Shown here piece by piece: positions 1-64,000 of a stretch of 64,000 bases of DNA (within the stretch, counting starts at the first letter, position 1; every line of letters starts with the position of its first letter). A program made the position numbers and the translations under genes. The notes beneath the pieces were generated by a model that was given only the letters and a program-made list of their open reading frames with translations, was not told the DNA's origin and did no database searches. Origin of the DNA: Umezawaea endophytica (lineage in GTDB: Bacteria > Actinomycetota > Actinomycetes > Mycobacteriales > Pseudonocardiaceae). The stretch lies in assembly GCF_025061645.1 (NCBI RefSeq), contig NZ_JANYMP010000006.1, positions 1 to 64,000 on the forward strand. The letters are read 5' to 3'.

Positions 1-34
1 TTCCAAGGTGATCACCTGTGGTGGTCTCGGAGGG

Positions 35-1201
35 TCAGGTGCGGCGTTGGAGCTGGGCGTACTGGGGGCCGGTGAGGCCGTAGGACCACCCGGCGGCGTC
101 GATCGGGTCGTCGAACCACGGCGGGACGCGCAGGCCGTAGCGCCGTCGGGTGCCGTCGCGTTCGACGGAGCCGTTGACGGCCAGCAGCAGCCGGGCCCGC
201 GAGCCCCAGCGCTGGTAGGGCAGGTCGTAGAGCCGCAGTTCGGCGTCGGGGTTGCCCGGATCCGGTGACCGGCTCACCAGGGTCAGCCCCGCCCGCTCGA
301 TGAACTCCGCCCAGCCGAGGTGTTCGATCGCGCACCGGCGGACCTCGACGTTGGGCTCGGCCGCGATGAGGTCGACCGTGGGCGACTCGACGACCCAGGA
401 CGGCACCGCGGTGCCGTGCCACGCGTGCAGCGACCAACCGTCGCGGAAGACGACCGCCGGGCCGTCGTCCCGGTGGAGGCGGGACTCGCCGTACGCGCTG
501 CCCGCCACCGGTTCGACGTGGACCTCCGCCGGACGTTCGGCGACCACGCACACGCCCTCGCGCGGCCACCACCAGCCGCACGACCGGGCGATGGTCGCCC
601 ACAGCTCCAGTTGCACCAGGTCATCGGCCCCGAACAGGGACACGCCGACGCGGCGGTGCACGTCGTAGTGCGCCACCCACGCGGCCTCGTGCTGGCCGTA
701 CCAGACGAGACCGGACCGCTCGGGGAGCGCCGCGCGGATCGCTCCCGCGACGGACTCGCCCGCGGTGCGGCGCAGCGGATCCCGGACCCCCGCCTCCAGC
801 ACGGTCCGCAGCGGCACGCCGGAACGCAGGCTCGCCACCGGGTCGAGCGGAGGGTCGGGAGGCTGGAAGGAGATGTCGCGGTCCGCGCCGATCCGGCGGT
901 CCAGCCGTTCCCGCAGCGACGACACCAGCGACGCCACGAGGCTCTCCAGTGGCAGCGGCAGATCGGAGCGGATGCCCGCGGACGGCGGGAGCAGCGGCTG
1001 TGCGGCGGCGGGTGAATCGACCCACACGAATGACGGCCGAGGCCTGCCTACCAGGGCGTACAGGTCGGTGATGGCGTCCTCGGACGCCTGCCGGTCGGCG
1101 GGTGCGGTGGAGAGGGCGTGGTCGAACCACTCGGAGCGGAGGGTGACCGCCCGCCACCAAAGGGCGAGGGGCCGGGCTGTTCGCCCGCGGCGGGCGCTCA
1201 C
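35..1201 (-). CDS. DUF6745-type protein of unknown function
   Basis: 388 residues from a GTG start. I recognise the actinobacterial DUF6745 pattern: an N-terminal segment with EWFDHALSTAPADR and a FVWV motif, an aromatic central part (WYGQHEAAW, SCGWWWP) and a C-terminal block with DGTRRRYGLRVPPW. No function is established for this family. There is no signal peptide or membrane segment, so it should be cytoplasmic. It is transcribed away from the hydrolase at 1353, so the 151-bp gap probably holds both promoters. The start is weakly supported because no clear GGAGG precedes the GTG, and a shorter protein starting within the first 30 codons is possible. The left 34 bases of the window hold nothing I can identify. 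Confidence 0.7.
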   Translation of the reverse strand: MSARRGRTARPLALWWRAVTLRSEWFDHALSTAPADRQASEDAITDLYALVGRPRPSFVWVDSPAAAQPLLPPSAGIRSDLPLPLESLVASLVSSLRERLDRRIGADRDISFQPPDPPLDPVASLRSGVPLRTVLEAGVRDPLRRTAGESVAGAIRAALPERSGLVWYGQHEAAWVAHYDVHRRVGVSLFGADDLVQLELWATIARSCGWWWPREGVCVVAERPAEVHVEPVAGSAYGESRLHRDDGPAVVFRDGWSLHAWHGTAVPSWVVESPTVDLIAAEPNVEVRRCAIEHLGWAEFIERAGLTLVSRSPDPGNPDAELRLYDLPYQRWGSRARLLLAVNGSVERDGTRRRYGLRVPPWFDDPIDAAGWSYGLTGPQYAQLQRRT

Positions 1202-1352
1202 AGCGCCAGGGCGGAACCGCCCTTTCGATCAGTCATGGACGGATGATCGCAGCCCCCAGCCCTGGGCACAAGCGCGATTCGCCGACCGTCCACTGTGGAC
1301 CAGCGCATTCGGAGGATCGCAGAGAGGGGTTCCGCGCTGTCAGGATGGTGGC

Positions 1353-2024
1353 ATGCCACAGCTTCCGCACGAGATGGAGTTCGTCGTCGAGGCGCCGTTC
1401 TCCGGGGCCGTCGAGCAGCGTGACGGGTACGACCTGTACCTGCCGCCGGGCGTGAAAAAACCGGTGCCCGCGGTGGTGGTCGTGCCTGGGCCCGCGCCTG
1501 CCAGGTACCCGTTCCGGCCCCGGCAGTGGCCGGTCTACCAGGGGTACAGCCGGTTGGTGGCGGCGCGGGGGGTGGCCGGGGTGGTGGTCGACCAGCCCTA
1601 CCACTCGGTCGAGGACGTGGCCGAGCAGGCCGAGGTGGTGGCACGGGTGGTGGAGGCCGTGCGGGCGGCGGACGAGGTCGACGGGGACCGGGTCGCGGTG
1701 TGGGCGTTCTCGGGTGGGGCGCTGCTGGTCGGGCGGTGGCTCGGGGAGTCGCCGGAGTGGTTGCGGTGCCTGGCGTTCAGCTACCCGCTGCTGGGGTCGG
1801 CCGACGAGGTGCGACCGGGACGGCCGCTGGTCGTGACCAGGGTCGGGCTGGAACTGCCCGAGCGGCAGGTCACCGTCGACCGGCTCCTGGAGCAGGCGCC
1901 GGACGCCCAGGTCGTCGAGGTGCCCGACGGCCAGCACGCGTTCGACGTGCTGGACCACACCGAGCAGTCGCGGAACGCCGTCGAGCAGGCCGTCGGCCTG
2001 GTGCTCGGGCACCTCGGGGCGTGA
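1353..2024 (+). CDS. alpha/beta hydrolase (dienelactone hydrolase-like)
   Basis: 223 residues. The fold signature is visible: a strand-rich PAVVVVPGPAP segment near residue 40, the nucleophile elbow AFSGG (a relaxed G-x-S-x-G) near residue 115, and a C-terminal QHAFD histidine, in the order expected for a Ser-Asp-His alpha/beta hydrolase. The length fits the small dienelactone-hydrolase/acyl-esterase group; the substrate cannot be told. The ATG at 1353 is chosen because the frame stays open upstream through the divergent gene without any sign of conserved protein. The gene ends four bases before the stop of the convergent VOC gene. No signal peptide; cytoplasmic. Confidence 0.75.
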   Translation: MPQLPHEMEFVVEAPFSGAVEQRDGYDLYLPPGVKKPVPAVVVVPGPAPARYPFRPRQWPVYQGYSRLVAARGVAGVVVDQPYHSVEDVAEQAEVVARVVEAVRAADEVDGDRVAVWAFSGGALLVGRWLGESPEWLRCLAFSYPLLGSADEVRPGRPLVVTRVGLELPERQVTVDRLLEQAPDAQVVEVPDGQHAFDVLDHTEQSRNAVEQAVGLVLGHLGA

Positions 2025-2028
2025 CCCC

Positions 2029-2445
2029 TCAGGGCTGGGGCTGGGCGATGTTGACCATCCACGGGATGCCGAAGCGGTCGACGCACGCGCCGAACTCGTC
2101 GCCCCACATCTGCTTCTCCAGCGGGACGCTGACCGTGCCGCCCTCGGACAGCCTGTCCCAGTAGCCGCGCAGGTCGTCGACGTCGTCGCCGCTGAGGCTC
2201 ACGGTGATGTTGGTGCCGGGGTTGTGGTCCATGCCCGGCGGCGTGTCGGCGCCCATCAGCGCGAAGCCGTTCTCGGTTTCGAGCATGCCGTGCATGATCT
2301 TGTCGGCGAACTCGGAGTCGGCGGCGCCGCCGAACTCGCCGAACGTGCTGAGCACGAGGGTGCCGCCGAAAACGCTCTGGTAGAACTCCATCGCTTCGCG
2401 GGCGTTGTCCACGAAGCTGATGTACGGGTTGAGGCGAGAGGCCAT
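2029..2445 (-). CDS. VOC/glyoxalase-fold protein (PhnB-like)
   Basis: 138 residues. The sequence reads NPYISFVDNAREAMEFYQ near the start and ends with FGACVDRFGIPWMVN, the typical pattern of PhnB-like members of the vicinal-oxygen-chelate superfamily (the family sometimes labelled 3-demethylubiquinone methyltransferase-like). Such proteins are small cytoplasmic dimers; most have no known substrate. The ATG at 2445 is preceded by AAGGAG on the minus strand, and 44 extra codons upstream do not look conserved. It is divergent from the secreted discoidin protein, with about 170 bp between them. Confidence 0.8.
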   Translation of the reverse strand: MASRLNPYISFVDNAREAMEFYQSVFGGTLVLSTFGEFGGAADSEFADKIMHGMLETENGFALMGADTPPGMDHNPGTNITVSLSGDDVDDLRGYWDRLSEGGTVSVPLEKQMWGDEFGACVDRFGIPWMVNIAQPQP

Positions 2446-2615
2446 GACGTGCTCCTTGGTCGCGACAGGCCAGCATCGTGGCAGACCAACGGGGGTGCCG
2501 CCATCGGGAGCAAGGCCTGACTTGTTCGGGACAGAAAGCTCCTGTGCGAACGGGGTCGCGTGGTTCCATGGCCGCACGGACGTGCGACAACGTTGTCAAG
2601 GCGGCGGGAGCTGAC

Positions 2616-5600
2616 GTGGCGGACTTTCTGCTCAACCGGCGGCGGTTGCTGGGGCTGATCGGGGCGAGCACCGTGGCCGTCACGTGGGACGGGAGCGCTT
2701 GGGACGGGAGCGCGTCCGCGAAGGCCGCCGACCCGGTCGCGGACACCTACTACCGGGTCCTGCTGCGGCACACGCGGTGGTCGGAGACCCAGTTCGACGC
2801 CACCGCCGGGCGCTACCGGAGGACGGACTTCGGGTTCGCCGTGGTACTGGGGAACGCGCTCCTGCTGACCAGGGGCGCCTACGACGCGCAGGTCACCGGG
2901 ATCTCGAAGGACGACCTGCGCACGCGGACGGTGGCGACGATCAAGCACTTCGCGGCGTCGAACGCGCTGGTCGGCGGCACCGAGTGGGGCAAGACGCTGT
3001 TCTGGGACACGACGTTCCAGTCGTACTTCGTGCTGGCCGCGCGGCTCCTGTGGGCCGGCCTGGACGCCGCCACGCGCGAAGCGGTGGACACGATCGCGCG
3101 GGCGCAGGCCGAGTACACGGTGTCGCTGGGGACCGGGAACGACCCGAGGTCCGGCGCGTGGACGCCGAACGGGCTGACCGGCGGGTACCAGGGCGACACC
3201 AAGCTGGAGGAGATGGGCGTCTACGCGCAGTCCCTCGCGCCGGGGCTGGCGTGGGCGGCGACGGTGCCGGAGGAGTGGCGGACGGCGTTCGGGCGGTGGA
3301 GCCGGAACATGGCGGGCCTGCCCGCGGCCGACCTGGCGAACCCGGTCCTGGTCGACGGCGTGGCGGTCAGCGCGAACACCGCGGCGAACGTGCACGACAC
3401 GTACGTCGTGGAGAACCACGGGTCGTTCGGGCCGCACTACCAGGAGGAGCTGTGGCGGACGTCCGCGCGGAACGCGGTCCACTTCCTCCTGGCCGGACGA
3501 CCGCTGCCCGAGGTGATCACCGCCCAGCCGAACGGGGACCGCTTGTGGCGCACCATCCTGGGGACGATGAGCGACGCCGGTGAGCCGCTGATGCCGATGG
3601 TCGCCGACCGCGAGCACCTGTACGGGCGGGACGTCATCCCGTTGGCGTTCCGGGCCCAGGTGCTGGGCGACCGGTACGCGGCTCGGGCCGAGGCGGACCT
3701 CGCGGCCCGGCTCGAGGCCTACCAGGCGTACCCGCCCGCCGACCGGATGGCGAAGTTCTCAGGGGAGCCGAAGTACGAGCCCGAGGCGCGCGCGGAGATC
3801 ACCATCGCCTACCTGCTGCACGAGCTGAGGCCGCGACCGGTGCCGGTGGAGTCGGCGGAGCTGTTCCGGTTCGCGAGCGGCGCCACGGACTTCGGCGCCG
3901 GACCGGGGTTGCTGGCCCAGCAGTCCGAACGGGCCTGGGCCGGGACGGTGAGCAAGGCCGGGCTGGTGAAGTTCGCCTGGCAGCCGTCGCACGACGACTG
4001 GCTGTTCGTGATCAGCGGCGGCACGCCGATGCTCCTGCCGTCCACCGGGCTGGCGGTGCGGGGCCGGTTCGCCAAGGCGTACAACGGTGTTCGGGACGGG
4101 TTCGACGCCACGGCGAGCGTGCTGGCGTTCGACAGCGGCCGGGCGGGCATGGTGACGCTGCCGACCGGGACCGTCGTCTACGCGACCTCCGGGGTCGCCG
4201 CGGGCGAAGGTCGCGTGTCCGTGCACAACCTGACGATGCCCGGAGTTCCCGGCCTGGACGGGGACCGGGTGTTCACCGCCGCCGAGGGCAGCACGACCGT
4301 GCGGGCGCCCGAGGGCGTCGGACGTGCCGACGACCACGTGTTCGGCAGGACGACCGCCCGGTACGTGCGGATGGTCGGGATCACGCCGCACCCCACCTAC
4401 GGGTACTCGCTCTACGCCTTCGAGGTCCGGGACGGCGGTGGCGCGGACCTGGCGCGTGGACGGACGGCGTCGGCCTCCTCGTTCGACACCGGGCGCGAGC
4501 CGGGGTTCGCGGTCGACGGGGACGCGGGCACGCGGTGGGCCGTGTCGAAGGCGGACCGGCCCAGGGCGGATAGCTGGCTCGCGGTCGACCTCGGGGCCGC
4601 GGTGCCGCTGGACCGGGTGCGGCTGCACTGGGAGGCCGCCGCGGGTCAGGCGTACCGCGTCGAGGCGTCCCCCGACGGCACGCGGTGGGACGTGGTGGCC
4701 ACCTACCCGCGCGACGACCTGCGCAGCACCGGGAGGTGGCTGGACGTGGACGGGCGGGCGGGGTTCGTGGTGCACGGCTCCGCGGCCCCGATCGCGGTCC
4801 GGGGGACGACCGTGGTGCTGTCCGACGGGCCCGCCGCCGGGTTCGTGGCGGAGGGCTACGTCGGGGCGGAGCGGGACCTGCGGGCCATCGCCGCCGCGGG
4901 GGCCCCGGTGTGCCCCGACGGCGTGCGGGCCAGCGTGGCGGACGGGTACCTCAGCCTGTTCAACCTCGACGCGCGACGGGTGACCGGGGTCGTCTCGGTG
5001 CGGCAGTCGCGCACGGCCGTGCGGGTCTACCAGGGGGTTCAGCGGATCACGGCCGTCGGCACCGATCACGACGTGGTGCTGGAGGCGGCTTCGGCCCGCG
5101 TCGAGGCCCCGCGGTTCACGGTGCGGCGGGTCGGCGGCGGCGCGGTGCCCGTCGGGGTCACCGTGACTGTGCTCGACGGGCAGCGGGTGCGGGTGACCGG
5201 GCCCGCCGCGATGCTGTTGGTGGAGCAGGCCGGTGGGATCGAACTGCCGGTGGTGCCCGGCGTCGAGGTCGTGTTCCCCGGCGGGCGGCCCTACCCGTTG
5301 GCGGACCTGGCCGTGGGCCGGGTGACGTTCCCCTCCGCTCCCCTGCCCACCGGGATGTCCGACCCCGGCGCGGTCGTGGACGACGACCCGCGGACCTCGT
5401 GGACGCCCGGCGCGAACGGGCGGGTGGTGGTGGACCTCGGCGCCGTCGTGGCGATCGGGGAGGTCGTGCTGACCTGGACGGCGGGCGCGGTGCCGTCCGC
5501 CGCCGTGGCGACGAGCGTCGACGGACGCGCCTACGCCCCCGCCGGTGTGGTCGGGCGGGGGCGCAGGGCGAGCGTCGTGGTCGGGACGTCCGCGCGATAC

Positions 5601-5672
5601 CTGGCGGTCGGCACCGGGTGGCGCGGTGGTCAGGCGCGGTTGGTGTCCGTGGTGGTCAGAGCGGCGACGTGA
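2616..5672 (+). CDS. Tat-exported protein with discoidin (F5/8 C) domains; catalytic class unknown
   Basis: About 1018 residues from a GTG preceded by GGCGGGAG; an ATG at 2568 is the alternative. The N-terminus has a twin-arginine signal (NRRRLLGLIG followed by an Ala-rich stretch), so it should be exported folded. Residues about 40-400 are helix-rich with many aromatic and His residues, including TGGYQGDTKLEEMG and a VENHGSFGPHYQEELW block; this looks like an alpha/alpha-toroid, as in polysaccharide lyases, but I cannot assign a family. Two discoidin/CBM32-like modules follow, around residues 570-720 (ASASSFDTGREPGFAVDG) and in the last 120 residues (DPRTSWTPGANGRVVVDLG). Likely an extracellular glycan-binding or glycan-degrading enzyme. 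Its end overlaps the convergent racemase gene by 17 bp. Confidence 0.75.
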   Translation: MADFLLNRRRLLGLIGASTVAVTWDGSAWDGSASAKAADPVADTYYRVLLRHTRWSETQFDATAGRYRRTDFGFAVVLGNALLLTRGAYDAQVTGISKDDLRTRTVATIKHFAASNALVGGTEWGKTLFWDTTFQSYFVLAARLLWAGLDAATREAVDTIARAQAEYTVSLGTGNDPRSGAWTPNGLTGGYQGDTKLEEMGVYAQSLAPGLAWAATVPEEWRTAFGRWSRNMAGLPAADLANPVLVDGVAVSANTAANVHDTYVVENHGSFGPHYQEELWRTSARNAVHFLLAGRPLPEVITAQPNGDRLWRTILGTMSDAGEPLMPMVADREHLYGRDVIPLAFRAQVLGDRYAARAEADLAARLEAYQAYPPADRMAKFSGEPKYEPEARAEITIAYLLHELRPRPVPVESAELFRFASGATDFGAGPGLLAQQSERAWAGTVSKAGLVKFAWQPSHDDWLFVISGGTPMLLPSTGLAVRGRFAKAYNGVRDGFDATASVLAFDSGRAGMVTLPTGTVVYATSGVAAGEGRVSVHNLTMPGVPGLDGDRVFTAAEGSTTVRAPEGVGRADDHVFGRTTARYVRMVGITPHPTYGYSLYAFEVRDGGGADLARGRTASASSFDTGREPGFAVDGDAGTRWAVSKADRPRADSWLAVDLGAAVPLDRVRLHWEAAAGQAYRVEASPDGTRWDVVATYPRDDLRSTGRWLDVDGRAGFVVHGSAAPIAVRGTTVVLSDGPAAGFVAEGYVGAERDLRAIAAAGAPVCPDGVRASVADGYLSLFNLDARRVTGVVSVRQSRTAVRVYQGVQRITAVGTDHDVVLEAASARVEAPRFTVRRVGGGAVPVGVTVTVLDGQRVRVTGPAAMLLVEQAGGIELPVVPGVEVVFPGGRPYPLADLAVGRVTFPSAPLPTGMSDPGAVVDDDPRTSWTPGANGRVVVDLGAVVAIGEVVLTWTAGAVPSAAVATSVDGRAYAPAGVVGRGRRASVVVGTSARYLAVGTGWRGGQARLVSVVVRAAT

Positions 5673-6396
5673 AGGTGCTGAGCAGACCCGAGTAGGCCTT
5701 GGCCGGGGGCTTGGCGTACTCGCCCCGCTTGTCGGTGGCCAGGGCCATGGTGATCAACGACTGGACCTGGAGCGTCGCCGCCCGGACCCCGTCGATCACC
5801 GGGACGCCCAGCGCCTTCGTCAGGTCGGCGCAGAGGTCCGCCATGCCCGCGCAGCCGAGCACCACGGCGTCCGCGTCGTCCGCGGCGATGGCCGACGCGC
5901 AGGCCTCGGTGAGCTTCCGCAGCGTGTCCGGGTCCTGGTCCAGCTCCAGCACCGGGATGTCCACGTCGTGCACGCCCGCGCAGAACTTGGTCACGCCGTA
6001 GCGCTCGGCGAGGTCCCAGGCCCGGCCTCGGGTCCTCGCCAACGTCGTGACCACGGTGAACGTCCGGCCCAGGTAGGTGGCCGTGCGCATCGCGGCCTCG
6101 GCGATGCCCACGACCGGACCGGTGGCCAGCTCCCGCGCCGCGTCCAGGCCGGGGTCGCCGAAGCAGGCCAGGACGTAACCGTCCACTCCGGACCGTTCGC
6201 CTGCCGCGATCTCGGTGAGGACACCGGGAACGCTGAGAGCCTCGTCGTAGTGGCTCTCGATCGAGGCCGGGCCCATCGCCGGGCTGGTGGCCTCGATCGT
6301 CGTGCCCGGAGCGGCCACGGCCCGTGCCGCGCCGTGGATGTTCCGGGTCATCGCCGCGCTGGTGTTGGGGTTGACGACCTTGATGCGCACGGTCAC
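5656..6396 (-). CDS. Asp/Glu/hydantoin racemase family protein
   Basis: 246 residues. Starts with RIKVVNPNTS, the hallmark of the hydantoin-racemase branch, and carries the two catalytic cysteines expected for cofactor-independent racemases in ACFGDPG (about C78) and LGCAGM (about C182). The family racemises 5-substituted hydantoins or allantoin, or related compounds. The GTG start at 6396 overlaps the stop of the upstream permease (GTGA), which suggests translational coupling; a second GTG two codons later is possible. Its position directly behind an NCS1 permease supports a role in uptake and metabolism of hydantoin-like or purine-derived ring compounds. The exact substrate is inference. 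Confidence 0.85.
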   Translation of the reverse strand: MTVRIKVVNPNTSAAMTRNIHGAARAVAAPGTTIEATSPAMGPASIESHYDEALSVPGVLTEIAAGERSGVDGYVLACFGDPGLDAARELATGPVVGIAEAAMRTATYLGRTFTVVTTLARTRGRAWDLAERYGVTKFCAGVHDVDIPVLELDQDPDTLRKLTEACASAIAADDADAVVLGCAGMADLCADLTKALGVPVIDGVRAATLQVQSLITMALATDKRGEYAKPPAKAYSGLLSTFTSPL

Positions 6397-7877
6397 CGCC
6401 GCCGGGAGAGGACGGCGTGGACGGCGAAGCCGAGCACCATGCCGATGAACCAGGTGTACGGGGCGGCGCCCTTCATGCCGGGGCCCGTGGTCCAGAGGAC
6501 CGGGACCATGGCGATGGCCGCGCCGACGACCGTGGCGATGACGGCGGGTGGGTTGAAGCCCTTGCGGTACCAGTAGCTGCCGGTGGTGGACATGGTGAAC
6601 AGGTCGTCGACGACCACCTTCTGCCTGCGCACCAGGTAGTAGTCGGCGATCAGGACGCCGAACAGCGGTCCGATGAAGGCGCCGAGCGTCTCCAGGGTGT
6701 AGTGGATGACGTCCGGGCTGTTGTACAGGTTCCACGGGGTGATCAGCACCGAGCCGACCGCGGCGATCATGCCGCCCGCCCTCCAGGAGATCTTCTGCGG
6801 GCTGACGTTGGAGAAGTCGAACGCCGGGGAGATGAAGTTCGCGACGATGTTGATGCCGATCGTGGCGATGGTGAACGTGAGCGCGCCCAGGACGATCGCG
6901 AGGGTGCTGTCGATCCTGGCCACCGTCTGGACCGGGTCGATGATCAGCTCGCCGAAGACCGGGACGGTGAGGGAGGCGGTGACCACCACGAGGATGGAGA
7001 ACACCAGGAAGTTCACCGGGAGGCCGAGGAGGTTGCCGCGCTTGACGGCGGCGAACGACCTGCCGTAGCGGGAGAAGTCGCCGAAGTTGAGCATGGGGCC
7101 GGAGAAGTACGAGACGACCAGCGCGATGGCGCCGAGCATGACCGGGATGGCCGCTGTGCCGGTGTACTTGACGTCGCCGAGGTTGAGGTCGATCGCGCCC
7201 CAGCCCGCCCGGTACAGCAGGTAGCCGGTGAGCAGGAACATGACGACGTACACGGCGGGCCCGCAGAAGTCGATGAACTTGCGGATGCTCTCCATGCCGG
7301 TCCAGAACACCGCCGCCTGGAGGATCCACAGCACCGTGTAGCACGCCCAGCCGAGCAGCGGCAGGCCGAGGAAGCCGTACTCCTGCACGCTCGCGTACGG
7401 CATGAGACCGGGGAACAGCTTGAGCAGCGCCACTTCCAGCGCGGCGGACGCCAGGTACGTCTGGATGCCGTACCAGGCCACGGCGATCAGGCCGCGGATG
7501 ATCGCGGGGATGTTCGCGCCGCGGACGCCGAACACGCTGCGGCAGATGACCGGGTACGGGACACCGGTGACCTGGCTGGGTTTCGCGACCAGGTTGCAGA
7601 AGAAGTAGACGATGCCGATGCCGACGAGCAGGGAGACCAGCACCTGCCAGCTATTCAGGCCGAGCATGAACAGGCTGCCCGCGGTGATGTAGCCGCCGAC
7701 GCTGTGCACATCGGACATCCAGAAGGCGAAGATGTTGTAGGAGCCCCAGGTCTGCTTCTCCAGCGGGGCCAGGTCCTCGTTCGCGAGTCTCGGGTCGTAC
7801 TCCGGCTTCAGGCCCCCGGTCACGGGGACCTCGGCGGGTGGGAGCAGTTCCTGCGCGTGCGGCACGATCTCGGTCAT
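6393..7877 (-). CDS. NCS1-family nucleobase/hydantoin:cation symporter
   Basis: 494 residues with about twelve hydrophobic segments. It shows family motifs of Mhp1-like NCS1 transporters: NEDLAPLEKQTWGSYNIFAFWMSD near the N-terminus (split here by convention), GVPYPVICRSVFGVRGANIPA in the middle, and GPLFGVLIADYYLVRRQ near the C-terminus. These proteins import hydantoins, allantoin, uracil, cytosine or related rings with Na+ or H+. The ATG at 7877 has GGGAG five bases upstream; a GTG at 7883 is less well placed. It forms a two-gene unit with the hydantoin-type racemase and lies just downstream of a GntR regulator on the same strand, the probable local controller. Confidence 0.9.
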   Translation of the reverse strand: MTEIVPHAQELLPPAEVPVTGGLKPEYDPRLANEDLAPLEKQTWGSYNIFAFWMSDVHSVGGYITAGSLFMLGLNSWQVLVSLLVGIGIVYFFCNLVAKPSQVTGVPYPVICRSVFGVRGANIPAIIRGLIAVAWYGIQTYLASAALEVALLKLFPGLMPYASVQEYGFLGLPLLGWACYTVLWILQAAVFWTGMESIRKFIDFCGPAVYVVMFLLTGYLLYRAGWGAIDLNLGDVKYTGTAAIPVMLGAIALVVSYFSGPMLNFGDFSRYGRSFAAVKRGNLLGLPVNFLVFSILVVVTASLTVPVFGELIIDPVQTVARIDSTLAIVLGALTFTIATIGINIVANFISPAFDFSNVSPQKISWRAGGMIAAVGSVLITPWNLYNSPDVIHYTLETLGAFIGPLFGVLIADYYLVRRQKVVVDDLFTMSTTGSYWYRKGFNPPAVIATVVGAAIAMVPVLWTTGPGMKGAAPYTWFIGMVLGFAVHAVLSRRR

Positions 7878-7896
7878 GGTCACTCCCGGCTCGCCA

Positions 7897-7953
7897 GTCC
7901 ATCACGGCTACGCCAGGTAAAAGTAGGAGCGCGATGTTACACGTCCATCACGG
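7897..7953. promoter_or_regulatory. direct repeat upstream of NCS1 permease, candidate regulator site
   Basis: The 11-mer GTCCATCACGG occurs at 7897-7907 and again at 7943-7953, 46 bp apart in the same orientation, in the leader between the GntR gene and the permease. An AT-rich patch (ATATAT) lies just beyond the second copy and could be the permease -10 region. Both copies are in the only non-coding gap of this gene set, so they are candidate sites for the adjacent GntR protein, though they do not match a GntR consensus that I know. Confidence 0.35.
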
Positions 7954-7985
7954 GAAACATATATCTTGCCGGGGTTTCCGCCGTT

Positions 7986-8699
7986 CTAGTCCGGTTCGGC
8001 GAACAGCCCGGTGTGCCGGGGCAGCAGCTCCAGCGACGACTGGAGCCTCCGGTGGTGGGCCTTGGCGGCCTCCAGCAGTGCCTCCTCGTCCCGCGCCACG
8101 AACGCCGCGAGCATGGCGTCGTGGTCGCTGTGCAACTGGGTCCGCTCCGCTTCCGGCACGTGTGCCATGGGGCGCAACGGCTCGGTGACGTTCCAGGCCG
8201 CCTCGAACATGCCGAGCAGCCGGAGCATGCCGCACGGCGCGACGAGCGCGAGGTGGAAGCTGCGGCTCTCCCGGTGGTAGGCCTGCACGTCCCCGGCCCG
8301 CACCGCTTCCTCCAGGCTCTCGTACGCCGCCCGCGCCGCGACGTCGTCGGCCGCGCTCGCCGCCCCGACCGCCGCGCTCAGCGCCGCCGCCTCCAGCACC
8401 CCGCGCACCAGGTACAGCTCGTGCAGCTCCCGGGCCGTCAGCTTGGCGACCGTGTAACCGAGGTTGGGCCGGTGCTCCACCAGCCCCTCCCCGATCAGCG
8501 TCTTCAACGACTCGCGCACCGGGATGCGGCTGACGCCGAACACCGCCGCGACCTCGTCCAGCGGGATCTGCGTGCCGGGCGGCACCCCGCCGTCGAGCAG
8601 GCACCGGCGCAACTCGGCGAGGATCGCGGCCTGCGAACTGCCGGAACGCTCGCTGACCAGCTTCCTGATCAGCACGGACGGGTGCCGTCGACCTGGCAT
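7986..8699 (-). CDS. GntR-family transcriptional regulator (FCD domain)
   Basis: 237 residues. The N-terminal winged helix carries VAAVFGVSRIPVRESL, the classic GntR recognition-helix pattern, around residues 50-65. The C-terminal all-helical region (residues about 90-230) reads LYLVRGVLEAAALSAAV, then FHLALVAPCG and a late HDAMLAAFVARD, which is an FCD ligand-binding domain with His residues able to bind a metal. The ATG is preceded by GAGGAGG. FCD regulators usually sense small carboxylates or ring-cleavage products. It precedes and is co-oriented with the NCS1 permease and racemase, so it most likely controls their expression in response to the transported compound or a metabolite (inference). 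Confidence 0.9.
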   Translation of the reverse strand: MPGRRHPSVLIRKLVSERSGSSQAAILAELRRCLLDGGVPPGTQIPLDEVAAVFGVSRIPVRESLKTLIGEGLVEHRPNLGYTVAKLTARELHELYLVRGVLEAAALSAAVGAASAADDVAARAAYESLEEAVRAGDVQAYHRESRSFHLALVAPCGMLRLLGMFEAAWNVTEPLRPMAHVPEAERTQLHSDHDAMLAAFVARDEEALLEAAKAHHRRLQSSLELLPRHTGLFAEPD

Positions 8700-8756
8700 G
8701 CGCGCCTCCTCGTCGAGGACGTGGAGGCTACGCGCCGCGCGTTGCGACCGGGTGAC

Positions 8757-9152
8757 CTAGCGGAACTTGCGCTCCAGGTCCTCGAAGAACGCCTTCGCCA
8801 ACGCGGTGAAGTCCGCCTCGCGCAGCGCGATCACGTCGCCGACCCGGTGCTTCAGCACGGACTTCTCCGGGTCCCACCTGATCGACTTCTCGCCGGTGAA
8901 CACGCCGCCGTTGGCCATGATGGAGCCGCTGAGCAGGCGGACCTCGTTCAGCGGGTTCCCGTCCTTCAGCTCCTTGGTGCGGAGGCGGTGCACGAAGTGC
9001 AGTTCGAGCACCAGCACGAGGTTCGTGAAGAACACCACCTCGAACTCGGCGTCGCGGCTCGCGGCCGCCGCGCGGTACGCGTCGACCTGGGCGTCGATCC
9101 GCGCCCGGCAGTCGTCAATGTAGGTCTGGGGGTAGCTGCTCATGCCGAGCAC
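8757..9152 (-). CDS. conserved hypothetical protein
   Basis: 131 residues starting with GTG, preceded by GAGGAG at a five-base spacing; an internal ATG three codons later gives MSSYPQTYIDD. The protein is soluble and mixed alpha/beta, with a helix rich in Arg/Ala (DDCRARIDAQVDAYRAAAA) and a hydrophobic FFTNLVLVLELHFVHRLR segment. I recognise it only as a recurrent small actinobacterial protein with no known function. It lies 57 bp upstream of the GntR gene on the same strand and is divergent from the YjbR-like gene. Confidence 0.65.
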   Translation of the reverse strand: MLGMSSYPQTYIDDCRARIDAQVDAYRAAAASRDAEFEVVFFTNLVLVLELHFVHRLRTKELKDGNPLNEVRLLSGSIMANGGVFTGEKSIRWDPEKSVLKHRVGDVIALREADFTALAKAFFEDLERKFR

Positions 9153-9262
9153 GGCGTCTCCTCGGGGGTCTGGTCGAGTCCGGTCGACCGCATGACGGAT
9201 CCCGACGCGCGGGTGTGACAGCACGGCGAGCCCGAACGCCGGTGGAGTCCTAGAGTGCCGGG

Positions 9263-9643
9263 ATGGCCACCTGGGACGAGGTACACCGGATCGCGATGGC
9301 GATGCCCGAAGCGGAGGAGCGGTCGCCGCGCGACTGGCGGGTGAAGGGCAAGGGGTTCGTCTGCGAACGCCCGCTGCGCAAGGCCGACCTGCTGGAACTG
9401 GGCGCGGACGCGCCGGACGGCCCGATCCTGGGCCTGCGGGTGGCGGACCTGGGCGTGAAGGAGGCGCTGCTGGCCGACGACCCGGACGTCTACTTCACCA
9501 CCTCCCACTTCGACGGGTACGCGATGGTCCTGGCCAGGCTGGACAGGATCGGCTCCGCCGAACTGGAGGAGCTGGTCGTCGAATCGTGGCTGGTGCGGGC
9601 ACCGAAGCGGCTGGCGAAGCAGTACCTCGACGGCCTGGACTGA
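9263..9643 (+). CDS. MmcQ/YjbR family protein
   Basis: 126 residues with the MmcQ/YjbR arrangement: ATWDEVHRIAMAMPEAEE at the start, a basic WRVKGKGFVCERP strand, a YFTTSHFDGYAMVLARL core and a C-terminal helix ending KRLAKQYL. The fold (double-wing, CyaY-like) is associated with DNA binding in some members, but no specific function is established. ATG start; the 110-bp gap to the divergent upstream gene contains its promoter. It ends five bases before the convergent C39-like peptidase gene. Confidence 0.8.
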   Translation: MATWDEVHRIAMAMPEAEERSPRDWRVKGKGFVCERPLRKADLLELGADAPDGPILGLRVADLGVKEALLADDPDVYFTTSHFDGYAMVLARLDRIGSAELEELVVESWLVRAPKRLAKQYLDGLD

Positions 9644-9648
9644 CCTGG

Positions 9649-10791
9649 TCAGGGCGCCGGTTCGATGACGTAGACGACGCCTCCCGGCCCCTCCGCGACG
9701 GCGCCGTCCTCGTCGAGGCGCTTGGTGCGCAACCAGACCGTCTCGAACTGGGCGCGCGGGTAGACGTGGCGGACGGTCTCGTTCGAGCTGGACGCCGGGT
9801 CGTTGGCGATCACGTCGCCCGCCTCGGTGAAGCCCACGACCACCATGATGTGGCCTTCGGTGCCGTAGCCCGCGCCGTCGAGTTCATCTTCGCGGAACGA
9901 CTGGGACGTGATCACCGGGACGCCGCGAACGATGTACTCCTCCAGTTCGGGCAACGACCTCAGCCGGGTGATGTGCCCGCGCAGGCCGTAGGCCGCGGCG
10001 TACGCGGTGTTGAACGGCCAGTTGCCCGCGCCCTCGTAGTCGTGGTCGTAGACGTGCTCGGCGGCGTGTTCGACGCGGGGGTCGGGCAGGTTCGGGTCGA
10101 GTTCCTCCGGCTTCGGTCCGCGACCCCAGTACTCGAGCACCATCGCCGTGGACGTGGGGCTGCACAGCGCTTCGCCGCCCACGTGCGTGTTCTGCGAGTA
10201 CCGCGGCACGGCCAGTTCCACGCCGCTCGCCGGGCCGGGCGCGCTGGCGGGCACGGTGAACGCGTCCGGGACGGCCGAGGCCATCGCGCCCACCATCAGC
10301 AGCGTGGGCGTCGTCGTGGTGCCCGCCGCGCGGTAGAGCGTGACGCGCAACTGGAACCCGTGCTGGGAGTGGCCCTCCGCCGCCCGGAACGTGTCGACGT
10401 CGACCCGACCGTTCTCGTCGGACTGCCCGGACACGGTCGAGCGCGCGATGTCGGTGTCGCCGAAGGCCCAGCGCCCCATGACGTACCAGCCTGTCTCGGG
10501 ACCGCGGAGGTCGATCCGGATCCACGTCCCCGCAGGCGTGTCCGCGTTCCACGACGGGACGACCTGCGTCGCGCCGAAGCCCGTGGCGTGCGGCGGCGAC
10601 GTCCAGCGGGCGTAGTCGTAGCCGTTCTCGCGGCCGATCGGGTGGTCGACCACCAGGCCGTCCGCAGCGAGCCGCACGCCCTCGGAGGCACCTTCGGCGA
10701 AGGCGGCCGAGCGCCACTCGTGGTGGTCGACCAGCGCGGTCGAGATCGGCGTGAGCATCGCGGCTCCCAGCAGCAGGACGACGGCGATCAC
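9649..10791 (-). CDS. secreted C39-like (papain-fold) cysteine peptidase
   Basis: About 380 residues from a GTG preceded by GGAGG at six bases. The first 20 residues (VVLLLGAAMLTPISTAL) form a signal or anchor segment. An N-terminal beta-rich domain (about residues 30-190) is followed by a peptidase_C39_2-type domain: EALCSPTSTAMVLEYWG carries the nucleophilic Cys, EGHIMVVVGF the His and IANDPAS the third catalytic position. Such secreted peptidases in actinomycetes usually act outside the cell or at the envelope; the substrate is unknown. It is divergent from the GH64 glucanase across a 174-bp region with a LacI-type operator, so the two could be co-regulated extracellular enzymes (inference). 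Confidence 0.85.
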   Translation of the reverse strand: MIAVVLLLGAAMLTPISTALVDHHEWRSAAFAEGASEGVRLAADGLVVDHPIGRENGYDYARWTSPPHATGFGATQVVPSWNADTPAGTWIRIDLRGPETGWYVMGRWAFGDTDIARSTVSGQSDENGRVDVDTFRAAEGHSQHGFQLRVTLYRAAGTTTTPTLLMVGAMASAVPDAFTVPASAPGPASGVELAVPRYSQNTHVGGEALCSPTSTAMVLEYWGRGPKPEELDPNLPDPRVEHAAEHVYDHDYEGAGNWPFNTAYAAAYGLRGHITRLRSLPELEEYIVRGVPVITSQSFREDELDGAGYGTEGHIMVVVGFTEAGDVIANDPASSSNETVRHVYPRAQFETVWLRTKRLDEDGAVAEGPGGVVYVIEPAP

Positions 10792-10892
10792 GGGCCACCT
10801 CCACGTCGATACCTCACACGGTATCGCCAATGGTGGAAAGCATCCAACCGAACGTCCGAGAAACCTGTTTGACTTCCCGACTTCACCGGGCG

Positions 10893-10922
10893 TTGACACG
10901 GACACCGGTTCCGCGCGAGTCT
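10893..10922 (+). promoter_or_regulatory. candidate promoter of the GH64 gene
   Basis: TTGACA at 10893-10898 is a perfect -35 hexamer; after 18 bp, GAGTCT at 10917-10922 is a weak -10. The operator palindrome begins at 10922, so a bound repressor would cover the transcription start. Assigned from spacing and position only. Confidence 0.5.
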
Positions 10923-10939
10923 GTGAGAGCGCTCTCACA
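10922..10939. promoter_or_regulatory. LacI-family operator in front of GH64 glucanase
   Basis: TGTGAGAGCGCTCTCACA is a perfect 18-bp palindrome. Its core TGAGAGCGCTCTCA closely matches the TGGGAGCGCTCCCA boxes bound by CebR-type LacI regulators of polysaccharide-degradation genes in streptomycetes. It sits 11 bp upstream of the GGAGGGG ribosome site of the glucanase. The same 14-bp core occurs once more in the window at 37808-37821. Confidence 0.8.
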
Positions 10940-10965
10940 ACTCCATCCTGAGGAGGGGACAGCCG

Positions 10966-12153
10966 GTGCACGTCAAAAACAAGGTGTTCTCGCTGGTAGC
11001 AGCCGCGGTGACCGCCGCGGCCGGACTCACGGCCCTGGCGACCGCGGCCGAGGCCGTACCCGCCACCATCCCGCTCACGATCACCAACAACTCGGGTCGT
11101 GGCGACGCGATCTACATCTACAACCTCGGCACGGAGCTCTCGACCGGCCGTCAGGGCTGGGCGGACGCGAACGGCGGGTTCCACCCGTGGCCCGCCGGGG
11201 GCAACCCGCCGACCGCGGCCCCGGACGCGTCGATCGCGGGCCCGGCGCAGGGCCAGTCGAAGACGATCCAGATGCCGAAGTTCTCCGGCCGCGTCTACTT
11301 CTCCTACGGCCAGAAGCTGGTCTTCAAGGTGACCACGGGCGGCCTCGTGCAGCCCGCCGTGCAGAACCCGTCCGACCCGAACGTCAACATCCTGTTCAAC
11401 TGGTCCGAGTACACCCTGAACGACTCGGGCCTCTGGCTGAACAGCACCCAGGTCGACTTCGTCTCCGCGCCGTACAACGTGGGTGTGCGCCCGGTCAGCG
11501 GCGCGACCAAGACCACCGGCAAGCTGAAGCCCGGCGGTTACAACGCCTTCTACAACTCCCTGCGGAGCCAGTCCGGCGGCTGGGCCAACCTCATCCGCAC
11601 CCGTTCGGACGGCACGATCGTGCGGGCGCTCGCGCCGGGTCACGGCATCGAGGCGGGCGCGCTTCCCGCGAACGTCCTGAGCGACTACGTGAACCGCGTG
11701 TGGACGAAGTACTCGTCCTCCACGCTCACCGTCACGCCGTTCGGCAACCAGCCGAACCTCAAGTACTTCGGCCGGGTGTCGGGCAACACGATGAACTTCA
11801 CCAACAGCGCCGGCCAGGTCGTCACCTCGTTCCAGAAGCCCGACTCCGACAGCATCTTCGGGTGCTACAAGCTCCTGGACGCCCCGAACGACCTGGTCCG
11901 CGGCCCGATCTCGCGCACCCTGTGCGCCGGGTACAACCGCTCGACCCTGCTGTCCAACCCCAACCAGCCCGACGCCAACAACTCGGGCTTCTACCAGGAC
12001 GGCGTGACCAACCAGTACTCCAAGAAGATCCACGCCCAGATGGTCGACGGCAAGGCGTACGGCTTCGCCTTCGACGACGTCGGCGCGCACGAGTCGCTCG
12101 TCCACGACGGCAACCCGGCCCAGGCGTACATCACGCTCGACCCGTTCAGCTAG
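10966..12153 (+). CDS. secreted GH64 endo-beta-1,3-glucanase
   Basis: 395 residues from GTG with a strong GAGGAGGGG ribosome site. Residues 1-32 form a Sec signal peptide (KNKVFSLVAAAVTAAAG then ATAAEA). The mature part follows the glycoside hydrolase family 64 pattern of laminaripentaose-producing glucanases: IPLTITNNSGRGDAIYIYN at the start of a thaumatin-like beta-sandwich, GRVYFSYGQKLVFKV, VDFVSAPYNVG, PGGYNAFYNSL, and a second domain ending GKAYGFAFDDVG. The VDF Asp and upstream Glu are in the region where catalytic carboxylates lie in this family. It would degrade fungal or plant beta-1,3-glucan. The LacI-type operator implies induction by an oligosaccharide. A bidirectional hairpin terminator follows. 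Confidence 0.93.
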   Translation: MHVKNKVFSLVAAAVTAAAGLTALATAAEAVPATIPLTITNNSGRGDAIYIYNLGTELSTGRQGWADANGGFHPWPAGGNPPTAAPDASIAGPAQGQSKTIQMPKFSGRVYFSYGQKLVFKVTTGGLVQPAVQNPSDPNVNILFNWSEYTLNDSGLWLNSTQVDFVSAPYNVGVRPVSGATKTTGKLKPGGYNAFYNSLRSQSGGWANLIRTRSDGTIVRALAPGHGIEAGALPANVLSDYVNRVWTKYSSSTLTVTPFGNQPNLKYFGRVSGNTMNFTNSAGQVVTSFQKPDSDSIFGCYKLLDAPNDLVRGPISRTLCAGYNRSTLLSNPNQPDANNSGFYQDGVTNQYSKKIHAQMVDGKAYGFAFDDVGAHESLVHDGNPAQAYITLDPFS

Positions 12154-12161
12154 ACCCGTAT

Positions 12162-12197
12162 CGCGCGAGGCTCCCCTCCTGCGGGGAGCCTCGCGCG
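12162..12197. terminator. bidirectional hairpin between GH64 and lspA
   Basis: A perfect 15-bp stem: CGCGCGAGGCTCCCC at 12162-12176 pairs with GGGGAGCCTCGCGCG at 12183-12197 around the loop TCCTGC. It lies between the stops of two convergent genes and should terminate both. There is no T-tract, as is common in actinomycetes. Confidence 0.8.
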
Positions 12198-12199
12198 CA

Positions 12200-12709
12200 C
12201 TACTCCTTCTTGGCCTCGGCCTGGTCGTGCACGAACGTCAGGATCACGAACAGAACAGCCCCGCCGAACAGCGCGATGTCCGCGACGTTGCCGACGAACC
12301 ACCCGTTGTAGTCGATGAAGTCCACGACGTGCCCGCGCGCGAAGCCGGGATCCCGGAACAGCCGGTCCAGCAGGTGGGTGAAGGCACCACCGAGCAGCAA
12401 CGCCAACGCGATGGCCCGTGACCGGCTCTGCGGCTGGGTGGCAAGACGCGCCAGCACCACCACCGCGACGGCGGCGAAGATCGTGAAGATCCACGTGGAG
12501 CCACTACCGATGGAGAACGCCGCACCGGGGTTGTAGAGCAGCCTGAGCTGCAAGAACTCGCCGACGAGCGGAATCGGCGCCTTACCGGTGAGCGCGGATT
12601 CAGCCCAGTACTTCGTCGCCTGGTCGAGCACCAGCACGACCACCGCGATGGCGAGCACCACCACCAGTCGTCGGGACTCGGTCGGGGCTGGGGTATCCGT
12701 TTCCGTCAC
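12200..12709 (-). CDS. lspA: signal peptidase II (prolipoprotein), divergent paralogue
   Basis: 169 residues with four membrane segments. It has the LspA signatures in order: DQATKYW near residue 29, LRLLYNPGAAFS (N60) and the two aspartates of the catalytic dyad in GHVVDFIDY (D130) and GNVADIA (D144). The enzyme cleaves the signal peptide of diacylglyceryl-modified prolipoproteins in the membrane. The motif usually written GGxxGNxxDR reads GGAFTHLLDR here, so the conserved Asn is His at residue 112. Actinomycetes often carry two lspA copies, and this one looks like the more divergent. It is not linked to rluD or ileS as the main lspA often is. ATG start; divergent from DUF1992. Confidence 0.88.
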   Translation of the reverse strand: MTETDTPAPTESRRLVVVLAIAVVVLVLDQATKYWAESALTGKAPIPLVGEFLQLRLLYNPGAAFSIGSGSTWIFTIFAAVAVVVLARLATQPQSRSRAIALALLLGGAFTHLLDRLFRDPGFARGHVVDFIDYNGWFVGNVADIALFGGAVLFVILTFVHDQAEAKKE

Positions 12710-12775
12710 CGAAGGAGGGTAACCGCTCGCTCAAGCCGCCGACCGAGCACACGAACCTCAGGCACACTCGGAAGG

Positions 12776-13258
12776 GTGACCGAGCGAAAACCCACCGACA
12801 TGACCTTCGAGTCGTGGGTCGACCGGCAAATCCGCGAAGCCACAGACCGAGGCGAATTCGACAACCTCCCAGGCACCGGAAAGCCACTACCGGGCGCGCA
12901 GGGACCGGTGGAGGAGCAGTGGTGGCTGAAGGACTACCTACGCCGGGAAGACCTGCCGAGCGACGCCCTGCTACCCACACCACTGCTGCTGCGCAAGGAA
13001 GTCGACGCCCTACCGGACACCGTGCGGACACTGAAGACCGAGGCAGAGGTCCGCGCTTTGGTCGCCGATCTCAACCACCGCATCGTCAACTGGCTCCGCT
13101 TCGGCGACGGCCCAAGAGTCCCCCTGGGCCCGGTCAACGCAGACAAGACAGTGGACCGCTGGCGCACGGAAAACCAGCGCACACCTACCCCGGCACAACC
13201 GGCAAAGCCAGAATCACCACCACGCACCCACTGGTGGCACCGCTGGACCCGCCGCTAG
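12776..13258 (+). CDS. DUF1992 (DnaJ-homologue subfamily C28-like) protein
   Basis: 160 residues. The DUF1992 core is clear: FESWVDRQIREATDRGEFDNLPGTGKPLP at residues 10-38 (shown here by its ends FESWVD and GTGKPL), then WWLKDYLRRE and LLRKEVDALPDTVR, then LNHRIVNWLRFGDGPRVPLGPVN. The family is related to the C-terminal part of human DNAJC28 but lacks a J domain here; its bacterial function is unknown. The C-terminal 25 residues are Pro/Arg/Trp-rich and variable. GTG start with GGAAGG almost adjacent; an ATG eight codons later is an alternative. A long non-coding region follows. Confidence 0.85.
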   Translation: MTERKPTDMTFESWVDRQIREATDRGEFDNLPGTGKPLPGAQGPVEEQWWLKDYLRREDLPSDALLPTPLLLRKEVDALPDTVRTLKTEAEVRALVADLNHRIVNWLRFGDGPRVPLGPVNADKTVDRWRTENQRTPTPAQPAKPESPPRTHWWHRWTRR

Positions 13259-13261
13259 CCG

Positions 13262-13600
13262 ACCACAGAGCCACGGGCAGGGAAGGGCCGGGCTGGCAGG
13301 GCAGGGCAGGGCAGGGCAGGGAAAGGTAGGGGAAGCAGGGCTGGAAAGGGCCAGGCAGGGCCAGCCGGGCCGGGCTGGCTGGGCGGGGCCAAGTTGGGCC
13401 GGGCTGGCTGGACGGGGCCGAGTTGGGCAGGGCAGGGCCGAGGCGGGCGAGGCCAGGCAGGCTGGGTACGGGACTGGGCTGGCTGGACGGGACTGGGCTG
13501 GGCTGGACTGGGCTGGGCTGGGCTGGGCAACAGAGCCGGGCTGACCGGCAGAGCTAAGCCGGACTGGCTACCAGGACTGGGCCAGGCTGACTGAACCGGA
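13262..13600 (+). repeat. GGGCW pentanucleotide low-complexity tract
   Basis: This non-coding stretch is built from degenerate pentamers: GGGCA units in tandem around 13297-13320, and GGGCT or GGACT units around 13480-13530, with scattered copies between. The plus strand is strongly G-rich here, which gives runs able to form G-quadruplexes. From about 13620 the plus strand becomes C-rich and stays so into the 3' half of the aminotransferase gene. No start codon with a ribosome site and no conserved protein is visible on either strand. Confidence 0.75.
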
Positions 13601-13776
13601 CCAACAGGCAAAGCCGGAGCAGGACCGACCGAACTGCCCCACCCAACCATGCTGCCGCTCAAGCCCGCCCAGCTCACAGCCCCCACCTCCCACCCAGCCC
13701 CCACCTCCCAACCACCAACCGATCCGCAGACTCGGGTTTTGCCCAGCCCTCCCCCGCCGCCCCGATCCCAAGCGCC

Positions 13777-13839
13777 TTCGTGCCCGCTCTCGCTTGTCAA
13801 GGCATCTTTCCCGCCTTGACAAGCGAGAGCGGGCATCGA
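13777..13839. terminator. very long perfect hairpin between convergent genes
   Basis: A 23-bp perfect stem: 13781-13803 pairs with 13813-13835 around the 9-nt loop ATCTTTCCC. The arms begin TGCCCGCTCTCGC and end TTGTCAAGGC. With one bulged base the pairing continues through TTCG at 13777-13780 and 13836-13839. It sits between the convergent DUF1992 and aminotransferase genes and is a likely bidirectional terminator, but it is longer than most and could be a mobile palindromic repeat. Confidence 0.7.
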
Positions 13840-13923
13840 AACAATTGCGCACCGGGGCAAAACCACCCCCCTCAACCACCCACCCCACCCCCAACCCAGC
13901 CCCCACCCGACCCCCAGCCCCCC

Positions 13924-15078
13924 TCACCCAACCCCCACCAAAGCCTCCCCCAACCTCCCCATCCCCTCCCGAATCACCTCAACCCCATTACCCACAAACG
14001 AAAGCCGCAACGTAGCCCGATCCCCATCCCCAACAAAAAACGCCTCCCCAGGCACAAACGCCACCCCACACCCCAACGCCACCCTCAACAACTCCCCAGC
14101 ATCCACCGCCCCAGGAAGCCTCACCCACACGAACATCCCCCCATCCGGATCCGTCCACACAGCACCATCCGGAGCCACCAACGGCAAAGCCCCCACCATC
14201 ACATCCCTCCTCTCCCGATAAACCCCCCTCAACACCTCCACATGCGCATCAAGATCCACAGACCCCAGATACACAGCCGCAGCAGCCTGATCAATCGTCG
14301 AAGTGTGCAAATCGGCCGCCTGCTTCACGATCACCAACGTCCGCAACAACGACGCGGGCGCCCGAACCCACCCGATCCGCAGCCCAGGCGCCCCCACCTT
14401 CGAAAAACTCCCCAGGTAGATCACCCGAGAAGGCGCCCCGACAGCGACAGCCGGCAACGCCTCCCCGCGATACCGGAGCTCCCCGTACGGATCGTCCTCG
14501 ACCACCCACACCCCATGCGCCACAGCCAATCCGGCGATGGCGACGCGACGATCCGCGGACAGCGTCCGTCCGGTCGGGTTCGCGAACGTGGGCACCAGGT
14601 ACACGAGTGACGGCTTCTCGGACTTGATCACCTCCTCCAGAGCCGCAGGGATCATGCCGAACTCGTCGCCCGCCACCGGCACGATCCGCGCCCCGGTCAT
14701 CCGGAAGCACTGCAACGCGGCCAGGTAGGTCGGTTCCTCCACGGCGACGACGGCCCCCGGCTCCAGCAGCGCGGCGGCGACCAGCGTCAACCCCTGCTGC
14801 GACCCGGTCGTGATCAGCAGATCACCACCGGAGGTGGCCAACCCCCGCGCGCTCAACCGCGCGGCCACCAACGCCCGCAGCTCCGGATTCCCCTCCGTCG
14901 GCGCGTACTGCAAGTTCCGCCGCCCGACGGGCTCGCACAACGCCTCGTGGAACGCCGCCCGAACACCGTCCAGGTCGAACAGCTCGGGCGCGGGCAACCC
15001 GCCCGCGAACGAGATCACCTCGGGCCGGTCGATCAGGGCCAGCAGGTCACGGACAGGCGAACTCTCGACGTGCTTCAT
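13924..15078 (-). CDS. PLP-dependent class I/II aminotransferase
   Basis: 384 residues, the usual length for fold-type I aminotransferases of the LysN/2-aminoadipate/MocR-C-terminal type. The N-terminus reads VISFAGGLPAPELFD, a substrate-recognition segment of this branch. TTGSQQGLTLVAAALLEPG, VPTFANPTGRTLS (Asn binding PLP), VVEDDPYGELRY (Asp on the pyridine N) and LGSFSKVGAPGLRIGW (Schiff-base Lys) are all present. It probably transaminates an aromatic or branched amino acid or 2-aminoadipate; the substrate is uncertain. ATG with GAGGAG seven bases upstream. The 3' third of the gene differs in codon use from the rest, with many G- and T-ending codons, matching the skewed repeat region just downstream. 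Confidence 0.88.
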   Translation of the reverse strand: MKHVESSPVRDLLALIDRPEVISFAGGLPAPELFDLDGVRAAFHEALCEPVGRRNLQYAPTEGNPELRALVAARLSARGLATSGGDLLITTGSQQGLTLVAAALLEPGAVVAVEEPTYLAALQCFRMTGARIVPVAGDEFGMIPAALEEVIKSEKPSLVYLVPTFANPTGRTLSADRRVAIAGLAVAHGVWVVEDDPYGELRYRGEALPAVAVGAPSRVIYLGSFSKVGAPGLRIGWVRAPASLLRTLVIVKQAADLHTSTIDQAAAAVYLGSVDLDAHVEVLRGVYRERRDVMVGALPLVAPDGAVWTDPDGGMFVWVRLPGAVDAGELLRVALGCGVAFVPGEAFFVGDGDRATLRLSFVGNGVEVIREGMGRLGEALVGVG

Positions 15079-15193
15079 CACCGAACTCCTCGAACATCCA
15101 CGGTAGGGACCGCGCACGACGAGGCGGTGGTTCCGCCGAAAACGCACGCGAGGTGGGCTGCACTGGTCGAGGAGCCACCACGAGGATAGCCGG

Positions 15194-15949
15194 TCAGGCC
15201 CTGGTGATCACCGAGAACTCCGTCCCGAACGGGTCCGTGATCGTCGCGATCCGTCCGTACACCATGTCGCTCGCCTCCCCCGCCACCCCTCCGCTCGCCA
15301 CGGCCCGCGCCAGCGCCGCGTCGGTGTCCGCGACCTCGAACGTCGTCTCCCACCGCGACCGCGCCGCCTCGGGGTTCCCGAAGATCCCGCCGATCTCGTG
15401 CCCGTCCCGTCTCCGCAGGAACGTGAAGTCGAAGTCCGGCACGTCCTCGTTGCGGTCCAACGAAAATCCGAACAGCGACGAGTAGAACTCACGCGCGGGA
15501 CCGGCGGACGGTGTGACGAGGTCGTTGCGCACCAACGAGTTCGGCTCGTTCACCACCTCGCACCCGATGTGGTCGCGCGCCTGCCACAGCCCGAACTGCG
15601 CCCCCGTCGGGTCGAGCGCGATGGCCATCCGCCCCTGCGCCATCACGTCCACCGGCTCGACGGTGACCCGCCCGCCCGCCTCGACGACGCCCTTCGCCAC
15701 CGAGTCGCAGTCGTCGACCGCGAAGTACACGTTCCACCAGAACTCGCTCTCCCCCTCGTTCGGCGCGAGCGCCGCGACGCGCCGCCCGTCGAGCAGGGCT
15801 GTCGTGTAGTGACCGGCCTCGGCGCCCGCCGAGACGAACTCCCATCCGAAGAGCGCCCCGTAGAACTCCTGCGCCCGCTCCAGGTCGGGTATGCCGAGGT
15901 CGATCCAGGTGGGCGTGCCGTTCGGCTGCACGCCGGTCACGTAGCTCAT
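15194..15949 (-). CDS. two-domain VOC/glyoxalase-like protein
   Basis: 251 residues made of two tandem glyoxalase-fold halves. The first begins GTPTWIDLGIPDLERAQEFY and ends in DPTGAQFGLWQ; the second runs from PAREFYSSLFGF to ITDPFGTEFSV. This matches the actinobacterial VOC family related to hydroxylase CFP30B and antibiotic-resistance/dioxygenase-like proteins, with unknown substrate. ATG with GGAGG seven bases upstream; nine extra upstream codons are ignored. It lies between the aminotransferase and a hydrolase on the same strand with gaps of 115 and 61 bp, so a loose operon is possible. Confidence 0.85.
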   Translation of the reverse strand: MSYVTGVQPNGTPTWIDLGIPDLERAQEFYGALFGWEFVSAGAEAGHYTTALLDGRRVAALAPNEGESEFWWNVYFAVDDCDSVAKGVVEAGGRVTVEPVDVMAQGRMAIALDPTGAQFGLWQARDHIGCEVVNEPNSLVRNDLVTPSAGPAREFYSSLFGFSLDRNEDVPDFDFTFLRRRDGHEIGGIFGNPEAARSRWETTFEVADTDAALARAVASGGVAGEASDMVYGRIATITDPFGTEFSVITRA

Positions 15950-16010
15950 CGCGGGTCCTCCGGTAGGTCCGATCACGTCCTCCGGACCATAACCACGAGC
16001 ACCGACAATT

Positions 16011-16880
16011 TCAGGGCGCGTGCTCCCGCACGAACCTCAGCACCCGATCGGTCACCGGCCGGGTGTCGTCGAACTGCCCCAGGTCGTGCCCCACGTCCGG
16101 CCACACCTCCACCACGGCGTGCGGCACCAGTTCCCCCAACCGGGCGGCGGCCGACACGGCGTCGTGCACGACGTTCCGCGCCCCGAACAACGCCAGCACC
16201 GGCACCCGCACCGCCCGCAGCGCGTCCTCCGACGGCGGCGCGAGCATCGGCAGCCGTGGCCGGTAGGCCTTCACGCCGGTGAACACCACCCGCACGTCCG
16301 GCCGGTCGAGCAGGTCGCGGCCCATCGAGTGCACCAGCATCCGCCGCATGAGCCGGTCCGACCGCGTCAGGCCCGCGAGCAGCCCCCGCCACATCACCGC
16401 GAACGAGTACCGCGACGTCACGGTCGTGGGCTCCACCAGGCTGAGCGTCGCCACGCGGTCCGGCGCGTGCACGACCAGCGTCGTCCCCAACCAGCCGCCC
16501 TCGGACGCCCCGACCAGGTGCACCCCGCTCAACCCCAGCCCCGCCAGTGCCTCGTCGAGCGCCTTCGCCCGGTCGGCCGCGTCGCGGAAGGGCTTCGTCT
16601 GCACGCTGCCCCCCGCTTCACCGAGCGAGTCGACGGCGTACACCGGGTTGGCCGCGGCGAACGACGGCAGGAACGGCTTCCACGGCGCAGAGGTCGAGTT
16701 GAAGCCGTGCAGCAGCACGATCGGCTCCCCTTCGGGCGGCCCGTAGCGGTAGACCCTGGTGACGCCGAACGACGTCGGCACGTCGTGCGTCTCCGCTGGC
16801 GGCGTCAACGCCTGCCGGTATGCCTCGACGAACGTGGCCTCCGCGGCCGGGCTCCGAAACGCTCCCACGTGTTTCCCCAT
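16011..16880 (-). CDS. alpha/beta hydrolase fold protein
   Basis: 289 residues. A canonical alpha/beta hydrolase: EPIVLLHGFNST (oxyanion-hole HG) near residue 55, the nucleophile elbow VGASEGGW near residue 120, ALFGARN before the acid position and DVGHDLGQ carrying the catalytic His near the C-terminus. There is no signal peptide. The family covers esterases, epoxide hydrolases and haloperoxidases, and I cannot pick one. ATG at 16880 is chosen; a GTG three codons upstream is possible. Divergent from the SARP regulator, with 71 bp between the two starts. Confidence 0.85.
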   Translation of the reverse strand: MGKHVGAFRSPAAEATFVEAYRQALTPPAETHDVPTSFGVTRVYRYGPPEGEPIVLLHGFNSTSAPWKPFLPSFAAANPVYAVDSLGEAGGSVQTKPFRDAADRAKALDEALAGLGLSGVHLVGASEGGWLGTTLVVHAPDRVATLSLVEPTTVTSRYSFAVMWRGLLAGLTRSDRLMRRMLVHSMGRDLLDRPDVRVVFTGVKAYRPRLPMLAPPSEDALRAVRVPVLALFGARNVVHDAVSAAARLGELVPHAVVEVWPDVGHDLGQFDDTRPVTDRVLRFVREHAP

Positions 16881-16951
16881 GCCGCCCACGGTGCGCGAGG
16901 GGCCGGGGATACTTCTGGACGAACGCTTGAATCCGCTGTTCAGGGGGTCGC

Positions 16952-19525
16952 GTGGAGTTCCGGCTGCTCGGTGGTGTCGAGGTGTGGCACGGCGGTGCCC
17001 GGCTGGACGTCGGCCCGGCGAGGCAGCGGTGCGTGCTCGCGGTGCTGCTGGTGGAGGTCAACACCATCGTGCCCGTCGACCGCCTGGTCGACCGCGTGTG
17101 GGGTGACCGCGCTCCGCAACGGGCGCGCGCCACCCTGCACACCTATCTCACGCGGCTGCGCCGTGCGCTGCCCGGCGTGCCGATCACCCACCGGTCGGGC
17201 GGCTACGTGCTGTCCACCGCCCCGGAAACCGTTGACCTGCACCGGTTCCGCGCGCTCGTCCGGCAAGCGCGCACGTCCGCCACCGACGACGTGGAGACGC
17301 TCTTCGCCCAGGCCGACGACCTGTGGCGCGGCGAGCCGTTCGAGGACCTGGACACGCCCTGGCTGACCGGGGTCCGCGCGGAGCTGGGCCGGGAACGGCA
17401 CGCCGCCGACCTCGACCGCACCGACCTGGTCCTGCGGCGCGGCGGCGGTCCCGCGCTCATCGCGCCGCTGACGGGCCGCGCGCAACGGCATCCGCTCGAC
17501 GAGCGCCTGGCCGCGCAGCTCGCGACCGCGCTCTACCGCGCGGGCCGCCAGGCCGACGCCCTCGACCACCTCCGCCGCGTCAGGTCCCGACTCCGCGACG
17601 AACTGGGCGTCGACCCCGGCCCGCACCTGGCGGACCTGCACCGGCGCGTCCTCGCCGCAGACCCCAGGCTGACCGAACCCGTGCCGCGCCAACTCCCCGC
17701 CGCACCGACGGCGTTCGCCGGTCGAGCCGACGACCTGGCCGCGCTGGACCCGAACGCACCGCTGCTGCTGATCACCGGCACCGGCGGCGTCGGCAAGACG
17801 TGGCTGGCGCTGCACTGGGCGCACGGGCAGCGCTTCCCGGACGGGCAGCTCTTCGTCGACCTGCGCGGGTTCGACCCGACGGGTGAGCCGCTGGACCCCG
17901 ACACGGCGTTGCGCGGCTTCCTGGACGCGCTCGGCGTCCCTCCCGCCGCGATGCCGCCGGACACCGGCTCCAGGGCCGCGCTCTACCGGAGCCTGCTGGC
18001 GGACCGGCGGATGCTGGTGGTGCTGGACAACGCGCGCGACGCCGCCCAGGTCGTGCCGCTGCTGCCCGGCACGTCCGGCAGCACCGTCGTGGTCACCAGC
18101 CGCGACCGGCTGGCCGGGCTCGTCACGGCGCACCTGGCGAGGCCGCTGCACCTGGACGTGCTGTCCGAAGTGGACTCCCGAGCGGTGCTGGCGCGACGGC
18201 TGGGCACCGGGCGGGTTCCGGACGACGACCTGCTGGAGTGGTGCGGCGGTCTGCCGCTCGCGCTGGCGCTCGTCGCCGGGCAGGCCTTGGCGCACCCCGG
18301 TTTCCCGCTGGAACGCCCCGACCACGGCGACCTGTCGACCGTGCTGTCGTGGTCCTACCGGGCGCTGCCGCCGGAGCAGGCGTCGGCGTTCCGGCTGCTG
18401 GGCGGTGTTCCCGGTCCGGACATCGGCGTCGCGGCGGCCGTGGCGGCGACCGGTCGGCCGGAGTCGGTGCTGCGGGCGCTGGAACGGGCGTCCCTGCTCA
18501 CCGCCCACGTTCCCGGCCGGTACCGGATGCACGACCTGGTCCGGCGGTACGCGGCCGACCTGCCCGACCAGGATCGCCCGGCCGCGCTGGCGCGACTGCT
18601 CAACCACTGGACCCGCACTGCCGGCGCGGCCCGCCTCCCGCTCGACCCGGAACCCTCGCCGATCCCGCTGGCACCCGAGGGCTCGTTCGCCGACGACACC
18701 GCCGCGCTGCGCTGGTTCGACACCGAGCACGAGTGCCTGCTCGCCGCGCTGCGCACCACCGACGACGACCTCGCGGTGTGGCACCTGGTGTGGGCGCTGC
18801 ACCCGTTCCACTTCCGCCGCGCCCACCACGGGCACCAGGTCGAGTCCTGGCGGAGGGCGTTGGCAGCCGCGGAGAACCTCGGCGACGAGCACGCGCTCGC
18901 CGTGGCGCACCAGCTCTTCGGGCACGCCTGTTCGCTCGTCGGCAGGCTGGACGAGTCGTTGGCGCACCTGGAGCGCGCGCTGGAACGGGGGCGGGACCAG
19001 CGGTTCGAGGGCCACGTGCGGCTGAGCCTCGCGGCGACGTGGTTCCTGCGCGCCGACAACGGTCGCGCCCTGGAGCAGGCGCACGACGCCGTGCGGCTCT
19101 TCCGGGCCGCCGGGGACCGCCTGTGGGAGGCGATAGCGCTCACCGCCGCCGGTTTCGCGACCGCGCGGCTCGGTGACCTCGACCGGGCCAGGGGGCTCTG
19201 CGCCGAGTCGCTGGCGCTGGGCCGCTCGCACGGCAACCGGCACGGCGTGGCGGGCGCGCTGGACGCGCTGGGCGTCGTGGCGCACGAGGACGGCAGGCAC
19301 GCCGACGCCGTCGAGCACCACCGGGAAGCCCTGGCGCTGCACGAGGAGCTCAACGCCCCGCACAGCGCGGCCGAGACGCTGGAACGCCTCGGCCACCCGT
19401 ACGCCGCGCTGGGCCGGACCGCGGAGGCCCACGACGCGTGGCGCCGAGCCTCCGCCCTGTACCGGTCCCAGCGCAGGCTCGCCGACGCCGACCGCGTGGC
19501 TAGCCGAGTGCCACCGGGGTCGTGA
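16952..19525 (+). CDS. SARP-family regulator (AfsR-like: BTAD, NB-ARC, TPR)
   Basis: 857 residues from GTG with AGGGGG upstream. Domain order is that of large Streptomyces antibiotic regulatory proteins: an OmpR-like winged helix (residues 1-90; MEFRLLGGVEVW, then RARATLHTYLTRLRRAL), a bacterial transcriptional activation domain (about 95-240), an NB-ARC/STAND ATPase with P-loop GTGGVGKTW near residue 277, Walker B RMLVVLDNARD and an MHD motif RMHDLVRRYA, then TPR-like helices to the C-terminus. Such proteins activate secondary-metabolite or developmental genes, often with phosphorylation or ATP input. No biosynthetic cluster is visible in the window, so its targets may be the neighbouring glycosidase/transport genes or lie elsewhere. 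Its end overlaps the convergent GH3 gene by 26 bp. Confidence 0.92.
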   Translation: MEFRLLGGVEVWHGGARLDVGPARQRCVLAVLLVEVNTIVPVDRLVDRVWGDRAPQRARATLHTYLTRLRRALPGVPITHRSGGYVLSTAPETVDLHRFRALVRQARTSATDDVETLFAQADDLWRGEPFEDLDTPWLTGVRAELGRERHAADLDRTDLVLRRGGGPALIAPLTGRAQRHPLDERLAAQLATALYRAGRQADALDHLRRVRSRLRDELGVDPGPHLADLHRRVLAADPRLTEPVPRQLPAAPTAFAGRADDLAALDPNAPLLLITGTGGVGKTWLALHWAHGQRFPDGQLFVDLRGFDPTGEPLDPDTALRGFLDALGVPPAAMPPDTGSRAALYRSLLADRRMLVVLDNARDAAQVVPLLPGTSGSTVVVTSRDRLAGLVTAHLARPLHLDVLSEVDSRAVLARRLGTGRVPDDDLLEWCGGLPLALALVAGQALAHPGFPLERPDHGDLSTVLSWSYRALPPEQASAFRLLGGVPGPDIGVAAAVAATGRPESVLRALERASLLTAHVPGRYRMHDLVRRYAADLPDQDRPAALARLLNHWTRTAGAARLPLDPEPSPIPLAPEGSFADDTAALRWFDTEHECLLAALRTTDDDLAVWHLVWALHPFHFRRAHHGHQVESWRRALAAAENLGDEHALAVAHQLFGHACSLVGRLDESLAHLERALERGRDQRFEGHVRLSLAATWFLRADNGRALEQAHDAVRLFRAAGDRLWEAIALTAAGFATARLGDLDRARGLCAESLALGRSHGNRHGVAGALDALGVVAHEDGRHADAVEHHREALALHEELNAPHSAAETLERLGHPYAALGRTAEAHDAWRRASALYRSQRRLADADRVASRVPPGS

Positions 19526-21818
19526 GCACGCGGTCGAAGCCGACCTCGCGCGGCGACCCGACGACCGAGAAGCTGCCCGACAGCCGGGTGTCCTCGCTCG
19601 ACGCGCCGACGTGCACGTCGATCACGCCGGGTTCGACGATCCGCCGCCCCGAGACGCCGGTGAACGAGGTGCGGTCCGTGTGCAGCGTGAACGTCACGCG
19701 CACCGACTCCCCCGCCTCCAGCTCGATCCGGGCGAAGCCCGCGAGCTGTCGCACCGGGCGCGCCACCGAGGCGACCGGGTCGTGCAGGTAGAGCTGCACG
19801 ACCTCGGCCCCCCAGCGCAGGCCGGTGTTCTGGACGACGCAGGAGATCTCCAGTTCGCCGTCGATCGGCACGGTGTCGCGGGACAGCTCCAGCCTGCGGT
19901 AGGTGAACGCGGTGTAGGACAGGCCGTGGCCGAACGGGAAGCGCGGCGTCGGGTCGACCGAGCTGACGCCCCCCGGCCCACCGAGCTTGGCGCGCAGGTA
20001 GGTGGACGGCTGCCCGCCCGGTCCGTTCGGCACCTGCACGGGCAGCTTGCCGGACGGGTTGACCCGCCCGCTGAGCACGCCCGCGATGGCGCCCGCCCCC
20101 TCCTCGCCGGGGAAGAACGTCTGGAGGGTCGCCGCCGCGCCGCGGAAGTCGCCGAGCGCGTACGGCCTGCCCGCGACCATGATCGCCACCACGGGCACGT
20201 CCAGTTCCAGCAGCGCCGCGAGCAGGTCGGACTGCACGCCGGGCAGCGTCAGGTCCTCCGCGTCGCAGCCCTCGCCGGACGTGCCGCGGCCGAACAGCCC
20301 GGCGCGGTCGCCGAGCACCGCGACGCACACGTCCGCGTCGCGGGCAACCCGGATGGCCTCGGCGAGGCCGCCGAGGTCCGTGCCGTCGACCGCGCAGCCC
20401 TGCGCGTACTCGACCTCCGCGCCGGGGAACTCCTCGCGGAGCGCCTGGAGCACGGTCAGCATCTCGACGCCGAGCGGCACGTCGGGGTGCTGCACGCCGA
20501 CGTGGCTGGGGAACGAGTAGCACCCCATCATCGTGAACACGTCGTCCGCGCACGGGCCGACCACGGCGATGCGGCTCGGGGCCGCCAGCGGCAGGGTGTG
20601 CCGGTCGTTGTCCAGCAGCACCACGGACCGCTCCGCCACGGTCTTGGCGAGGCAGCGCAGCGCGGGCGGGTCGAGGTCGATCTCCTCGGCCGCCGGGGTC
20701 GGCTTCCAGGCGGCGTCCAGCAGGCCGAGTTCGCACTTCTGCCGCAGCACGCGGGTGACCGCGCGGTCGACCAGGTCGAGGGACACGTCGCCGTTGCGGA
20801 CCAGCTCGAGGAGCGGGTCGCCGAAGCAGCGGACGGTCGGCAGCTCGACGTCGACCCCGGCCGCGAGCGCCAGCGCGGCGGCGTGACCGGGTGAGGAAGC
20901 CACGCCGTGGGCGCTCTCCAGGAACGAGACGCCGAAGTAGTCGGCCACCACGACCCCGTCGAAGCCCCACGTGTCGCGCAGCAGCTCGGTCAGCAGCATC
21001 GGGTTCGCGGCGGGCGGCACGCCGTCGACGTCGGCGTAGGAGTGCATGACCGACCGCGGCCCGCCGAGCCGCAGCGCCATCTCGAACGGCGCCAGCACCA
21101 CGTCGGCGAACTCGCGCGGCCCCATCGAGACGGGGGCGTGGTTGCGGCCGGACCGCGACGCCGAGTAGCCCGCGAAGTGCTTGAGCGTCGCGACGACCCC
21201 GGTCGACTCCAGTCCGCGGGTGTAGGCGGCGCCGAGCAGCCCGACCAGGTACGGGTCCTCGCCGATCGTCTCCTCCGTGCGCCCCCAGCGGGGGTCGCGG
21301 GTCACGTCGAGCACGGGCGCGAGGCCCTGGTGCACGCCGACGGCCCGGAGCTGCTCCCCGATGGCGGTGGCCATCCGCTCGACCACGTCGGGGTCGAACG
21401 TCGCCCCCCACGCCAGCGGGATGGGGAACACGGTGGCCTGCCAGGCCGTGAACCCCGCCAGGCACTCCTCGTGCGCCATCGCGGGGATGCCGAGCCTGCT
21501 GCCCTCCACCAGCCTGCGCTGGGTGTCGGCCAGGACCCTGGCGCCGACGGCGGGGTCGAGCGGGCTCGTGCCGAACACGCGGGTGAGCTGGCCGAGACCG
21601 GGCTTGGTCAGCTCGGACCACTCCGGCAGCGGCTCGGAGAACTCGTGCTGGGCGGGGGCGACCTCGGCGTCGTCGGGGGAAACCCCCACCCAGACCCCGA
21701 CCAACTGGGCGAGCTTCTCCTCGACCGTCATGTCGGCGAGCAGCAGGTCGACCCGCTCGTCGACCGGACGGCTCGGATCGGCCCACGCCGCTCCGGTGGT
21801 GCGGGAATCGGGATGCAC
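19500..21818 (-). CDS. GH3 beta-xylosidase/beta-glucosidase
   Basis: 772 residues. The GH3 N-terminal barrel carries APVLDVTRDPRWGRTEET, HFAGYSASRSGRNHAP and the nucleophile segment FDGVVVADYFGV with Asp at residue 293; the (alpha/beta)6 sandwich and a C-terminal fibronectin-like domain follow. The sequence most resembles actinobacterial intracellular exo-xylosidases of the BxlA type, which split xylobiose. No signal peptide, which fits hydrolysis of an imported disaccharide. ATG with a GAGGAGGAG ribosome site. It is divergent from the sugar ABC operon, and both promoters share a TTCGAA-type operator, so the gene is probably repressed by the LacI protein encoded at 25031. Substrate preference (xylo- or gluco-) is inference. 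Confidence 0.88.
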   Translation of the reverse strand: MHPDSRTTGAAWADPSRPVDERVDLLLADMTVEEKLAQLVGVWVGVSPDDAEVAPAQHEFSEPLPEWSELTKPGLGQLTRVFGTSPLDPAVGARVLADTQRRLVEGSRLGIPAMAHEECLAGFTAWQATVFPIPLAWGATFDPDVVERMATAIGEQLRAVGVHQGLAPVLDVTRDPRWGRTEETIGEDPYLVGLLGAAYTRGLESTGVVATLKHFAGYSASRSGRNHAPVSMGPREFADVVLAPFEMALRLGGPRSVMHSYADVDGVPPAANPMLLTELLRDTWGFDGVVVADYFGVSFLESAHGVASSPGHAAALALAAGVDVELPTVRCFGDPLLELVRNGDVSLDLVDRAVTRVLRQKCELGLLDAAWKPTPAAEEIDLDPPALRCLAKTVAERSVVLLDNDRHTLPLAAPSRIAVVGPCADDVFTMMGCYSFPSHVGVQHPDVPLGVEMLTVLQALREEFPGAEVEYAQGCAVDGTDLGGLAEAIRVARDADVCVAVLGDRAGLFGRGTSGEGCDAEDLTLPGVQSDLLAALLELDVPVVAIMVAGRPYALGDFRGAAATLQTFFPGEEGAGAIAGVLSGRVNPSGKLPVQVPNGPGGQPSTYLRAKLGGPGGVSSVDPTPRFPFGHGLSYTAFTYRRLELSRDTVPIDGELEISCVVQNTGLRWGAEVVQLYLHDPVASVARPVRQLAGFARIELEAGESVRVTFTLHTDRTSFTGVSGRRIVEPGVIDVHVGASSEDTRLSGSFSVVGSPREVGFDRVLTTPVALG

Positions 21819-21854
21819 TCCAACTCCTCCTCAACGCAAGTTCCTGAATTGTGA

Positions 21855-21879
21855 CCGATACTATCGGAAACACTTCGAA
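21855..21879. promoter_or_regulatory. operator in the GH3 promoter region (O1)
   Basis: Two overlapping elements. CCGATACTATCGG at 21855-21867 is a perfect odd-centred 13-bp palindrome. TCGGAAACACTTCGAA at 21864-21879 read on the minus strand is TTCGAAGTGTTTCCGA, which matches the perfect inverted repeat at 21975-21990 at 14 of 16 positions. It lies about 40 bp upstream of the GH3 start and is the likely site for the LacI-family regulator of this locus. Confidence 0.65.
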
Positions 21880-21926
21880 ACACAATGAGCTGGGAGAACG
21901 GCACAAATAGGCCAGGATAGTGACCC

Positions 21927-21955
21927 TTGACACCCTAAAGACCTAGCCCTACTGT
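21927..21955 (+). promoter_or_regulatory. promoter of the sugar ABC operon
   Basis: TTGACA at 21927-21932, a 17-bp spacer and TACTGT at 21950-21955 form a near-ideal vegetative-sigma promoter. The predicted start falls around 21962, just before the O2 operator, an arrangement that fits simple repression. Confidence 0.75.
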
Positions 21956-21974
21956 CTGCGCAAGTCGAACAGGT

Positions 21975-21990
21975 TTCGAAATGTTTCGAA
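21975..21990. promoter_or_regulatory. operator of the sugar ABC operon (O2)
   Basis: TTCGAAATGTTTCGAA is a perfect inverted repeat with 7-bp arms (TTCGAAA/TTTCGAA) around TG. It lies directly downstream of the predicted transcription start and 33 bp before the binding-protein ATG. Streptomycete BxlR-type LacI repressors bind CGAA/TTCG inverted repeats, which supports the assignment. Confidence 0.75.
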
Positions 21991-22022
21991 CTCGGCACCG
22001 TGGCAGAGAGGAAGGCGGTCGC

Positions 22023-23303
22023 ATGTTCCGCCGGTCTAGAACGCACGCCCTGATCACGATGGTCGCGATGGTCGCCGTGGCGGCCGCGTGCGGCACATCC
22101 GGTCCCTCAGCGGGGAGCGGCGGTGGCGGCCCCTTCAAGGTGTGGGCGCTGCAGGACCCGGCGCTCAACCCGATCGAGAAGGCCTCCGCCGAAGGCGCGG
22201 GCGGCACGCTGGAGACCTTCGGCAACGACCCGTACAAGCAGAAGCTGCGGGTCGCGATCGGCTCGCCCAACGCACCGGACGTCTTCTTCAACTGGGGCGG
22301 CGGCAACCTCAAGGAGTACGTCGACGCCGACAAGATCGTCGACCTGACCCCGGTGCTGGACGAGAACCCCTCCCTCAAGAGCGCGTTCCTGCCCAGCGTC
22401 CTGGACGGCGCGAAGATCGACGGCAAGTACTACGGCATCCCCATGCGCGGCATGCAGCCGGTCGTCCTCTTCTACAACAAGGACGTCTTCACCGCGGCGG
22501 GCGCGACGCCACCGACCACGTGGGACGAACTGCTGGCCCTCGTGGACAAGTTCAAGGCCGCGGGCGTCCAGCCGATCTCGCTGGCGGGCTCGCAGGCGTG
22601 GACCGAGCTGATGTGGATCGAGTACCTGCTCGACCGGCAGGGCGGCTCCGACGTCTTCAAGAACATCAGGGACAAGGGCCCCGCGGGCTGGAAGGACCCG
22701 GCGGTCCTCCAGGCGGCGACCAAGGTGAAGGAACTCGTCGACCGCGGCGGCTTCGGCACCAACTACGCCTCCGTCGGCTACGACGTGGGTGGCGCGTCGA
22801 CGATCCTGGCCCAGGGCAAGGCGGCGATGCACCTGATGGGGTCGTGGGAGTACACGAACCAGCTCCAGCAGAGCCCGGACTTCGTCAAGAACGGCAAGCT
22901 CGGCTGGGTGGCGTTCCCGACGCTGCCCGGCGGCAAGGGCCAGCCGGGGACCGTGGTGGGCAACTCGTCCAACTACTACTCCATCACGAAGTCCTCGAAG
23001 TCGGTCGACGCGGCCAAGAAGTTCGTCGCGTCCGGCCTGAACGACGAGAAGTACGTGCAGTCGCTGATCGACGCGGGTGACGTGCCCGCGGTGGTCGGCA
23101 TGAAGGAGAAGCTGGCCAAGGCCCCGAACTCCGAGTACACGACCTGGATCTACGAGCTGGTCGAGAAGGCCACGGTGTTCCAGCTCTCCTGGGACCAGGA
23201 CCTGACGGCCGACCAGTCGACCAAGATGCTGACCCAGTTGCAGGAGCTGTTCCTCGGCAAGGTGACGCCGCAGGCCTTCGTCGACGCGCTGGCGGCGGGC
23301 TGA
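22023..23303 (+). CDS. sugar ABC transporter substrate-binding lipoprotein
   Basis: 426 residues from ATG with GAGGAAGG upstream. A lipoprotein signal (HALITMVAMVAVAAAC, Cys about residue 23) anchors it to the outer face of the membrane after LspA processing. The mature part is a cluster-B/MalE-type extracellular solute-binding protein: NAPDVFFNWGGG, YGIPMRGMQPVVLFYNKDVF, PTTWDELLALVDKFKAAG and a late MGSWEYTN segment are typical. Gene order (binding protein, two permeases, then a LacI regulator, with a GH3 enzyme divergent) matches xylobiose or cellobiose uptake loci of streptomycetes. No ATPase gene is present, so a shared MsiK-type ATPase encoded elsewhere is expected. Confidence 0.93.
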   Translation: MFRRSRTHALITMVAMVAVAAACGTSGPSAGSGGGGPFKVWALQDPALNPIEKASAEGAGGTLETFGNDPYKQKLRVAIGSPNAPDVFFNWGGGNLKEYVDADKIVDLTPVLDENPSLKSAFLPSVLDGAKIDGKYYGIPMRGMQPVVLFYNKDVFTAAGATPPTTWDELLALVDKFKAAGVQPISLAGSQAWTELMWIEYLLDRQGGSDVFKNIRDKGPAGWKDPAVLQAATKVKELVDRGGFGTNYASVGYDVGGASTILAQGKAAMHLMGSWEYTNQLQQSPDFVKNGKLGWVAFPTLPGGKGQPGTVVGNSSNYYSITKSSKSVDAAKKFVASGLNDEKYVQSLIDAGDVPAVVGMKEKLAKAPNSEYTTWIYELVEKATVFQLSWDQDLTADQSTKMLTQLQELFLGKVTPQAFVDALAAG

Positions 23304-23305
23304 CG

Positions 23306-24175
23306 ATGCGCCAACGACCGTCCTTCTGGTACGCCGCACCCGCTTTCGCGTTCTTCGCCCTGTTCGCGGCGTTGCCCATGGTCCTCGTCGTGCTCCTCAG
23401 CTTCACGTCGTGGGACGGACTGGGCACACCGCAACCGAACGGGGTGGACAACTGGGCTCGGCTGGCCGACGACGGTCAAGCGCGCGACGCGGTGGGCCGC
23501 ACCGCGATCCTGATGGTGGTCTCGTGGCTGGTCCAGACGCCGATCGCACTGCTGATCGGCGTCTGGGCCGCGGGCCGCCAGCGCACCCGCGCGGTGCTCA
23601 GCTCCATCTTCTTCCTGCCGCTGCTGCTGTCCACGGCGGCCATCGCCCTGCTGTGGCAGGTGATGCTCGACCCGAACTTCGGCGTGACGCAGTCGATCGG
23701 CGGGTGGCTGGGCGACGTCCAGTTCCTCGGCAACCCGTCGATCGTCCTGTACACCGTGGCCTTCGTGATCACCTGGCAGTACGTGCCGTTCCACACGCTG
23801 CTCTACCAGGGCGCGGCGCGGGCGATCCCGCAGACCCTGTACGAGGCCGCCACCATCGACGGCGCGGGCCGGGTGCGGCAGTTCTTCCACATCACGCTGC
23901 CGCAACTGCGGTACACGGTCATCACGTCGTCGATCCTGATGATCGTCGGCTCGCTGACCACGTTCGACACCGTCCTGATCCTCACCAACGGCGGACCGGG
24001 CGCCGCGTCCCGGATCGCGCCGCTGCACATGTACATCACCGGGTTCAGCGGCTTCGAGATGGGCTACGCCAGCACGATGGCCGTGCTGCTCGTCGTCGTC
24101 GGCACCGGGTTGTCGCTGCTCGTGATGCGGGTGACCGGCTTCCGGTCCATGACCAGTCAGCAGGAGGGCGCGTGA
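23306..24175 (+). CDS. sugar ABC transporter permease (MalF-type)
   Basis: 289 residues with six membrane segments, starting two bases after the binding-protein stop. The EAA motif that docks the ATPase is EAATIDGAGRVRQFFHITLP near residue 190. NGGPGAAS and a C-terminal cytoplasmic tail are typical of CUT1-family permeases. It pairs with the permease that overlaps its stop by four bases (GTGA), so the two should be made in equal amounts. Confidence 0.92.
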   Translation: MRQRPSFWYAAPAFAFFALFAALPMVLVVLLSFTSWDGLGTPQPNGVDNWARLADDGQARDAVGRTAILMVVSWLVQTPIALLIGVWAAGRQRTRAVLSSIFFLPLLLSTAAIALLWQVMLDPNFGVTQSIGGWLGDVQFLGNPSIVLYTVAFVITWQYVPFHTLLYQGAARAIPQTLYEAATIDGAGRVRQFFHITLPQLRYTVITSSILMIVGSLTTFDTVLILTNGGPGAASRIAPLHMYITGFSGFEMGYASTMAVLLVVVGTGLSLLVMRVTGFRSMTSQQEGA

Positions 24176-24984
24176 AGCGCAACTGGCCCGCGGGGGCCTC
24201 GGCGCTGGTGTGGCTGGTCCTCGTCGTGGGACCGCTGTACTTCATGGTCGCGGCCAGCCTGCGCGGCCGGGCCGACTACCTGACCTCCAGCCCGCTCAAG
24301 CCGCCGGAGGACCCGACCCTGGACAACTACCGGACCGTCCTGGATGGAGGGTTCGGCGGCTACCTCTTCAACAACGTCGTCGTCACGGCGGCGACGGTCG
24401 CGATCGTGGTGCTGCTCGGCGTGCCCGCCGCGTACGCCGTCGCGCGCAGCCCGAGCAAGCTCGTGCAGCGCGGGTTCACCCTGCTGCTGGCCGGGCTGGC
24501 GATCCCCGCCCAGGCCACGATCATCCCGGTGTACCTGCTGATCACCAGGCTGAACCTGTACGACAGCCTCACCGCGATCATCCTGCCGACGGCGGCGTTC
24601 GCGCTGCCGGTGGCGACGCTCGTGCTGACCAACAGCCTCCGCGACGTGCCGAAGGAGCTGTACGAGGCGCAGACGATCGACGGCGCGAGCGCGTTCGGCG
24701 TGCTGCGGTACCTGGTGCTGCCGCTGGCCAGGCCCGCGATCGTGACCGTCGTCGTCTACACCGCGCTCAACGCGTGGAACGGGTTCCTGTTCCCGCTCGT
24801 GCTGACGCAGTCGCAGTCGAGCCGGGTGCTCACGCTCGGGCTGTGGAACTTCCAGGGCCAGTTCGGCACCAACGTGCCCGCACTGCTCGCGGCGGTTACG
24901 CTGTCCGTGATGCCGATCTTCGTCGTGTACCTGATCGGCAGGCGATACCTGCTCAGCGGCCTGACCGCCGGGTTCGGCAAATAA
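24172..24984 (+). CDS. sugar ABC transporter permease (MalG-type)
   Basis: 270 residues, six membrane segments, GTG start overlapping the stop of the previous gene. The EAA loop reads ELYEAQTIDGASAFGVLRYLVLP with the expected Gly, and the N-terminal YFMVAASLRG and PTLDNYRTVL segments are CUT1/MalG hallmarks. It forms the second half of the oligosaccharide translocation channel. The C-terminus ends GLTAGFGK, in line with the GAVKG-like ending of family members. Confidence 0.92.
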   Translation: MKRNWPAGASALVWLVLVVGPLYFMVAASLRGRADYLTSSPLKPPEDPTLDNYRTVLDGGFGGYLFNNVVVTAATVAIVVLLGVPAAYAVARSPSKLVQRGFTLLLAGLAIPAQATIIPVYLLITRLNLYDSLTAIILPTAAFALPVATLVLTNSLRDVPKELYEAQTIDGASAFGVLRYLVLPLARPAIVTVVVYTALNAWNGFLFPLVLTQSQSSRVLTLGLWNFQGQFGTNVPALLAAVTLSVMPIFVVYLIGRRYLLSGLTAGFGK

Positions 24985-24987
24985 GTG

Positions 24988-25000
24988 TCGATAGTTTCGA
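24988..25000. promoter_or_regulatory. operator upstream of the LacI regulator gene (O3)
   Basis: TCGATAGTTTCGA is a 13-bp near-palindrome (arms TCGATA and TTTCGA around G), four bases after the permease stop and 31 bp before the LacI ATG. It resembles the O1 palindrome CGATACTATCG and the CGAAASTTTCG boxes of xylan-related LacI regulators, so autoregulation is likely. Confidence 0.6.
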
Positions 25001-25030
25001 CCTGGTGGGCCCCTACCGTAGACTGCGGGC

Positions 25031-26077
25031 ATGTCAGCGAAAGCCGAGCCCTCAGCAGCAGGCGGGCCCGTGTCGGGAAAGATCACCATCGCCGACATCG
25101 CCACTGAGGCTGGCGTGTCCGTGCCGACAGTTTCGAAGGTGATGAACGGGCGAACGGACGTCGCCGCCCACACCCGTGAACGGGTGGAGGCGATCATCCG
25201 GCGCCACGGGTACCAGCGCCGGGGCGACGACCGCTCCCGTCGGTCCACACTGGTCGAACTGATGTTCCACGAGCTGGAGAGCGCGTGGGCGTTGGAGATC
25301 ATCCGCGGTGCCGAGCAGGTCGCCCGCGAGCACGGGCTGGCCGTGGTCATGTCCGAGTCGCAGGGCAGGCTGACGCCCGGTCACGGCTGGCTGGAGAGCG
25401 TCATCGCGCGCAGGCCGCTCGGCGTGATCGCGGTGTTCTCCGACCTGAGCGCGACGCAGCTCGCGAAGCTGCGCGCCCGTGACATCCCGGTCGTCGTGGT
25501 CGACCCGGTCGGCGAGCCCGGCACGGAGACGCCGTCGATCGGCGCGACGAACTGGAACGGCGGCCTCACGGCCACCCGCCACCTGCTGGAGCTGGGGCAC
25601 ACCCGGATCGGCATGATCGGCGGCCCGGAACGCGTGCTGTGCAGTCGGGCCAGGGTGGACGGCTACCGCGCGGCGATGGAGACCGCGGGTCTCACCGTCG
25701 ACCCGGAACTGGTGCGGTACGGCGACTTCCACGTCGAGTCGGGGTTCAAGCAGGCGACCGTGCTGCTGTCCCGACCGGACCGTCCCACCGCGATCTTCGC
25801 GGGCAGCGACCTCCAGGCGCTCGGCGTGTACGAGGCCGCGCGCGCCGCGGGCCTGCGGGTGCCGCAGGACCTGAGCGTGGTCGGCTTCGACGACCTGCCG
25901 CTCGCCGAGTGGGTCGGCCCGCCGCTCACGACCGTGCGGCAGCCGTTGCAGGACATGGCCGCCGCGGGCACGAGGCTGGCGATCACGCTGGCGCGCGGCG
26001 AGAAGCCGGAGCACCGGCGGATCGAGCTGGCCACGACGCTGGTCGTGCGGCACAGCACCGCTCCTCCCGCGGCCTGA
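25031..26077 (+). CDS. LacI-family sugar-responsive repressor
   Basis: 348 residues. The N-terminal helix-turn-helix reads ITIADIATEAGVSVPTVSKVMNGR (residues about 17-40), with the hinge helix ERVEAIIRRHGY following. The periplasmic-binding-protein-like effector domain has NWNGGLTATRHLLELGHTRIGMIGG and VPQDLSVVGFDDLPLAEWVGPPLTTVRQP, standard for the family. It closes the sugar-transport operon and most likely represses both the ABC genes and the divergent GH3 gene through TTCGAA-type sites, with a xylo- or gluco-oligosaccharide as inducer. ATG start; sequence before it has no strong ribosome site. Confidence 0.93.
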   Translation: MSAKAEPSAAGGPVSGKITIADIATEAGVSVPTVSKVMNGRTDVAAHTRERVEAIIRRHGYQRRGDDRSRRSTLVELMFHELESAWALEIIRGAEQVAREHGLAVVMSESQGRLTPGHGWLESVIARRPLGVIAVFSDLSATQLAKLRARDIPVVVVDPVGEPGTETPSIGATNWNGGLTATRHLLELGHTRIGMIGGPERVLCSRARVDGYRAAMETAGLTVDPELVRYGDFHVESGFKQATVLLSRPDRPTAIFAGSDLQALGVYEAARAAGLRVPQDLSVVGFDDLPLAEWVGPPLTTVRQPLQDMAAAGTRLAITLARGEKPEHRRIELATTLVVRHSTAPPAA

Positions 26078-26080
26078 CCA

Positions 26081-26114
26081 GTTTCGTCCCGTACTAGATA
26101 GTATGGGACGAAAC
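26081..26114. promoter_or_regulatory. 34-bp palindrome upstream of the NmrA-like gene
   Basis: Outer arms GTTTCGTCCC (26081-26090) and GGGACGAAAC (26105-26114) are perfectly complementary, and inner GTACTA/TAGTAT pairs with one mismatch around GA. It begins four bases after the LacI stop and ends 11 bp before the GGAGG of the next gene. Size and symmetry suit a dimeric or tetrameric TetR- or MarR-type regulator; none is encoded next to it. Confidence 0.7.
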
Positions 26115-26135
26115 AGTCCGGCCTTGGAGGCAGTT

Positions 26136-27005
26136 TTGGGCAAGACCGTCGTGGTGGTCGGGGCTACCGGCAAGCAGGGCGGCGCGACAGCGGCCCACCT
26201 CCTGACCGCCGGGTGGCACGTCCGCGCCCTCACCAGGAACACCACCGGTCCGGCCGCCGCGGCGCTGGCAGCCGCGGGCGCCGAGGTCGTCGCCGCCGAC
26301 ATGGACGACACGTCCTCGCTGGTCAGAGCCATGGCGGGCGCGCACGGCGTGTTCAGCGTCCAGCCCGCGCCGCACGACCCCGGAGCCCCGATGGGCTACA
26401 GCACCGAGACGGAGGCGCGGTGGGGTCGCGCGGTCGCCGACGCGGCCAAGGCGGCGGGCGTCGAGCACCTCGTCTACGCGTCGCTGGTCGAGGCCTCCGA
26501 GCGCACGGGCGTGCCGTCGTTCGACAGCAAGTGGGAGGTCGAGCAGCACATCGCGGCCATCGGCCTGCCCGCGACCGTGCTGCGCCCGGCGACGTTCATG
26601 GAGGACCTGGTCGTCTCGAAGGACGTGCTGGACGGCTCGTTCGCCCACCTCCTGGAGCCGGACACGCGGTACCAGATGATCGCCGTGGACGACATCGGCG
26701 CGTTCGCCGCGCTCGCGTTCGCCGACCCGGAGTCCTACGCGGGCCGCTCGCTGACGATCGCGGGCGACGAGCGCACACCCCGTGAACTCGCGACGGTCCT
26801 CGGCCGCGCGCTCGGCCACCCCGTCGCCTACCACCAGATCCCGCTGGACATCATCAGGCAGCACGACCCCGGCCTGGCCGACGTGTTCGACTCCTCGGCG
26901 GCGGAGCAGGCCGACGTACCGGCGCTGCGCGCGCTGCACCCAGGGCTGATGACGTTCGAGATGTGGCTGTCCCGGCACGGCCGGGCGCAACTCGCGGCGC
27001 TCTGA
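26136..27005 (+). CDS. NmrA-like NAD(P)-binding protein
   Basis: About 289 residues. I start at the TTG at 26136, which has GGAGG at a five-base spacing; the ATG at 26103 lies inside the palindrome and is unlikely. The N-terminus is a Rossmann motif VVVVGATGKQGGATA, followed by VRALTRN (binding NADP phosphate) and a short-chain-reductase-like core with YASLVEASERTG. The C-terminal part fits NmrA/HSCARG-type proteins, which act as redox sensors or reductases of quinones and other small molecules. The strong operator in front suggests it is inducible, perhaps by an electrophile (inference). Confidence 0.87.
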   Translation: MGKTVVVVGATGKQGGATAAHLLTAGWHVRALTRNTTGPAAAALAAAGAEVVAADMDDTSSLVRAMAGAHGVFSVQPAPHDPGAPMGYSTETEARWGRAVADAAKAAGVEHLVYASLVEASERTGVPSFDSKWEVEQHIAAIGLPATVLRPATFMEDLVVSKDVLDGSFAHLLEPDTRYQMIAVDDIGAFAALAFADPESYAGRSLTIAGDERTPRELATVLGRALGHPVAYHQIPLDIIRQHDPGLADVFDSSAAEQADVPALRALHPGLMTFEMWLSRHGRAQLAAL

Positions 27006-27059
27006 CCGATGACTTCTCCCCCGTCCGCGGGTCTACCCCTGTGACGAGAGGAGAGTTCC

Positions 27060-27770
27060 ATGAGCCTGCCCGAGGTCGTGTCGCGTTCCGAGTGGTTGGA
27101 GGCCCGAAGGGCGCTGCTGGTCAAGGAGAAGGCCGCCACGCGCGCCCGTGACGAGCTGAACGCCGAACGCCGGTCGCTCCCGATGGTGCTGGTCGACAAG
27201 GACTACGTCTTCGACGGCCCGTCCGGCGAGGTGCGGCTGCTCGACATGTTCGAGGGCCGCCGCCAGCTCGTCCTCGGCCACTTCATGTTCGACCCGAGCT
27301 GGGACGACGGCTGCTCGTCGTGCAGCGCGGGCGCGGACGAGGTGTCCGACGGCCTGGTCCGCCACCTGGCGGTCCGCGACACGTCGATGGCGTTCGTCTC
27401 GCGCGCCCCGCTGGCGAAGATCGAGGCCTACAAGGCGAAGAAGGGCTGGACGTTCCCCTGGTACTCGTCGTTCGGCAGCGACTTCAACTACGACTACCAC
27501 GTCACCCTCGACCCGGCGGTCCTGCCCGCGGAGTACAACTACCGCCCGGTCGAGGACGCGTCGCCGGGCGAAGCACCTGGTCAGAGCTTCTTCCTGCGCG
27601 ACGGGGAGCGGGTGTTCCACACGTACTCGACGTTCGCGCGGGGCACCGAGGCGACCGGCGGGTCGTACTACTACCTCGACCTGACGGCGTTGGGGCGGCA
27701 GGAGGAGTGGGAACTGCCCAAGGACCGCAGCGACGACGTCCGAGCAGCACTGCCGAACTTCGAGAGCTGA
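27060..27770 (+). CDS. DUF899 thioredoxin-like protein
   Basis: 236 residues with GAGGAG upstream of the ATG. DUF899 features: WLEARRALLVKEKAATRARDEL (split here at WLEARR and TRARDEL), DKDYVFDGPSGEVRLLDMF, then FMFDPSWDDGCSSCSAGADE, which carries a CSSC-like pair in thioredoxin-fold position, and TFPWYSSFGSDFNYDYHV. Related proteins are predicted thioredoxin-fold oxidoreductases of unknown substrate. It is downstream of, and co-oriented with, the NmrA-like gene (54-bp gap), so the two may form a stress-responsive pair. Confidence 0.88.
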   Translation: MSLPEVVSRSEWLEARRALLVKEKAATRARDELNAERRSLPMVLVDKDYVFDGPSGEVRLLDMFEGRRQLVLGHFMFDPSWDDGCSSCSAGADEVSDGLVRHLAVRDTSMAFVSRAPLAKIEAYKAKKGWTFPWYSSFGSDFNYDYHVTLDPAVLPAEYNYRPVEDASPGEAPGQSFFLRDGERVFHTYSTFARGTEATGGSYYYLDLTALGRQEEWELPKDRSDDVRAALPNFES

Positions 27771-27869
27771 CCCCGCGTCACCTCGGCAGTACGCGATCCG
27801 ACGAACTATTTCACTCTGCCGGGTGACTCGGCCTCTCCATCACTTCCACTGGTCGACGCCGCGGTCGCG

Positions 27870-28772
27870 TTGGCGAGGGACGACCGGTCGTTGTGGGTCG
27901 ACGCGCACTGGCTCACCTCGGCGAGCGGGCTGCGGTCCACTCCGGGCGGCGCGTTCGGGCAGTTGGACGAGATGATCGAGGGCGAGCTGAGTCGCAGGTT
28001 GGGGTTGTTCGCCCCTAGCGTGCCCGCACTCGTCCCCGTGGTCGCGGTGGATTCGTCGGACGACGTCCTCCGCAAGGTGGCGCTGTTGCGGGAGCACCAC
28101 GATCGACCGGTGGTGGTGCGGGTGCGCGACCTCACCCGGCCCGCCGGCGACCTGGCGGGCCGGATCGGGCGGATCGGGCGGATCGTCGACCTGACCTCCG
28201 TCGACCCGGCTCAGGTGCACGTCGTCGTGGACGTCGGGTACGTCGACGCCGTGACCCCGCCGGTGGTGCGTGACGCGGTGGACACCGTGCGCGCGGCGGC
28301 GGGCTGCGGCTCGGTGACGTTGCTGGCCGGATCGGTGCCGACCAAGCGGACGACCTACGACACCAGCACCCAAGACCGACCTGAACTCGAACTGTGGCAA
28401 CACGTGAGCCGCCTGGTCGAGCCACCGGTCCGCTACGGCGACTACGGCATCGCGCACCCGGTCGTGCGGCCCCGGACCACGTCGGAACTCCGGCAACCCC
28501 ATCCCTACCTGTACTACACCGTCACGGGGAGGCGGATCGCGCTCCGCCGCAAACCGGACCGGGAGAACGTGGAATCCACCGCCGCCTCGAGCTTCGCGGA
28601 CTTGGCGGGAGAACTGGTGAGGCTCCCGGACTTCGCAGGCCACCGCTACTCCTGGGGCGACGAACGCCTCCTGGGCTGCAAGGAGGGAAGGGTCAACGCC
28701 GGTGCGTCGTGGCAGTGGATCGCGATGGCCACCTCGCACCACATCAGCCACATCTCCCGAGAAGCGGCCTGA
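27870..28772 (+). CDS. beta family protein (T4 beta-protein-like), possibly N-terminally short
   Basis: 300 residues from a TTG; no other start codon occurs in this frame back to the stop at 27768. The sequence fits the PF14350 beta-protein family, known from phage T4 and bacterial defence or phage-related loci: VPALVPVVAVDSSDD, VHVVVDVGYVD, YGDYGIAHP and a C-terminal SWQWIAMATSHHISH. Family members are usually about 350 residues and start with a conserved segment I do not find, although the open frame before the TTG (LPLVDAAVALARDD) reads as plausible coding sequence. The protein could start at a rare codon or be truncated. Function is unknown; no phage genes surround it. Confidence 0.65.
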   Translation: MARDDRSLWVDAHWLTSASGLRSTPGGAFGQLDEMIEGELSRRLGLFAPSVPALVPVVAVDSSDDVLRKVALLREHHDRPVVVRVRDLTRPAGDLAGRIGRIGRIVDLTSVDPAQVHVVVDVGYVDAVTPPVVRDAVDTVRAAAGCGSVTLLAGSVPTKRTTYDTSTQDRPELELWQHVSRLVEPPVRYGDYGIAHPVVRPRTTSELRQPHPYLYYTVTGRRIALRRKPDRENVESTAASSFADLAGELVRLPDFAGHRYSWGDERLLGCKEGRVNAGASWQWIAMATSHHISHISREAA

Positions 28773-28820
28773 CACCAGGCGTCGAACGCCCTGTTCAGCG
28801 GCCGACCTGTCCCCCAGGCG

Positions 28821-29282
28821 TCACGGCAGCGCGAGCAGGCGGTCCAGCAGTGCGGCCTGGGCTTTTACGATCTTGGTTCGCGCCACCTCCACGGTGAACC
28901 ACTCGACCCGGTCGACCTCCGGGAACTCCTTGAGCTGCTCGGACTTCGGCGGCCACTCCAGTTCGAACGTGCCGGGCACCACGTCGGCCGGGTCGAGGTC
29001 GGCGTGCAGGGCCCAGGCCGTGATGACCTTGCCGCCGGACTGCTTGACCTCGCCCAGTTCCACCAGGTCGCCGTCGGGGACCGGCAGGCCGAGTTCTTCC
29101 CGGAACTCGCGGCGGGCGGCGGCCTCGGGGGTTTCGTCGTCCAGGTACTCGCCCTTCGGCACGGACCAGGCGTGCTCGTCCTTGCGGGCCCAGAAGGGGC
29201 CGCCCATGTGGCCCAGGAGGACCTCGGTCGTGTCGTCCGCCCCGCGGTACAACAGGATTCCCGCACTGCGCTTTCCCGGCAT
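28821..29282 (-). CDS. NUDIX hydrolase
   Basis: 153 residues. The Nudix box is complete: G-E-Y-L-D-D-E-T-P-E with REFREELG ending it (Gx5Ex7REUxEExGU), residues about 49-70, after a KRSAGILLYR strand and WSVPKGE. This branch resembles YhfT/diadenosine-type and 8-oxo-dGTP-like hydrolases, with a PPKSEQLKEFPEVDRVEW segment common to the actinobacterial NUDIX proteins that clean up nucleotide or dinucleotide phosphates. The substrate is not deducible. ATG at 29282; an in-frame start 11 codons upstream would reach toward the ahcY leader. Divergent from ahcY. Confidence 0.88.
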   Translation of the reverse strand: MPGKRSAGILLYRGADDTTEVLLGHMGGPFWARKDEHAWSVPKGEYLDDETPEAAARREFREELGLPVPDGDLVELGEVKQSGGKVITAWALHADLDPADVVPGTFELEWPPKSEQLKEFPEVDRVEWFTVEVARTKIVKAQAALLDRLLALP

Positions 29283-29343
29283 GACCCGATTGTGCCAAGC
29301 GGGCCACGTTGACAACGCGCGGGCGGGATTGCCATGCTGGAAG

Positions 29344-29415
29344 GGAGTCGAGAGGCGCTGCGACGGGCACGGCCCGCCACGCTCGGCTCACGACTCCAAC
29401 CCCCAAGGGCGCCTC
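29344..29415 (+). ncRNA. candidate SAH riboswitch aptamer in the ahcY leader
   Basis: The RNA folds as the SAH-riboswitch class. P1 is GGAGTCG (29344-29350) with CGACTCC (29391-29397). The pseudoknot helix is GAGGCGC (29352-29358) with GCGCCTC (29409-29415). An inner hairpin is CGGGC/GCCCG (29364-29368 with 29372-29376). The class-conserved stretches are recognisable: GCGCTGCGAC after P1, CCACGCTCGGCTC before the second P1 strand and CAAGGGCGCC at the end. It lies directly upstream of ahcY, the enzyme that removes S-adenosylhomocysteine. Confidence 0.8.
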
Positions 29416-29429
29416 CTGACACAGGAGGC
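29411..29429 (+). promoter_or_regulatory. anti-Shine-Dalgarno hairpin of the ahcY leader
   Basis: GCCTCCTG (29411-29418) pairs perfectly with CAGGAGGC (29422-29429) over a 3-nt loop, burying the AGGAGG ribosome site of ahcY. The left arm shares bases 29411-29415 with the riboswitch pseudoknot strand. The two structures exclude each other, so ligand binding should free the ribosome site and turn translation on. Confidence 0.75.
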
Positions 29430-29438
29430 TGGTGGGTT

Positions 29439-30902
29439 TTGAGTTCCAAGTTGCAGAAGGTCAACGGGATCGAGTTCGCGGTCGCGGACCTGTCGCTGGC
29501 GGAGTCCGGTCGGCACCAGATGCGGCTCGCCGAGCAGGAGATGCCCGGTCTGATGGCCACCCGGCGCGAGTTCGCCGAGGCGCAGCCGCTCAAGGGCGCG
29601 CGGGTCGCCGGTTCGCTGCACATGACGGTGCAGACGGCCGTGCTGATCGAGACGCTGGTGGCGCTGGGCGCGGACGTGCGCTGGGTGTCGTGCAACGTGT
29701 TCTCCACGCAGGACGAGGCCGCGGCGGCCGTCGTGGTGGGCCCGGACGGGACCCCCGAGGAGCCGACCGGCACGCCGGTGTTCGCCTGGAAGGGTGAAAC
29801 GCTGGAGGACTACTGGTGGTGCACCGACCAGCTCTTCCAGTTCGCGGACGGGCTCGGCCCGAACATGGTCGTCGACGACGGCGGCGACGCGACCATGCTG
29901 GTGCACAAGGGCGTCGAGTTCGAGGCGGCGGGCGCCGTGCCCGCGCCGACCGACGACGACGACGCGGACGAGTACAAGATCGTGCTGGCCACGCTGGCGC
30001 GGTCGCTGGCCGAGGACGCGGGCCGGTTCACCCGCATCGCGGCGGCGATCAAGGGCGTCACCGAGGAGACCACGAACGGCGTCAAGCGGCTCTACAAGCT
30101 GGCCGCCGACGGGACCCTGCTGTTCCCGGCGATCAACGTCAACGACTCGGTCACGAAGTCCAAGTTCGACAACAAGTACGGCATCCGGCACTCCCTTGTG
30201 GACGGTCTGAACCGCGGCACGGACGTGATGATCGCGGGCAAGCTGGCCGTGATCTGCGGGTACGGCGACGTCGGCAAGGGCGCGGCGGAGTCGTTGCGCG
30301 GCCAGGGCGCGCGGGTCGTCGTCACCGAGATCGACCCGATCTGCGCGCTCCAGGCGTCGATGGAGGGCCTCGACGTCGTGGCGCTGGAGGACGTGGTCGC
30401 GAAGGGCGACATCTTCATCACCACGACCGGCAACCTGGACATCATCATGGCCGCGGACATGGCGAGGATGAAGCACAACGCCATCGTCGGCAACGTCGGC
30501 CACTTCGACAACGAGATCGACATGGCCGGTCTGGCGAAGGTCCCCGGCATCAAGAAGGTCGAGATCAAGCCGCAGGTGCACGAGTGGCGGTTCCCGGACG
30601 GGCACTCGGTCATCGTGCTCTCCGAGGGCAGGCTGATGAACCTGGGCAACGCCACCGGCCACCCCAGCTTCGTCATGTCGAACTCGTTCACCAACCAGAC
30701 CATGGCGCAGATCGAGCTGTTCACGAAGCAGGGCGAGTACGACCGGCAGGTCTACGTGCTGCCCAAGCACCTGGACGAGAAGGTCGCCCGCCTGCACCTC
30801 GACGCGCTCGGCGTGAAGCTGACGAAGCTCACGCCCAAGCAGGCCGAGTACATCGGCGTCGAGGTCGAGGGCCCGTTCAAGACGGACCAGTACCGCTACT
30901 AG
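29439..30902 (+). CDS. ahcY: S-adenosyl-L-homocysteine hydrolase
   Basis: 487 residues from TTG, with AGGAGG at a 10-base spacing; the length equals that of other bacterial enzymes. It hydrolyses S-adenosylhomocysteine to adenosine and homocysteine using tightly bound NAD+. Seen motifs: [18 protein letters not shown] at the N-terminus, [16 protein letters not shown] (catalytic Lys/Asp/Asn region), the NAD-binding [31 protein letters not shown], and the C-terminal KTDQYRY whose Lys and Tyr reach the neighbouring subunit. Cytoplasmic tetramer expected. The leader holds a candidate SAH riboswitch with a sequestered ribosome site, so the product's own substrate should switch on its synthesis. A hairpin terminator follows. 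Confidence 0.97.
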
Positions 30903-30908
30903 CCCCCG

Positions 30909-30949
30909 GAACGGGCCGCGGTGGAACAGTCCTCCACCACGGCCCGTTC
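30909..30949. terminator. hairpin between ahcY and the Y-family polymerase gene
   Basis: A 17-bp stem with one mismatch: 30909-30925 (GAACGGGCCG start) pairs with 30933-30949 around a 7-nt loop. It lies between convergent genes and probably terminates both. Confidence 0.75.
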
Positions 30950-30976
30950 GGCGTGCGCCCGGTGGTCGACCAAGCG

Positions 30977-31999
30977 CTAGAACTCCGCCCGTACGCCGAG
31001 CAGTCGGACGGGGCGGGTGAGGTCGAAGCGGTTCGTGACGTCCAGTGCGGCGCGTTCGATGTCGGTGGTCGACCTGGTCGGGTTCGGCAGGGTGGTGCTG
31101 CGGGTCGCGGTGTGGAACGGGGCGAATCTGATCTTCACCGCTACCCGAAGCACGGGTCTTCCCTCGGCGGCCACGTCTTCCGCCACCCGTGCCGCCAGGG
31201 CGGTGATCTCGCGGTCTATCCGCGCCCTGTCGGTCAGGTCCTGCTGGAACGTGGTCTCGCGGCTGCGCGACTTCGCCACGTGCGGGGTCGCGGTGACCTC
31301 GGTGGCCGACGCGCCGAGCGCGAGCTGCCTGAGGTGCGGACCGGTGGCGGGGCCGAAGCGTGCGGCCAGGTCGGTGTCGTCGGCCGCGGCGAGCAGGCGG
31401 ACCGTGGTGACGCCGAGTTCGGCCAGCTTCGCCGACGTCCGCGGGCCTATCCCCCACAGCGCCCCGGTCGGCAGGTCCGCCATCACCTCGACCCAGTTGT
31501 CCCGCGTGAGCCGGAAGATCCCCGCGGGCTTGGCGAAACCGGTGGCCAGCTTGGCGCGCAACCGGTTGTCGCCGATGCCGATCGAGCACACCAGCCCCGT
31601 CACGTCCTGCACCGCGCGCCGGACGTCCACGGCGAGCGCGTGCGGGTCGTCCGTGTGCGCCCCGAGGAAACCCTCGTCCCAGCCCAGTACCTCGACGACC
31701 ACGGCGAACGTCCGCAGCACCGCGAACACCTCGGCGGACGCCCGGTCGTACGCGGGTGGGTCGGTCGGCAGGAACACGGCGTCCGGGCAGCGCTTCTTCG
31801 CGAGCCGCAACGGCATCCCGGAGTGGACGCCGAACGCGCGCGCCGCGTAGGACGCCGTCGCCACGACCGCCCGCCGCGCCGGATCGCCCGTGCCGCCGAC
31901 CACCACGGGCTTCCCTCGCAGCTCCGGCCTCCGCGCGACCTCGACCGCGGCGATGAACTCGTCGAGGTCGACGTGCAGCACCCAGTACGGCTCGGGCAT
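30977..31999 (-). CDS. dinB: Y-family DNA polymerase IV, DinB2-like with Ile steric gate
   Basis: 340 residues. The metal-binding carboxylates are D11 and D13 in VLHVDLDEF and D108-E109 in GWDEG. Palm, finger and little-finger segments follow; KLATGFAKPAGI and LWGIGPRTSAKLAELG (helix-hairpin-helix) are typical. It aligns well by eye with Mycobacterium smegmatis DinB2: the residue normally Phe/Tyr at the steric gate (second F of DxDxFFA) is Ile16 here. DinB2 has Leu at this place and incorporates ribonucleotides. The C-terminus ends VRLLGVRAEF with no QLxLF beta-clamp motif. Likely a translesion or rNTP-tolerant polymerase; the rNTP property is inference. Downstream of DUF664 by 50 bp on the same strand. 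Confidence 0.9.
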   Translation of the reverse strand: MPEPYWVLHVDLDEFIAAVEVARRPELRGKPVVVGGTGDPARRAVVATASYAARAFGVHSGMPLRLAKKRCPDAVFLPTDPPAYDRASAEVFAVLRTFAVVVEVLGWDEGFLGAHTDDPHALAVDVRRAVQDVTGLVCSIGIGDNRLRAKLATGFAKPAGIFRLTRDNWVEVMADLPTGALWGIGPRTSAKLAELGVTTVRLLAAADDTDLAARFGPATGPHLRQLALGASATEVTATPHVAKSRSRETTFQQDLTDRARIDREITALAARVAEDVAAEGRPVLRVAVKIRFAPFHTATRSTTLPNPTRSTTDIERAALDVTNRFDLTRPVRLLGVRAEF

Positions 32000-32049
32000 G
32001 TCGGCCAGTATGCGGTCACCTGGGCGAACGCACCCGGCGACGACCGGGG

Positions 32050-32553
32050 TCAGTCAGCCAGCACCTGTTCGCGCAGGATGTCGGCGTGCCCGCAGTGGTG
32101 GGCCAGTTCCCGCAGGACTTGCAGGTACACCCAGCGGAGCGTGCGCGGGCCGGAGCGGTGGCCGGTCACGACCGCGTCCAGCGGCAGGTCCGCGACCGTC
32201 GTCCTGGCCGTGGCGCACGCTCGTCGGTGGGCCGCCACGACCGAGGCGACGGTGTCGTCGTCAGCGAGCCGGAAGGACTCGTCCGGGGTGCCCACCAGGC
32301 CGAGTTCCTGGCGGGGTGTGCCGCCGACGCACTCCTCGAACCACACCCGCTGCATCCACGTGACGTGCTTGAGCAGCCCCAACAGCGTCGTCGCCGACGG
32401 CACGAGCCCGCGGCGGGCCTGCTCCTCGGTGAGGGAGTCGAGGGTCGCCTCGACGGCACGGCGGTAGTCCTCGACGAACGCGTCGAGCTGGACGCGCTCG
32501 CCATCCAGCGGAACGTCGAACGGACCCACCCGCTGCTGCTCGGAACTCGTCAC
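32050..32553 (-). CDS. DinB-superfamily (DUF664) metalloprotein
   Basis: 167 residues. A four-helix DinB/YfiT-type protein: LLGLLKHVTWMQRVWFEE holds the first His, and ELAHHCGHADILREQ the C-terminal His pair of the three-His metal site. DUF664 members in actinomycetes are predicted mycothiol-dependent transferases or hydrolases. This is unrelated to DinB polymerase despite the shared name. ATG start; it lies between the SRPBCC gene (51 bp) and the polymerase gene (50 bp) on the same strand, so co-transcription from the ArsR promoter is possible. Confidence 0.88.
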   Translation of the reverse strand: MTSSEQQRVGPFDVPLDGERVQLDAFVEDYRRAVEATLDSLTEEQARRGLVPSATTLLGLLKHVTWMQRVWFEECVGGTPRQELGLVGTPDESFRLADDDTVASVVAAHRRACATARTTVADLPLDAVVTGHRSGPRTLRWVYLQVLRELAHHCGHADILREQVLAD

Positions 32554-32604
32554 GGGGAACGATTATCACGCGCACCGCGCCTCGAGTCACGGGCATCACC
32601 GCCG

Positions 32605-33102
32605 TCACGGCTGCGGCGCGGCCGTTCCCGCCAGGGACTTCCCGGTCTCCAGCAGCGTCTTGATGTCGCTGATGATGTACGACCAGCCGCCGCCCGCGCC
32701 GGGGATGTTGCCCGCGACCTGCTCCGCCGCCATGGGCGCCCCGCCGACCTCGTGCGTCACGGTCAGCCGCACCGACCCGTACTCCTCGACGATCTCCCAC
32801 GTGAGCGTGGTGAAGCCCTCCGCGGTCAGCTCCGGCGAGAAGTTCGCCCGCCACGTCTGCACGAGCTTGCGCGGCGGGTCGGATTCGAGGACTTCGCCGT
32901 CGATGATGACGTCGGGGGCGCCGTGCTCCTTCATGGCGTCGCTGGCGGTGACGCGGTAGGAGCCGCCGGGGCGCAGGTCGTAGTGGCTAGGGCACTCGTA
33001 GCCGTACCTGTCGTTCCAGTCAGTGCTGGTGATCGCGTCCCACACCGCCTGCGGGGTCGCCTTGATCCACACCCTGTTCACCTGGACGGTGCTCGCGCTC
33101 AT
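32605..33102 (-). CDS. SRPBCC/AHSA1-domain protein
   Basis: 165 residues. An AHSA1-type START-like domain: QVNRVWIKATPQAVWDAIT at the start, DLRPGGSYRVTASDAM in the middle, then TLTWEIVEEYGSVRLTVTHE and a C-terminal helix WSYIISDIKTLLETG. Such proteins bind hydrophobic ligands and are very often encoded directly behind an ArsR-type repressor, as here: its ATG lies inside the 3' end of the ArsR gene (83-bp overlap in another frame). Role probably in stress or xenobiotic response, ligand unknown. Confidence 0.9.
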   Translation of the reverse strand: MSASTVQVNRVWIKATPQAVWDAITSTDWNDRYGYECPSHYDLRPGGSYRVTASDAMKEHGAPDVIIDGEVLESDPPRKLVQTWRANFSPELTAEGFTTLTWEIVEEYGSVRLTVTHEVGGAPMAAEQVAGNIPGAGGGWSYIISDIKTLLETGKSLAGTAAPQP

Positions 33103-33418
33103 GTCGTGCCTCCAGCTCGGCCTTGAGGTCGGCGAGCGCCGAGACGCGGCGCTCGGTGTACTTGTCGATCCACCTGTCGTGGACGAGGCGGATCGGGACC
33201 GCGTTGAGGTGGTGCAGCTTCTCCCTGCCCGCCTTGCGGGTGACGACGAGCCCGGCTTCCTCCAGCACCCTCAGGTGCTTCATGACGCCGAAGCGGGTCA
33301 TCTCCACCTCCGCTTCCAGCTCGGTGAGCGTGCGGCCGTCGCGCTCGAAGAGCAGGTCGAGGAGGAACCGGCGGGTGGGGTCGGCCAGCGCCTTGAACAC
33401 GCGGTCGTCGTCGGTCAC
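33020..33418 (-). CDS. ArsR-family repressor
   Basis: 132 residues from GTG at 33418; an ATG seven codons upstream falls within the operator. The winged helix is typical: VFKALADPTRRFLLDLLFERDGRTL, then MTRFGVMKHLRVLEEAGLVVTRKAGREKLHHLN. This is the SdpR/PF12840-like branch without obvious metal-binding cysteines, so it probably senses something other than metal. The basic C-terminal tail past residue 105 is encoded by sequence shared with the next gene. It forms an operon with the SRPBCC gene and is likely autorepressed through the inverted repeat at 33432. Confidence 0.9.
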   Translation of the reverse strand: MTDDDRVFKALADPTRRFLLDLLFERDGRTLTELEAEVEMTRFGVMKHLRVLEEAGLVVTRKAGREKLHHLNAVPIRLVHDRWIDKYTERRVSALADLKAELEARHEREHRPGEQGVDQGDPAGGVGRDHQH

Positions 33419-33431
33419 CCCGGAAGGATAG

Positions 33432-33447
33432 GTGACCATTTGGTCAC
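33432..33447. promoter_or_regulatory. inverted repeat at the arsR promoter
   Basis: GTGACCA (33432-33438) and TGGTCAC (33441-33447) are perfect 7-bp arms separated by two bases. The site lies 14 bp upstream of the GTG start of the ArsR gene and is a natural autorepression operator. Confidence 0.6.
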
Positions 33448-33463
33448 ATGTAAAGCCCGAGAA

Positions 33464-33493
33464 AAGGGGGCCGCCCGGCAGGACGACCCCCTT
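33464..33493 (-). terminator. intrinsic terminator of the endonuclease gene
   Basis: On the minus strand AAGGGGGTCG pairs with CGGCCCCCTT (one mismatch) around a 10-nt loop and is followed by TTCTCG, so the T-run is TTTT. It lies six bases past the endonuclease stop. Confidence 0.7.
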
Positions 33494-33498
33494 CGACG

Positions 33499-34677
33499 TC
33501 AGCCCCAGATCGAGGCGACCCACTCCGGGTGGTCGATGAACGGGTTCCGGTTGTGCTGGAACGTGTCGTAGATGACCTGGTTGCGGCGCTTCTCGAACGT
33601 GCTGGGCGGGTCCTGGGTGTTCCACTGCTTCAGCACGGACAGCTTGCCGATGTACGGGTTGCTGCCGTTGCCGACGCTGTTGTTGACCTCCAGGTTCGGG
33701 AAGCCGTCGGCACCCTCGTACCGGATGGCCATGTAGAAGATCATCCGGGCCACGTCGCCCTTGTCGGCGTTGCGCGGCTCCCACGAGTCGGCGTCGGTGT
33801 AGTTGCCCGGCGCCTCGGTCGACTGGGTGCCGCCGAGGTCGAAGTCCTTGTTGCCGCGGTTTGAGTTCACCGTCACGTCGGTCGGCCGCAGGTGGTGGAC
33901 GTCCGTGCCGGGGCCGGTCGCGGTGCCGAAGTCGCCGTGCGACTTGGCCCAGACGTGCTCGCGGTTCCAGTCGTCCGGGTTGCCGCCGTTGAGGCTCTTG
34001 GCCCGTGACGTGCCGGAGTACAGCAGGATCACGTTGTTGGAGTTGGCGGGGTCCTGGTCGGTCAGCTTCAGCGCGTCCCAGACCTGGTCGTAGGTGAGCT
34101 TCGTCTGCGGCGTGATGATCTGGTTCAACGACGTGCGCAGCGCCGTGCCGGACTTGCCGATCGCGTTCTTGTAGTACGTGCCGTCGTAGTCGCCGGGCGT
34201 GCCCGTCGGCGGGGTGGTGGTCGTCGTGGTCGTCGGCGGGGTCGTGCCGCCGCCCGCGAGCGCGAACGCCGTCGGCGCCGTGAGGCCCGCGTGCGAGAAG
34301 TACGCGCCGAGCGGGCCGGTGACGTCGATCCGCTCGCCCAGCAGGCTCGGGTTGGTCTTCAGACCCCACGCGGCCCGGAAGGACGCCGTGATCTGGACGT
34401 AGACCATCTTCGACGTGCTGGTCTCACCCGCCGTGTCGGCGAGGGCCAGCGCGTAGTCGGTCGGGAAGTTCGAGCGGACGACCGTGGTGGTCGCGGTGGG
34501 CTGGCCGACCACGTAGCCGCGGACCGTCGCGGAGGCGCCGGTCTGCTGGGCGATGGCCTGGGCGACGGTGAGCGGTGTGGCCGCTGTGGCGGGCGCTGCC
34601 TGCACGGCGACGGCGACGACCGCCGCCACGACGAGCAGGCCCACCGCGTTCCACCCGGTGGCACGGGATTTCAGCAC
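33499..34677 (-). CDS. secreted endonuclease I family nuclease
   Basis: 392 residues from GTG with GGGAGAGGA upstream. Residues 1-33 are a Sec signal peptide ending APATAA. Residues 35-140 form an OB-like domain of the kind found in front of secreted nucleases (VRGYVVGQPTATT). A Pro/Thr linker (GGGTTPPTTTTTTTPP) follows. The C-terminal catalytic domain (about 165-392) has DDWNREHVWAKSHGDFG, DVHHLRPTDVTVNSNRGNKD and VARMIFYMAIRYEG, the His-Arg-Asn metal-dependent active site of the endonuclease I/BsnI/NucM family. It should degrade extracellular DNA for nutrition or defence. An inverted repeat, GTGTGAT-N5-ATCACAC, and a small hairpin lie in its leader. Confidence 0.93.
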   Translation of the reverse strand: MLKSRATGWNAVGLLVVAAVVAVAVQAAPATAATPLTVAQAIAQQTGASATVRGYVVGQPTATTTVVRSNFPTDYALALADTAGETSTSKMVYVQITASFRAAWGLKTNPSLLGERIDVTGPLGAYFSHAGLTAPTAFALAGGGTTPPTTTTTTTPPTGTPGDYDGTYYKNAIGKSGTALRTSLNQIITPQTKLTYDQVWDALKLTDQDPANSNNVILLYSGTSRAKSLNGGNPDDWNREHVWAKSHGDFGTATGPGTDVHHLRPTDVTVNSNRGNKDFDLGGTQSTEAPGNYTDADSWEPRNADKGDVARMIFYMAIRYEGADGFPNLEVNNSVGNGSNPYIGKLSVLKQWNTQDPPSTFEKRRNQVIYDTFQHNRNPFIDHPEWVASIWG

Positions 34678-34737
34678 TGTGGTGTCCTCTCCCGAGGGCG
34701 TGCGCTTCCCGTGGGCAGGGATCCACGGGATAACGCG

Positions 34738-34756
34738 GTGTGATCAAACATCACAC
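34738..34756. promoter_or_regulatory. inverted repeat upstream of the endonuclease gene
   Basis: GTGTGAT (34738-34744) and ATCACAC (34750-34756) are perfect 7-bp arms around CAAAC, about 60 bp before the start codon. Closer to the gene, TCCCGTGG (34707-34714) can pair with CCACGGGA (34723-34730) in the mRNA leader. Candidate operator; the CRP-like spacing is one base too long. Confidence 0.45.
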
Positions 34757-34829
34757 GATGGGATGAAGACTGCCACGACAATCGCCACTGGCGGATGAAC
34801 GATACGGAGCAATCCGATGTCGGAGTGGC

Positions 34830-36326
34830 TCAGTCCAGGTGGCGGATGCCCGGCCACAGGGAAGCCCAGGACTCGCCGAGACCGGTGCACACCCAGACCC
34901 GGCCGCCCTGCTCCTTGTTGCGGACGCCGTGGGCGTTGTCCGTCGTCGCCACCTGCCGGACTCCACCGCGGCAGGCGCGCACGGCCCAGGCGGGCGGCTC
35001 GGTCCTCTTCGCCGGTCCCACGATCACCACGGTGGTCGCCGTCTCCGGCGGCGGCCCCCAGTCCGCGTAGCCCCGGTACCCGCTGTACACGGCGGGCAGA
35101 CCGCCGTCGGTCGCGTACCGCTCCAGCGCGGCCGCCTCGCCGAAGTTCTCGGTCAGCACCACCGCGTGCTCACGTTCGGCAGCGGGCAGCGCCCGGTAGA
35201 CGCCGGTGACGGTGTCGGTCAGCTCCGGCCAGCCGAACTGCTCGGACGTGAGCCCGTTGAGCTGCACGACCGGAATGGTCGACAGCTTGTCCAGCGGCAC
35301 GAGCGGCAGCGCCAGCGGTGCGACGAACGCCGCCGACGCGCCCAGCAGCACCCCGGCGGTGACACGACGGCCCGTCGCGCCGCGGTCGAGCCAGCCGTCC
35401 ACCACCAGGCCGCCCGCGGCCAGCAGCGCCGAGTAGGCGCCGAACAGGTAGAGCGCCGACCCGCCCGCGGCGATGAAGGCCGCCGCCAGCAGCAGGTAGG
35501 CGACCCCGAGGAAGCGGAACGCGGGCGTGCGCACGAGCCGGACCAGGCCCGCGATCCACAGCGGCGCGAGGAACGGGCTGACGTACACCAGTTGCAGCGG
35601 TACGAACGAAAGCCGGGCGCCATTGCCGCCGCGTTCGCTGAGGAGGTTCGCCATCGCGATCTGCGGCCACCCGTTCTGGGCCTGCCACCACAGGTTCGGC
35701 GCCCACAGCGCGAGCGCCAGCACCACGCCGCCGAGGAACCACGGGCTGCGCAGCAGTCCGCGCGGTCCGACGACCGCGAGGCCCACGACGAGCGCCACCG
35801 CGACCGCCGCGATCTGGTACTTGTTCAGCAGTCCCAACCCCAGCACCGCACCCGCCACCAGCAGGAGCCGCTGGTCGCCGGTGCGCAGGACGCGGACCAC
35901 CAGCCACACCAGCGCGGCGGACAGGCAGATGTCGATCGTGGTGGTGTGCAGCATGTGGCCGGGCACGAGCACCAACCCGGACACCGCCGCGGCCGACGCG
36001 GCGATGAGCTGCGCGCGCGGCCGTCCGCCCATCTCACGGGTGGTCAACGACACGAACAGCACCGTCAGCCCCGCCGCGACGGCCGCCGGAACCCTCAGCA
36101 CCACCAGCGAATCCGGCGCGATCAGGTCCATCAGCCGCGCCAGGAGCGGTGTCAGCGGCGGCTGGTCCGGATACCCCCAGGCGAGGTGGCGGCCCGCGGC
36201 CAGGAAGTACAGCTCGTCACCGTGGTAGCCGTACCCACCCGCGAGGGCGACCAGCGCGACGACCACCACCCCCGCCACCCCGTACGACAACCGCGACCGC
36301 GCAGGCGCGTCGACAACCGTGTCCAT
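34830..36326 (-). CDS. GT39/ArnT-like membrane glycosyltransferase
   Basis: 498 residues with about eleven membrane segments. The first extracytoplasmic loop carries YGYHGDELYFLAAGRHLAWGYPDQPPLTPLLARL (shown by GDELYF and PDQPPL), the acidic active-site region of GT-C glycosyltransferases of family 39/PMT_2, which use polyprenyl-phosphate sugars. A soluble C-terminal part (residues about 370-498) includes VVLTENFGEAAALERY and ends near a cysteine-containing segment. It probably glycosylates an envelope lipid or protein; the acceptor is unknown. ATG with GGAG upstream. Divergent from the DUF309 gene. Confidence 0.85.
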   Translation of the reverse strand: MDTVVDAPARSRLSYGVAGVVVVALVALAGGYGYHGDELYFLAAGRHLAWGYPDQPPLTPLLARLMDLIAPDSLVVLRVPAAVAAGLTVLFVSLTTREMGGRPRAQLIAASAAAVSGLVLVPGHMLHTTTIDICLSAALVWLVVRVLRTGDQRLLLVAGAVLGLGLLNKYQIAAVAVALVVGLAVVGPRGLLRSPWFLGGVVLALALWAPNLWWQAQNGWPQIAMANLLSERGGNGARLSFVPLQLVYVSPFLAPLWIAGLVRLVRTPAFRFLGVAYLLLAAAFIAAGGSALYLFGAYSALLAAGGLVVDGWLDRGATGRRVTAGVLLGASAAFVAPLALPLVPLDKLSTIPVVQLNGLTSEQFGWPELTDTVTGVYRALPAAEREHAVVLTENFGEAAALERYATDGGLPAVYSGYRGYADWGPPPETATTVVIVGPAKRTEPPAWAVRACRGGVRQVATTDNAHGVRNKEQGGRVWVCTGLGESWASLWPGIRHLD

Positions 36327-36447
36327 GCTCCGTGTCCCCCCTGTTGCGAAGACCCAAAGCTAGGAGTGCCAGTGGTTTTCCACGATGGGGCCGACACCAG
36401 TGCCCGTGGTGGGGCCAGCACCCCGGCGGAGTGGGAGGATCGGGGTC

Positions 36448-37065
36448 GTGGATGACGAACGCGGGGACCCGGCCTGCTGGCTGGACGCCGTCTGCCCTGA
36501 GTGCGGGCGGATCAGGGAACGTCCGGCGTCGGTGGCGTGCGAGCACTGCGGCCACGTGGACGGTCTGGTCGCCGCTCCGGCGACCACGTCCGTCCGCGAC
36601 CGCGACCCCGACGGCAGGGCCCGCAACGCCCGTCCGCGCGACGGCCTCGGCAGGCCGCTGCCCTACGGGGTGCCGGGTGTCGAGCGGCAGCCGGAAGGCG
36701 TGCCGCGCACCCCGGCCGAGTCGCTGGTGGAGGCGCAGCGCCTGCTGGACGCCGGGATGCCGTTCCACGCGCACGAGGTGCTGGAGGACGCGTGGAAGAC
36801 ATCCGACGCCCCCGAGCGGGAGCTGTGGCGCGGGCTGGCGCAGCTCGCGGTCGGGCTCACGCACGCGGCGCGGGGCAACACGACGGGCGGCGCCGCGTTG
36901 TTGCGACGGGGCGCGAAGAACGTCGCGGAGTACCGGTCGGGGCCGCCGCACGGCATCGACGTCGCAGGCCTGCACGAATGGGCGGAGGCGTTGGCGACGA
37001 CGTTGGACGGCACCACGGGGGAGATCGACCTGCCCCGGAACACCCCGCGCCTGGTAACGCGGTAG
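36448..37065 (+). CDS. DUF309 protein with N-terminal zinc ribbon
   Basis: 205 residues from GTG with GGGAGG upstream. The N-terminus has two Cys pairs, CPECGRIRERPASVACEHCG, a zinc ribbon. The C-terminal half is the DUF309 helical domain with the signature FHAHEVLEDAWK and LWRGLAQLAVGLTHAARGN. DUF309 proteins are small, all-helical and of unknown function, possibly metal-dependent through the His/Glu motif. The fusion to a zinc ribbon recurs in actinomycetes. The upstream 121 bp is shared with the divergent GT39 gene. Confidence 0.82.
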   Translation: MDDERGDPACWLDAVCPECGRIRERPASVACEHCGHVDGLVAAPATTSVRDRDPDGRARNARPRDGLGRPLPYGVPGVERQPEGVPRTPAESLVEAQRLLDAGMPFHAHEVLEDAWKTSDAPERELWRGLAQLAVGLTHAARGNTTGGAALLRRGAKNVAEYRSGPPHGIDVAGLHEWAEALATTLDGTTGEIDLPRNTPRLVTR

Positions 37066-37201
37066 AACCACCGGGAAAACCGCTCCCGGACGCCGGACTC
37101 CCGCCGTGAACAGCACTGATGCCGATTAGTCGATTACCGGAATTCCACGCGGCTTGGCCAGGGGTTGAGGATTCACGATCCGGGCCCGGAGGTCGCGAAG
37201 A

Positions 37202-37222
37202 GGAATCGGAAAAGCCGATTTC
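37202..37222. terminator. hairpin downstream of the frameshifted zinc-finger gene
   Basis: GGAATCGG (37202-37209) pairs with CCGATTTCC (to about 37223) with one bulged base around a short A-rich loop, about 50 bp past the end of the minus-strand gene at 37272. Read on the minus strand the loop becomes CTTTT. Modest stem; low confidence. Confidence 0.35.
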
Positions 37223-37271
37223 CCGAGGTCGTGACCAGCGGAGCCGCGAAACTGCGGGACGGCCGCTGGAC

Positions 37272-37572
37272 CTAGGACGGTGTCAGCGGGTGGGGCCAGA
37301 AGGTGGCGTTGGCCTGGACGACCCAGCCATCGGTGTCATGGCGTTCTGCGGCCGGGGCCCTCCACCAGCCCGAACAGCCGTTCGTGCAGGGATGGCGGCG
37401 TTCTCTCAGCACGAACCCCGTCGGACCGGGCTCTGGTTGGAGCCACACCATCTCGCCCGCTCCACCGCACAGGTCGCAGGGGCGCTGGGACCTGGCCGAT
37501 TCCGCCGCAGGTTCCACAGATGCTCCTGTCCATGGCGATTCCGGAGCCATGGCAACTCGGGCATTCGCTCAT
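37272..37572 (-). pseudogene. frameshifted small CxxCxGxG zinc-finger gene
   Basis: Two overlapping minus-strand frames make one protein. From the ATG at 37572 the first frame gives CPSCHGSG and CGTCGGIGQVPAP; the second, shifted by one base, continues PCDLCGGAGEMVWLQPEPG, then HPCTNGCSGWW to the stop at 37272. Removing one base from the GGGG run at 37479-37482 (plus strand) joins them into a single 99-residue protein with repeated DnaJ-type CxxCxGxG motifs. Such small zinc proteins are common in actinomycetes and of unknown function. The break in a homopolymer could be a sequencing error, a real inactivating indel or a slippage site. Confidence 0.7.
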
Positions 37573-37954
37573 TCGTCAATCGGATCACACCCACCGTTCG
37601 TTGTGACCCGGTGGGCCCCGGTGATCACCCGAAGGTAGTGCGGTAGAAGAGTATTGCACCGCTTTGGGATCGTTTTGAACCGAATCGCGGCGAGTCGGGA
37701 GTTTTCGTCCACGAGTTGGGCCATTCGGTTGACGTTCACCACCCCATCGGGTTCCTTTCCGCAAATGTGCGGGTCGCATTAAAACAGTGTTTTCCGCCAT
37801 GGTCTAGTGAGAGCGCTCTCAATAACCGGCGCCTCCTTGCCGGCTCACGGAGACCTGGCCCTCCAGGCCTCGAAGTTGGGCCGAATGCCCGCTTGGGGGC
37901 TTCCGCAGCCGGGTAGTGACGTGGCAGGAGTTCAGGTCACACAAGGAGGCACCA
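37573..37954. other. non-coding gap with a LacI-type operator
   Basis: This 380-bp gap has lower G+C than its surroundings (for example around 37640-37690 and 37770-37800) and no conserved reading frame. The only clear element is the palindrome at 37808-37821. Promoters for the divergent zinc-finger and small membrane protein genes must lie here, but I cannot place them. Confidence 0.5.
37808..37821. promoter_or_regulatory. second copy of the LacI-type operator
   Basis: TGAGAGCGCTCTCA, a perfect 14-bp palindrome identical to the core of the site at 10922-10939. The nearest downstream gene on the plus strand is the small membrane protein at 37955, 134 bp away; no carbohydrate gene is next to it. 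Confidence 0.65.
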
Positions 37955-38137
37955 ATGCTCGCCATCATCGCCGCGGTCTTCTTCGGGCTGGCGTTGCTGC
38001 TCGACCTCGCCGACGCGTCCATCGGATCGGTCATCACCGGCGGCACGCTGCTCACCGCGGGCCTGCTGTGCGTCGCCCTGCACCTGGCCGGTGTGGGCGC
38101 GGGCGTCAAGCGGCCCGCGTTCCGCCGTCGGCGCTGA
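37955..38137 (+). CDS. small two-helix membrane protein
   Basis: 60 residues from an ATG with a strong AAGGAGG. Two hydrophobic segments, LAIIAAVFFGLALLLDL and VITGGTLLTAGLLCVALHLAG, are joined by DASIG, and the C-terminus is basic (KRPAFRRRR). I recognise this as a recurrent tiny actinobacterial membrane protein, function unknown. It is followed 17 bases later by a methyltransferase gene, but co-function is not implied. Confidence 0.75.
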   Translation: MLAIIAAVFFGLALLLDLADASIGSVITGGTLLTAGLLCVALHLAGVGAGVKRPAFRRRR

Positions 38138-38153
38138 CGTGCACCATGTCCGC

Positions 38154-38921
38154 ATGAGCGCACTGGAGTTCGACGAGCGGACGTCCCGCCGCGTCGAGTC
38201 GACGTACCTGACGGCGGACGTGGTGCGGCAGAGGCAGGTCGTGCGGGGAACCCTGGCGCTGCGGCCGGGCGAGCGGGTGCTCGACCTCGGCAGCGGGCCG
38301 GGGTTCCTCGCCGTCGAGATGGCCGGGGAGGTGGGCGCCGACGGCGTCGTGTGCGGGATCGACCCGGCGGCGTCCATGCTGGCCATGGCCGAGCGGCGGT
38401 CGGGCGGGGCGGTGGAGTTCCGGCAGGCCGGGGCCGACCGGATCCCCTACCCCGACGGCGGTTTCGACGCCGTGGTGTCCACCCAGGTGTTCGAGTACCT
38501 GGAGGACGTGCCGGGCGCGCTGGCCGAGGTGCGGCGGGTGCTGCGCCCCGGCGGTCGGCTGCTGGTGATGGACACCGACTGGGACTCGATCGTCTGGCGG
38601 TCGCCGGACGACGCGCTGACCGAACGGGTGCTGCGCGCGTTCGAGCAGCACCTCGCCGACCCGAGGCTGCCGCGCAAGCTGCCCGCCGCGCTGACCGCCG
38701 CCGGGTTCCGCGACGTGCGGACGAGCGTGCTGCCGGTGCTGAACGTCGGCTACGCGCCGGACACGTTCAGCGAGGGTCTGCTCGCGCTGGTCGCGACGTT
38801 CGTGGTGGGGCGCGACGGGATCACCGCGGCGGAGGCCGAGGCCTGGGCCGACGGCCAGCGGGCGCTCGGGTCCGACTACTTCTTCAGCCTCAACCGCTAC
38901 CTGTTCCTGGCGACCGGCTAG
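38154..38921 (+). CDS. SAM-dependent class I methyltransferase
   Basis: 255 residues. The Rossmann-like methyltransferase core has VLDLGSGPGFLAVEMA (motif I, SAM), GIDPAASML (motif II), VEFRQAGADRIPYPDGGFDAVVS and EVRRVLRPGGRLLVMDTDW (post-III), a UbiE/arsenite-methyltransferase-like order. The C-terminal region includes a YFFSLNRYLF segment. The acceptor is a small molecule of unknown identity; there is no Cys pattern for arsenite. ATG chosen because an upstream extension is not conserved. Confidence 0.87.
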   Translation: MSALEFDERTSRRVESTYLTADVVRQRQVVRGTLALRPGERVLDLGSGPGFLAVEMAGEVGADGVVCGIDPAASMLAMAERRSGGAVEFRQAGADRIPYPDGGFDAVVSTQVFEYLEDVPGALAEVRRVLRPGGRLLVMDTDWDSIVWRSPDDALTERVLRAFEQHLADPRLPRKLPAALTAAGFRDVRTSVLPVLNVGYAPDTFSEGLLALVATFVVGRDGITAAEAEAWADGQRALGSDYFFSLNRYLFLATG

Positions 38922-38989
38922 CGGGGGCGGCACTCGTCCCCCGTGGAATCCGGTGGCCACAGCGGCCTCGGGCCACTACGTTGCCGCAG

Positions 38990-39823
38990 GTGCCCCACGG
39001 TCTATTCCACCAGCTCGAGTCCTTCTACGACGCCATCCCCCGCATCGACGCGCGGGCGGAGCAGCACGGCGCGCTGACGCTGTTCGTCCGGGACGGTGAG
39101 GGTTTCCCGTACTACGCGCGGCCTTCCGTCGACGGCGGGGAGCCGACGGCGGTCGACGTGCGCCTGGTGCGGGACCGGCAGCGGGAGCTGGGGGTCGCGG
39201 AGGCGTTCGAGTGGGTGCACGAGACCACCCCCGGACTGCTCGCCGTGCTGGAGCACCTCGGGTTCGCCGTGCTGCGCGCGCCGCTGATGGTGCTCGACAA
39301 GCCGCTGGTGGCGCCGGAGGTCGACGCCGCGTTGCGCGTGCTCGACCCGGACGCCGCCGGGTTCCTGGAGGACGTGGCGGTGGTGCAGACCGTGGCACAG
39401 CTCTCGTTCTCCACCCCCGGCACGCACAAGGGCGACACCGGGCCGAAGGACCGGGACACGCTGCTGCCGACCGTGATCCCCGTGCACGTGCCGAAGTTCC
39501 GGTACGCGCTCGCCGAGGACGCGACCGACGGCGCGGTAGCGGCGGGCATGACGCAGACGGCCGGGGCGGTGGCCGAGGTGGTCGGCGTCGGCACGCTGCC
39601 GTTCGCCAGGCGGCGCGGCCTCGGCGCGGCGATCACGGCGGTCCTGGCGCGGGACGCGCTGGACCGCGGGGCCGAGCGGGTGTTCCTGTCGGCGGGCAGC
39701 GAGGACATCGCGCGGGTGTACGAGCGGGTCGGGTTCCGCCGGATCGGCACGGCCTGCGTCGCCGAGGCGGAAGCCGGGAACGCGGGCCCCGTGAACGCGG
39801 AAGCCGGGAACGGCGCCGCCTGA
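38990..39823 (+). CDS. GNAT-family N-acetyltransferase with N-terminal extension
   Basis: 277 residues from GTG (a TTG three codons upstream is an alternative). The N-terminal 110 residues (GLFHQLESFYDAIPRIDARAE, then EAFEWVHETTPGLLAVLEHLG) form a mixed alpha/beta domain. The C-terminal GNAT domain has the acetyl-CoA-binding VGVGTLPFARRRGLGAAITAVLARDALDRGAE (split at RRRGLGAA) and ends with VYERVGFRRIGTA. This two-part plan is common in actinobacterial GNAT proteins whose substrate is not known. The C-terminal 15 residues repeat EAGNxGP, a short internal duplication. Confidence 0.85.
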   Translation: MPHGLFHQLESFYDAIPRIDARAEQHGALTLFVRDGEGFPYYARPSVDGGEPTAVDVRLVRDRQRELGVAEAFEWVHETTPGLLAVLEHLGFAVLRAPLMVLDKPLVAPEVDAALRVLDPDAAGFLEDVAVVQTVAQLSFSTPGTHKGDTGPKDRDTLLPTVIPVHVPKFRYALAEDATDGAVAAGMTQTAGAVAEVVGVGTLPFARRRGLGAAITAVLARDALDRGAERVFLSAGSEDIARVYERVGFRRIGTACVAEAEAGNAGPVNAEAGNGAA

Positions 39824-39903
39824 CCGGGCGGGTCACCCCCGCGACGGGCACTTTTCCGGGCGCTTCGCGGGAATGTTCGCGCCCACGGCATTAAGCTGCC
39901 CGC

Positions 39904-40710
39904 GTGATCAGGGTGCTGAAGGACTTCTCCACCGGTGTCGGGCTGCTCGCGAAGGGCTTCGGCCTGGTGTTCCGGTCGCCGAAGCTGCTGCTGATCGGCG
40001 CGATCCCGGCGGTGATCAGCTCGGCGCTGCTGATCGGCAGCCTGGTGCTGCTGGCGACGAACATCAACGGCATCGCCGAGTGGGCCACGCCGTTCGCCGA
40101 CGACTGGAGCGAGACCGTCCGCACGGTGACCCGCGTCGCGGCGGGGATCTCGATGCTCGGCGCGTTCCTGGCGGTCAGCATGCTCGCGTTCACCGCGATC
40201 ACGATCGTCATCGGCGGCCCGTTCTACGAGCACATCGCCGAGACGATCGAGGACACCGAGCTGGGCGGTGTGCCGGACGCCGAGCAGGTGCCGTGGTGGC
40301 GGTCCGCGCTCAACGGCGTCCGCGACGCGGTGCTGCTGATCGGGCTCGCGATCCTGTTCGCCGTCCCCCTGTTCGCGGCCGGGTTCATCCCCGTGGTCGG
40401 GCAGACGGTCGTGCCGGTGATCGCCGTCTGCGTCAACGGGTGGCTGCTCGGGATCGAGCTGACCGGCATCCCGTTCACCCGGCGCGGCAAGACGTTGAAG
40501 GAGCGCCGCGCGATGCTGCGGACCAAGCGCGCGACCGCGCTGGGCTTCGCCGTGCCGTCGTACCTGCTGTGCCTGATCCCGTTGGCGGCCATCGTGGTCA
40601 TGCCCGCGGCGATGGCGGGCGGCACGGTCCTCGCGCACCGCCTCATCACCGGCCAACCCGGCCGCGTCCCCGCCTACCAGCCCTACCGGAACGGCACCCA
40701 GGCGAGCTGA
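39904..40710 (+). CDS. EI24/CysZ-like membrane protein
   Basis: 268 residues with five or six membrane segments. It begins IRVLKDFSTGVGLLAKGFGLVFRSPKLL, and shows GGPFYEHIAETIEDTELG in the cytoplasmic loop, features of the EI24 family (CysZ sulfate transport-related and yeast/animal EI24). Members in actinomycetes are of uncertain function; sulfate permeation is possible. ATG start; the end overlaps the convergent beta-propeller gene by 28 bp. Confidence 0.85.
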   Translation: MIRVLKDFSTGVGLLAKGFGLVFRSPKLLLIGAIPAVISSALLIGSLVLLATNINGIAEWATPFADDWSETVRTVTRVAAGISMLGAFLAVSMLAFTAITIVIGGPFYEHIAETIEDTELGGVPDAEQVPWWRSALNGVRDAVLLIGLAILFAVPLFAAGFIPVVGQTVVPVIAVCVNGWLLGIELTGIPFTRRGKTLKERRAMLRTKRATALGFAVPSYLLCLIPLAAIVVMPAAMAGGTVLAHRLITGQPGRVPAYQPYRNGTQAS

Positions 40711-42563
40711 GCGGCCCGGTCGGCGCTGGTGGCCATCAGCCCGGCGTCCGACACGGTCCACAGGTCGTCGCCGATGACGAGCGAGCGGCGCACCACGCCC
40801 GTGGGGTGCTTGACGGTGCCGAGGTCGCTGAACCCGTTGTCGGACAAGCGGAGCATGAGCGACCCGCCGCCGTCAACGCCGGCCCGGTCGGCCAGCGGCA
40901 GCACGAGCAGGCCGGTGGGCGACCAGTACAGGAACGCGTGCGCGTCGTACTCGACCTCGCTGCTCGCGCCGGGGAGGTGGTACTGCGCGAGGCGCACCGG
41001 CTTGGCCGGTTCGCTCACGTCGAACAGCGACACCTGCGTCCCGGTGACCCGGCCGCGGTCGGTCGCGTCCTGGCCGACGCCGATCAGCCTGCCGTCACCG
41101 GCCGGGTGCAGGTACGCGGAATAGCCGTTGATCTTCAGCTCGCCCACCACCTGCGGCTTCGCCGGGTCGGCGAGGTCGAGCGTGTAGAGCGGGTCGGTCT
41201 GCCGGAACGTGACCACGTAGCCGACGTCACCGAGGAACCGGACGCTGTAGATCCGTTCCCCCACACCGAGTCCGTCGACCTGGCCGGTCCGCACGAGGGT
41301 GTCGCCCTCGCGCCGGAGCACCGTGACGGAGCTCTGCGACTTGGCCCGCCCGGACGATGTCGTGGTCGCGACCCGCAGGTGCCCCGCGTGCTCGGAGAAC
41401 GAGTACTGGTTGAGCGGGATCCCGTTCACCACGCCCGAGGCGACGTGCTTCGGCGGACCGGGCTGGGAGATGTCGAACTGGTGGATCGCGGTCGACGGGT
41501 TCGGCGCGACCTTCCCCCTGGCCTGGAAGACCTGCCGCTGGTCGGCGACGTAGAGGTTCTTCTCCGACCCGTAGACGGTGTCGCCCGACGCGACGATCGA
41601 CACCGGGTCGCCGGTGCCCAGCGCTGCGGCGAGGTCGAACGTGAGCACGGTCAGCAGCGAGGAAGCCGTTGGCTGGCGCGGGAAGCTGACCCTCGAGCAG
41701 TCGACCAGCGTGCCGTCGGCGCGGGAGGTCGGGGTGGTCAGCTCGTAGCGCGGCAGCCACGCGGAGACCGGCGCGTCCTGGAGGATCCGCTCGTTCTCCC
41801 GCAGGGCCTGCGCGGTCGTGCGGACGCCGTCCGGGTAGACGTAGTTCAGCCGGGGCCACGAGCTGACGACGACCCGCGCCACACCGCCGATCTGCCGAGC
41901 GTCGACGTAGGCGCCGTCGACCGACAGCGTGCCGATCTCCTTCGGCGCGCCGGACAGGTCGACCAGCACCAGGCTCGCACCGCCGGTGGGCGCGAACTCG
42001 TTGGGCGCCAACGGCTTCTCCAGCACCGCGAGTGACGTGGTGACGACGAGGGCGCGGTCACCGCTGAGCAGGAGCTGGGAGATCGCCGCACCGGGCAGTT
42101 CGAGCGAACCCGTGACGGCGCGGGACGCCACGTCCACGACCCGCAGGGTTCCGTCGACGACGGTGATGATCCGCTTGCCGTCGGTCTTCACCAGGTCGGG
42201 CTCGTCGACGCCCGCTTCCTGGGCGTTCGTGGTCGAGTGGTCCGGCGTGTCCGCCTGCGGTGGCGCGGCGGGAGCCGCCTTCTGCCGCGAGTCGGCGGCC
42301 ACCCCGGCTTCGGAGTTCATCACCACGCCGCCCTCGTCGGTGGCGTACGCGCCTCTGCCGTACTCGGTGAGGTGCGGTCGTTCAGCCGCTCTGAACTGCG
42401 ACAGCACCTCGTCGCACGAGTCGTAGGCCACCAGTTCGACCGGACCGGACGCGGTGGCGACCGGCGGCACCAGGACCGATCCCCTGTCCAGCACCGCGGG
42501 CGCGGACGCCGCGCACACCCCGACGACGACGATCCCCGCCAACACCATTCCCGAGCGCTTCAT
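40683..42563 (-). CDS. exported beta-propeller domain protein
   Basis: 626 residues. Residues 1-25 (SGMVLAGIVVVGVCAASAPAV) form a signal or lipoprotein-like segment. The rest matches the secreted beta-propeller family PF09826: NAQEAGVDEPDLVKTDGKRI is its diagnostic opening, followed by repeated short blades such as LRVVDVASRAVTGSLELPG, YTLDLADPAKPQVVGELKINGYSAYLH (split at LDLADP) and LFDVSEPAKPVRLAQY. Function unknown; probably a surface scaffold or sensor. The C-terminal blades and WTVSDAGLM segment end near the stop. No ribosome site precedes the ATG on this strand, so translation may be leaderless or start a few codons later. Confidence 0.88.
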   Translation of the reverse strand: MKRSGMVLAGIVVVGVCAASAPAVLDRGSVLVPPVATASGPVELVAYDSCDEVLSQFRAAERPHLTEYGRGAYATDEGGVVMNSEAGVAADSRQKAAPAAPPQADTPDHSTTNAQEAGVDEPDLVKTDGKRIITVVDGTLRVVDVASRAVTGSLELPGAAISQLLLSGDRALVVTTSLAVLEKPLAPNEFAPTGGASLVLVDLSGAPKEIGTLSVDGAYVDARQIGGVARVVVSSWPRLNYVYPDGVRTTAQALRENERILQDAPVSAWLPRYELTTPTSRADGTLVDCSRVSFPRQPTASSLLTVLTFDLAAALGTGDPVSIVASGDTVYGSEKNLYVADQRQVFQARGKVAPNPSTAIHQFDISQPGPPKHVASGVVNGIPLNQYSFSEHAGHLRVATTTSSGRAKSQSSVTVLRREGDTLVRTGQVDGLGVGERIYSVRFLGDVGYVVTFRQTDPLYTLDLADPAKPQVVGELKINGYSAYLHPAGDGRLIGVGQDATDRGRVTGTQVSLFDVSEPAKPVRLAQYHLPGASSEVEYDAHAFLYWSPTGLLVLPLADRAGVDGGGSLMLRLSDNGFSDLGTVKHPTGVVRRSLVIGDDLWTVSDAGLMATSADRAAQLAWVPFR

Positions 42564-42655
42564 GGCAGGAGGACGGTGGTGGGGGCGGATCGCGTTGCAA
42601 GGGAAGCGGAATTGCCGGGAGACCCGGAGGTCCCCCGGCACTTCCCTTGCCGGAA

Positions 42656-43471
42656 CTAGGAGTTGATCTGCTGCGTGATCAGCGTCGCGAAGTTCGAGAC
42701 CCTGGTGTAGACGCCGGGGTACCCGGCGGCCGCGCAGCCCTCGCCCCACGAGGTGATGCCGATCAGCTTGCCGCCCGCGACGAGCGGGCCGCCCGAGTCG
42801 CCCTGGCAGGTGTCGGTGCCGCCCTGGGTGTAGCCCGCGCAGACCATGTGCGCCGACTTGAAGTCCGAGCCGTACGCCGAGGAGCAGGTCGCGTTGCTGG
42901 TCAGCGGCACGGTGGCTTTGAGCAGGTAGCGCGACGCCGAACCACCGGAGGACGTGGTGCCCCAGCCGAGGATCGTGCTGGACGTGCCCGCCGCGTACAG
43001 CGCGGTGTCGGACGACGTGGCGATCGGGAGCCTGGCCTGGGTCAGGTTGCGGTCCAGGGTCAGCACCGAGACGTCGTTGCCCTGGGTCGCGTCCCGGTAG
43101 CTCGGGTGGATCCAGATCTTCGTGACGCGCGCGACGACGCCCGCGGTGGACTGCTTGTCGTCGCGGCCGGCCACGACGCGGACCACGGAGGGCGAGTCGC
43201 CGACCGTGCAGTGCGCGGCCGTGACGACCTTGTTGGCGGCGACCAGCGTGCCGCCGCAGTACTGCGAGCCGCCGCTGGTGGCCAGGTAGACCACCCACGG
43301 GTAGGTGCTGGTGCTGGCACGGGTGCCGCCCACGATCTGGGCACCGACCTCACCGTCGGTGGTCGGGGGTGCCGGAGCTGCCGCGGCCACGCTGAAACCC
43401 GCCAGTGGGAGCAGAATCGCCACCACGAGCGCGCCCAGCCAGGACCGAAGGCGGTGCAGGGTTGCCGCCAT
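42656..43471 (-). CDS. secreted trypsin-like serine protease (S1A)
   Basis: 271 residues from ATG with AAGGAG six bases upstream. Signal peptide of about 37 residues (LGALVVAILLPLAGFSVAAAA), a short propeptide and the mature N-terminus IVGGTRAS. The catalytic triad is complete: His in VVTAAHC, Asp in GNDVSVLTL, Ser in TCQGDSGGPL. The Asp in TDTCQGDSGG at the base of the S1 pocket predicts cleavage after Arg/Lys. Cysteine pairs fit the trypsin fold. Resembles Streptomyces griseus trypsin-like proteases used for extracellular protein breakdown and developmental proteolysis. Divergent from FKBP, sharing a 159-bp intergenic region. Confidence 0.95.
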   Translation of the reverse strand: MAATLHRLRSWLGALVVAILLPLAGFSVAAAAPAPPTTDGEVGAQIVGGTRASTSTYPWVVYLATSGGSQYCGGTLVAANKVVTAAHCTVGDSPSVVRVVAGRDDKQSTAGVVARVTKIWIHPSYRDATQGNDVSVLTLDRNLTQARLPIATSSDTALYAAGTSSTILGWGTTSSGGSASRYLLKATVPLTSNATCSSAYGSDFKSAHMVCAGYTQGGTDTCQGDSGGPLVAGGKLIGITSWGEGCAAAGYPGVYTRVSNFATLITQQINS

Positions 43472-43630
43472 GATCATCTCCTTGGGTTGTGACCCCGTTT
43501 CCGGGGTGCACACAGAGCAACAGACCGACTACTGCCGCCACAAGCTCCACTAGACGTAGGCCATTCGGCAGCGTCGACGGCGACGTGATTGACTCGCCGG
43601 CAGACCTGTTCCCGTTCGAGGAGGACCCGC

Positions 43631-44005
43631 ATGGCCACGCAGAAGCCCGAAGTCGACCTGGTCGAGGGCCCGCCGCCCGCCGACCTGGTCATCAACGACC
43701 TCACGGTCGGCGACGGGCCCGAGGCCACGCCGGGCCAGGCCGTCACCGTGCACTACGTCGGCGTCTCGTACGCCACCGGCGAGGAGTTCGACTCCTCCTG
43801 GAGCCGCAACGACCCGTTCCGGTTCCCGCTCGGTGGCGGCCGCGTCATCGCGGGCTGGGACAAGGGCGTCGCGGGCATGAAGGTCGGTGGCCGCCGCCAG
43901 CTCGTCATCCCGCCGCACCTCGCCTACGGCGACCGCGGCGCCGGTTCGGCCATCAAGCCGGGCGAGACGCTGATCTTCGTGGTGGACCTGCTCGCCGTGA
44001 GCTGA
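43631..44005 (+). CDS. FKBP-type peptidyl-prolyl isomerase
   Basis: 124 residues from ATG with GAGGAGG upstream. A single FKBP domain: PGQAVTVHYVGVSYATGEEFDSSW, FPLGGGRVIAGWDKGVAGMKVGGRR, IPPHLAYGDRGAGSAIKPGETLIFVVDLL, each containing the aromatic and Asp residues of the prolyl-binding pocket. No signal peptide, so it is cytoplasmic and helps fold client proteins. A strong hairpin terminator follows. It has no clear link to the toxin locus downstream. Confidence 0.93.
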   Translation: MATQKPEVDLVEGPPPADLVINDLTVGDGPEATPGQAVTVHYVGVSYATGEEFDSSWSRNDPFRFPLGGGRVIAGWDKGVAGMKVGGRRQLVIPPHLAYGDRGAGSAIKPGETLIFVVDLLAVS

Positions 44006-44021
44006 CCGCCCCCGCTTCCCC

Positions 44022-44055
44022 GCAGCCCGTCCGCTCCCCGGAGCGGGCGGGCTGC
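44022..44055 (+). terminator. hairpin terminator after FKBP
   Basis: A 16-bp stem with one G-T pair: 44022-44037 (GCAGCCCG start) pairs with 44040-44055, leaving two unpaired loop bases. It separates FKBP from the YbaB/effector locus. Confidence 0.75.
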
Positions 44056-44155
44056 GTCGTGCTCTGGTCCGTTCGGGGTATTTGATCCGTACCGGAACCA
44101 GCGCGTTCCACCGTGCGTCATTCTTTCCGGTGAAGTTGTTCGCCTGGGGGAAGGA

Positions 44156-44689
44156 ATGGCGGTGCCTGACGACGTCGGCGGGTCCGAGCGGATGCTCGCG
44201 CAGTGGGAGACCAGCATCCGGGAGAAGGCCGAGCGCTACCAGGACATGGCCGAGCGCGTGCAGGGCCTGTCGATCACCGAGACCTCCAGGGACGGCACGA
44301 TCAGGCTGACGATCGGGTCGAACGGCATCCTGTCCTCTGTGGACATCGCGGAATCGGCGCGGGACAAGCGGATGTCCGAGGTCTCCGCCGAGATCATGCG
44401 GACGTTGCAGAAGGCCCAGTCGCGCATCCCCGAACTGCTCCAGCAGGCCATGGCCGAGACCATCGGCACGCAGGACGAGACCGCGAACGTGCTGTTCGCC
44501 GAGGCGCGCAAGAACTTCCCGCCCGCGCCCGCCGAGGACGTGCCGCCGCCGGTCAACCAGGAGCTGCGGTTCGGCATCGAGGACGACCAGCCGCCACGAC
44601 CCGTTCCACCGCAGGCACCACCGGCACCGCGCCGTCCCCGCCGTCCGGACGACGACGAGGACTTCGACGGCGGCTCGTTCCTGTCCTGA
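44156..44689 (+). CDS. YbaB/EbfC-family DNA-binding protein of the effector locus
   Basis: 177 residues from an ATG with GGGGGAAGGA upstream. Residues 10-115 follow the YbaB fold used by nucleoid-associated EbfC proteins: a long N-terminal helix (RMLAQWETSIREKAERYQDM), strand DGTIRLTIGSNGILSSVDI and a C-terminal helix ELLQQAMAETIG. A Pro-rich, Arg-rich and Asp-rich tail (PPRPVPPQAPPAPRRPRR then DDDEDFDGG) follows. YbaB-like genes commonly precede ESX substrates in actinomycetes; whether the protein is a chaperone, a secreted partner or a regulator is unknown. First gene of a tight run with the next two, 17 bp before the EspC-like start. Confidence 0.82.
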   Translation: MAVPDDVGGSERMLAQWETSIREKAERYQDMAERVQGLSITETSRDGTIRLTIGSNGILSSVDIAESARDKRMSEVSAEIMRTLQKAQSRIPELLQQAMAETIGTQDETANVLFAEARKNFPPAPAEDVPPPVNQELRFGIEDDQPPRPVPPQAPPAPRRPRRPDDDEDFDGGSFLS

Positions 44690-44706
44690 TCGCGTTGGGG
44701 GTTCTC

Positions 44707-45012
44707 ATGGCCGACAAGTTCGAGGTCCTCGGTGAGGCCCTGGACGGGCACCGCAAGCAGCTCGACGACCTCTCCGAACGATTGCGCGGCGCGCTCGACG
44801 CCGCCCGCACGGTCAGCATGCCGACCGACGCGTACGGCATCCTGTGCCAGCCGTTCCGGATGATGCTCGACCCGGTCGAGCAGTGGGGCTTGGACGCGCT
44901 GAACGGTGCGGTGGAAGCGATGGACGCCACCGCGACCGGCGTCAACACCTCGGTCAAGCAGTACCGGCAGCAGGACGACGACATCGCCGACGTGTTCCGG
45001 AGCGGTGCCTGA
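44707..45012 (+). CDS. EspC-like ESX (type VII) substrate
   Basis: 101 residues, all helical, no signal peptide. A first helix (FEVLGEALDGHRKQLDDLSERLRGAL), a loop DAYGILCQPF and a second helix (VEAMDATATGVNTSVKQYRQQDDDIADVF) give the helix-turn-helix layout of the EspC/WXG100-like family PF10824. Such proteins are co-exported with a larger partner by ESX/type VII systems; the GILCQPF loop takes the place of the WXG turn. Its stop overlaps the start of the effector gene (TGATG), which suggests coupled synthesis and that it is the effector's secretion partner. Confidence 0.82.
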   Translation: MADKFEVLGEALDGHRKQLDDLSERLRGALDAARTVSMPTDAYGILCQPFRMMLDPVEQWGLDALNGAVEAMDATATGVNTSVKQYRQQDDDIADVFRSGA

Positions 45013-48000
45013 TGACGAACCCGCTCGTCGCGCAGGCCCCGCAGGAGGGCTCCGGGTTCAACCAGGGCACCGGCGACAACGGCTGGGCCACCGGGATCTC
45101 CATCGCCGAGTCGGCCATGGACACGTTCAACGGCTTCAAGGAGGGCAACTGGATCGAGGGCGGGCTGGGCGTCGTCGGCCTGGCCGCGGACGCCGCGTCG
45201 ATGGCGATCGACCCGTTCGGGACGTTGATGTCATCGGCGGCGTCGTTCCTGATGGAGCACGTCCAGCCGTTGAAGGACATGCTCGACTGGCTGGCGGGCG
45301 ACCCGCCCGTGATCGAGTCGTACTCCACGACGTGGAACAACGTCGCCACCGAGATGGGCAAGATCAGCCAGGACTACGCCGCCGCGCTGAAGTCCGGCAC
45401 CGAGGGGTGGACCGGCGTCGCCGCGGACGCCTACCGGGCGGCCGCCGCGCAGCAGGGTGACGCGCTGGCCGGCGCGGCCAGCGCCGCCGGGTCCGTCGGC
45501 ACTGTCGTCGGCGTCATGGGCATGGTCGTGGCGTTCGTGCGCGAGATGGTCCGCGACCTGATCGCCGACCTGGTGGCCAAGCTGATCGCGTGGGTGCTGG
45601 AAGCGGTGTTCTCGCTGGGTTTCGGGACGCCGGTGATCGTCGCGCAGGCGATCACCGCGATCGCGAAGTGGGCCGCGCGCATCGCGAAGCTCGTGCAGAA
45701 GCTGCTGGACACCATCAAGAAGGTCTCGCCGATGCTCAAGCGTCTGGTGGAGGTCTTCGAGAAGATCATGAAGGTGCTGGGGAAGCTCGCGGGCAAGGCG
45801 ACCGGGCTGGACGTGCTCGGCACGAAGATCGACAATCCGGGGTTCGTGCGCCGGACTGGGCGGGACGGCGTGGACGGGCCGTCCGGTGGCCGTGGCGGCG
45901 GGTCGGACGGGTCGGACGGGTCGGACGGGTCGGGTCCCGACGGCGACGCACCCGGCTCCGGACCTGACAGCACGTCACCATCGAGGACCACAACGGAGCC
46001 CGGCTCTCCCGGCACGCCTGGTTCTCCTGGCTCTCCCGGCGGGGGTTCGCCTGGGGGCACGTCGTCCGGGGGCAACTCGCCGGACGGGACATCACCGGGC
46101 GGGAGTTCGCCCAGCGGTGGTTCGCCCAGTAGCTCTTCACCTGGGGGCAGCTCACCGGGTGGCAGCTCACCCGGTGGAAGTTCACCCAGCGGAAGTTCGC
46201 CCGGCGGAAGTTCGCCCGGCGGAAGTTCGCCCAGCGGGAACTCGCCCAGCAGCACTTCATCCGGCGGCACGTCGTCGTCTCCTGGTGGCCCTTCGCCTTC
46301 ACCTGACGGGCCGTCGTCGTCGCCCGGTTCGCCGACCCCGCACAGCGGCAGCACGCCGTCGAGCCCCGCTCCGGGTGGCCGTGCTCCGGACGGTGGTCCT
46401 GGCCCTTCGCCGTCGGCTCACGGTCCCGACTCCACGCCGTCCGGCCACAGCCCGACCGGCCAGAGCACGACCCCGAGCAGCAGCCCGACACCCGCACCAC
46501 CGCGCACGGACCAGACGCACTCGGCGAGCACGACCACGCCCGACGCGCCGTCCAGGCCCGACCAGCCGAACGCCGCTCCCCGTGACACCACCCCGTCATC
46601 CGCTCCCCCGCAGCAGGGACCGGCGGGCGGCGCACCCCACGGCGGCGGCTCGCCCGGCGGCGCACCGAGCGCGGGTGGTCCGCCCAGGACCGGTGGCGGC
46701 GGGTGGACCGGGACGTCCGGCCACCGCGGCGACACCGCGTCCGGCATCCCGCAGTCCCGCACACCCGACAGCACCCCACGACCACAACACGCAGGCCCAC
46801 CACCGCAAGCACGACCACCCTTCGCCGGTCCCCCACAGGCGGGCCCACCGCACACCAGCCCTTCACACGCCGGCCCCTCACACACCAACCCTTCGCACGC
46901 CGGCCCCTCAAACGCCGGTCCCCCACAGTCGGGTCCACCGCACACCAGCCCCTCGCACGCTGGCCCCTCACACACGAGCCCCTCGAACGCCGGTCCCCCA
47001 CAGGCCGGTCCCCCACACGCGGGCCCACCACCCGTCCGACATCCCCAGGCCGGACCTCCCCACGCCGGACCGCCGCACACCGGCCCCGTCCGCCCATCCC
47101 AGGCCGGACCGCCACACACCAGACCCACCCGCCCACCCCAGTCCGGCCCACCACACGCCGGACCCACCCGACCTCCCCAGGCCGGTCCACCCCACGCGGG
47201 CCCGCCCCAGACGAGGCCCCCACACCAGGGCCCGCCGCACCAGAACACCCCCCACCAGCCACAACCCCGCGGCCCGGTGGCCCAGCCGCACGCCCCGCAC
47301 CACACCCCGGACACCCCACCGCGGCACCACGGCCCCGACGGCCCACCGCACCAGCCCGGCCCCGACGGCCCACCGCACCAGCCCGACCCGCGGCCGAACA
47401 TCGACGAGGCGCACGCGCGGCACGGCGAAACCACCCCCGCCGGCGTCTCGCACCACCGCGGCGACTCCGACATGGGCGACCTGCCCAGCCGCGTCCCGAA
47501 CGACCCGCGCTACTTCACCGCCGACGTGCACATCACCCCCGACGGCCGCGCCCGCATCGGCAACCACTCCTACAGCCCCGAGGAGTACGGGGACCTGTTG
47601 CGCCGCAGCGGCTGGGACGGCAAGACCCCGATCCGGCTGATCGGCTGCGACGCGGGCAGCAACGACTTCGCCCGTCGCCTCGCGGCCCACACCGACGCCC
47701 CCGTGCTGGCCCCCACGAAACCGGCGTGGACCGACAGCCAGGGCCGCGTCTACACCTCCGACGCCGAGGTGGACGCCCACGGCAACCGCCAGCCGAAGAT
47801 CCCGCCGAACGGCGAGTGGGAAACCCACCACCCGGACGGCACCAGGGCCAAGGCGAGCGAGGACGGCTTCGTCCCCGGCACGCACGACAAGGACAAGGAC
47901 GGGCTCGACCCGAGCAGCGCCAGGGACCGCGCCGCCACCGACCCGGACGAGGCGCGCGCGGCCAGGGACCGGGCGGTCGAGCGCGCCAACACGGACAACG

Positions 48001-48914
48001 ACTTCTTCAAGAAGCACTACCGGGAAGACGGCCACCGCCTGAGCGCCGATCGCATGGTCGACGGGCACCCGCTGCCGAAGATCAGCAGGGACCCCGACAC
48101 CGGCAAGTGGCGGGCCACCGAGGACGCACCGCCTCCCATGCCGAAGAAGGACAAGCCCACTCCCGACGGCAAACCGGACGGCAGCGCGGACACCCTGCCC
48201 GAGAAGAACCGCGAGACCATCGACAAGGCCGTCGAACGCCGCACCAAGGCCATCGAGGAGGACGTCAAGGCCGAGAAGCCCTTGGGGAAGGCCAAGACGG
48301 AGCTGGAGGATGCCAAGAAGGAGGTCGAGGCCGCCCAGCAGCGGCTGGCCACCGAGGACAGCCCCGAGGCCAGGAAGGCGCACGAGGACGCGAAGTCCAA
48401 AGAGGACGCCGCGCAGCGGGAGTACGACGAGCAGAAGGAAAGCCACCGGGCCCCGCACCACGAGATGGGCAAGGCGGGCGAGGACCTCGGCGACAAGGCA
48501 GCCGAACTCCACGCCATCCCGGAGCACTTCGAAGGCGCGCAACGCATCGACAACCGCGCGGACGGCAACAACCGCTTCGACCAGATCTGGCGCCGCGAGG
48601 ACGGCGGCTTCGTCGTGGTCGAGGCGAAGGCCCCCACCGCCGAACTCGGCGCCCGCGACAGCCTGACCGGCCGCAAGGTCCAGCAAGGACGTCTGGACTA
48701 CTTCGAGGCCATCCTGGCCGAGATGGACAAGAGGGGCGCGTTCGACGACGTCGAGGGTGATCTCGCCGACGAGCTGCGGGAAGCGCTCAAGGCGGGCAAC
48801 GTGGACTACGTCATGGTCAAGGCCAAGGTCGACGCCGGTGGCGAGTACAACGGATACGCTCTGACCCACTTCGACCTGGACAAGGAGGCGCAGCCGGGTG
48901 GCTACCACGGTTGA
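45012..48914 (+). CDS. large WXG-type polymorphic toxin with PD-(D/E)XK-like C-terminal domain
   Basis: 1300 residues. Residues about 1-250 form a WXG100-like export domain (WXG-type turn EGWTGVAADAYR) with a hydrophobic helical stretch. Residues 286-800 are a disordered stalk of SPGG/SSPSG repeats (about 337-440) and AGPPH-type Pro/His repeats (about 597-797). Residues 800-960 contain VSHHRGDSD, YFTADVHITPDG (H840), GNHSYSPEEY (H852) and IRLIGCDAGSNDFARRLA (C879), a module I read as a caspase/C80-like cysteine protease. A charged coiled region follows, then a nuclease-like tip: RFDQIW (D1190) and VVVEAKA (E1204, K1206) match PD-(D/E)XK. Immunity is probably the next gene. Confidence 0.87.
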   Translation: MTNPLVAQAPQEGSGFNQGTGDNGWATGISIAESAMDTFNGFKEGNWIEGGLGVVGLAADAASMAIDPFGTLMSSAASFLMEHVQPLKDMLDWLAGDPPVIESYSTTWNNVATEMGKISQDYAAALKSGTEGWTGVAADAYRAAAAQQGDALAGAASAAGSVGTVVGVMGMVVAFVREMVRDLIADLVAKLIAWVLEAVFSLGFGTPVIVAQAITAIAKWAARIAKLVQKLLDTIKKVSPMLKRLVEVFEKIMKVLGKLAGKATGLDVLGTKIDNPGFVRRTGRDGVDGPSGGRGGGSDGSDGSDGSGPDGDAPGSGPDSTSPSRTTTEPGSPGTPGSPGSPGGGSPGGTSSGGNSPDGTSPGGSSPSGGSPSSSSPGGSSPGGSSPGGSSPSGSSPGGSSPGGSSPSGNSPSSTSSGGTSSSPGGPSPSPDGPSSSPGSPTPHSGSTPSSPAPGGRAPDGGPGPSPSAHGPDSTPSGHSPTGQSTTPSSSPTPAPPRTDQTHSASTTTPDAPSRPDQPNAAPRDTTPSSAPPQQGPAGGAPHGGGSPGGAPSAGGPPRTGGGGWTGTSGHRGDTASGIPQSRTPDSTPRPQHAGPPPQARPPFAGPPQAGPPHTSPSHAGPSHTNPSHAGPSNAGPPQSGPPHTSPSHAGPSHTSPSNAGPPQAGPPHAGPPPVRHPQAGPPHAGPPHTGPVRPSQAGPPHTRPTRPPQSGPPHAGPTRPPQAGPPHAGPPQTRPPHQGPPHQNTPHQPQPRGPVAQPHAPHHTPDTPPRHHGPDGPPHQPGPDGPPHQPDPRPNIDEAHARHGETTPAGVSHHRGDSDMGDLPSRVPNDPRYFTADVHITPDGRARIGNHSYSPEEYGDLLRRSGWDGKTPIRLIGCDAGSNDFARRLAAHTDAPVLAPTKPAWTDSQGRVYTSDAEVDAHGNRQPKIPPNGEWETHHPDGTRAKASEDGFVPGTHDKDKDGLDPSSARDRAATDPDEARAARDRAVERANTDNDFFKKHYREDGHRLSADRMVDGHPLPKISRDPDTGKWRATEDAPPPMPKKDKPTPDGKPDGSADTLPEKNRETIDKAVERRTKAIEEDVKAEKPLGKAKTELEDAKKEVEAAQQRLATEDSPEARKAHEDAKSKEDAAQREYDEQKESHRAPHHEMGKAGEDLGDKAAELHAIPEHFEGAQRIDNRADGNNRFDQIWRREDGGFVVVEAKAPTAELGARDSLTGRKVQQGRLDYFEAILAEMDKRGAFDDVEGDLADELREALKAGNVDYVMVKAKVDAGGEYNGYALTHFDLDKEAQPGGYHG

Positions 48915-49764
48915 GCGTCACGAGCCCGACATCCCCGTGTCCGACCGGGGTCTTGAGCGGCTCGGCAAGTCGTTGGACCGCGACATCGCCTCCGCGACCA
49001 CCGACCCGGACGAACTCGGTGGCGCGCTCAGCACGGCGCTCATCCTGCTCGGCGCCAGGTGCGTGTCGGACCCCACCGCGAACAAGCTCGAGACCTGGGA
49101 GAGCGTCGTCGCGGCCATGCAGGTGTCCTCGGCGCTGTTCGCCACCGCGAACGCCGAGCCGGGTGCCGAGGTGGAGTGCCGGATCGCGGGTGAGGTCAGG
49201 ACGCTGCCCGGTACGGGGCCGAACCGGCACACCGACGCGGGCAACTGGCTGACGGCGTTCTGGCTGGCCGTGGTGTGCCGTGACACCGCGCGCCTCGACC
49301 TGCTCGCCGCCACGCCGCTCGACCTGCTGCGGGCCTCGGGCGCCCAGTACGAGGCCTTCGTCTACGACTGGGTCGACGCGCTGCGGACCTACTGGTCGGA
49401 GGGTGACGGGCTCGCCGACAAGATCCAGGCCGCCATCGTGGGCAGTGATCCCGAGGTGGCGACGTCGGTGAGCCGGGACCTGCTCCTCAAGATCCTCTAC
49501 CCGCCGCTCCCGGTGTTCTACCGCTTCGTGGGCGACGAGCACGACGAGTTCAACGCCGCCCTGCTCCAGGCCGTCGAACTCCACAAGGACTTCTTCACCT
49601 CGGGCGACGAGGACCGGTTCCGGGACCCCACCGGGTTCGTCGCGCTCGCCCCGCTGGCACTGGCCTGCCTGGCGCACGACGCGGAGTTCCCCGTCGAGGT
49701 CGAATCGGGTTACCTGCCGGAACACCTGGTCAAACGCTCCTGGCTGGGCGAGTTCCCGACGTGA
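48898..49764 (+). CDS. Imm49-family immunity protein
   Basis: 288 residues from GTG, overlapping the toxin stop by 17 bp, with AAGGAGG upstream. All-helical with the Imm49 pattern I recognise from streptomycete loci: ILLGARCVSDPTANKLETWE, AGNWLTAFWLAVVCRDTARLDLL, YDWVDALRTYWSEG, ILYPPLPVFYRF and the terminal PVEVESGYLPEHLVKRSWLGEFPT (ends shown as EVESGYLP and WLGEFPT). It should bind and neutralise the C-terminal nuclease of the adjacent toxin inside the producer. Direct overlap of the genes supports that pairing. Confidence 0.88.
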   Translation: MATTVERHEPDIPVSDRGLERLGKSLDRDIASATTDPDELGGALSTALILLGARCVSDPTANKLETWESVVAAMQVSSALFATANAEPGAEVECRIAGEVRTLPGTGPNRHTDAGNWLTAFWLAVVCRDTARLDLLAATPLDLLRASGAQYEAFVYDWVDALRTYWSEGDGLADKIQAAIVGSDPEVATSVSRDLLLKILYPPLPVFYRFVGDEHDEFNAALLQAVELHKDFFTSGDEDRFRDPTGFVALAPLALACLAHDAEFPVEVESGYLPEHLVKRSWLGEFPT

Positions 49765-49907
49765 TCGGTGGCGGGGACGTCCGCCGCGGCGCGGCGAGAA
49801 CGTGCCCCGTGGGCGGACCGCGGGTCAACCGGCCGACGCCGCCGGAAGCAGGCCGTTAAGATCGGCGCACCGGTGTTCCGGGGGGATTTCGAAGGGGTGC
49901 GCGACGG

Positions 49908-50753
49908 ATGAGCCAGCCGAATACACCGCTGAGCGAGCAGGAGCAGCAGCAGCTCGTTCGGCAGATCGGGCGGGCGATGCTGCCCATGCTCCCGCAGGGG
50001 TGGCAGAAGGTGCGGGCCGAGTACCGGGCGGCCGGGCGGCACATCGAGGTCGACATGGCGGTGGCGGGCCCGGACGGGCAGTTGCAGCCGGTCCGACCTC
50101 CCATGGACGTGGTGACGTCGCTGGGCCAGTTGCGGGCGGGCATGCACTCGGCTGAACGGGGCACGTGGCTGACCGCGGTGTACGAGCTGGAAGCGCCCAG
50201 CGCTTTCACGGTGGACTTCAACTCCGAGGACGAGCCGGGGTGGCGCAACCCGCCGCCGCCGATCGGGTTGCAGGACGAGCTGCGGACGTTCCCGCGCGCC
50301 GACGTGCGGATCCCGAACTGGTGGCGGCACCGGATCGGGATGCCCCCGCTGGAAGCGCCGGTCGACACGCCGCCCGGTGGCGTCCCGGCGCCGCTGCGGA
50401 CGGCGCGGGTGTACGACGGGAAGGCGCCGAACGGGCGGCCGTTCGTGAACCGGCCGCCGGTGGACCCGCGGATGCGGGAGCAGTTGACGGCGTTCCTGGA
50501 GGGCGCGCCGGTCGTGCTGGCGGCGCGGAACCTGGACCTCGACGAGTTCTCGGTCGGTGAGCAGGACGTCCCGCTGAACTTCCGCACGGACGGCACGTGG
50601 ATCTGGGCGGGCGCGGTGCCGCACTACCTGCGCAAGTACGGGTTGCCGCCGGAGCCGGAGTTCGTCGCGCACATCGTGCGGCTGGGGTTCCAGCCGCCCG
50701 CCGTGGACGAGGCGACCAAGGAGGTCGCGGTCTCGCTGATCACCGGTCAGTGA
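49908..50753 (+). CDS. YezG-like/immunity-associated protein of unknown function
   Basis: 281 residues. The N-terminal half (LSEQEQQQLVRQIGRAMLPMLPQGWQKVRAEYRAAG, cut here at QQQLVRQIG and GWQKVRAEYR) resembles the YezG-type immunity fold; FTVDFNSEDEPGWRNPPPPIGLQDEL follows. The C-terminal part has VRIPNWWRHRIGMPP and FRTDGTWIWAGAVPHYLRKYGLPPEPEFVAHI, a repeated motif next to TNT/NAD glycohydrolase-type toxins and their partners. It may be a second immunity protein or an orphan cassette. The ATG start lies 143 bp after Imm49; no ribosome site stronger than GGGGGG is visible. Confidence 0.6.
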   Translation: MSQPNTPLSEQEQQQLVRQIGRAMLPMLPQGWQKVRAEYRAAGRHIEVDMAVAGPDGQLQPVRPPMDVVTSLGQLRAGMHSAERGTWLTAVYELEAPSAFTVDFNSEDEPGWRNPPPPIGLQDELRTFPRADVRIPNWWRHRIGMPPLEAPVDTPPGGVPAPLRTARVYDGKAPNGRPFVNRPPVDPRMREQLTAFLEGAPVVLAARNLDLDEFSVGEQDVPLNFRTDGTWIWAGAVPHYLRKYGLPPEPEFVAHIVRLGFQPPAVDEATKEVAVSLITGQ

Positions 50754-50902
50754 GCCGCCGTCCGTCCACTGAGGACTGACCATCGCGGGCGCCGGTCACC
50801 CCGGCGCCGCGACGGGCCTCCACCGGGTCGTTCTCCCGTGTTGCCGTTTCCCGCGGCGGTGCCACGATTGGGAGAGCGATGATCCGATCGGGGAGGCCCG
50901 CG

Positions 50903-51427
50903 ATGAGGGAAATGCTCGCCCGCCGCTGGTGGCTGTTCGCGCTGCGCGGTGGCTTCGCCATCCTGTTCGGCCTGCTGGCGCTGATCTGGCCGGGCCTCAC
51001 GCTGGTGGCGCTGGTCGTCCTGTGGGGCGCGTACACGCTGGTCGACGGCGCCACGGAGCTGTACCTGGCCGTCACGCACAAGGACTTCGCGCACGGCGTG
51101 CTCGGCGCGTTGGGCGTGGTCGCGGGCCTGGTCGCGCTGTTCTGGCCGGGCATCACCGCGCTGGTGCTGCTCGTGGTGATCGCCGTGTGGGCGATCGTCG
51201 GCGGGGTCCTGGAGATCGTCACGGCGGTCCGGCTGCGCAAGGTGATCGAGCACGAGCGGTTCCTCGCGCTGAGCGGCCTGCTGTCCGTCGTGCTCGGGAT
51301 CATCCTGCTGTCGACGCCGAGCACCGGCGCGCTCGCGCTGGTCGTCACGATCGGCGCGTTCGCGATCCTCTGGGGGATCGTGCTGGTGCTGCTCAGCCTC
51401 CGGCTGAAGAAGTCCGCAACGGCCTGA
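50903..51427 (+). CDS. HdeD/DUF308-family membrane protein
   Basis: 174 residues from ATG with GGGGAGG upstream. Six hydrophobic segments in three hairpins, with RRWWLFALRGGFAILFGLLALIWPG and LVVLWGAYTLVDGATEL typical of the HdeD acid-resistance membrane-protein family. Function in actinomycetes is not defined; stress or pH response is possible. Its end overlaps the convergent MptB gene by 35 bp. Confidence 0.87.
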   Translation: MREMLARRWWLFALRGGFAILFGLLALIWPGLTLVALVVLWGAYTLVDGATELYLAVTHKDFAHGVLGALGVVAGLVALFWPGITALVLLVVIAVWAIVGGVLEIVTAVRLRKVIEHERFLALSGLLSVVLGIILLSTPSTGALALVVTIGAFAILWGIVLVLLSLRLKKSATA

Positions 51428-52925
51428 GCCGCAGGTCGAGCGGGTCGGGCCGAGTGAGGGCCACGGTGGCGAGCGCCGAGACGGCGACGACGAACGCGAG
51501 GTAGAACCACGAGTACAGCCCCGTGTCGCCGTTGGGGAACGTCACCAGCAGCAGCACGCAGGAGAAGAACACCACCGCCCGCAGCCCGGTCAACGTCCAC
51601 GCCAACCCCGCCCCCAGCACCAGCGCCCAACTGAAGTACCACGGCAGGGTCGCGGGTGAGAGCAGCGCGACCGCGAGCATCGTCAACGCCGCGTGCCGGA
51701 TCGCGTTCGGCCCACCGTCCTCCGCCGCGCGCCACTGCCGCCAGGCGATGTAGATCAACAACAGTGACCCGGCACCGCGCGCCACGGTCATGAAGACACC
51801 GGGCTCCACCGACACGAACGCGTTGACCACGGTGAAGGCGAAATCACCCACCGCACTGGGCAGCGACAACCAGTTCACGATCGTCGAGGACGAACTCAGT
51901 GCCGGTATCCACCCCAGGTCGACCTTCGCCACGACCGTGCAGACGGCGAACACCGCCACGAACACCGCGAGACCGTTGCCGATCGCCCGACCGATCCGGG
52001 CCCGCTGCGTGCCGTCGAGCCGCGCGGCCCACACCAGCACCAGGAACGGCAACGCGATCACCGCCGTGGCCTTGATCGCCACCGCCAACGTCACCAACGC
52101 GATCCCGATCACGTGCCGCCGGTCCAACACCAGCAACACCCCGGCCGCCATCAACCCGACCATCAGGATGTCGTTGTGCCCACCACCGATCAGGTGGACC
52201 AGCATCAACGGGTTCGCCCCCGCCAACCACAGCGCCACCGCCGACCGCCCACCCAGGTGACGCGCCAGCCCCGGCAGCGACCAGCACAACAGCGCCAACC
52301 CGGCCGCCAGCACGAACCGCATCAGCACCACACCGCCGATGACGCTGCCGCTCGTCACCGACACGATGGCCTTGGCGATCAGGATGAACAGCGGCCCGTA
52401 CGGCGCGGGCGTGTTCTGCCACACCCAACTCACGTTGTCGCTCAACGGACTCGGCAACGCAGCCGGCCCCACCCGATACGGATCGAACCCGTGCAACGCC
52501 AACTGCCCCTGCGCCAAGTACGAGTACACGTCCTTCGAGAACAACGGCGGCGACAACAACAACGGCAACGTCCACGCCGCGATCGCGATCACCACCGCCG
52601 CACTGCCCACGTACCGGTTGCGCACCATCCGACCCAGCCGCACCCACGCCCAGATCACCAACCCCAGACCCGCGTACAGCACCGCCGTCGCCAGATCACG
52701 ACCGTGCCCGTACCGGACCCAGCTCAACGACGTGTCGGTCAACAACGGGTCCGTCTTGAGCACCGCGCCCGCGCCGGCACCACCGAGCGCGATCAGCGAG
52801 ACGCCGAGGACCCCGAGCAGGATCGTCCTGACCGGGATGCCGGTGGGCTCGGGCGGCGTGCTGACAGCAGCACGCGGCGCAAGGGGCACGGCGCTCGATC
52901 GGGGGAGGGACGGAGTTGAAGCCAT
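51393..52925 (-). CDS. mptB: polyprenol-phosphomannose alpha-1,6-mannosyltransferase (MptB-like)
   Basis: 510 residues, about 13 membrane segments. The first large loop has the GT-C signature LFSKDVYSYLAQGQLALHGFDPYRVGP and a WVWQNTPAPYGPLFILIAKAIV segment that I associate with MptB, which begins the alpha-1,6-mannan backbone of lipomannan/lipoarabinomannan-type lipoglycans from polyprenyl-phosphomannose. HLIGGGHNDILMVGLMAAG and LPWYFSWALVLG complete the family pattern. ATG start. It is 55 bp downstream of, and co-oriented with, a second GT-C mannosyltransferase, suggesting a lipoglycan pair. Confidence 0.85.
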   Translation of the reverse strand: MASTPSLPRSSAVPLAPRAAVSTPPEPTGIPVRTILLGVLGVSLIALGGAGAGAVLKTDPLLTDTSLSWVRYGHGRDLATAVLYAGLGLVIWAWVRLGRMVRNRYVGSAAVVIAIAAWTLPLLLSPPLFSKDVYSYLAQGQLALHGFDPYRVGPAALPSPLSDNVSWVWQNTPAPYGPLFILIAKAIVSVTSGSVIGGVVLMRFVLAAGLALLCWSLPGLARHLGGRSAVALWLAGANPLMLVHLIGGGHNDILMVGLMAAGVLLVLDRRHVIGIALVTLAVAIKATAVIALPFLVLVWAARLDGTQRARIGRAIGNGLAVFVAVFAVCTVVAKVDLGWIPALSSSSTIVNWLSLPSAVGDFAFTVVNAFVSVEPGVFMTVARGAGSLLLIYIAWRQWRAAEDGGPNAIRHAALTMLAVALLSPATLPWYFSWALVLGAGLAWTLTGLRAVVFFSCVLLLVTFPNGDTGLYSWFYLAFVVAVSALATVALTRPDPLDLRLRPLRTSSAGG

Positions 52926-52980
52926 CGCCGGTCATCGTCCCACACGGACCGCCCGCACCCCCGTGAGTCGGGGAAACGGG

Positions 52981-54180
52981 TCAGACGACCGCGGGTTTGG
53001 CCCGCCGGGCCAGCGCCAGCGCCACGACGACCGCGAGGCCGAACCAGACGTAGGCGTTGCCGATGACCTGCTGCCACCACGCCCAGTTCCGCTCGACGTC
53101 GTTGTCGTTGGGGAACAGCCAGTGCGGGCCGATCAGGAAGATGAGCACGCCCGGCACGGCGAACCACCAGAACTGGCGCACGTGGCGCAGGGCGGGCACG
53201 GCGAACAGCGTGAGCGCCGGGGCGATCCAGATCCAGTGGTGGCCCCACGACACCGGGGAGATCAGCAGGCCCGCGACCGCGACGACCAGGAACGCCGTCA
53301 CGTCGTCGTTCGCGCGGCGGGCCTTCGCGGCGGCGACCACGGCCAGGACGACGACCACCAGGCTCAGCAGCACCCAGGCCGCGACCTGCGGCGTGCCGTC
53401 CAGGCCCAGCCGGGCCACCAGACCGCGCAGCGACTGGTTGGCGGTGTAGGTCAGCCTGCCGACGCGGCCGGGGTCGAGCAGCGCGTGGAACCAGAACTGC
53501 CGGGCGTCGGTCGGCATGATCGCGAAGCCCACCGCGCCGAACACCAGGAACGACACGAACGCCGTGACCGCGGGCCGCCACTGCTTCGCGGCGAGGAAGA
53601 ACAGCACGAACACCGCGGGCGTCAGCTTGATCGCCGCCGCCAGGCCGATGAGCGCGCCGCGCGGGTACCGGGTGCGCGCGAGCAGGCAGTCCAGCAGCAC
53701 GAGGACCGCCAGCAGCAGGTTGATCTGGCCGAACGACAGCGTCTCGCGCACCGGGTCGAAGACCGAGCTGACGACGGCGGCGCCCAGGCCGTAGCGGATG
53801 GCCAGCGGACCACGACCGCACACCCGGACCGCGGCGATCAGGCAGAGCGCCGTGAGCGCGGCGAGGTTCAGCAGCGCGATGGCGAAGATCGCCACCGGCA
53901 GCGGGACCGCGGCCAGCGGGCTGAACAGCACCACCGCGATCGGCGGGTAGGTGAACGGCAGGTCGGGGCCGCCCATCGCGGACCCGAAGTGGTCGATGTA
54001 GATCGGCAGGCCTTCGAGCCACGCGCCACCGCCGTTGCGGTACACGCGGAGGTCGAGCGACCAGTCGTGCGGCCGCAGCATCACGTAGACCAGCGTCCCG
54101 ACCATCACCACGAGCCACGCCGCGACGACCGCGAGCGTCGGCTTGTCCGACCGGACCGAGTACCCGGCATCCGCCACCAT
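52981..54180 (-). CDS. GT87-family membrane mannosyltransferase (PimE-like)
   Basis: 399 residues, about ten membrane segments. DUF2029/GT87 features: SLDLRVYRNGGGAWLEGLPIY near residue 45, PFTYPPIAVVLFSPLAAVP, SFGQINLLLAVLVLLDCLL, LLISPVSWGHHWIWIAPALTL. The Asp in DLRVYR is the catalytic position in PimE and relatives. These enzymes add mannose from polyprenyl-phosphomannose to PIM or lipoglycan on the outer face of the membrane. ATG at 54180; the longer upstream extension is basic and not conserved. First of the two-gene lipoglycan unit with MptB. Confidence 0.85.
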   Translation of the reverse strand: MVADAGYSVRSDKPTLAVVAAWLVVMVGTLVYVMLRPHDWSLDLRVYRNGGGAWLEGLPIYIDHFGSAMGGPDLPFTYPPIAVVLFSPLAAVPLPVAIFAIALLNLAALTALCLIAAVRVCGRGPLAIRYGLGAAVVSSVFDPVRETLSFGQINLLLAVLVLLDCLLARTRYPRGALIGLAAAIKLTPAVFVLFFLAAKQWRPAVTAFVSFLVFGAVGFAIMPTDARQFWFHALLDPGRVGRLTYTANQSLRGLVARLGLDGTPQVAAWVLLSLVVVVLAVVAAAKARRANDDVTAFLVVAVAGLLISPVSWGHHWIWIAPALTLFAVPALRHVRQFWWFAVPGVLIFLIGPHWLFPNDNDVERNWAWWQQVIGNAYVWFGLAVVVALALARRAKPAVV

Positions 54181-54309
54181 CGAACAACCACCCCCGCACC
54201 GCCGAGCGCGCCGAGTGACGCGGACCGAATGGTAGCCGGCCCCCGATGAGGGCCAACTCACGACCTTCGGCTAGTGCCGGACCTCCCACGCTTACGTAGT
54301 GTGGTGAGT

Positions 54310-54388
54310 TGTGCGCGCACAGTGGAACATTCCGACCAATTTTCCCGATCGGGCGCACAAAGGCGCACGCGCGGGATACTCTGTGCGC
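54310..54388 (+). promoter_or_regulatory. TGTGCGC repeat cluster at the toxin-antitoxin promoter
   Basis: TGTGCGCGCACA at 54310-54321 is a perfect 12-bp palindrome. Further half-sites are GCGCACAA at 54353-54360, GCGCAC near 54363 and TGTGCGC at 54382-54388, touching the antitoxin ATG. A -10-like GATACT at 54375-54380 lies eight bases before the ATG at 54389, so the mRNA may be leaderless. The layout suits autorepression by the antitoxin or toxin-antitoxin complex. Confidence 0.55.
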
Positions 54389-54973
54389 ATGAGTCCTGCG
54401 CTGGAGACGGTGCTGGCCAAGGCCGGCCTACAGGTCACGCCCTCCAAGTTCCTCTCGCTGGTCGAAGAGGCCGCCAAGCGGCTCGCACCTCCCCACCCGG
54501 AGCCCGCGAGCTACTTCACGCCGGACCAGCGCGACGTGCTGACCGAGGTGGGCCTGGACCTCGGTCCGCTCACCGCGGCGGACGCACAACCAAGAGCGCG
54601 CACGGTCGTCGCGCTGGCCGTGCTCCGCGACTCCGCCCTCACCGTCGCCGAGGCCGCCCACCAGTTGCAGGTCGACACCAGCCGCATCCGCCACCGCCTG
54701 GGCGTCGGCAGACTCGTCGGTTGGAAGGACAAGGGAAGCTGGCGCCTCCCCGCCTGGCAGTTCGCGGGCACCGGCGTCCTCCCCGGCCTGGAATCCGTGC
54801 TGGCCACGGTCGCTCAAGACCAGCCAGCACTGGTGGTGGCCGCCTTCATGACCACCGCCCAGGAAGACCTGCTGGTGGACGGCACCCCGACCACCCCGCG
54901 CGAATGGCTACTGGCAGGCGGCGACCCCCGCCGCGTGGCTGACCTGGCGGGCATGCTCGGCACCCCCGTCTAG
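54389..54973 (+). CDS. Xre/MbcA/ParS-type antitoxin
   Basis: 194 residues. The centre contains an HTH segment (LTVAEAAHQLQVDTSRIRHRLG, residues about 95-116). The C-terminal MbcA/ParS/Xre toxin-binding domain ends DLLVDGTPTTPREWLLAGGDPRRVADLAG, the hallmark of antitoxins that bind RES-domain toxins. It should repress its own operon and neutralise the downstream RES protein, 29 bp later on the same strand. ATG start with no ribosome site, matching a leaderless message. The frame continues upstream to 54311, but without a conserved sequence. Confidence 0.9.
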   Translation: MSPALETVLAKAGLQVTPSKFLSLVEEAAKRLAPPHPEPASYFTPDQRDVLTEVGLDLGPLTAADAQPRARTVVALAVLRDSALTVAEAAHQLQVDTSRIRHRLGVGRLVGWKDKGSWRLPAWQFAGTGVLPGLESVLATVAQDQPALVVAAFMTTAQEDLLVDGTPTTPREWLLAGGDPRRVADLAGMLGTPV

Positions 54974-55002
54974 CCCCACGTCCCCTAGCCACCAGGATCC
55001 GC

Positions 55003-55659
55003 ATGTCACGGCTCCCCCAGCCGCCTGCTCCCGCCGTTCTCCAGGCGATACTGCGCCGAACGGAAGACGTCGTGGCAGTACACCGAGCAACCCGCCTGGT
55101 GCGCGTATTCACAGCAAAAGGGCAACACCCCCAACGCTGGAACACGTTCCGCTACACAGGCCCCCTGCCCCACGCCAGGTTCGACACACAACCCCCAACA
55201 GCAGACGGCACACCAGCAGTAGCGCAAGAACACGGCGTCCTGTACTTCGGCCTAACGGTACGAACCAGCGTCGCAGAAGTCTTCCAGGCAACCTCAGTAG
55301 TAGACAGACGAACAAGAAGCCCATTCCTGGTAGCACTAAGACCAAGAAGAACACTACGACTACTAGACCTAACCGGCCTATGGCCAACAAGAGTAGGCGC
55401 ATCACAAGAACTAAGCAGCGGCCCAAAACACCTAACCCAGGCCTGGGCAAGAGCAATCCGCGCAGCCCACCCAGAACTAGACGGCCTCTGGTACCGCTCA
55501 TCAATGGACTCAGGCGACCCAGCAGTATGCCTATGGGACCCACCAGGAGCAACCTGCCTACCAGCAGCACCAGACGTACTACTACCACTGGACCACCCAG
55601 GCCTAGACCTACCACTGGCCAGGGTGTGCGAAGAACTCAACTACACACTTCTAGGCTAA
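55003..55659 (+). CDS. RES-domain toxin (NAD+-degrading, MbcT/ParT-type)
   Basis: 218 residues. The RES signature residues are visible: Arg in FRYTGPLPHARFD, Glu in SVAEVFQATSVVD and Ser in YRSSMDSGDPAVCLWD. MbcT and related toxins phosphorolyse or hydrolyse NAD+ and stop growth when the antitoxin is lost. It directly follows the matching antitoxin gene. Codon use is odd for this genome: many A-ending codons (CTA, GTA, GCA, ACA, AGA), mostly from about 55180 on, unlike the flanking genes. That suggests recent acquisition or selection on mRNA structure or translation rate. ATG start. Confidence 0.9.
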   Translation: MSRLPQPPAPAVLQAILRRTEDVVAVHRATRLVRVFTAKGQHPQRWNTFRYTGPLPHARFDTQPPTADGTPAVAQEHGVLYFGLTVRTSVAEVFQATSVVDRRTRSPFLVALRPRRTLRLLDLTGLWPTRVGASQELSSGPKHLTQAWARAIRAAHPELDGLWYRSSMDSGDPAVCLWDPPGATCLPAAPDVLLPLDHPGLDLPLARVCEELNYTLLG

Positions 55660-55731
55660 CAATCAAACACGACCACAAAACAGCAGACGCCCCCCAAAAA
55701 AACCACCCCACCAAGCCGCGGCCCTAAAACC

Positions 55732-55849
55732 GTGGCCGATTTTACTTGGGGGATTCGACCCTTAAACTTTCGCCGGGCGGCAGCTTCACCCTCCGCCCTA
55801 AGTGCCCGGCGAAGGGTCGAATCTAGGGGCCCCAAGTCAAATCGGCCAC
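55732..55849. repeat. 118-bp imperfect inverted repeat between convergent genes
   Basis: Outer arms: GTGGCCGATTTTACTTGGGG (55732-55751) against 55830-55849, one mismatch. Next: GATTCGACCCTT (55752-55763) against AAGGGTCGAATC (55812-55823). Inner: CGCCGGGC (55771-55778) with GCCCGGCG (55804-55811), and GGGCGG with CCGCCC around the loop. The arms are unequal by a few bases (CTAGGGGCC inserted on the right side). It fills the gap after the RES gene. It could act as a terminator, but size and layering suggest a palindromic repeat or a small non-autonomous element. Confidence 0.7.
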
Positions 55850-55922
55850 ACCACGCTGGAACGCGCACCCGCCGAGCCGATTGCGCCGGAACCCGCAGCC
55901 GCCCCCAAGAACGACCACAAGC

Positions 55923-56495
55923 TCAATTCTTCCTCCGCCGCACAGCGGCCGTACTCCTCCTCCGAGGCGCGGACAAGAACCGCGCATACCTCACCTCGGG
56001 CAACTCCTGCTCCCCCAGCTCATACCGGTGCACGACACCATCATGCCGCCACCCATGAGCCTCATAAAACTCCCGACTGGGCAAATTATCCTGAAAAACC
56101 CACAAAACAGCATACCGAAACCCATGCTCGATCAAATGCCGAACAGCAGCCTCATGCACCTCATGCCCAGCCCCGGTCCCCAAAAACCGAGGATCAGCAT
56201 AAATAGCCGTCATCTCCCCGGTATTCAGATCAGGATGCGCGTCCCCGACCTCCCGCACGGCGTCAACCGCGCAGTAAGCCCCGATCACCCCATCCTCACC
56301 CACCGACACGAACACGGCCGACGGCTCCGGCAGGGCAAGGACACGCGTCCACCCAGGCAACCTGCTCTCGGGCAGCATCCGGTCCAGCACGGGGTCGGCG
56401 ACGATGCCCCGGTACGCGTGCTGCCAGGCGGCCACGTTGATCCTGGCGATCTCCGTGGCGTCCTCCGGGCGCGCCGTCCGGACGGTCCACTGCAT
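55923..56495 (-). CDS. GNAT-family N-acetyltransferase
   Basis: 190 residues. WTVRTARPEDATEIARINVAAWQHAYRGIV is the typical GNAT opening (shown by RPEDATEIARI and WQHAYRGIV); EMTAIYADPRFLGTGAGHEVHEAAVRHL carries the acetyl-CoA loop (R/Q-x-x-G-x-G/A in the form RFLGTGAGHE); the C-terminus has REFYEAHGWRHDG. A basic tail (PRRRSTAAVRRRKN) ends the protein. The substrate is unknown; relatives acetylate antibiotics, amines or protein N-termini. Its 3' half, from 55923 to about 56330, has lower G+C than neighbours. Confidence 0.87.
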   Translation of the reverse strand: MQWTVRTARPEDATEIARINVAAWQHAYRGIVADPVLDRMLPESRLPGWTRVLALPEPSAVFVSVGEDGVIGAYCAVDAVREVGDAHPDLNTGEMTAIYADPRFLGTGAGHEVHEAAVRHLIEHGFRYAVLWVFQDNLPSREFYEAHGWRHDGVVHRYELGEQELPEVRYARFLSAPRRRSTAAVRRRKN

Positions 56496-56583
56496 GGAGG
56501 CAGCGTGCCGCACTGACGCCGTTATCGCTAGCCATTGAGATATCCCGCCCACCACTCAGGACGGGAATCCCGCGGCGGACCGC

Positions 56584-58506
56584 TCACCCCAGGTGCCTGG
56601 ACCACCACTCCAGCACCGCGTCGAAGCGCTGGTGGCGGTGCCGGGGCTTCCCGGAGCGGGTCAGCTCGTGGCCCTCGCCGGGGAAGACCAGCATCTCCGC
56701 GTCCACGCCGTTGCGCTTCAGCGCGACGAACATCCGCTGCGCCTGCTCGAGCGGGCAGCGCCAGTCGTGCTCCGAGTGCACGACGGCGAACGGCATCGAG
56801 ATCTTCTCCGCGTACGTCAGCGGACTCATGGCGTGCTGCTTCGCCGGGTCCGCGCCGCAGTACGCGTCGACGAAGAACCAGCCGATGTCGGACGACCCGC
56901 CGAACGAGTCCCACGCGTTGACGGCCCGCTCGCTCCACCCGGCGCGGAAGCGCTCACCGTGGTGCGCGGCCAGCCAACTGGTCATGAACCCGCCGTACGA
57001 GCCGCCCATGACGCCCACCCGGTCGGCGTCGAGTTCCGGGCGCTCCAGCGCGGCGTCCAGTACCGCCAGGACGTCGTCCACGTCCACCGTGCCGAACGCG
57101 CCGACCACGGTCTGCCCGTGCTCCTGCCCGTACCCCGCCGACCCGCGCGGGTTCGGCAGGACGACGGCGTAACCCGCGCTCGCGTACACTTGGGCTTCGT
57201 CGAAGAACCCGTGACCGTGGTACATGAACGGTCCGCCGTGCACGGCGAGCAGGACCGGGTGCGGACCTTCGCCCTCCGGCAGCACCAGGAAGCCGTGCAC
57301 CGGGTAGCCGTCGGGCGCGGTGCCGGTCAGCTCCACCGACGGGTGCACCCCGGCCTCCCGCACCGGCCCGGCGAAGTCGGTCAGCACACCGCTGCCGAGC
57401 AGCTCGACCTCGCCGGGGTTGTCCGAAGTGGACACCACGGCCGCGATCCGGTCGCCGTGCACGCCGAACGCCTTGACCTCGGCGTTCTCCCCGGTCAGGA
57501 CCTCCAGGTCCGCCAGTACCGCACCGGACGCGTCCAACGGCACCCGACGCAGCTCGACGGCACCTCGGTTGCGCACCGCGACGACCACACCGGACTCGGT
57601 CGGGACCGCCGTGCCCGCCGCGCGCTCGCAGTCGACGGTCTCCACGTCCGTGAGCCTGCGCAGCCCCGCCGCCGAGTGCGCCCAGAGCCCCAGGTTCCGG
57701 GCCACCGAGTGGATGCCCGTGTACTCGCCGCCGTAGAAGTAGAGCGTGCCGTCCGGGCCGTGCACGGGGAGCACGGCGTTGCCCTCGGTGCGCACCAGCA
57801 GCTCGGGCTCGCCGCCGTCGGTCGACACGGAGAACAGGTCGCTGTGCAGGGTTTCGGGGGTGCCGAAGTCGCGGTCGGCGACGAACACGACGCGGGCGCC
57901 GTCCGGCGTCCAGGTGGGCTCGGCGACGGCGAACCGGCCGTCGGTCAGCTCGACCGGCTTCGCCTCGGGGTCGAGGGCGTCCAGGACGTGCAGCCGCGGT
58001 TCGCGGTCGCCGAGGAAGCCGATGTCGTCCACGCGGTAGTCGAGCCGGGTGATGCGGCGCGGCGCTTCGGCGTCCGGGGTCGGGGCGTCCTCGCCCTCGA
58101 CGGCCGTCGTGCCGTAGCGGCCGGGCTCGGGGACGTGCGCGGTGAACGCGATCCGCCGCGAGTCCGGGGCCCAAACGGGCACGCCCGCGCCCAGCGGCAG
58201 GTCGGTGACGCGGCGCGGTTCGCCGCCGCCGGTGGGCAGCACGTGCACCTGCGGTGCAGCGGCCTTGCCGGTGCCGGAGCTGCGCAGGAACGCCACCCAG
58301 CGGCCGTCCGGTGAGACTCGGGGGGCGAAGTCGCGGTCGCCCCACGTCCAGCGGACGGGGTCGCCGCCGTCGAGCGGGACGCGGTGCAGGCCGCCCCGGT
58401 AGGCGTTCGCGGCCAGGTCAGGGCTCGTCACGGTGACCAGGAGCAGGTCGCCGTGCAGCGCGAGCGGGCCGGGCACGGACAGCAGTTTCAGGTCATCGGG
58501 GCGCAC
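56584..58506 (-). CDS. S9-family prolyl oligopeptidase-like peptidase
   Basis: About 640 residues from the GTG at 58506; a longer frame begins at a GTG at 58545. The N-terminal 370 residues are a beta-propeller (repeated PDGRWVAFLRSSGTG and PDGARVVFVADRD blades). The C-terminal hydrolase has GGSYGGFMTSWLAAHH (nucleophilic Ser), VVHSEHDWRCPLEQAQ (Asp) and FPGEGHELTRSGKPRHR (His), as in acylaminoacyl peptidase/DPP-like S9C enzymes. It should cleave short peptides in the cytoplasm; no signal peptide. On the minus strand TAAGAAT (58528-58534) could be the -10 of a promoter that starts close to the GTG. Divergent from the amidohydrolase. Confidence 0.92.
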   Translation of the reverse strand: MRPDDLKLLSVPGPLALHGDLLLVTVTSPDLAANAYRGGLHRVPLDGGDPVRWTWGDRDFAPRVSPDGRWVAFLRSSGTGKAAAPQVHVLPTGGGEPRRVTDLPLGAGVPVWAPDSRRIAFTAHVPEPGRYGTTAVEGEDAPTPDAEAPRRITRLDYRVDDIGFLGDREPRLHVLDALDPEAKPVELTDGRFAVAEPTWTPDGARVVFVADRDFGTPETLHSDLFSVSTDGGEPELLVRTEGNAVLPVHGPDGTLYFYGGEYTGIHSVARNLGLWAHSAAGLRRLTDVETVDCERAAGTAVPTESGVVVAVRNRGAVELRRVPLDASGAVLADLEVLTGENAEVKAFGVHGDRIAAVVSTSDNPGEVELLGSGVLTDFAGPVREAGVHPSVELTGTAPDGYPVHGFLVLPEGEGPHPVLLAVHGGPFMYHGHGFFDEAQVYASAGYAVVLPNPRGSAGYGQEHGQTVVGAFGTVDVDDVLAVLDAALERPELDADRVGVMGGSYGGFMTSWLAAHHGERFRAGWSERAVNAWDSFGGSSDIGWFFVDAYCGADPAKQHAMSPLTYAEKISMPFAVVHSEHDWRCPLEQAQRMFVALKRNGVDAEMLVFPGEGHELTRSGKPRHRHQRFDAVLEWWSRHLG

Positions 58507-58580
58507 GATGGAGCACGTTACCGCACTATTCTTAGCAAGCCTCACGAGATTTATTGACGATCACACAGGATTGCGGTGCC

Positions 58581-59792
58581 ATGACTCGGATCGTGTTCGC
58601 AGGTGGCAAGGTGTTCGACGGCTCCGGCGCGTCCGCGCAGGCCGGTGACGTGGTGGTCGAGGACGGCCGGATCGTGGAGGTCGGCACGGGTCTGGACGGC
58701 GACGAGGTCGTCGACGCGACCGGGTGCACGGTCCTGCCGGGCCTCTTCGACTGCCACACGCACTTCATGTTCGGCGACATCGACACGGTCAAGGCGCTGA
58801 ACACCCCGTTCTCGCTGCCGTTCTACCAGGCCATCGGCAACATGCGCGCGACGCTGGAGTGCGGCATCACGTCGGTGCGCGACGCGCTGGGCGCGGACCT
58901 CGGCGTCGCCACGGCCGTGCGCACCGGGCTGGTCGCGGGCCCGCGGATGCAGATCGCGATCAGCATGGTGTCGCAGACCGGCGGTCACGGCGACGACTGG
59001 ATGCCGTGCGGCGTCCACAACTCGGTGCTGCACCCCGGCATGCCGAACGGCGTCGGCGACGGCCCGGAGGAGCTGCGGCGGATCGTCCGCGAACTCGTGC
59101 GGGCGGGCGCGGACGTCATCAAGATCGCCACCAGCGGCGGGGTGCTGTCACCGCGCTCGAACCCGAAGCTCGGCCAGTTCCGCGACGAGGAGGTCGCGAT
59201 GGTCGTCGCCGAGGCCGCCGCGGCGGGCATCTTCGTCATGTCGCACGCCCAGGCCACCGACGGTATCAAGGTCGCCGCGCGCAACGGCGTCCGCTCGGTC
59301 GAGCACGGCGTGTTCCTCGACGAGGAGGCGGTCACCCTGATGCTGGAGCGCGGCACGTGGCTGGTCCCGACGCTGACCGCGCCGCGAGCCGTGCTCAAGC
59401 AGATCGCCGCGGGCATGACGGTGTCCGACCACATCCGCGACAAGGCGATCAGCGTGTCCGCGCGGCACGACGAGTCGGTGCGGATGGCCGTCGAGGCGGG
59501 CGTGAAGATCGCGATGGGCTCGGACTCCGGCGTCGGCCCGCACGGCGACAACCTGGACGAGCTGCCGCTGATGGTCGCGTGTGGACTCACCCCGGCGCAG
59601 GCGCTGCACGCCGCCACCCGGTCGGCCGCCGAACTGCTCGGTGTGGACGGTGAACTCGGGACGGTCGAGCCCGGCAAGAAGGCGGATCTCGTTCTGGTGC
59701 GCGGGAACGCGGAGGAACTCGCCGCGCGCAGCGGCGCGGAGTTCCGCGAGGCCGTCAGCGGCGTGTGGATGGACGGGAAGCGCGTGGTGTGA
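58581..59792 (+). CDS. amidohydrolase (Xaa-Pro dipeptidase/prolidase-like)
   Basis: 403 residues. The amidohydrolase superfamily metal site is visible: LFDCHTHFMFGD (two His), DVIKIATSGGV (Lys or Asp bridging position), FVMSHAQA and SVEHGVFLDEE (His), and MGSDSGVGPHGDN (Asp). The N-terminal AGGKVFDGSGASAQAGDVVVEDGRI and C-terminal VEPGKKADLVLVRGN belong to the small beta-domain of the imidazolonepropionase/prolidase-like group. Known relatives hydrolyse Xaa-Pro or Xaa-Arg dipeptides or cyclic amides; pairing with the divergent S9 peptidase fits peptide recycling (inference). ATG start; a strong hairpin terminator follows. Confidence 0.9.
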   Translation: MTRIVFAGGKVFDGSGASAQAGDVVVEDGRIVEVGTGLDGDEVVDATGCTVLPGLFDCHTHFMFGDIDTVKALNTPFSLPFYQAIGNMRATLECGITSVRDALGADLGVATAVRTGLVAGPRMQIAISMVSQTGGHGDDWMPCGVHNSVLHPGMPNGVGDGPEELRRIVRELVRAGADVIKIATSGGVLSPRSNPKLGQFRDEEVAMVVAEAAAAGIFVMSHAQATDGIKVAARNGVRSVEHGVFLDEEAVTLMLERGTWLVPTLTAPRAVLKQIAAGMTVSDHIRDKAISVSARHDESVRMAVEAGVKIAMGSDSGVGPHGDNLDELPLMVACGLTPAQALHAATRSAAELLGVDGELGTVEPGKKADLVLVRGNAEELAARSGAEFREAVSGVWMDGKRVV

Positions 59793-59798
59793 CGGGAC

Positions 59799-59849
59799 GA
59801 GCCGTGAGCGTGCTGGAGGTCCGAGGACAGTCCAGCACGCTCACGGCTC
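59799..59849. terminator. bidirectional hairpin between amidohydrolase and TerC
   Basis: A perfect 19-bp stem: 59799-59817 (GAGCCGTGAGCG start) pairs with 59831-59849 around a 13-nt loop that can itself pair GGTCC/GGACA-type bases. It separates convergent genes. Confidence 0.8.
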
Positions 59850-59857
59850 CTACCGGG

Positions 59858-60859
59858 TCAGAGCGAGGAACCCACGTGCTTGGCGGCCTCGGGGTGGCGC
59901 TTCACCTTGATGAGGCTGGCGATGGTGGTGATGGTCAGCACGCCGACGATCACGCCGAGCGAGAGTTCGATGCCGATCGTCGGCACCGGCAGGCCCTCAC
60001 CGCCGTTGAGGAACGAGAACGTGTTGGTGTGCAGGGCTTCCAGGATCAGCTTCACGCCGATGAACCCGAGGATGACCGAGAGGCCGACCGACAGGTAGAC
60101 CAGCTTGCTGAGCAGGCCGCCGAGCAGGAAGTAGAGCTGCCGCAGGCCCATCAGGGCGAACGCGTTGGCGGCGAAGACGAGGAACGGCTCCTTGGTGAGG
60201 CCGAAGATCGCCGGGATCGAGTCGAGCGCGAACAGCAGGTCGGTCGTGCCGATCGCGACGATCACGATGAACATCGGCGTCACGAAGCGCTTGCCGTTGA
60301 CCTTGATGAACGACTTGGACTCGTGGTACTCGTCGGTGACCGGGAAGACCTTCCGCACCAGGCGCAGCGCGGTGTTCTCCTTGAAGTCGTCCTCTTCCTC
60401 GTCGTGGTTCGTCCTCGCCAGGTTGTAGGCGGTGTAGATGAGGAACGCGCCGAAGATGTAGAAGACCCAACTGAACTGCGCGATGACCGCCGCGCCGACC
60501 GCGATGAAGATGCCGCGCATCACCAGCGCCATCAGGATGCCGATGAGCAGCACCCGGTGCTGGTGGATCGCGGGCACCTTGAACGTGGTCATGATGATCA
60601 GGAAGATGAACAGGTTGTCCACGCTGAGCGAGTACTCGGTGATGTACCCGGCGAAGAACTCGGTGGCGGGCTGGCTACCCGCGAAGAACCAGAGGCCCGC
60701 CCCGAAGGCGATGGCCACGGCGACGTAGAACGCCACCCACCGACCCGCTTCGCCGATGGTGACCTCGTGCGGTTTGCGGTCGACGATCACGAGGTCGACG
60801 GCCAGGAGGACGAGGAGACCGGCGATCGTGGCGATCCACAGCCACGCGGGAACTACCAT
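59858..60859 (-). CDS. TerC-family integral membrane protein (Alx-like)
   Basis: 333 residues, nine membrane segments, ATG with GGAGG nine bases upstream. Family signatures: AGYITEYSLSVDNLFIFLIIM near residue 70, DFKENTALRLVRKVFPVTDEY, KRFVTPMFIVIVAIGTTDLLFALDSIPAIFGLT (shown by its ends), and FAANAFALMGLRQLYFLLGGLL. The paired Asp residues in SVDN and ALDS line the predicted metal path. TerC/Alx proteins export manganese or help metalate secreted proteins. The leader carries a yybP-ykoY (Mn2+-sensing) riboswitch, so this is most likely a manganese-responsive exporter. A longer in-frame extension upstream is part of that leader, not protein. Confidence 0.92.
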   Translation of the reverse strand: MVVPAWLWIATIAGLLVLLAVDLVIVDRKPHEVTIGEAGRWVAFYVAVAIAFGAGLWFFAGSQPATEFFAGYITEYSLSVDNLFIFLIIMTTFKVPAIHQHRVLLIGILMALVMRGIFIAVGAAVIAQFSWVFYIFGAFLIYTAYNLARTNHDEEEDDFKENTALRLVRKVFPVTDEYHESKSFIKVNGKRFVTPMFIVIVAIGTTDLLFALDSIPAIFGLTKEPFLVFAANAFALMGLRQLYFLLGGLLSKLVYLSVGLSVILGFIGVKLILEALHTNTFSFLNGGEGLPVPTIGIELSLGVIVGVLTITTIASLIKVKRHPEAAKHVGSSL

Positions 60860-60887
60860 TATTCCAAACCTCCGGACAGGCGCACGC

Positions 60888-61003
60888 CAATGCCCGGAGG
60901 TCTCCTCCACCGGGCGATCGTGCTGCCCAGCCAACGGCACCGGGTGCTCTTCAGGTCGAGCACCGTGCTGACGACACCGCTGCGTCGGGAGTACTCCCCT
61001 CCA
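60888..61003 (-). ncRNA. yybP-ykoY (Mn2+) riboswitch upstream of TerC
   Basis: On the minus strand the leader has the blocks of the actinobacterial yybP-ykoY element in order: GGGGAGTACTCCC (60986-60998), GTCGTCAGCACGGTGC (60961-60976), CCGGTGCCGTTGGCTGGGC (60924-60943) and a terminal GCCCGG...CCGGGC hairpin enclosing GGAGGAGACC (60892-60915). The GGGGAGTA and TTGGCTGGGC blocks match the loops that bind Mn2+ together. The GGAGG ribosome site of the TerC gene follows about 20 bases later. Confidence 0.78.
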
Positions 61004-61190
61004 CGCTCGCCCTGAGTGTGTCCCACCGGGGGTACCCCGCGCCACTCGTGGTGACCAGACGCACCCGTTCCGGCCGATTTCACCCGAAAGACCTCCGAGT
61101 TTCTTCCACCAGCCGAAATGCCGGGAGACCACGGGCAGGCCGCCCTATACCTTCAGCCCGTTCTCAGCAAACCTCCAATAAGGTCAACTC

Positions 61191-64000
61191 GTGTCCCACC
61201 TCTCCCGCCTCCGCGGCAGGTGGTCTCTCCCCATCGTGTTCGTGGTGCTCGCCCTCGTCGGCGGCACCGTGCTCTGGACACGATCGGAAGACGCCCCTCC
61301 GCCGGTGAGCACCCGTGACGCGGTGATCGACGTACCGGAAAGTCCTGGCAACTCGCAGACGATCCAGATCGACACCACGCTGTACCTGCCCGCCCAGACG
61401 CCCGCGCCCGCCGTCCTGCTCCCGCACGGTTTCGGCGGGAGCAAGGCCAGCGTGGCCACCCAGGCCACCGAGCTGGCCCAACGCGGGTTCGTCGTCCTCG
61501 CCTACTCGGCGCGCGGCTTCGGCCGCAGCACCGGCAAGATCTCGCTGAACTCCCTCGACTACGAGGTCAAGGACGCCCAGAAGCTGCTCGACTGGCTGGC
61601 CACCCGCGAGGAGGTGCAGACGGACGGCCCCGGCGACCCCAGGGTCGGCGTGACCGGCGGCTCCTACGGCGGCTCGCTGTCGCTGCTGCTCGCCGGTGTC
61701 GACCCGCGGGTGGACACCCTCGCGCCGGTCATCACCTACAACGACCTGTCGCAGGCGCTGCTGCCGAACTACGGCGCCACGCAGGCGTCCTCCGCGACCA
61801 CGCCCGCCGCCGGTTCCTCCGGCGACGTCGGCGTGTTCAAGCGCTCGTGGGCGGGCATCTTCTTCTCCGCGGGCCTGTCCGGCGCCGACGGCACGAACCC
61901 CGGCCGCGAGGCTCCCGAGCCCGGCCAGGAGGACGACGACCCGGTCGGCAACGCCGCCTCGGCGGCGGGTTCCGTCGCCGCGCAGGGCCGCCAGCCCGGC
62001 ACGGCCACCCCGCAGGCCCCGGACGCGTGCGGCCGGTTCACCCCGGAGGTGTGCGCCGCCTACACGGAGGTCGCGACCACCGGCAAGGCGAGCCCGGCGA
62101 CGCTGAAGCTGCTGCGCGACGCCTCCCCCGTGTCCGTCACGAGCGGGATCAAGCAGCCGACGTTGATCGTGCAGGGCGAGCAGGACACCCTGTTCGGCCT
62201 CGACCAGGCCGACGCGAACGCCCGCCAGATCAGCGCGAACGGCGCCAAGGTCAAGGTCGTCTGGTACGCGGGCGGCCACGACGGCGGCAGCCCCGGCGCG
62301 TCGCTGCGCGGCGAGATCGCCGACTGGATGGCGTTCCACCTCCAGGGCAAGGGCACCGACCCCGGCACCGGCTTCGAGTACGCGGTGCAGGGCGCGTTCC
62401 GCACCAACGGGACGTCGTCGCTGCGGACCGTGACCTCGGGGAGCTACCCCGGTCTCACCGGCGGGACGGCGACCGAGCGGACCTCGCTGCCGCTGGAGGG
62501 CCGCGAGCAGATCGTGGTCAACCCCGCGGGCGGCAACCCCGCCGCGGTGAGCAGCCTGCCGGGCTTCGGCGCGGTCCTCAGCGGGTCCAACTCGCTGTCC
62601 AGCAGGCTGTCGATCGACCTGCCCGGCCAGGCCGCCGTGTTCAGCTCCGAGCAGCTCACCTCCCAGGTGCTGGTCGCGGGCTCCCCCACGGTGAAGCTGA
62701 AGGTCGCGGCGGTGCCCGGCCAGCCGGTGCCCGCCGAGGGCGCCGTGCTGTTCGTGAAGTTCTACGACGCCGACCAGAACGGCAACCGGACGCTCCCCGG
62801 CGCGGCCGTGGCGCCCGTCCGGATCACGTCGCTGCCCGCCGACGGCAGCCCCGTCGAGGTGTCCGTGTCGCTCGCGGGCGTCGTGCGGCCGGTCGAGAGC
62901 AACCACCGCGTGCAGCTCGTCGTGGCGACCACGGACCAGTCGTACGCGAACGCCGAGACCCCCGCCGCCTACCGGATCTCGCTGGCGGACGACGCCATCC
63001 AGCTCCCGGTCGTGCCGGGCACCAACGTGGTCGCGGCGACGTCGACCACCGCCCTGTGGGGCATCGGCATCGTGCTGCTGGCGTTCGTCGCGGTCGGCGT
63101 CGTGGCCGCGTTCCGGCGCAGGCTCGCCGCGGACGTCGACCCCGAGCTGCTGACCGTGCCGCTGGTCATCGAGAACCTGACCAAGTCCTACCCCGGCAAG
63201 CTCACCGCCGTGAAGGACCTGTCCTTCCGGGTCGAGCACGGCCAGGTGCTGGGCCTGCTCGGGCCGAACGGCGCGGGCAAGACCACCACCCTGCGGATGC
63301 TGATGGGCCTGATCCACCCGACCGAGGGCGGCATCAGGGTCTTCGGGCACAAGGTGACGCCCGGCGCGCCCGTGCTGTCCCGCATCGGCTCGTTCGTCGA
63401 GGGCGCGGGCTTCCTGCCGCACCTGTCCGGCACCGCGAACCTGCACCTGTACTGGGCGGCCACCGGCCGACCGGTCGAGCAGGCGCACTTCGAGGAGGCG
63501 CTGGAGATCGCGGGCCTCGGCAACGCCGTGAACCGCAAGGTCCGCACGTACAGCCAGGGCATGCGGCAGCGGCTGGCCATCGCCCAGGCGATGCTCGGCC
63601 TGCCGGACCTGCTCGTGCTGGACGAGCCGACCAACGGCCTCGACCCGCCCCAGATCCACCAGATGCGCGACGTGCTGCGCCGCTACGCGGCGGCGGGCCG
63701 GACGGTGCTGGTCTCCAGCCACCTGCTGGCCGAGGTCGAGCAGACCTGCTCGCACGTCGTGGTGATGCACAAGGGCCAGCTCGTGGCGGCCGGACTGGTC
63801 GAGGACATCGCGCAGGGCGGTGGCGAGGCCACGTTCAAGGTCGACGAGCCCGCGCAGGCAGCCACCGTGCTCCGGGGCCTCGACGGCGTGCAGGACGTGC
63901 ACGTCGACGGTGAACTCGTGCACGCGGGCCTCAACGGCACGCCGCGCGCGGTCGCGCTCGGCGAACTCGTCAAGGCCGGGATCATGGTCGACCAGGCCGG
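61191..64000 (+). CDS. fusion: extracytoplasmic S15-type alpha/beta hydrolase plus ABC ATPase (partial)
   Basis: A GTG at 61191 (AAGG upstream) opens a frame that stays open to the window edge, so at least 936 residues. Residues 12-28 (LPIVFVVLALVGGTVLW) are a membrane anchor. Residues about 45-600 form a CocE/X-Pro dipeptidyl-peptidase (S15)-like hydrolase: LLPHGFGGSKAS, TGGSYGGSLSL (Ser), VQGEQDTLFG (Asp), YAGGHDGGSPG (His) and a jelly-roll-like C-terminal part. A second membrane helix lies near residue 620 (LWGIGIVLLAFVAVGVV). Residues from 655 are a complete ABC domain: GPNGAGKTTT (Walker A, about 690), YSQGMRQR (signature), LLVLDEPTNGLD (Walker B), SSHLL (H-loop). Permease genes should follow beyond the edge. 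Confidence 0.85.
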   Translation, partial: MSHLSRLRGRWSLPIVFVVLALVGGTVLWTRSEDAPPPVSTRDAVIDVPESPGNSQTIQIDTTLYLPAQTPAPAVLLPHGFGGSKASVATQATELAQRGFVVLAYSARGFGRSTGKISLNSLDYEVKDAQKLLDWLATREEVQTDGPGDPRVGVTGGSYGGSLSLLLAGVDPRVDTLAPVITYNDLSQALLPNYGATQASSATTPAAGSSGDVGVFKRSWAGIFFSAGLSGADGTNPGREAPEPGQEDDDPVGNAASAAGSVAAQGRQPGTATPQAPDACGRFTPEVCAAYTEVATTGKASPATLKLLRDASPVSVTSGIKQPTLIVQGEQDTLFGLDQADANARQISANGAKVKVVWYAGGHDGGSPGASLRGEIADWMAFHLQGKGTDPGTGFEYAVQGAFRTNGTSSLRTVTSGSYPGLTGGTATERTSLPLEGREQIVVNPAGGNPAAVSSLPGFGAVLSGSNSLSSRLSIDLPGQAAVFSSEQLTSQVLVAGSPTVKLKVAAVPGQPVPAEGAVLFVKFYDADQNGNRTLPGAAVAPVRITSLPADGSPVEVSVSLAGVVRPVESNHRVQLVVATTDQSYANAETPAAYRISLADDAIQLPVVPGTNVVAATSTTALWGIGIVLLAFVAVGVVAAFRRRLAADVDPELLTVPLVIENLTKSYPGKLTAVKDLSFRVEHGQVLGLLGPNGAGKTTTLRMLMGLIHPTEGGIRVFGHKVTPGAPVLSRIGSFVEGAGFLPHLSGTANLHLYWAATGRPVEQAHFEEALEIAGLGNAVNRKVRTYSQGMRQRLAIAQAMLGLPDLLVLDEPTNGLDPPQIHQMRDVLRRYAAAGRTVLVSSHLLAEVEQTCSHVVVMHKGQLVAAGLVEDIAQGGGEATFKVDEPAQAATVLRGLDGVQDVHVDGELVHAGLNGTPRAVALGELVKAGIMVDQA

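Follow-up and report, generated by a model that had tools for sequence, protein, structure and literature searches.

A predicted extracellular S15-type hydrolase fused to a cytoplasmic ABC ATPase, encoded next to an ABC-2 permease and widespread in actinomycetes

Extent and reality of the fusion gene

The right end of the window analysed here (the whole stretch of DNA studied, 64 kb, which is the start of a contig in the 11.0-Mb genome of Umezawaea endophytica) is occupied by a frame that appears to join a hydrolase to an ABC ATPase. This raises the questions of whether the two domains belong to one protein and, if so, what such a protein would do at the membrane. The gene begins with a GTG at 61191 on the forward strand. 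The frame 61191–63998 is interrupted by the window edge alone, and in the parent contig it continues beyond position 64000 to a stop at 64061, giving a protein of 956 aa. The single polypeptide proposed in the initial annotation is thus upheld by one continuous frame, and the sequence past 64000, which that annotation had called for, supplied both the stop and, as the next gene, a permease (see below).

A stop or frameshift between the domains, which would make them separate genes, was absent from 80/80 related loci (the best 80 of 195 candidates). In every one of these 80, a single alignment spans the query from residue 18 or earlier to residue 951 or later within an open frame no shorter than 941 aa; both domains were also matched within 20 distant frames. 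Given the same single frame in all 80 named loci, we regard two genes wrongly joined by an assembly error or frameshift as ruled out, with near certainty. One-TGA flags were raised in genomes G088, G021 and G059. Since the frames of L093 (in G088) and L095 (in G021) are open through both domains and finish at their own C-terminus (...LEDAFLELVGE), the flagged TGA in these two is the end of the gene. A 919-aa frame on the minus strand of the same DNA resembles a shadow frame, the DNA being GC-rich.

Hydrolase and jelly-roll domains

A Pfam scan of the 936 aa lying inside the window matched above cut-off the two families named in the initial annotation, PF02129 (Peptidase_S15) and PF00005 (ABC_tran). 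The former match (residues 58–355, 74.6 bits against a cut-off of 23) lies in a predicted extracellular alpha/beta hydrolase domain of the S15/CocE type (61296–62360, approximately residues 36–390). Its putative catalytic residues are Ser158 (61662–61664, in GGSYGG), Asp332 (62184–62186, in GEQDTLFG) and His363 (62277–62279, in GGHDGG). All three are identical in 52/52 aligned near sequences, the window protein included. In a wider set, the Ser-Asp-His triad of the S15/CocE-NonD hydrolases was found in 35/35 fused sequences, and the serine also in 23/23 free hydrolases, i.e. relatives without an ABC domain. Cys280 and Cys288 (62028–62054) are both present in 52/52 near sequences, and each of these columns holds cysteine in 33/35 fused sequences of the wider set and in 14/23 free hydrolases, a conservation that would fit an exoplasmic disulfide and suggests a possible one here.

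The hydrolase is followed by a putative PepX_C-like jelly-roll domain (62370–63026, approximately residues 394–612). In the window protein the PepX_C match reached 16.5 bits, below the cut-off of 22.5, and two distant fused relatives that were scanned scored 56.1 and 58.5 bits, above it; in addition, the fold alignment to the lipase PaL extends through residue 608 (VIA-align 2). An AlphaFold2 model of the fusion protein, built from 52 sequences, has a mean pLDDT of 78.2. The hydrolase, jelly roll and ATPase are well formed in it, and the regions of low confidence include the N-terminus, a variable stretch (residues 231–277), some of the jelly roll and the boundaries of the second membrane segment. 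In VIA-align 2, the hydrolase part aligned with PaL over 450 residues (Z 31.9, rmsd 2.7, 22% identity) and with cocaine esterase at a Z of about 26. The initial annotation had suggested a peptidase or acyl hydrolase. The S15-type fold was borne out, but the nearest solved relative goes by the name of lipase and is followed in fold similarity by CocE-type esterases, so that peptidase is just one option.

Membrane segments and topology

Hydropathy analysis detected two membrane segments, TM1 (61224–61280, residues 12–30) ahead of the hydrolase, and TM2 (63051–63107, residues 621–639), which is followed by RRR. Both were detected in 80/80 relatives (best 80 of 195). Because the net charge ahead of TM1 exceeds that behind it in all 80 of these relatives, the most likely arrangement has the N-terminus in the cytoplasm and the hydrolase outside, where it had been placed from the window alone. 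The corresponding bias around TM2 is weak (48 of the same 80), but the ATPase must nevertheless be in the cytoplasm, and the overall topology is supported by both sequence and models. This also supplies the topology prediction that the initial annotation had called for.

The distance from the centre of TM2 to the Walker A motif is 58–62 residues in 80/80 near relatives (best 80 of 195). Across 20 distant frames this distance has a median of 62, most values falling between 60 and 73. The linker is far longer, about 150 residues, in a Nonomuraea copy (L150), whose TM2 lies near residue 599 and whose Walker A motif is at residue 759.

ATPase domain

The predicted cytoplasmic nucleotide-binding domain begins at residue 658 (63162–64000, its last 20 residues lying beyond the window) and matches PF00005 over residues 674–815 with 104.5 bits against a cut-off of 25. 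It contains a Walker A motif (GPNGAGKT, 63261–63284, residues 691–698), an ABC signature (SQGM, 63552–63563, residues 788–791), a Walker B motif (LLVLDEP, 63609–63629, residues 807–813) and a conserved H-loop histidine, His844 (63720–63722). Lys697, Gln789, Asp811/Glu812 and His844 are invariant in 52/52 aligned sequences including that of the window, so the motifs of an ABC ATPase are complete.

The closest named models in NCBIfam were DrrA (TIGR01188, 183.4 bits against a cut-off of 312.45) and then the lantibiotic-protection ATPase LanF (TIGR03740, 176.1 bits against 309.75), both scores falling below cut-off. The nearest solved proteins by sequence are ABCA3/ABCA4. By structure, Foldseek placed NosF first among its ABC rows (33% identity in the alignment), whereas VIA-align 2 put TM_1403 and CbiO first. 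At the Q-loop position the fusion protein has a glutamate, Glu737 (63399–63401), which is conserved in 113/114 fused sequences, nested copies of some loci being counted; Glu or Asp also occupies this position in 6/7 free ATPases of the same genome. An E-loop is present in lantibiotic ATPases. The open-licence literature yielded nothing on the E-loop, the available part of PMC5786555 lacking that word.

Permease gene

The initial annotation had expected a permease to be encoded further on, and the next gene (64058–64999, outside the window) does encode an ABC-2 permease of 313 aa, its GTG start falling within the overlap with the stop of the fusion gene. The protein scored above the Pfam cut-offs for PF12679 (31.4 bits, cut-off 27.2) and PF12730 (31.3 bits, cut-off 27). 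Its structural model, of moderate confidence (pLDDT 70.9, against 48–56 for four others), folds closest to NosY (Z 17.1, rmsd 3.6, 233 residues), with ABCG2 next (Z 16.6).

A homologous permease, 65–93% identical to that of U. endophytica, follows the fusion gene in 80/80 loci (best 80 of 195). With mechanically picked starts, the two genes overlap by 4 bases in 44 of the 80 and by 1 or 8 bases in 14 more; 21 have a gap of 40–692 bases, of which 18 (L024 and L026–L042) belong nearly all to Lentzea, and in one a start was plainly mis-picked. In the distant set, a permease gene comes next in 15/15 fused loci with DNA past the stop, four others (L113, L114, L115 and L120) ending earlier. Only one permease gene is present downstream, not the two (LanE and LanG) of a lantibiotic exporter, and the two genes after it encode a cupin and a TetR regulator (Pfam). 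Inspection of the frames revealed no gene for a binding protein adjoining the fusion/permease pair and no two-component genes around the fusion.

Distribution and gene neighbourhood

Scanning a single genome from each species produced 195 confirmed candidates. The 80 best loci, in which one species is represented twice, were retained, and their fused frames measure 941–1330 aa. By the fusion gene, the closest relatives are Umezawaea tangerina (88%) and then Saccharothrix and Lentzea. Within the family of U. endophytica, requiring a match that crosses from hydrolase to ATPase within an open frame of 880 aa or more, at least 94 of 100 genomes carry the fusion. Among the matches listed, four of the 100 (G037, G040, G071 and G074) have ATPase-level matches only, and two with broken contigs (G011 and G061) were left out of the fused count. 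At the order level, the match extends as far as query residue 690, immediately ahead of Walker A, in at least 78/121 genomes. In a sample of the phylum the fusion was found in at least 20/296 genomes, that of U. endophytica included, this figure being a lower bound with 3 candidates scored per genome. The search for the same fusion in other actinomycetes, which the initial annotation had recommended, was thus successful, and the architecture, which it had considered unusual, is instead widespread in actinomycetes, with the fused forms grouping in a hydrolase tree (see below). No paper describing this fusion was found in the open-licence literature. A copy on a Tsukamurella plasmid is annotated as 'alpha/beta fold hydrolase', and the gene after it as 'ABC transporter permease'.

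Other neighbours are conserved at short range. In the window's family (best 80 of 195 loci), a TerC gene (Pfam) lies divergently upstream of the fusion in 80/80, an S9 peptidase gene is nearby in 73/80 and UvrB in 50/80. None of the three is beside the fusion in six distant loci with longer flanks (L144, L145, L146, L148, L149 and L150), and weak S9 matches in the distant set were found solely beside the free hydrolases L142 and L143. The ten genes near four distant fusions have no Pfam name in common, one of them having no match, and, the permease aside, no neighbour common to distant taxa was found. Since none is kept beside distant fusions, these neighbours look like the result of descent rather than function.

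Origin of the fusion

A tree was made from 58 hydrolase domains, i.e. 62 rows less four duplicates, with stretches matching fewer than 250 profile positions omitted. By this quick method with midpoint rooting, a branch with an SH-aLRT value of 98 has the fused forms together on one of its sides. Two long rows and nine rows of odd make-up were flagged, and the free rows are those that the searches returned. The lone 'free' row among the fused forms, L115, comes from a locus that ends in the ABC domain, the start of which is present; it keeps the label free in the tree, whose count of changes predates the recount, and was counted as fused in the wider conservation set. The simplest reading is that a secreted hydrolase and an exporter ATPase became fused once and have stayed so since, the root being placed at the midpoint, not inferred. 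The fusion system is probably old.

Of the 23 free hydrolases, 14 have one hydrophobic segment, located before the domain, 5 have none and 4 have more than one; L127, L135 and L147 have a second hydrophobic segment after the domain, without ABC. No convincing ABC gene of this kind, as expected for a split-gene form, was found near these 23, the loci L117–L128 covering just 3–4 kb. Other ABC frames were seen near two of them, on the opposite strand in L123 and approximately 5.6 kb off in L131.

Proposed mechanism and alternatives

We give an even chance to the reading that the pair is a two-gene ABC-2 exporter of NosFY/ABCG-like fold with a tethered outer hydrolase, in which extrusion and cleavage take place at one site. 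The fusion protein and the product of the overlapping permease gene would form a two-subunit exporter, probably assembled from two fusion chains and two permeases, with the ATPase dimer beneath a permease dimer of the NosY/ABCG type. TM2 would tie each ATPase to an outer-face hydrolase of esterase/peptidase-like type. At the cost of ATP, a lipophilic or an acylated/peptidic substrate would be extruded from the membrane or the cytoplasm, and the tethered hydrolase would cut an ester or amide bond as the substrate leaves. The ABC-2 fold is supported by sequence and models; we infer the 2:2 assembly, the export direction, a general role in the envelope, and that the compound processed is the very one transported. 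Export is preferred to uptake fed by cleavage because of the ABC class (a DrrA/lantibiotic-like ATPase and an ABC-2 permease of NosY/ABCG fold). Where the initial annotation had coupled cleavage outside to transport or export, export is favoured here and the coupling stays a proposal. The conservation of the fused frame, of the permease and of the catalytic residues in both domains speaks for this reading, as does the grouping of the fused forms in the tree. Counting against it are the lack of any neighbour but the permease common to distant taxa, the weak charge bias at TM2, the low PepX_C score of the window protein, the few family genomes outside the fused count, the ranking of TM_1403 and CbiO ahead of NosF in VIA-align 2 and the moderate permease model.

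The same parts might instead form a machine that transports nothing, the stroke of the ATPase being relayed by TM2 and the permease so that the outer hydrolase is opened, loaded or positioned. A mechanical role of this sort has been discussed for NosFY and NosD, and the likeness to Nos proteins (NosY the best permease match, tied with ABCG2; NosF the first ABC row of Foldseek; NosDFY/NosDFYL complexes in the titles of matched structure entries) is in its favour, as is the nearly fixed spacing between TM2 and Walker A in the best 80 of 195 loci. However, NosF is not the top match of the ATPase by sequence, where ABCA3 is, or by VIA-align 2, the spacing is looser in the distant frames, the long linker of the Nonomuraea copy argues against a rigid rod, and free hydrolases with the same fold and triad occur without ABC; we consider such a machine quite unlikely. 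A related proposal, an extracellular hydrolase gated or powered by cytoplasmic ATP hydrolysis through the ATPase-TM2-hydrolase chain, would make the permease a stator or a substrate lift, by which membrane lipids or acylated compounds might reach the active site. The same Nonomuraea linker slightly lowers its odds, and we hold it to be rather improbable.

Detoxification is a minor possibility: the pair would expel membrane-active antibiotics or peptides and the hydrolase would destroy them outside, as a one-chain counterpart of NSR and its ABC transporter. According to the available parts of the respective papers, NSR, which has an N-terminal TM helix, shares an operon with the ABC transporter NsrFP (PMC4698656), and lantibiotics are expelled by LanFEG (PMC5786555). 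The lantibiotic-protection ATPase is the second-best NCBIfam model and the glutamate at the Q-loop position is nearly invariant among fused sequences. Yet that model scores far under its cut-off, the acidic residue is common in free ATPases of the same genome, there is a single permease gene with no two-component genes noticed among the nearby frames, and presence in at least 94/100 genomes of the family better fits a general role. Finally, the fusion might merely hold a surface hydrolase 1:1 beside an unrelated exporter, as the ABC-less relatives, most of them (14/23) with one hydrophobic segment before the domain, and the long linker of L150 would allow. Against this, the fused forms stay together in the sampled tree with no return to separate genes, and the short spacing between TM2 and the ATPase is kept in 80/80 near loci (best 80 of 195), so we rate tethering alone as low as the purely mechanical role.

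Comparison with known systems

The exporter with a tethered hydrolase resembles several systems in part. NosDFY is a machine with an extracytoplasmic partner, NosD. The likeness extends to its ATPase (NosF, 33% identity in Foldseek) and its permease (NosY, Z 17.1 over 233 residues), but here an S15-type hydrolase with a covalent link to the ATPase takes the place of the outer partner, and the Pfam matches of the fusion and the permease name no NosD domain in these two proteins. The exporters LanFEG, BcrAB and DrrAB share the type of ATPase (DrrA and lantibiotic models), the glutamate at the Q-loop position and an ABC-2 permease, but here the scores are under the curated cut-offs, there is one permease gene, and the ATPase bears TM1, the hydrolase and TM2 at its N-terminus. 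By analogy, the fusion system may work like LanFEG or DrrAB, and it is assigned to neither, both models being below cut-off and the permease single.

In the nisin resistance operon, a membrane-anchored protease (NSR) likewise occurs with an ABC transporter (NsrFP), as described in the available part of PMC4698656. Unlike here, the genes are separate, the transporter is of the BceAB type and a two-component system is present. The fold of the NSR protease also differs from that of the fusion's hydrolase. PCAT exporters, like the fusion, combine a peptidase with an ABC ATPase in one chain, but their C39 cysteine peptidase acts in the cytoplasm, whereas the serine hydrolase of the fusion would act outside; other peptidase-ABC fusions are not known to place the enzyme anywhere but inside the cell. 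CocE, PepX, the alpha-amino-acid ester hydrolases (S15, CocE/NonD) and the lipase PaL share the fold and the triad, and probably the jelly roll, but their solved entries are hydrolases alone, without an ABC domain.

As far as the open-licence literature shows, the fusion is a widespread, undescribed system of a known kind of transporter. What sets it apart is a serine hydrolase, most likely outside, that is covalently tied to an ATPase inside and kept with one permease across a wide span of actinomycetes. Annotation conceals the fusion, the one annotated relative being named simply as a hydrolase. Consisting of two genes only, the pair is a compact system in which to ask if ABC motors can drive enzymes at the outer face or feed them, and it marks an unstudied, near-core function in the family to which U. 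endophytica belongs.

Genomic surroundings of the fusion gene

The gene encoding the S15/CocE-type hydrolase-ABC ATPase fusion is preceded, in divergent orientation, by a gene for a TerC-family membrane protein (window 59858–61132; PF03741, 170.8 bits). This divergent upstream arrangement was present in all 80 loci kept as the best from a scan of one genome per species, and a TerC gene was not found beside the fusion in six distant fused loci examined with longer flanks. Beyond the window, the minus strand of the same contig encodes a row of three proteins (67025–70813; 9025–12813 in L009, the stretch taken from this contig): 1) a protein kinase (PF00069, 36.9 bits), 2) a protein with no Pfam match, which we read as phosphatase-like, and 3) a protein with a sub-threshold VWA match (20.2 against a cut-off of 27). 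The row resembles the TerY-type phosphorylation triad.

In 18 loci, nearly all from Lentzea (L024 and L026–L042), 101–692 bases separate the fusion stop from the permease start. In the ten of these loci that were read, the gap contains an apparent small conserved reading frame (MAAASA... TANPNRTKAP...), the start of which is similar to the permease N-terminus, and several seemingly carry a repeat-like insert there as well. The small frame may have arisen by partial duplication of the permease start, or it may encode a small protein specific to this lineage.

Variation among fused and free proteins

Within the fusion ATPase, Glu737 (window 63399–63401) replaces the Q-loop Gln; the corresponding residue in seven free ATPases from this genome is Glu (3), Asp (3) or Gly (1). 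In the Nonomuraea gerenzanensis fusion (L150, 7869–10769), the linker from the second membrane helix to Walker A is rich in Gly/Ala and about 150 residues long, compared with about 60 elsewhere. Three genomes of the family sample (G032, G059 and G060) each contain a second, more distant fusion copy.

Three free hydrolases (L127, L135 and L147), which lack the ABC part, have a second hydrophobic segment after the hydrolase domain; in the hydrolase-domain tree, L135 pairs with L147 as its sister. These three proteins are possibly relatives of a pre-fusion form.
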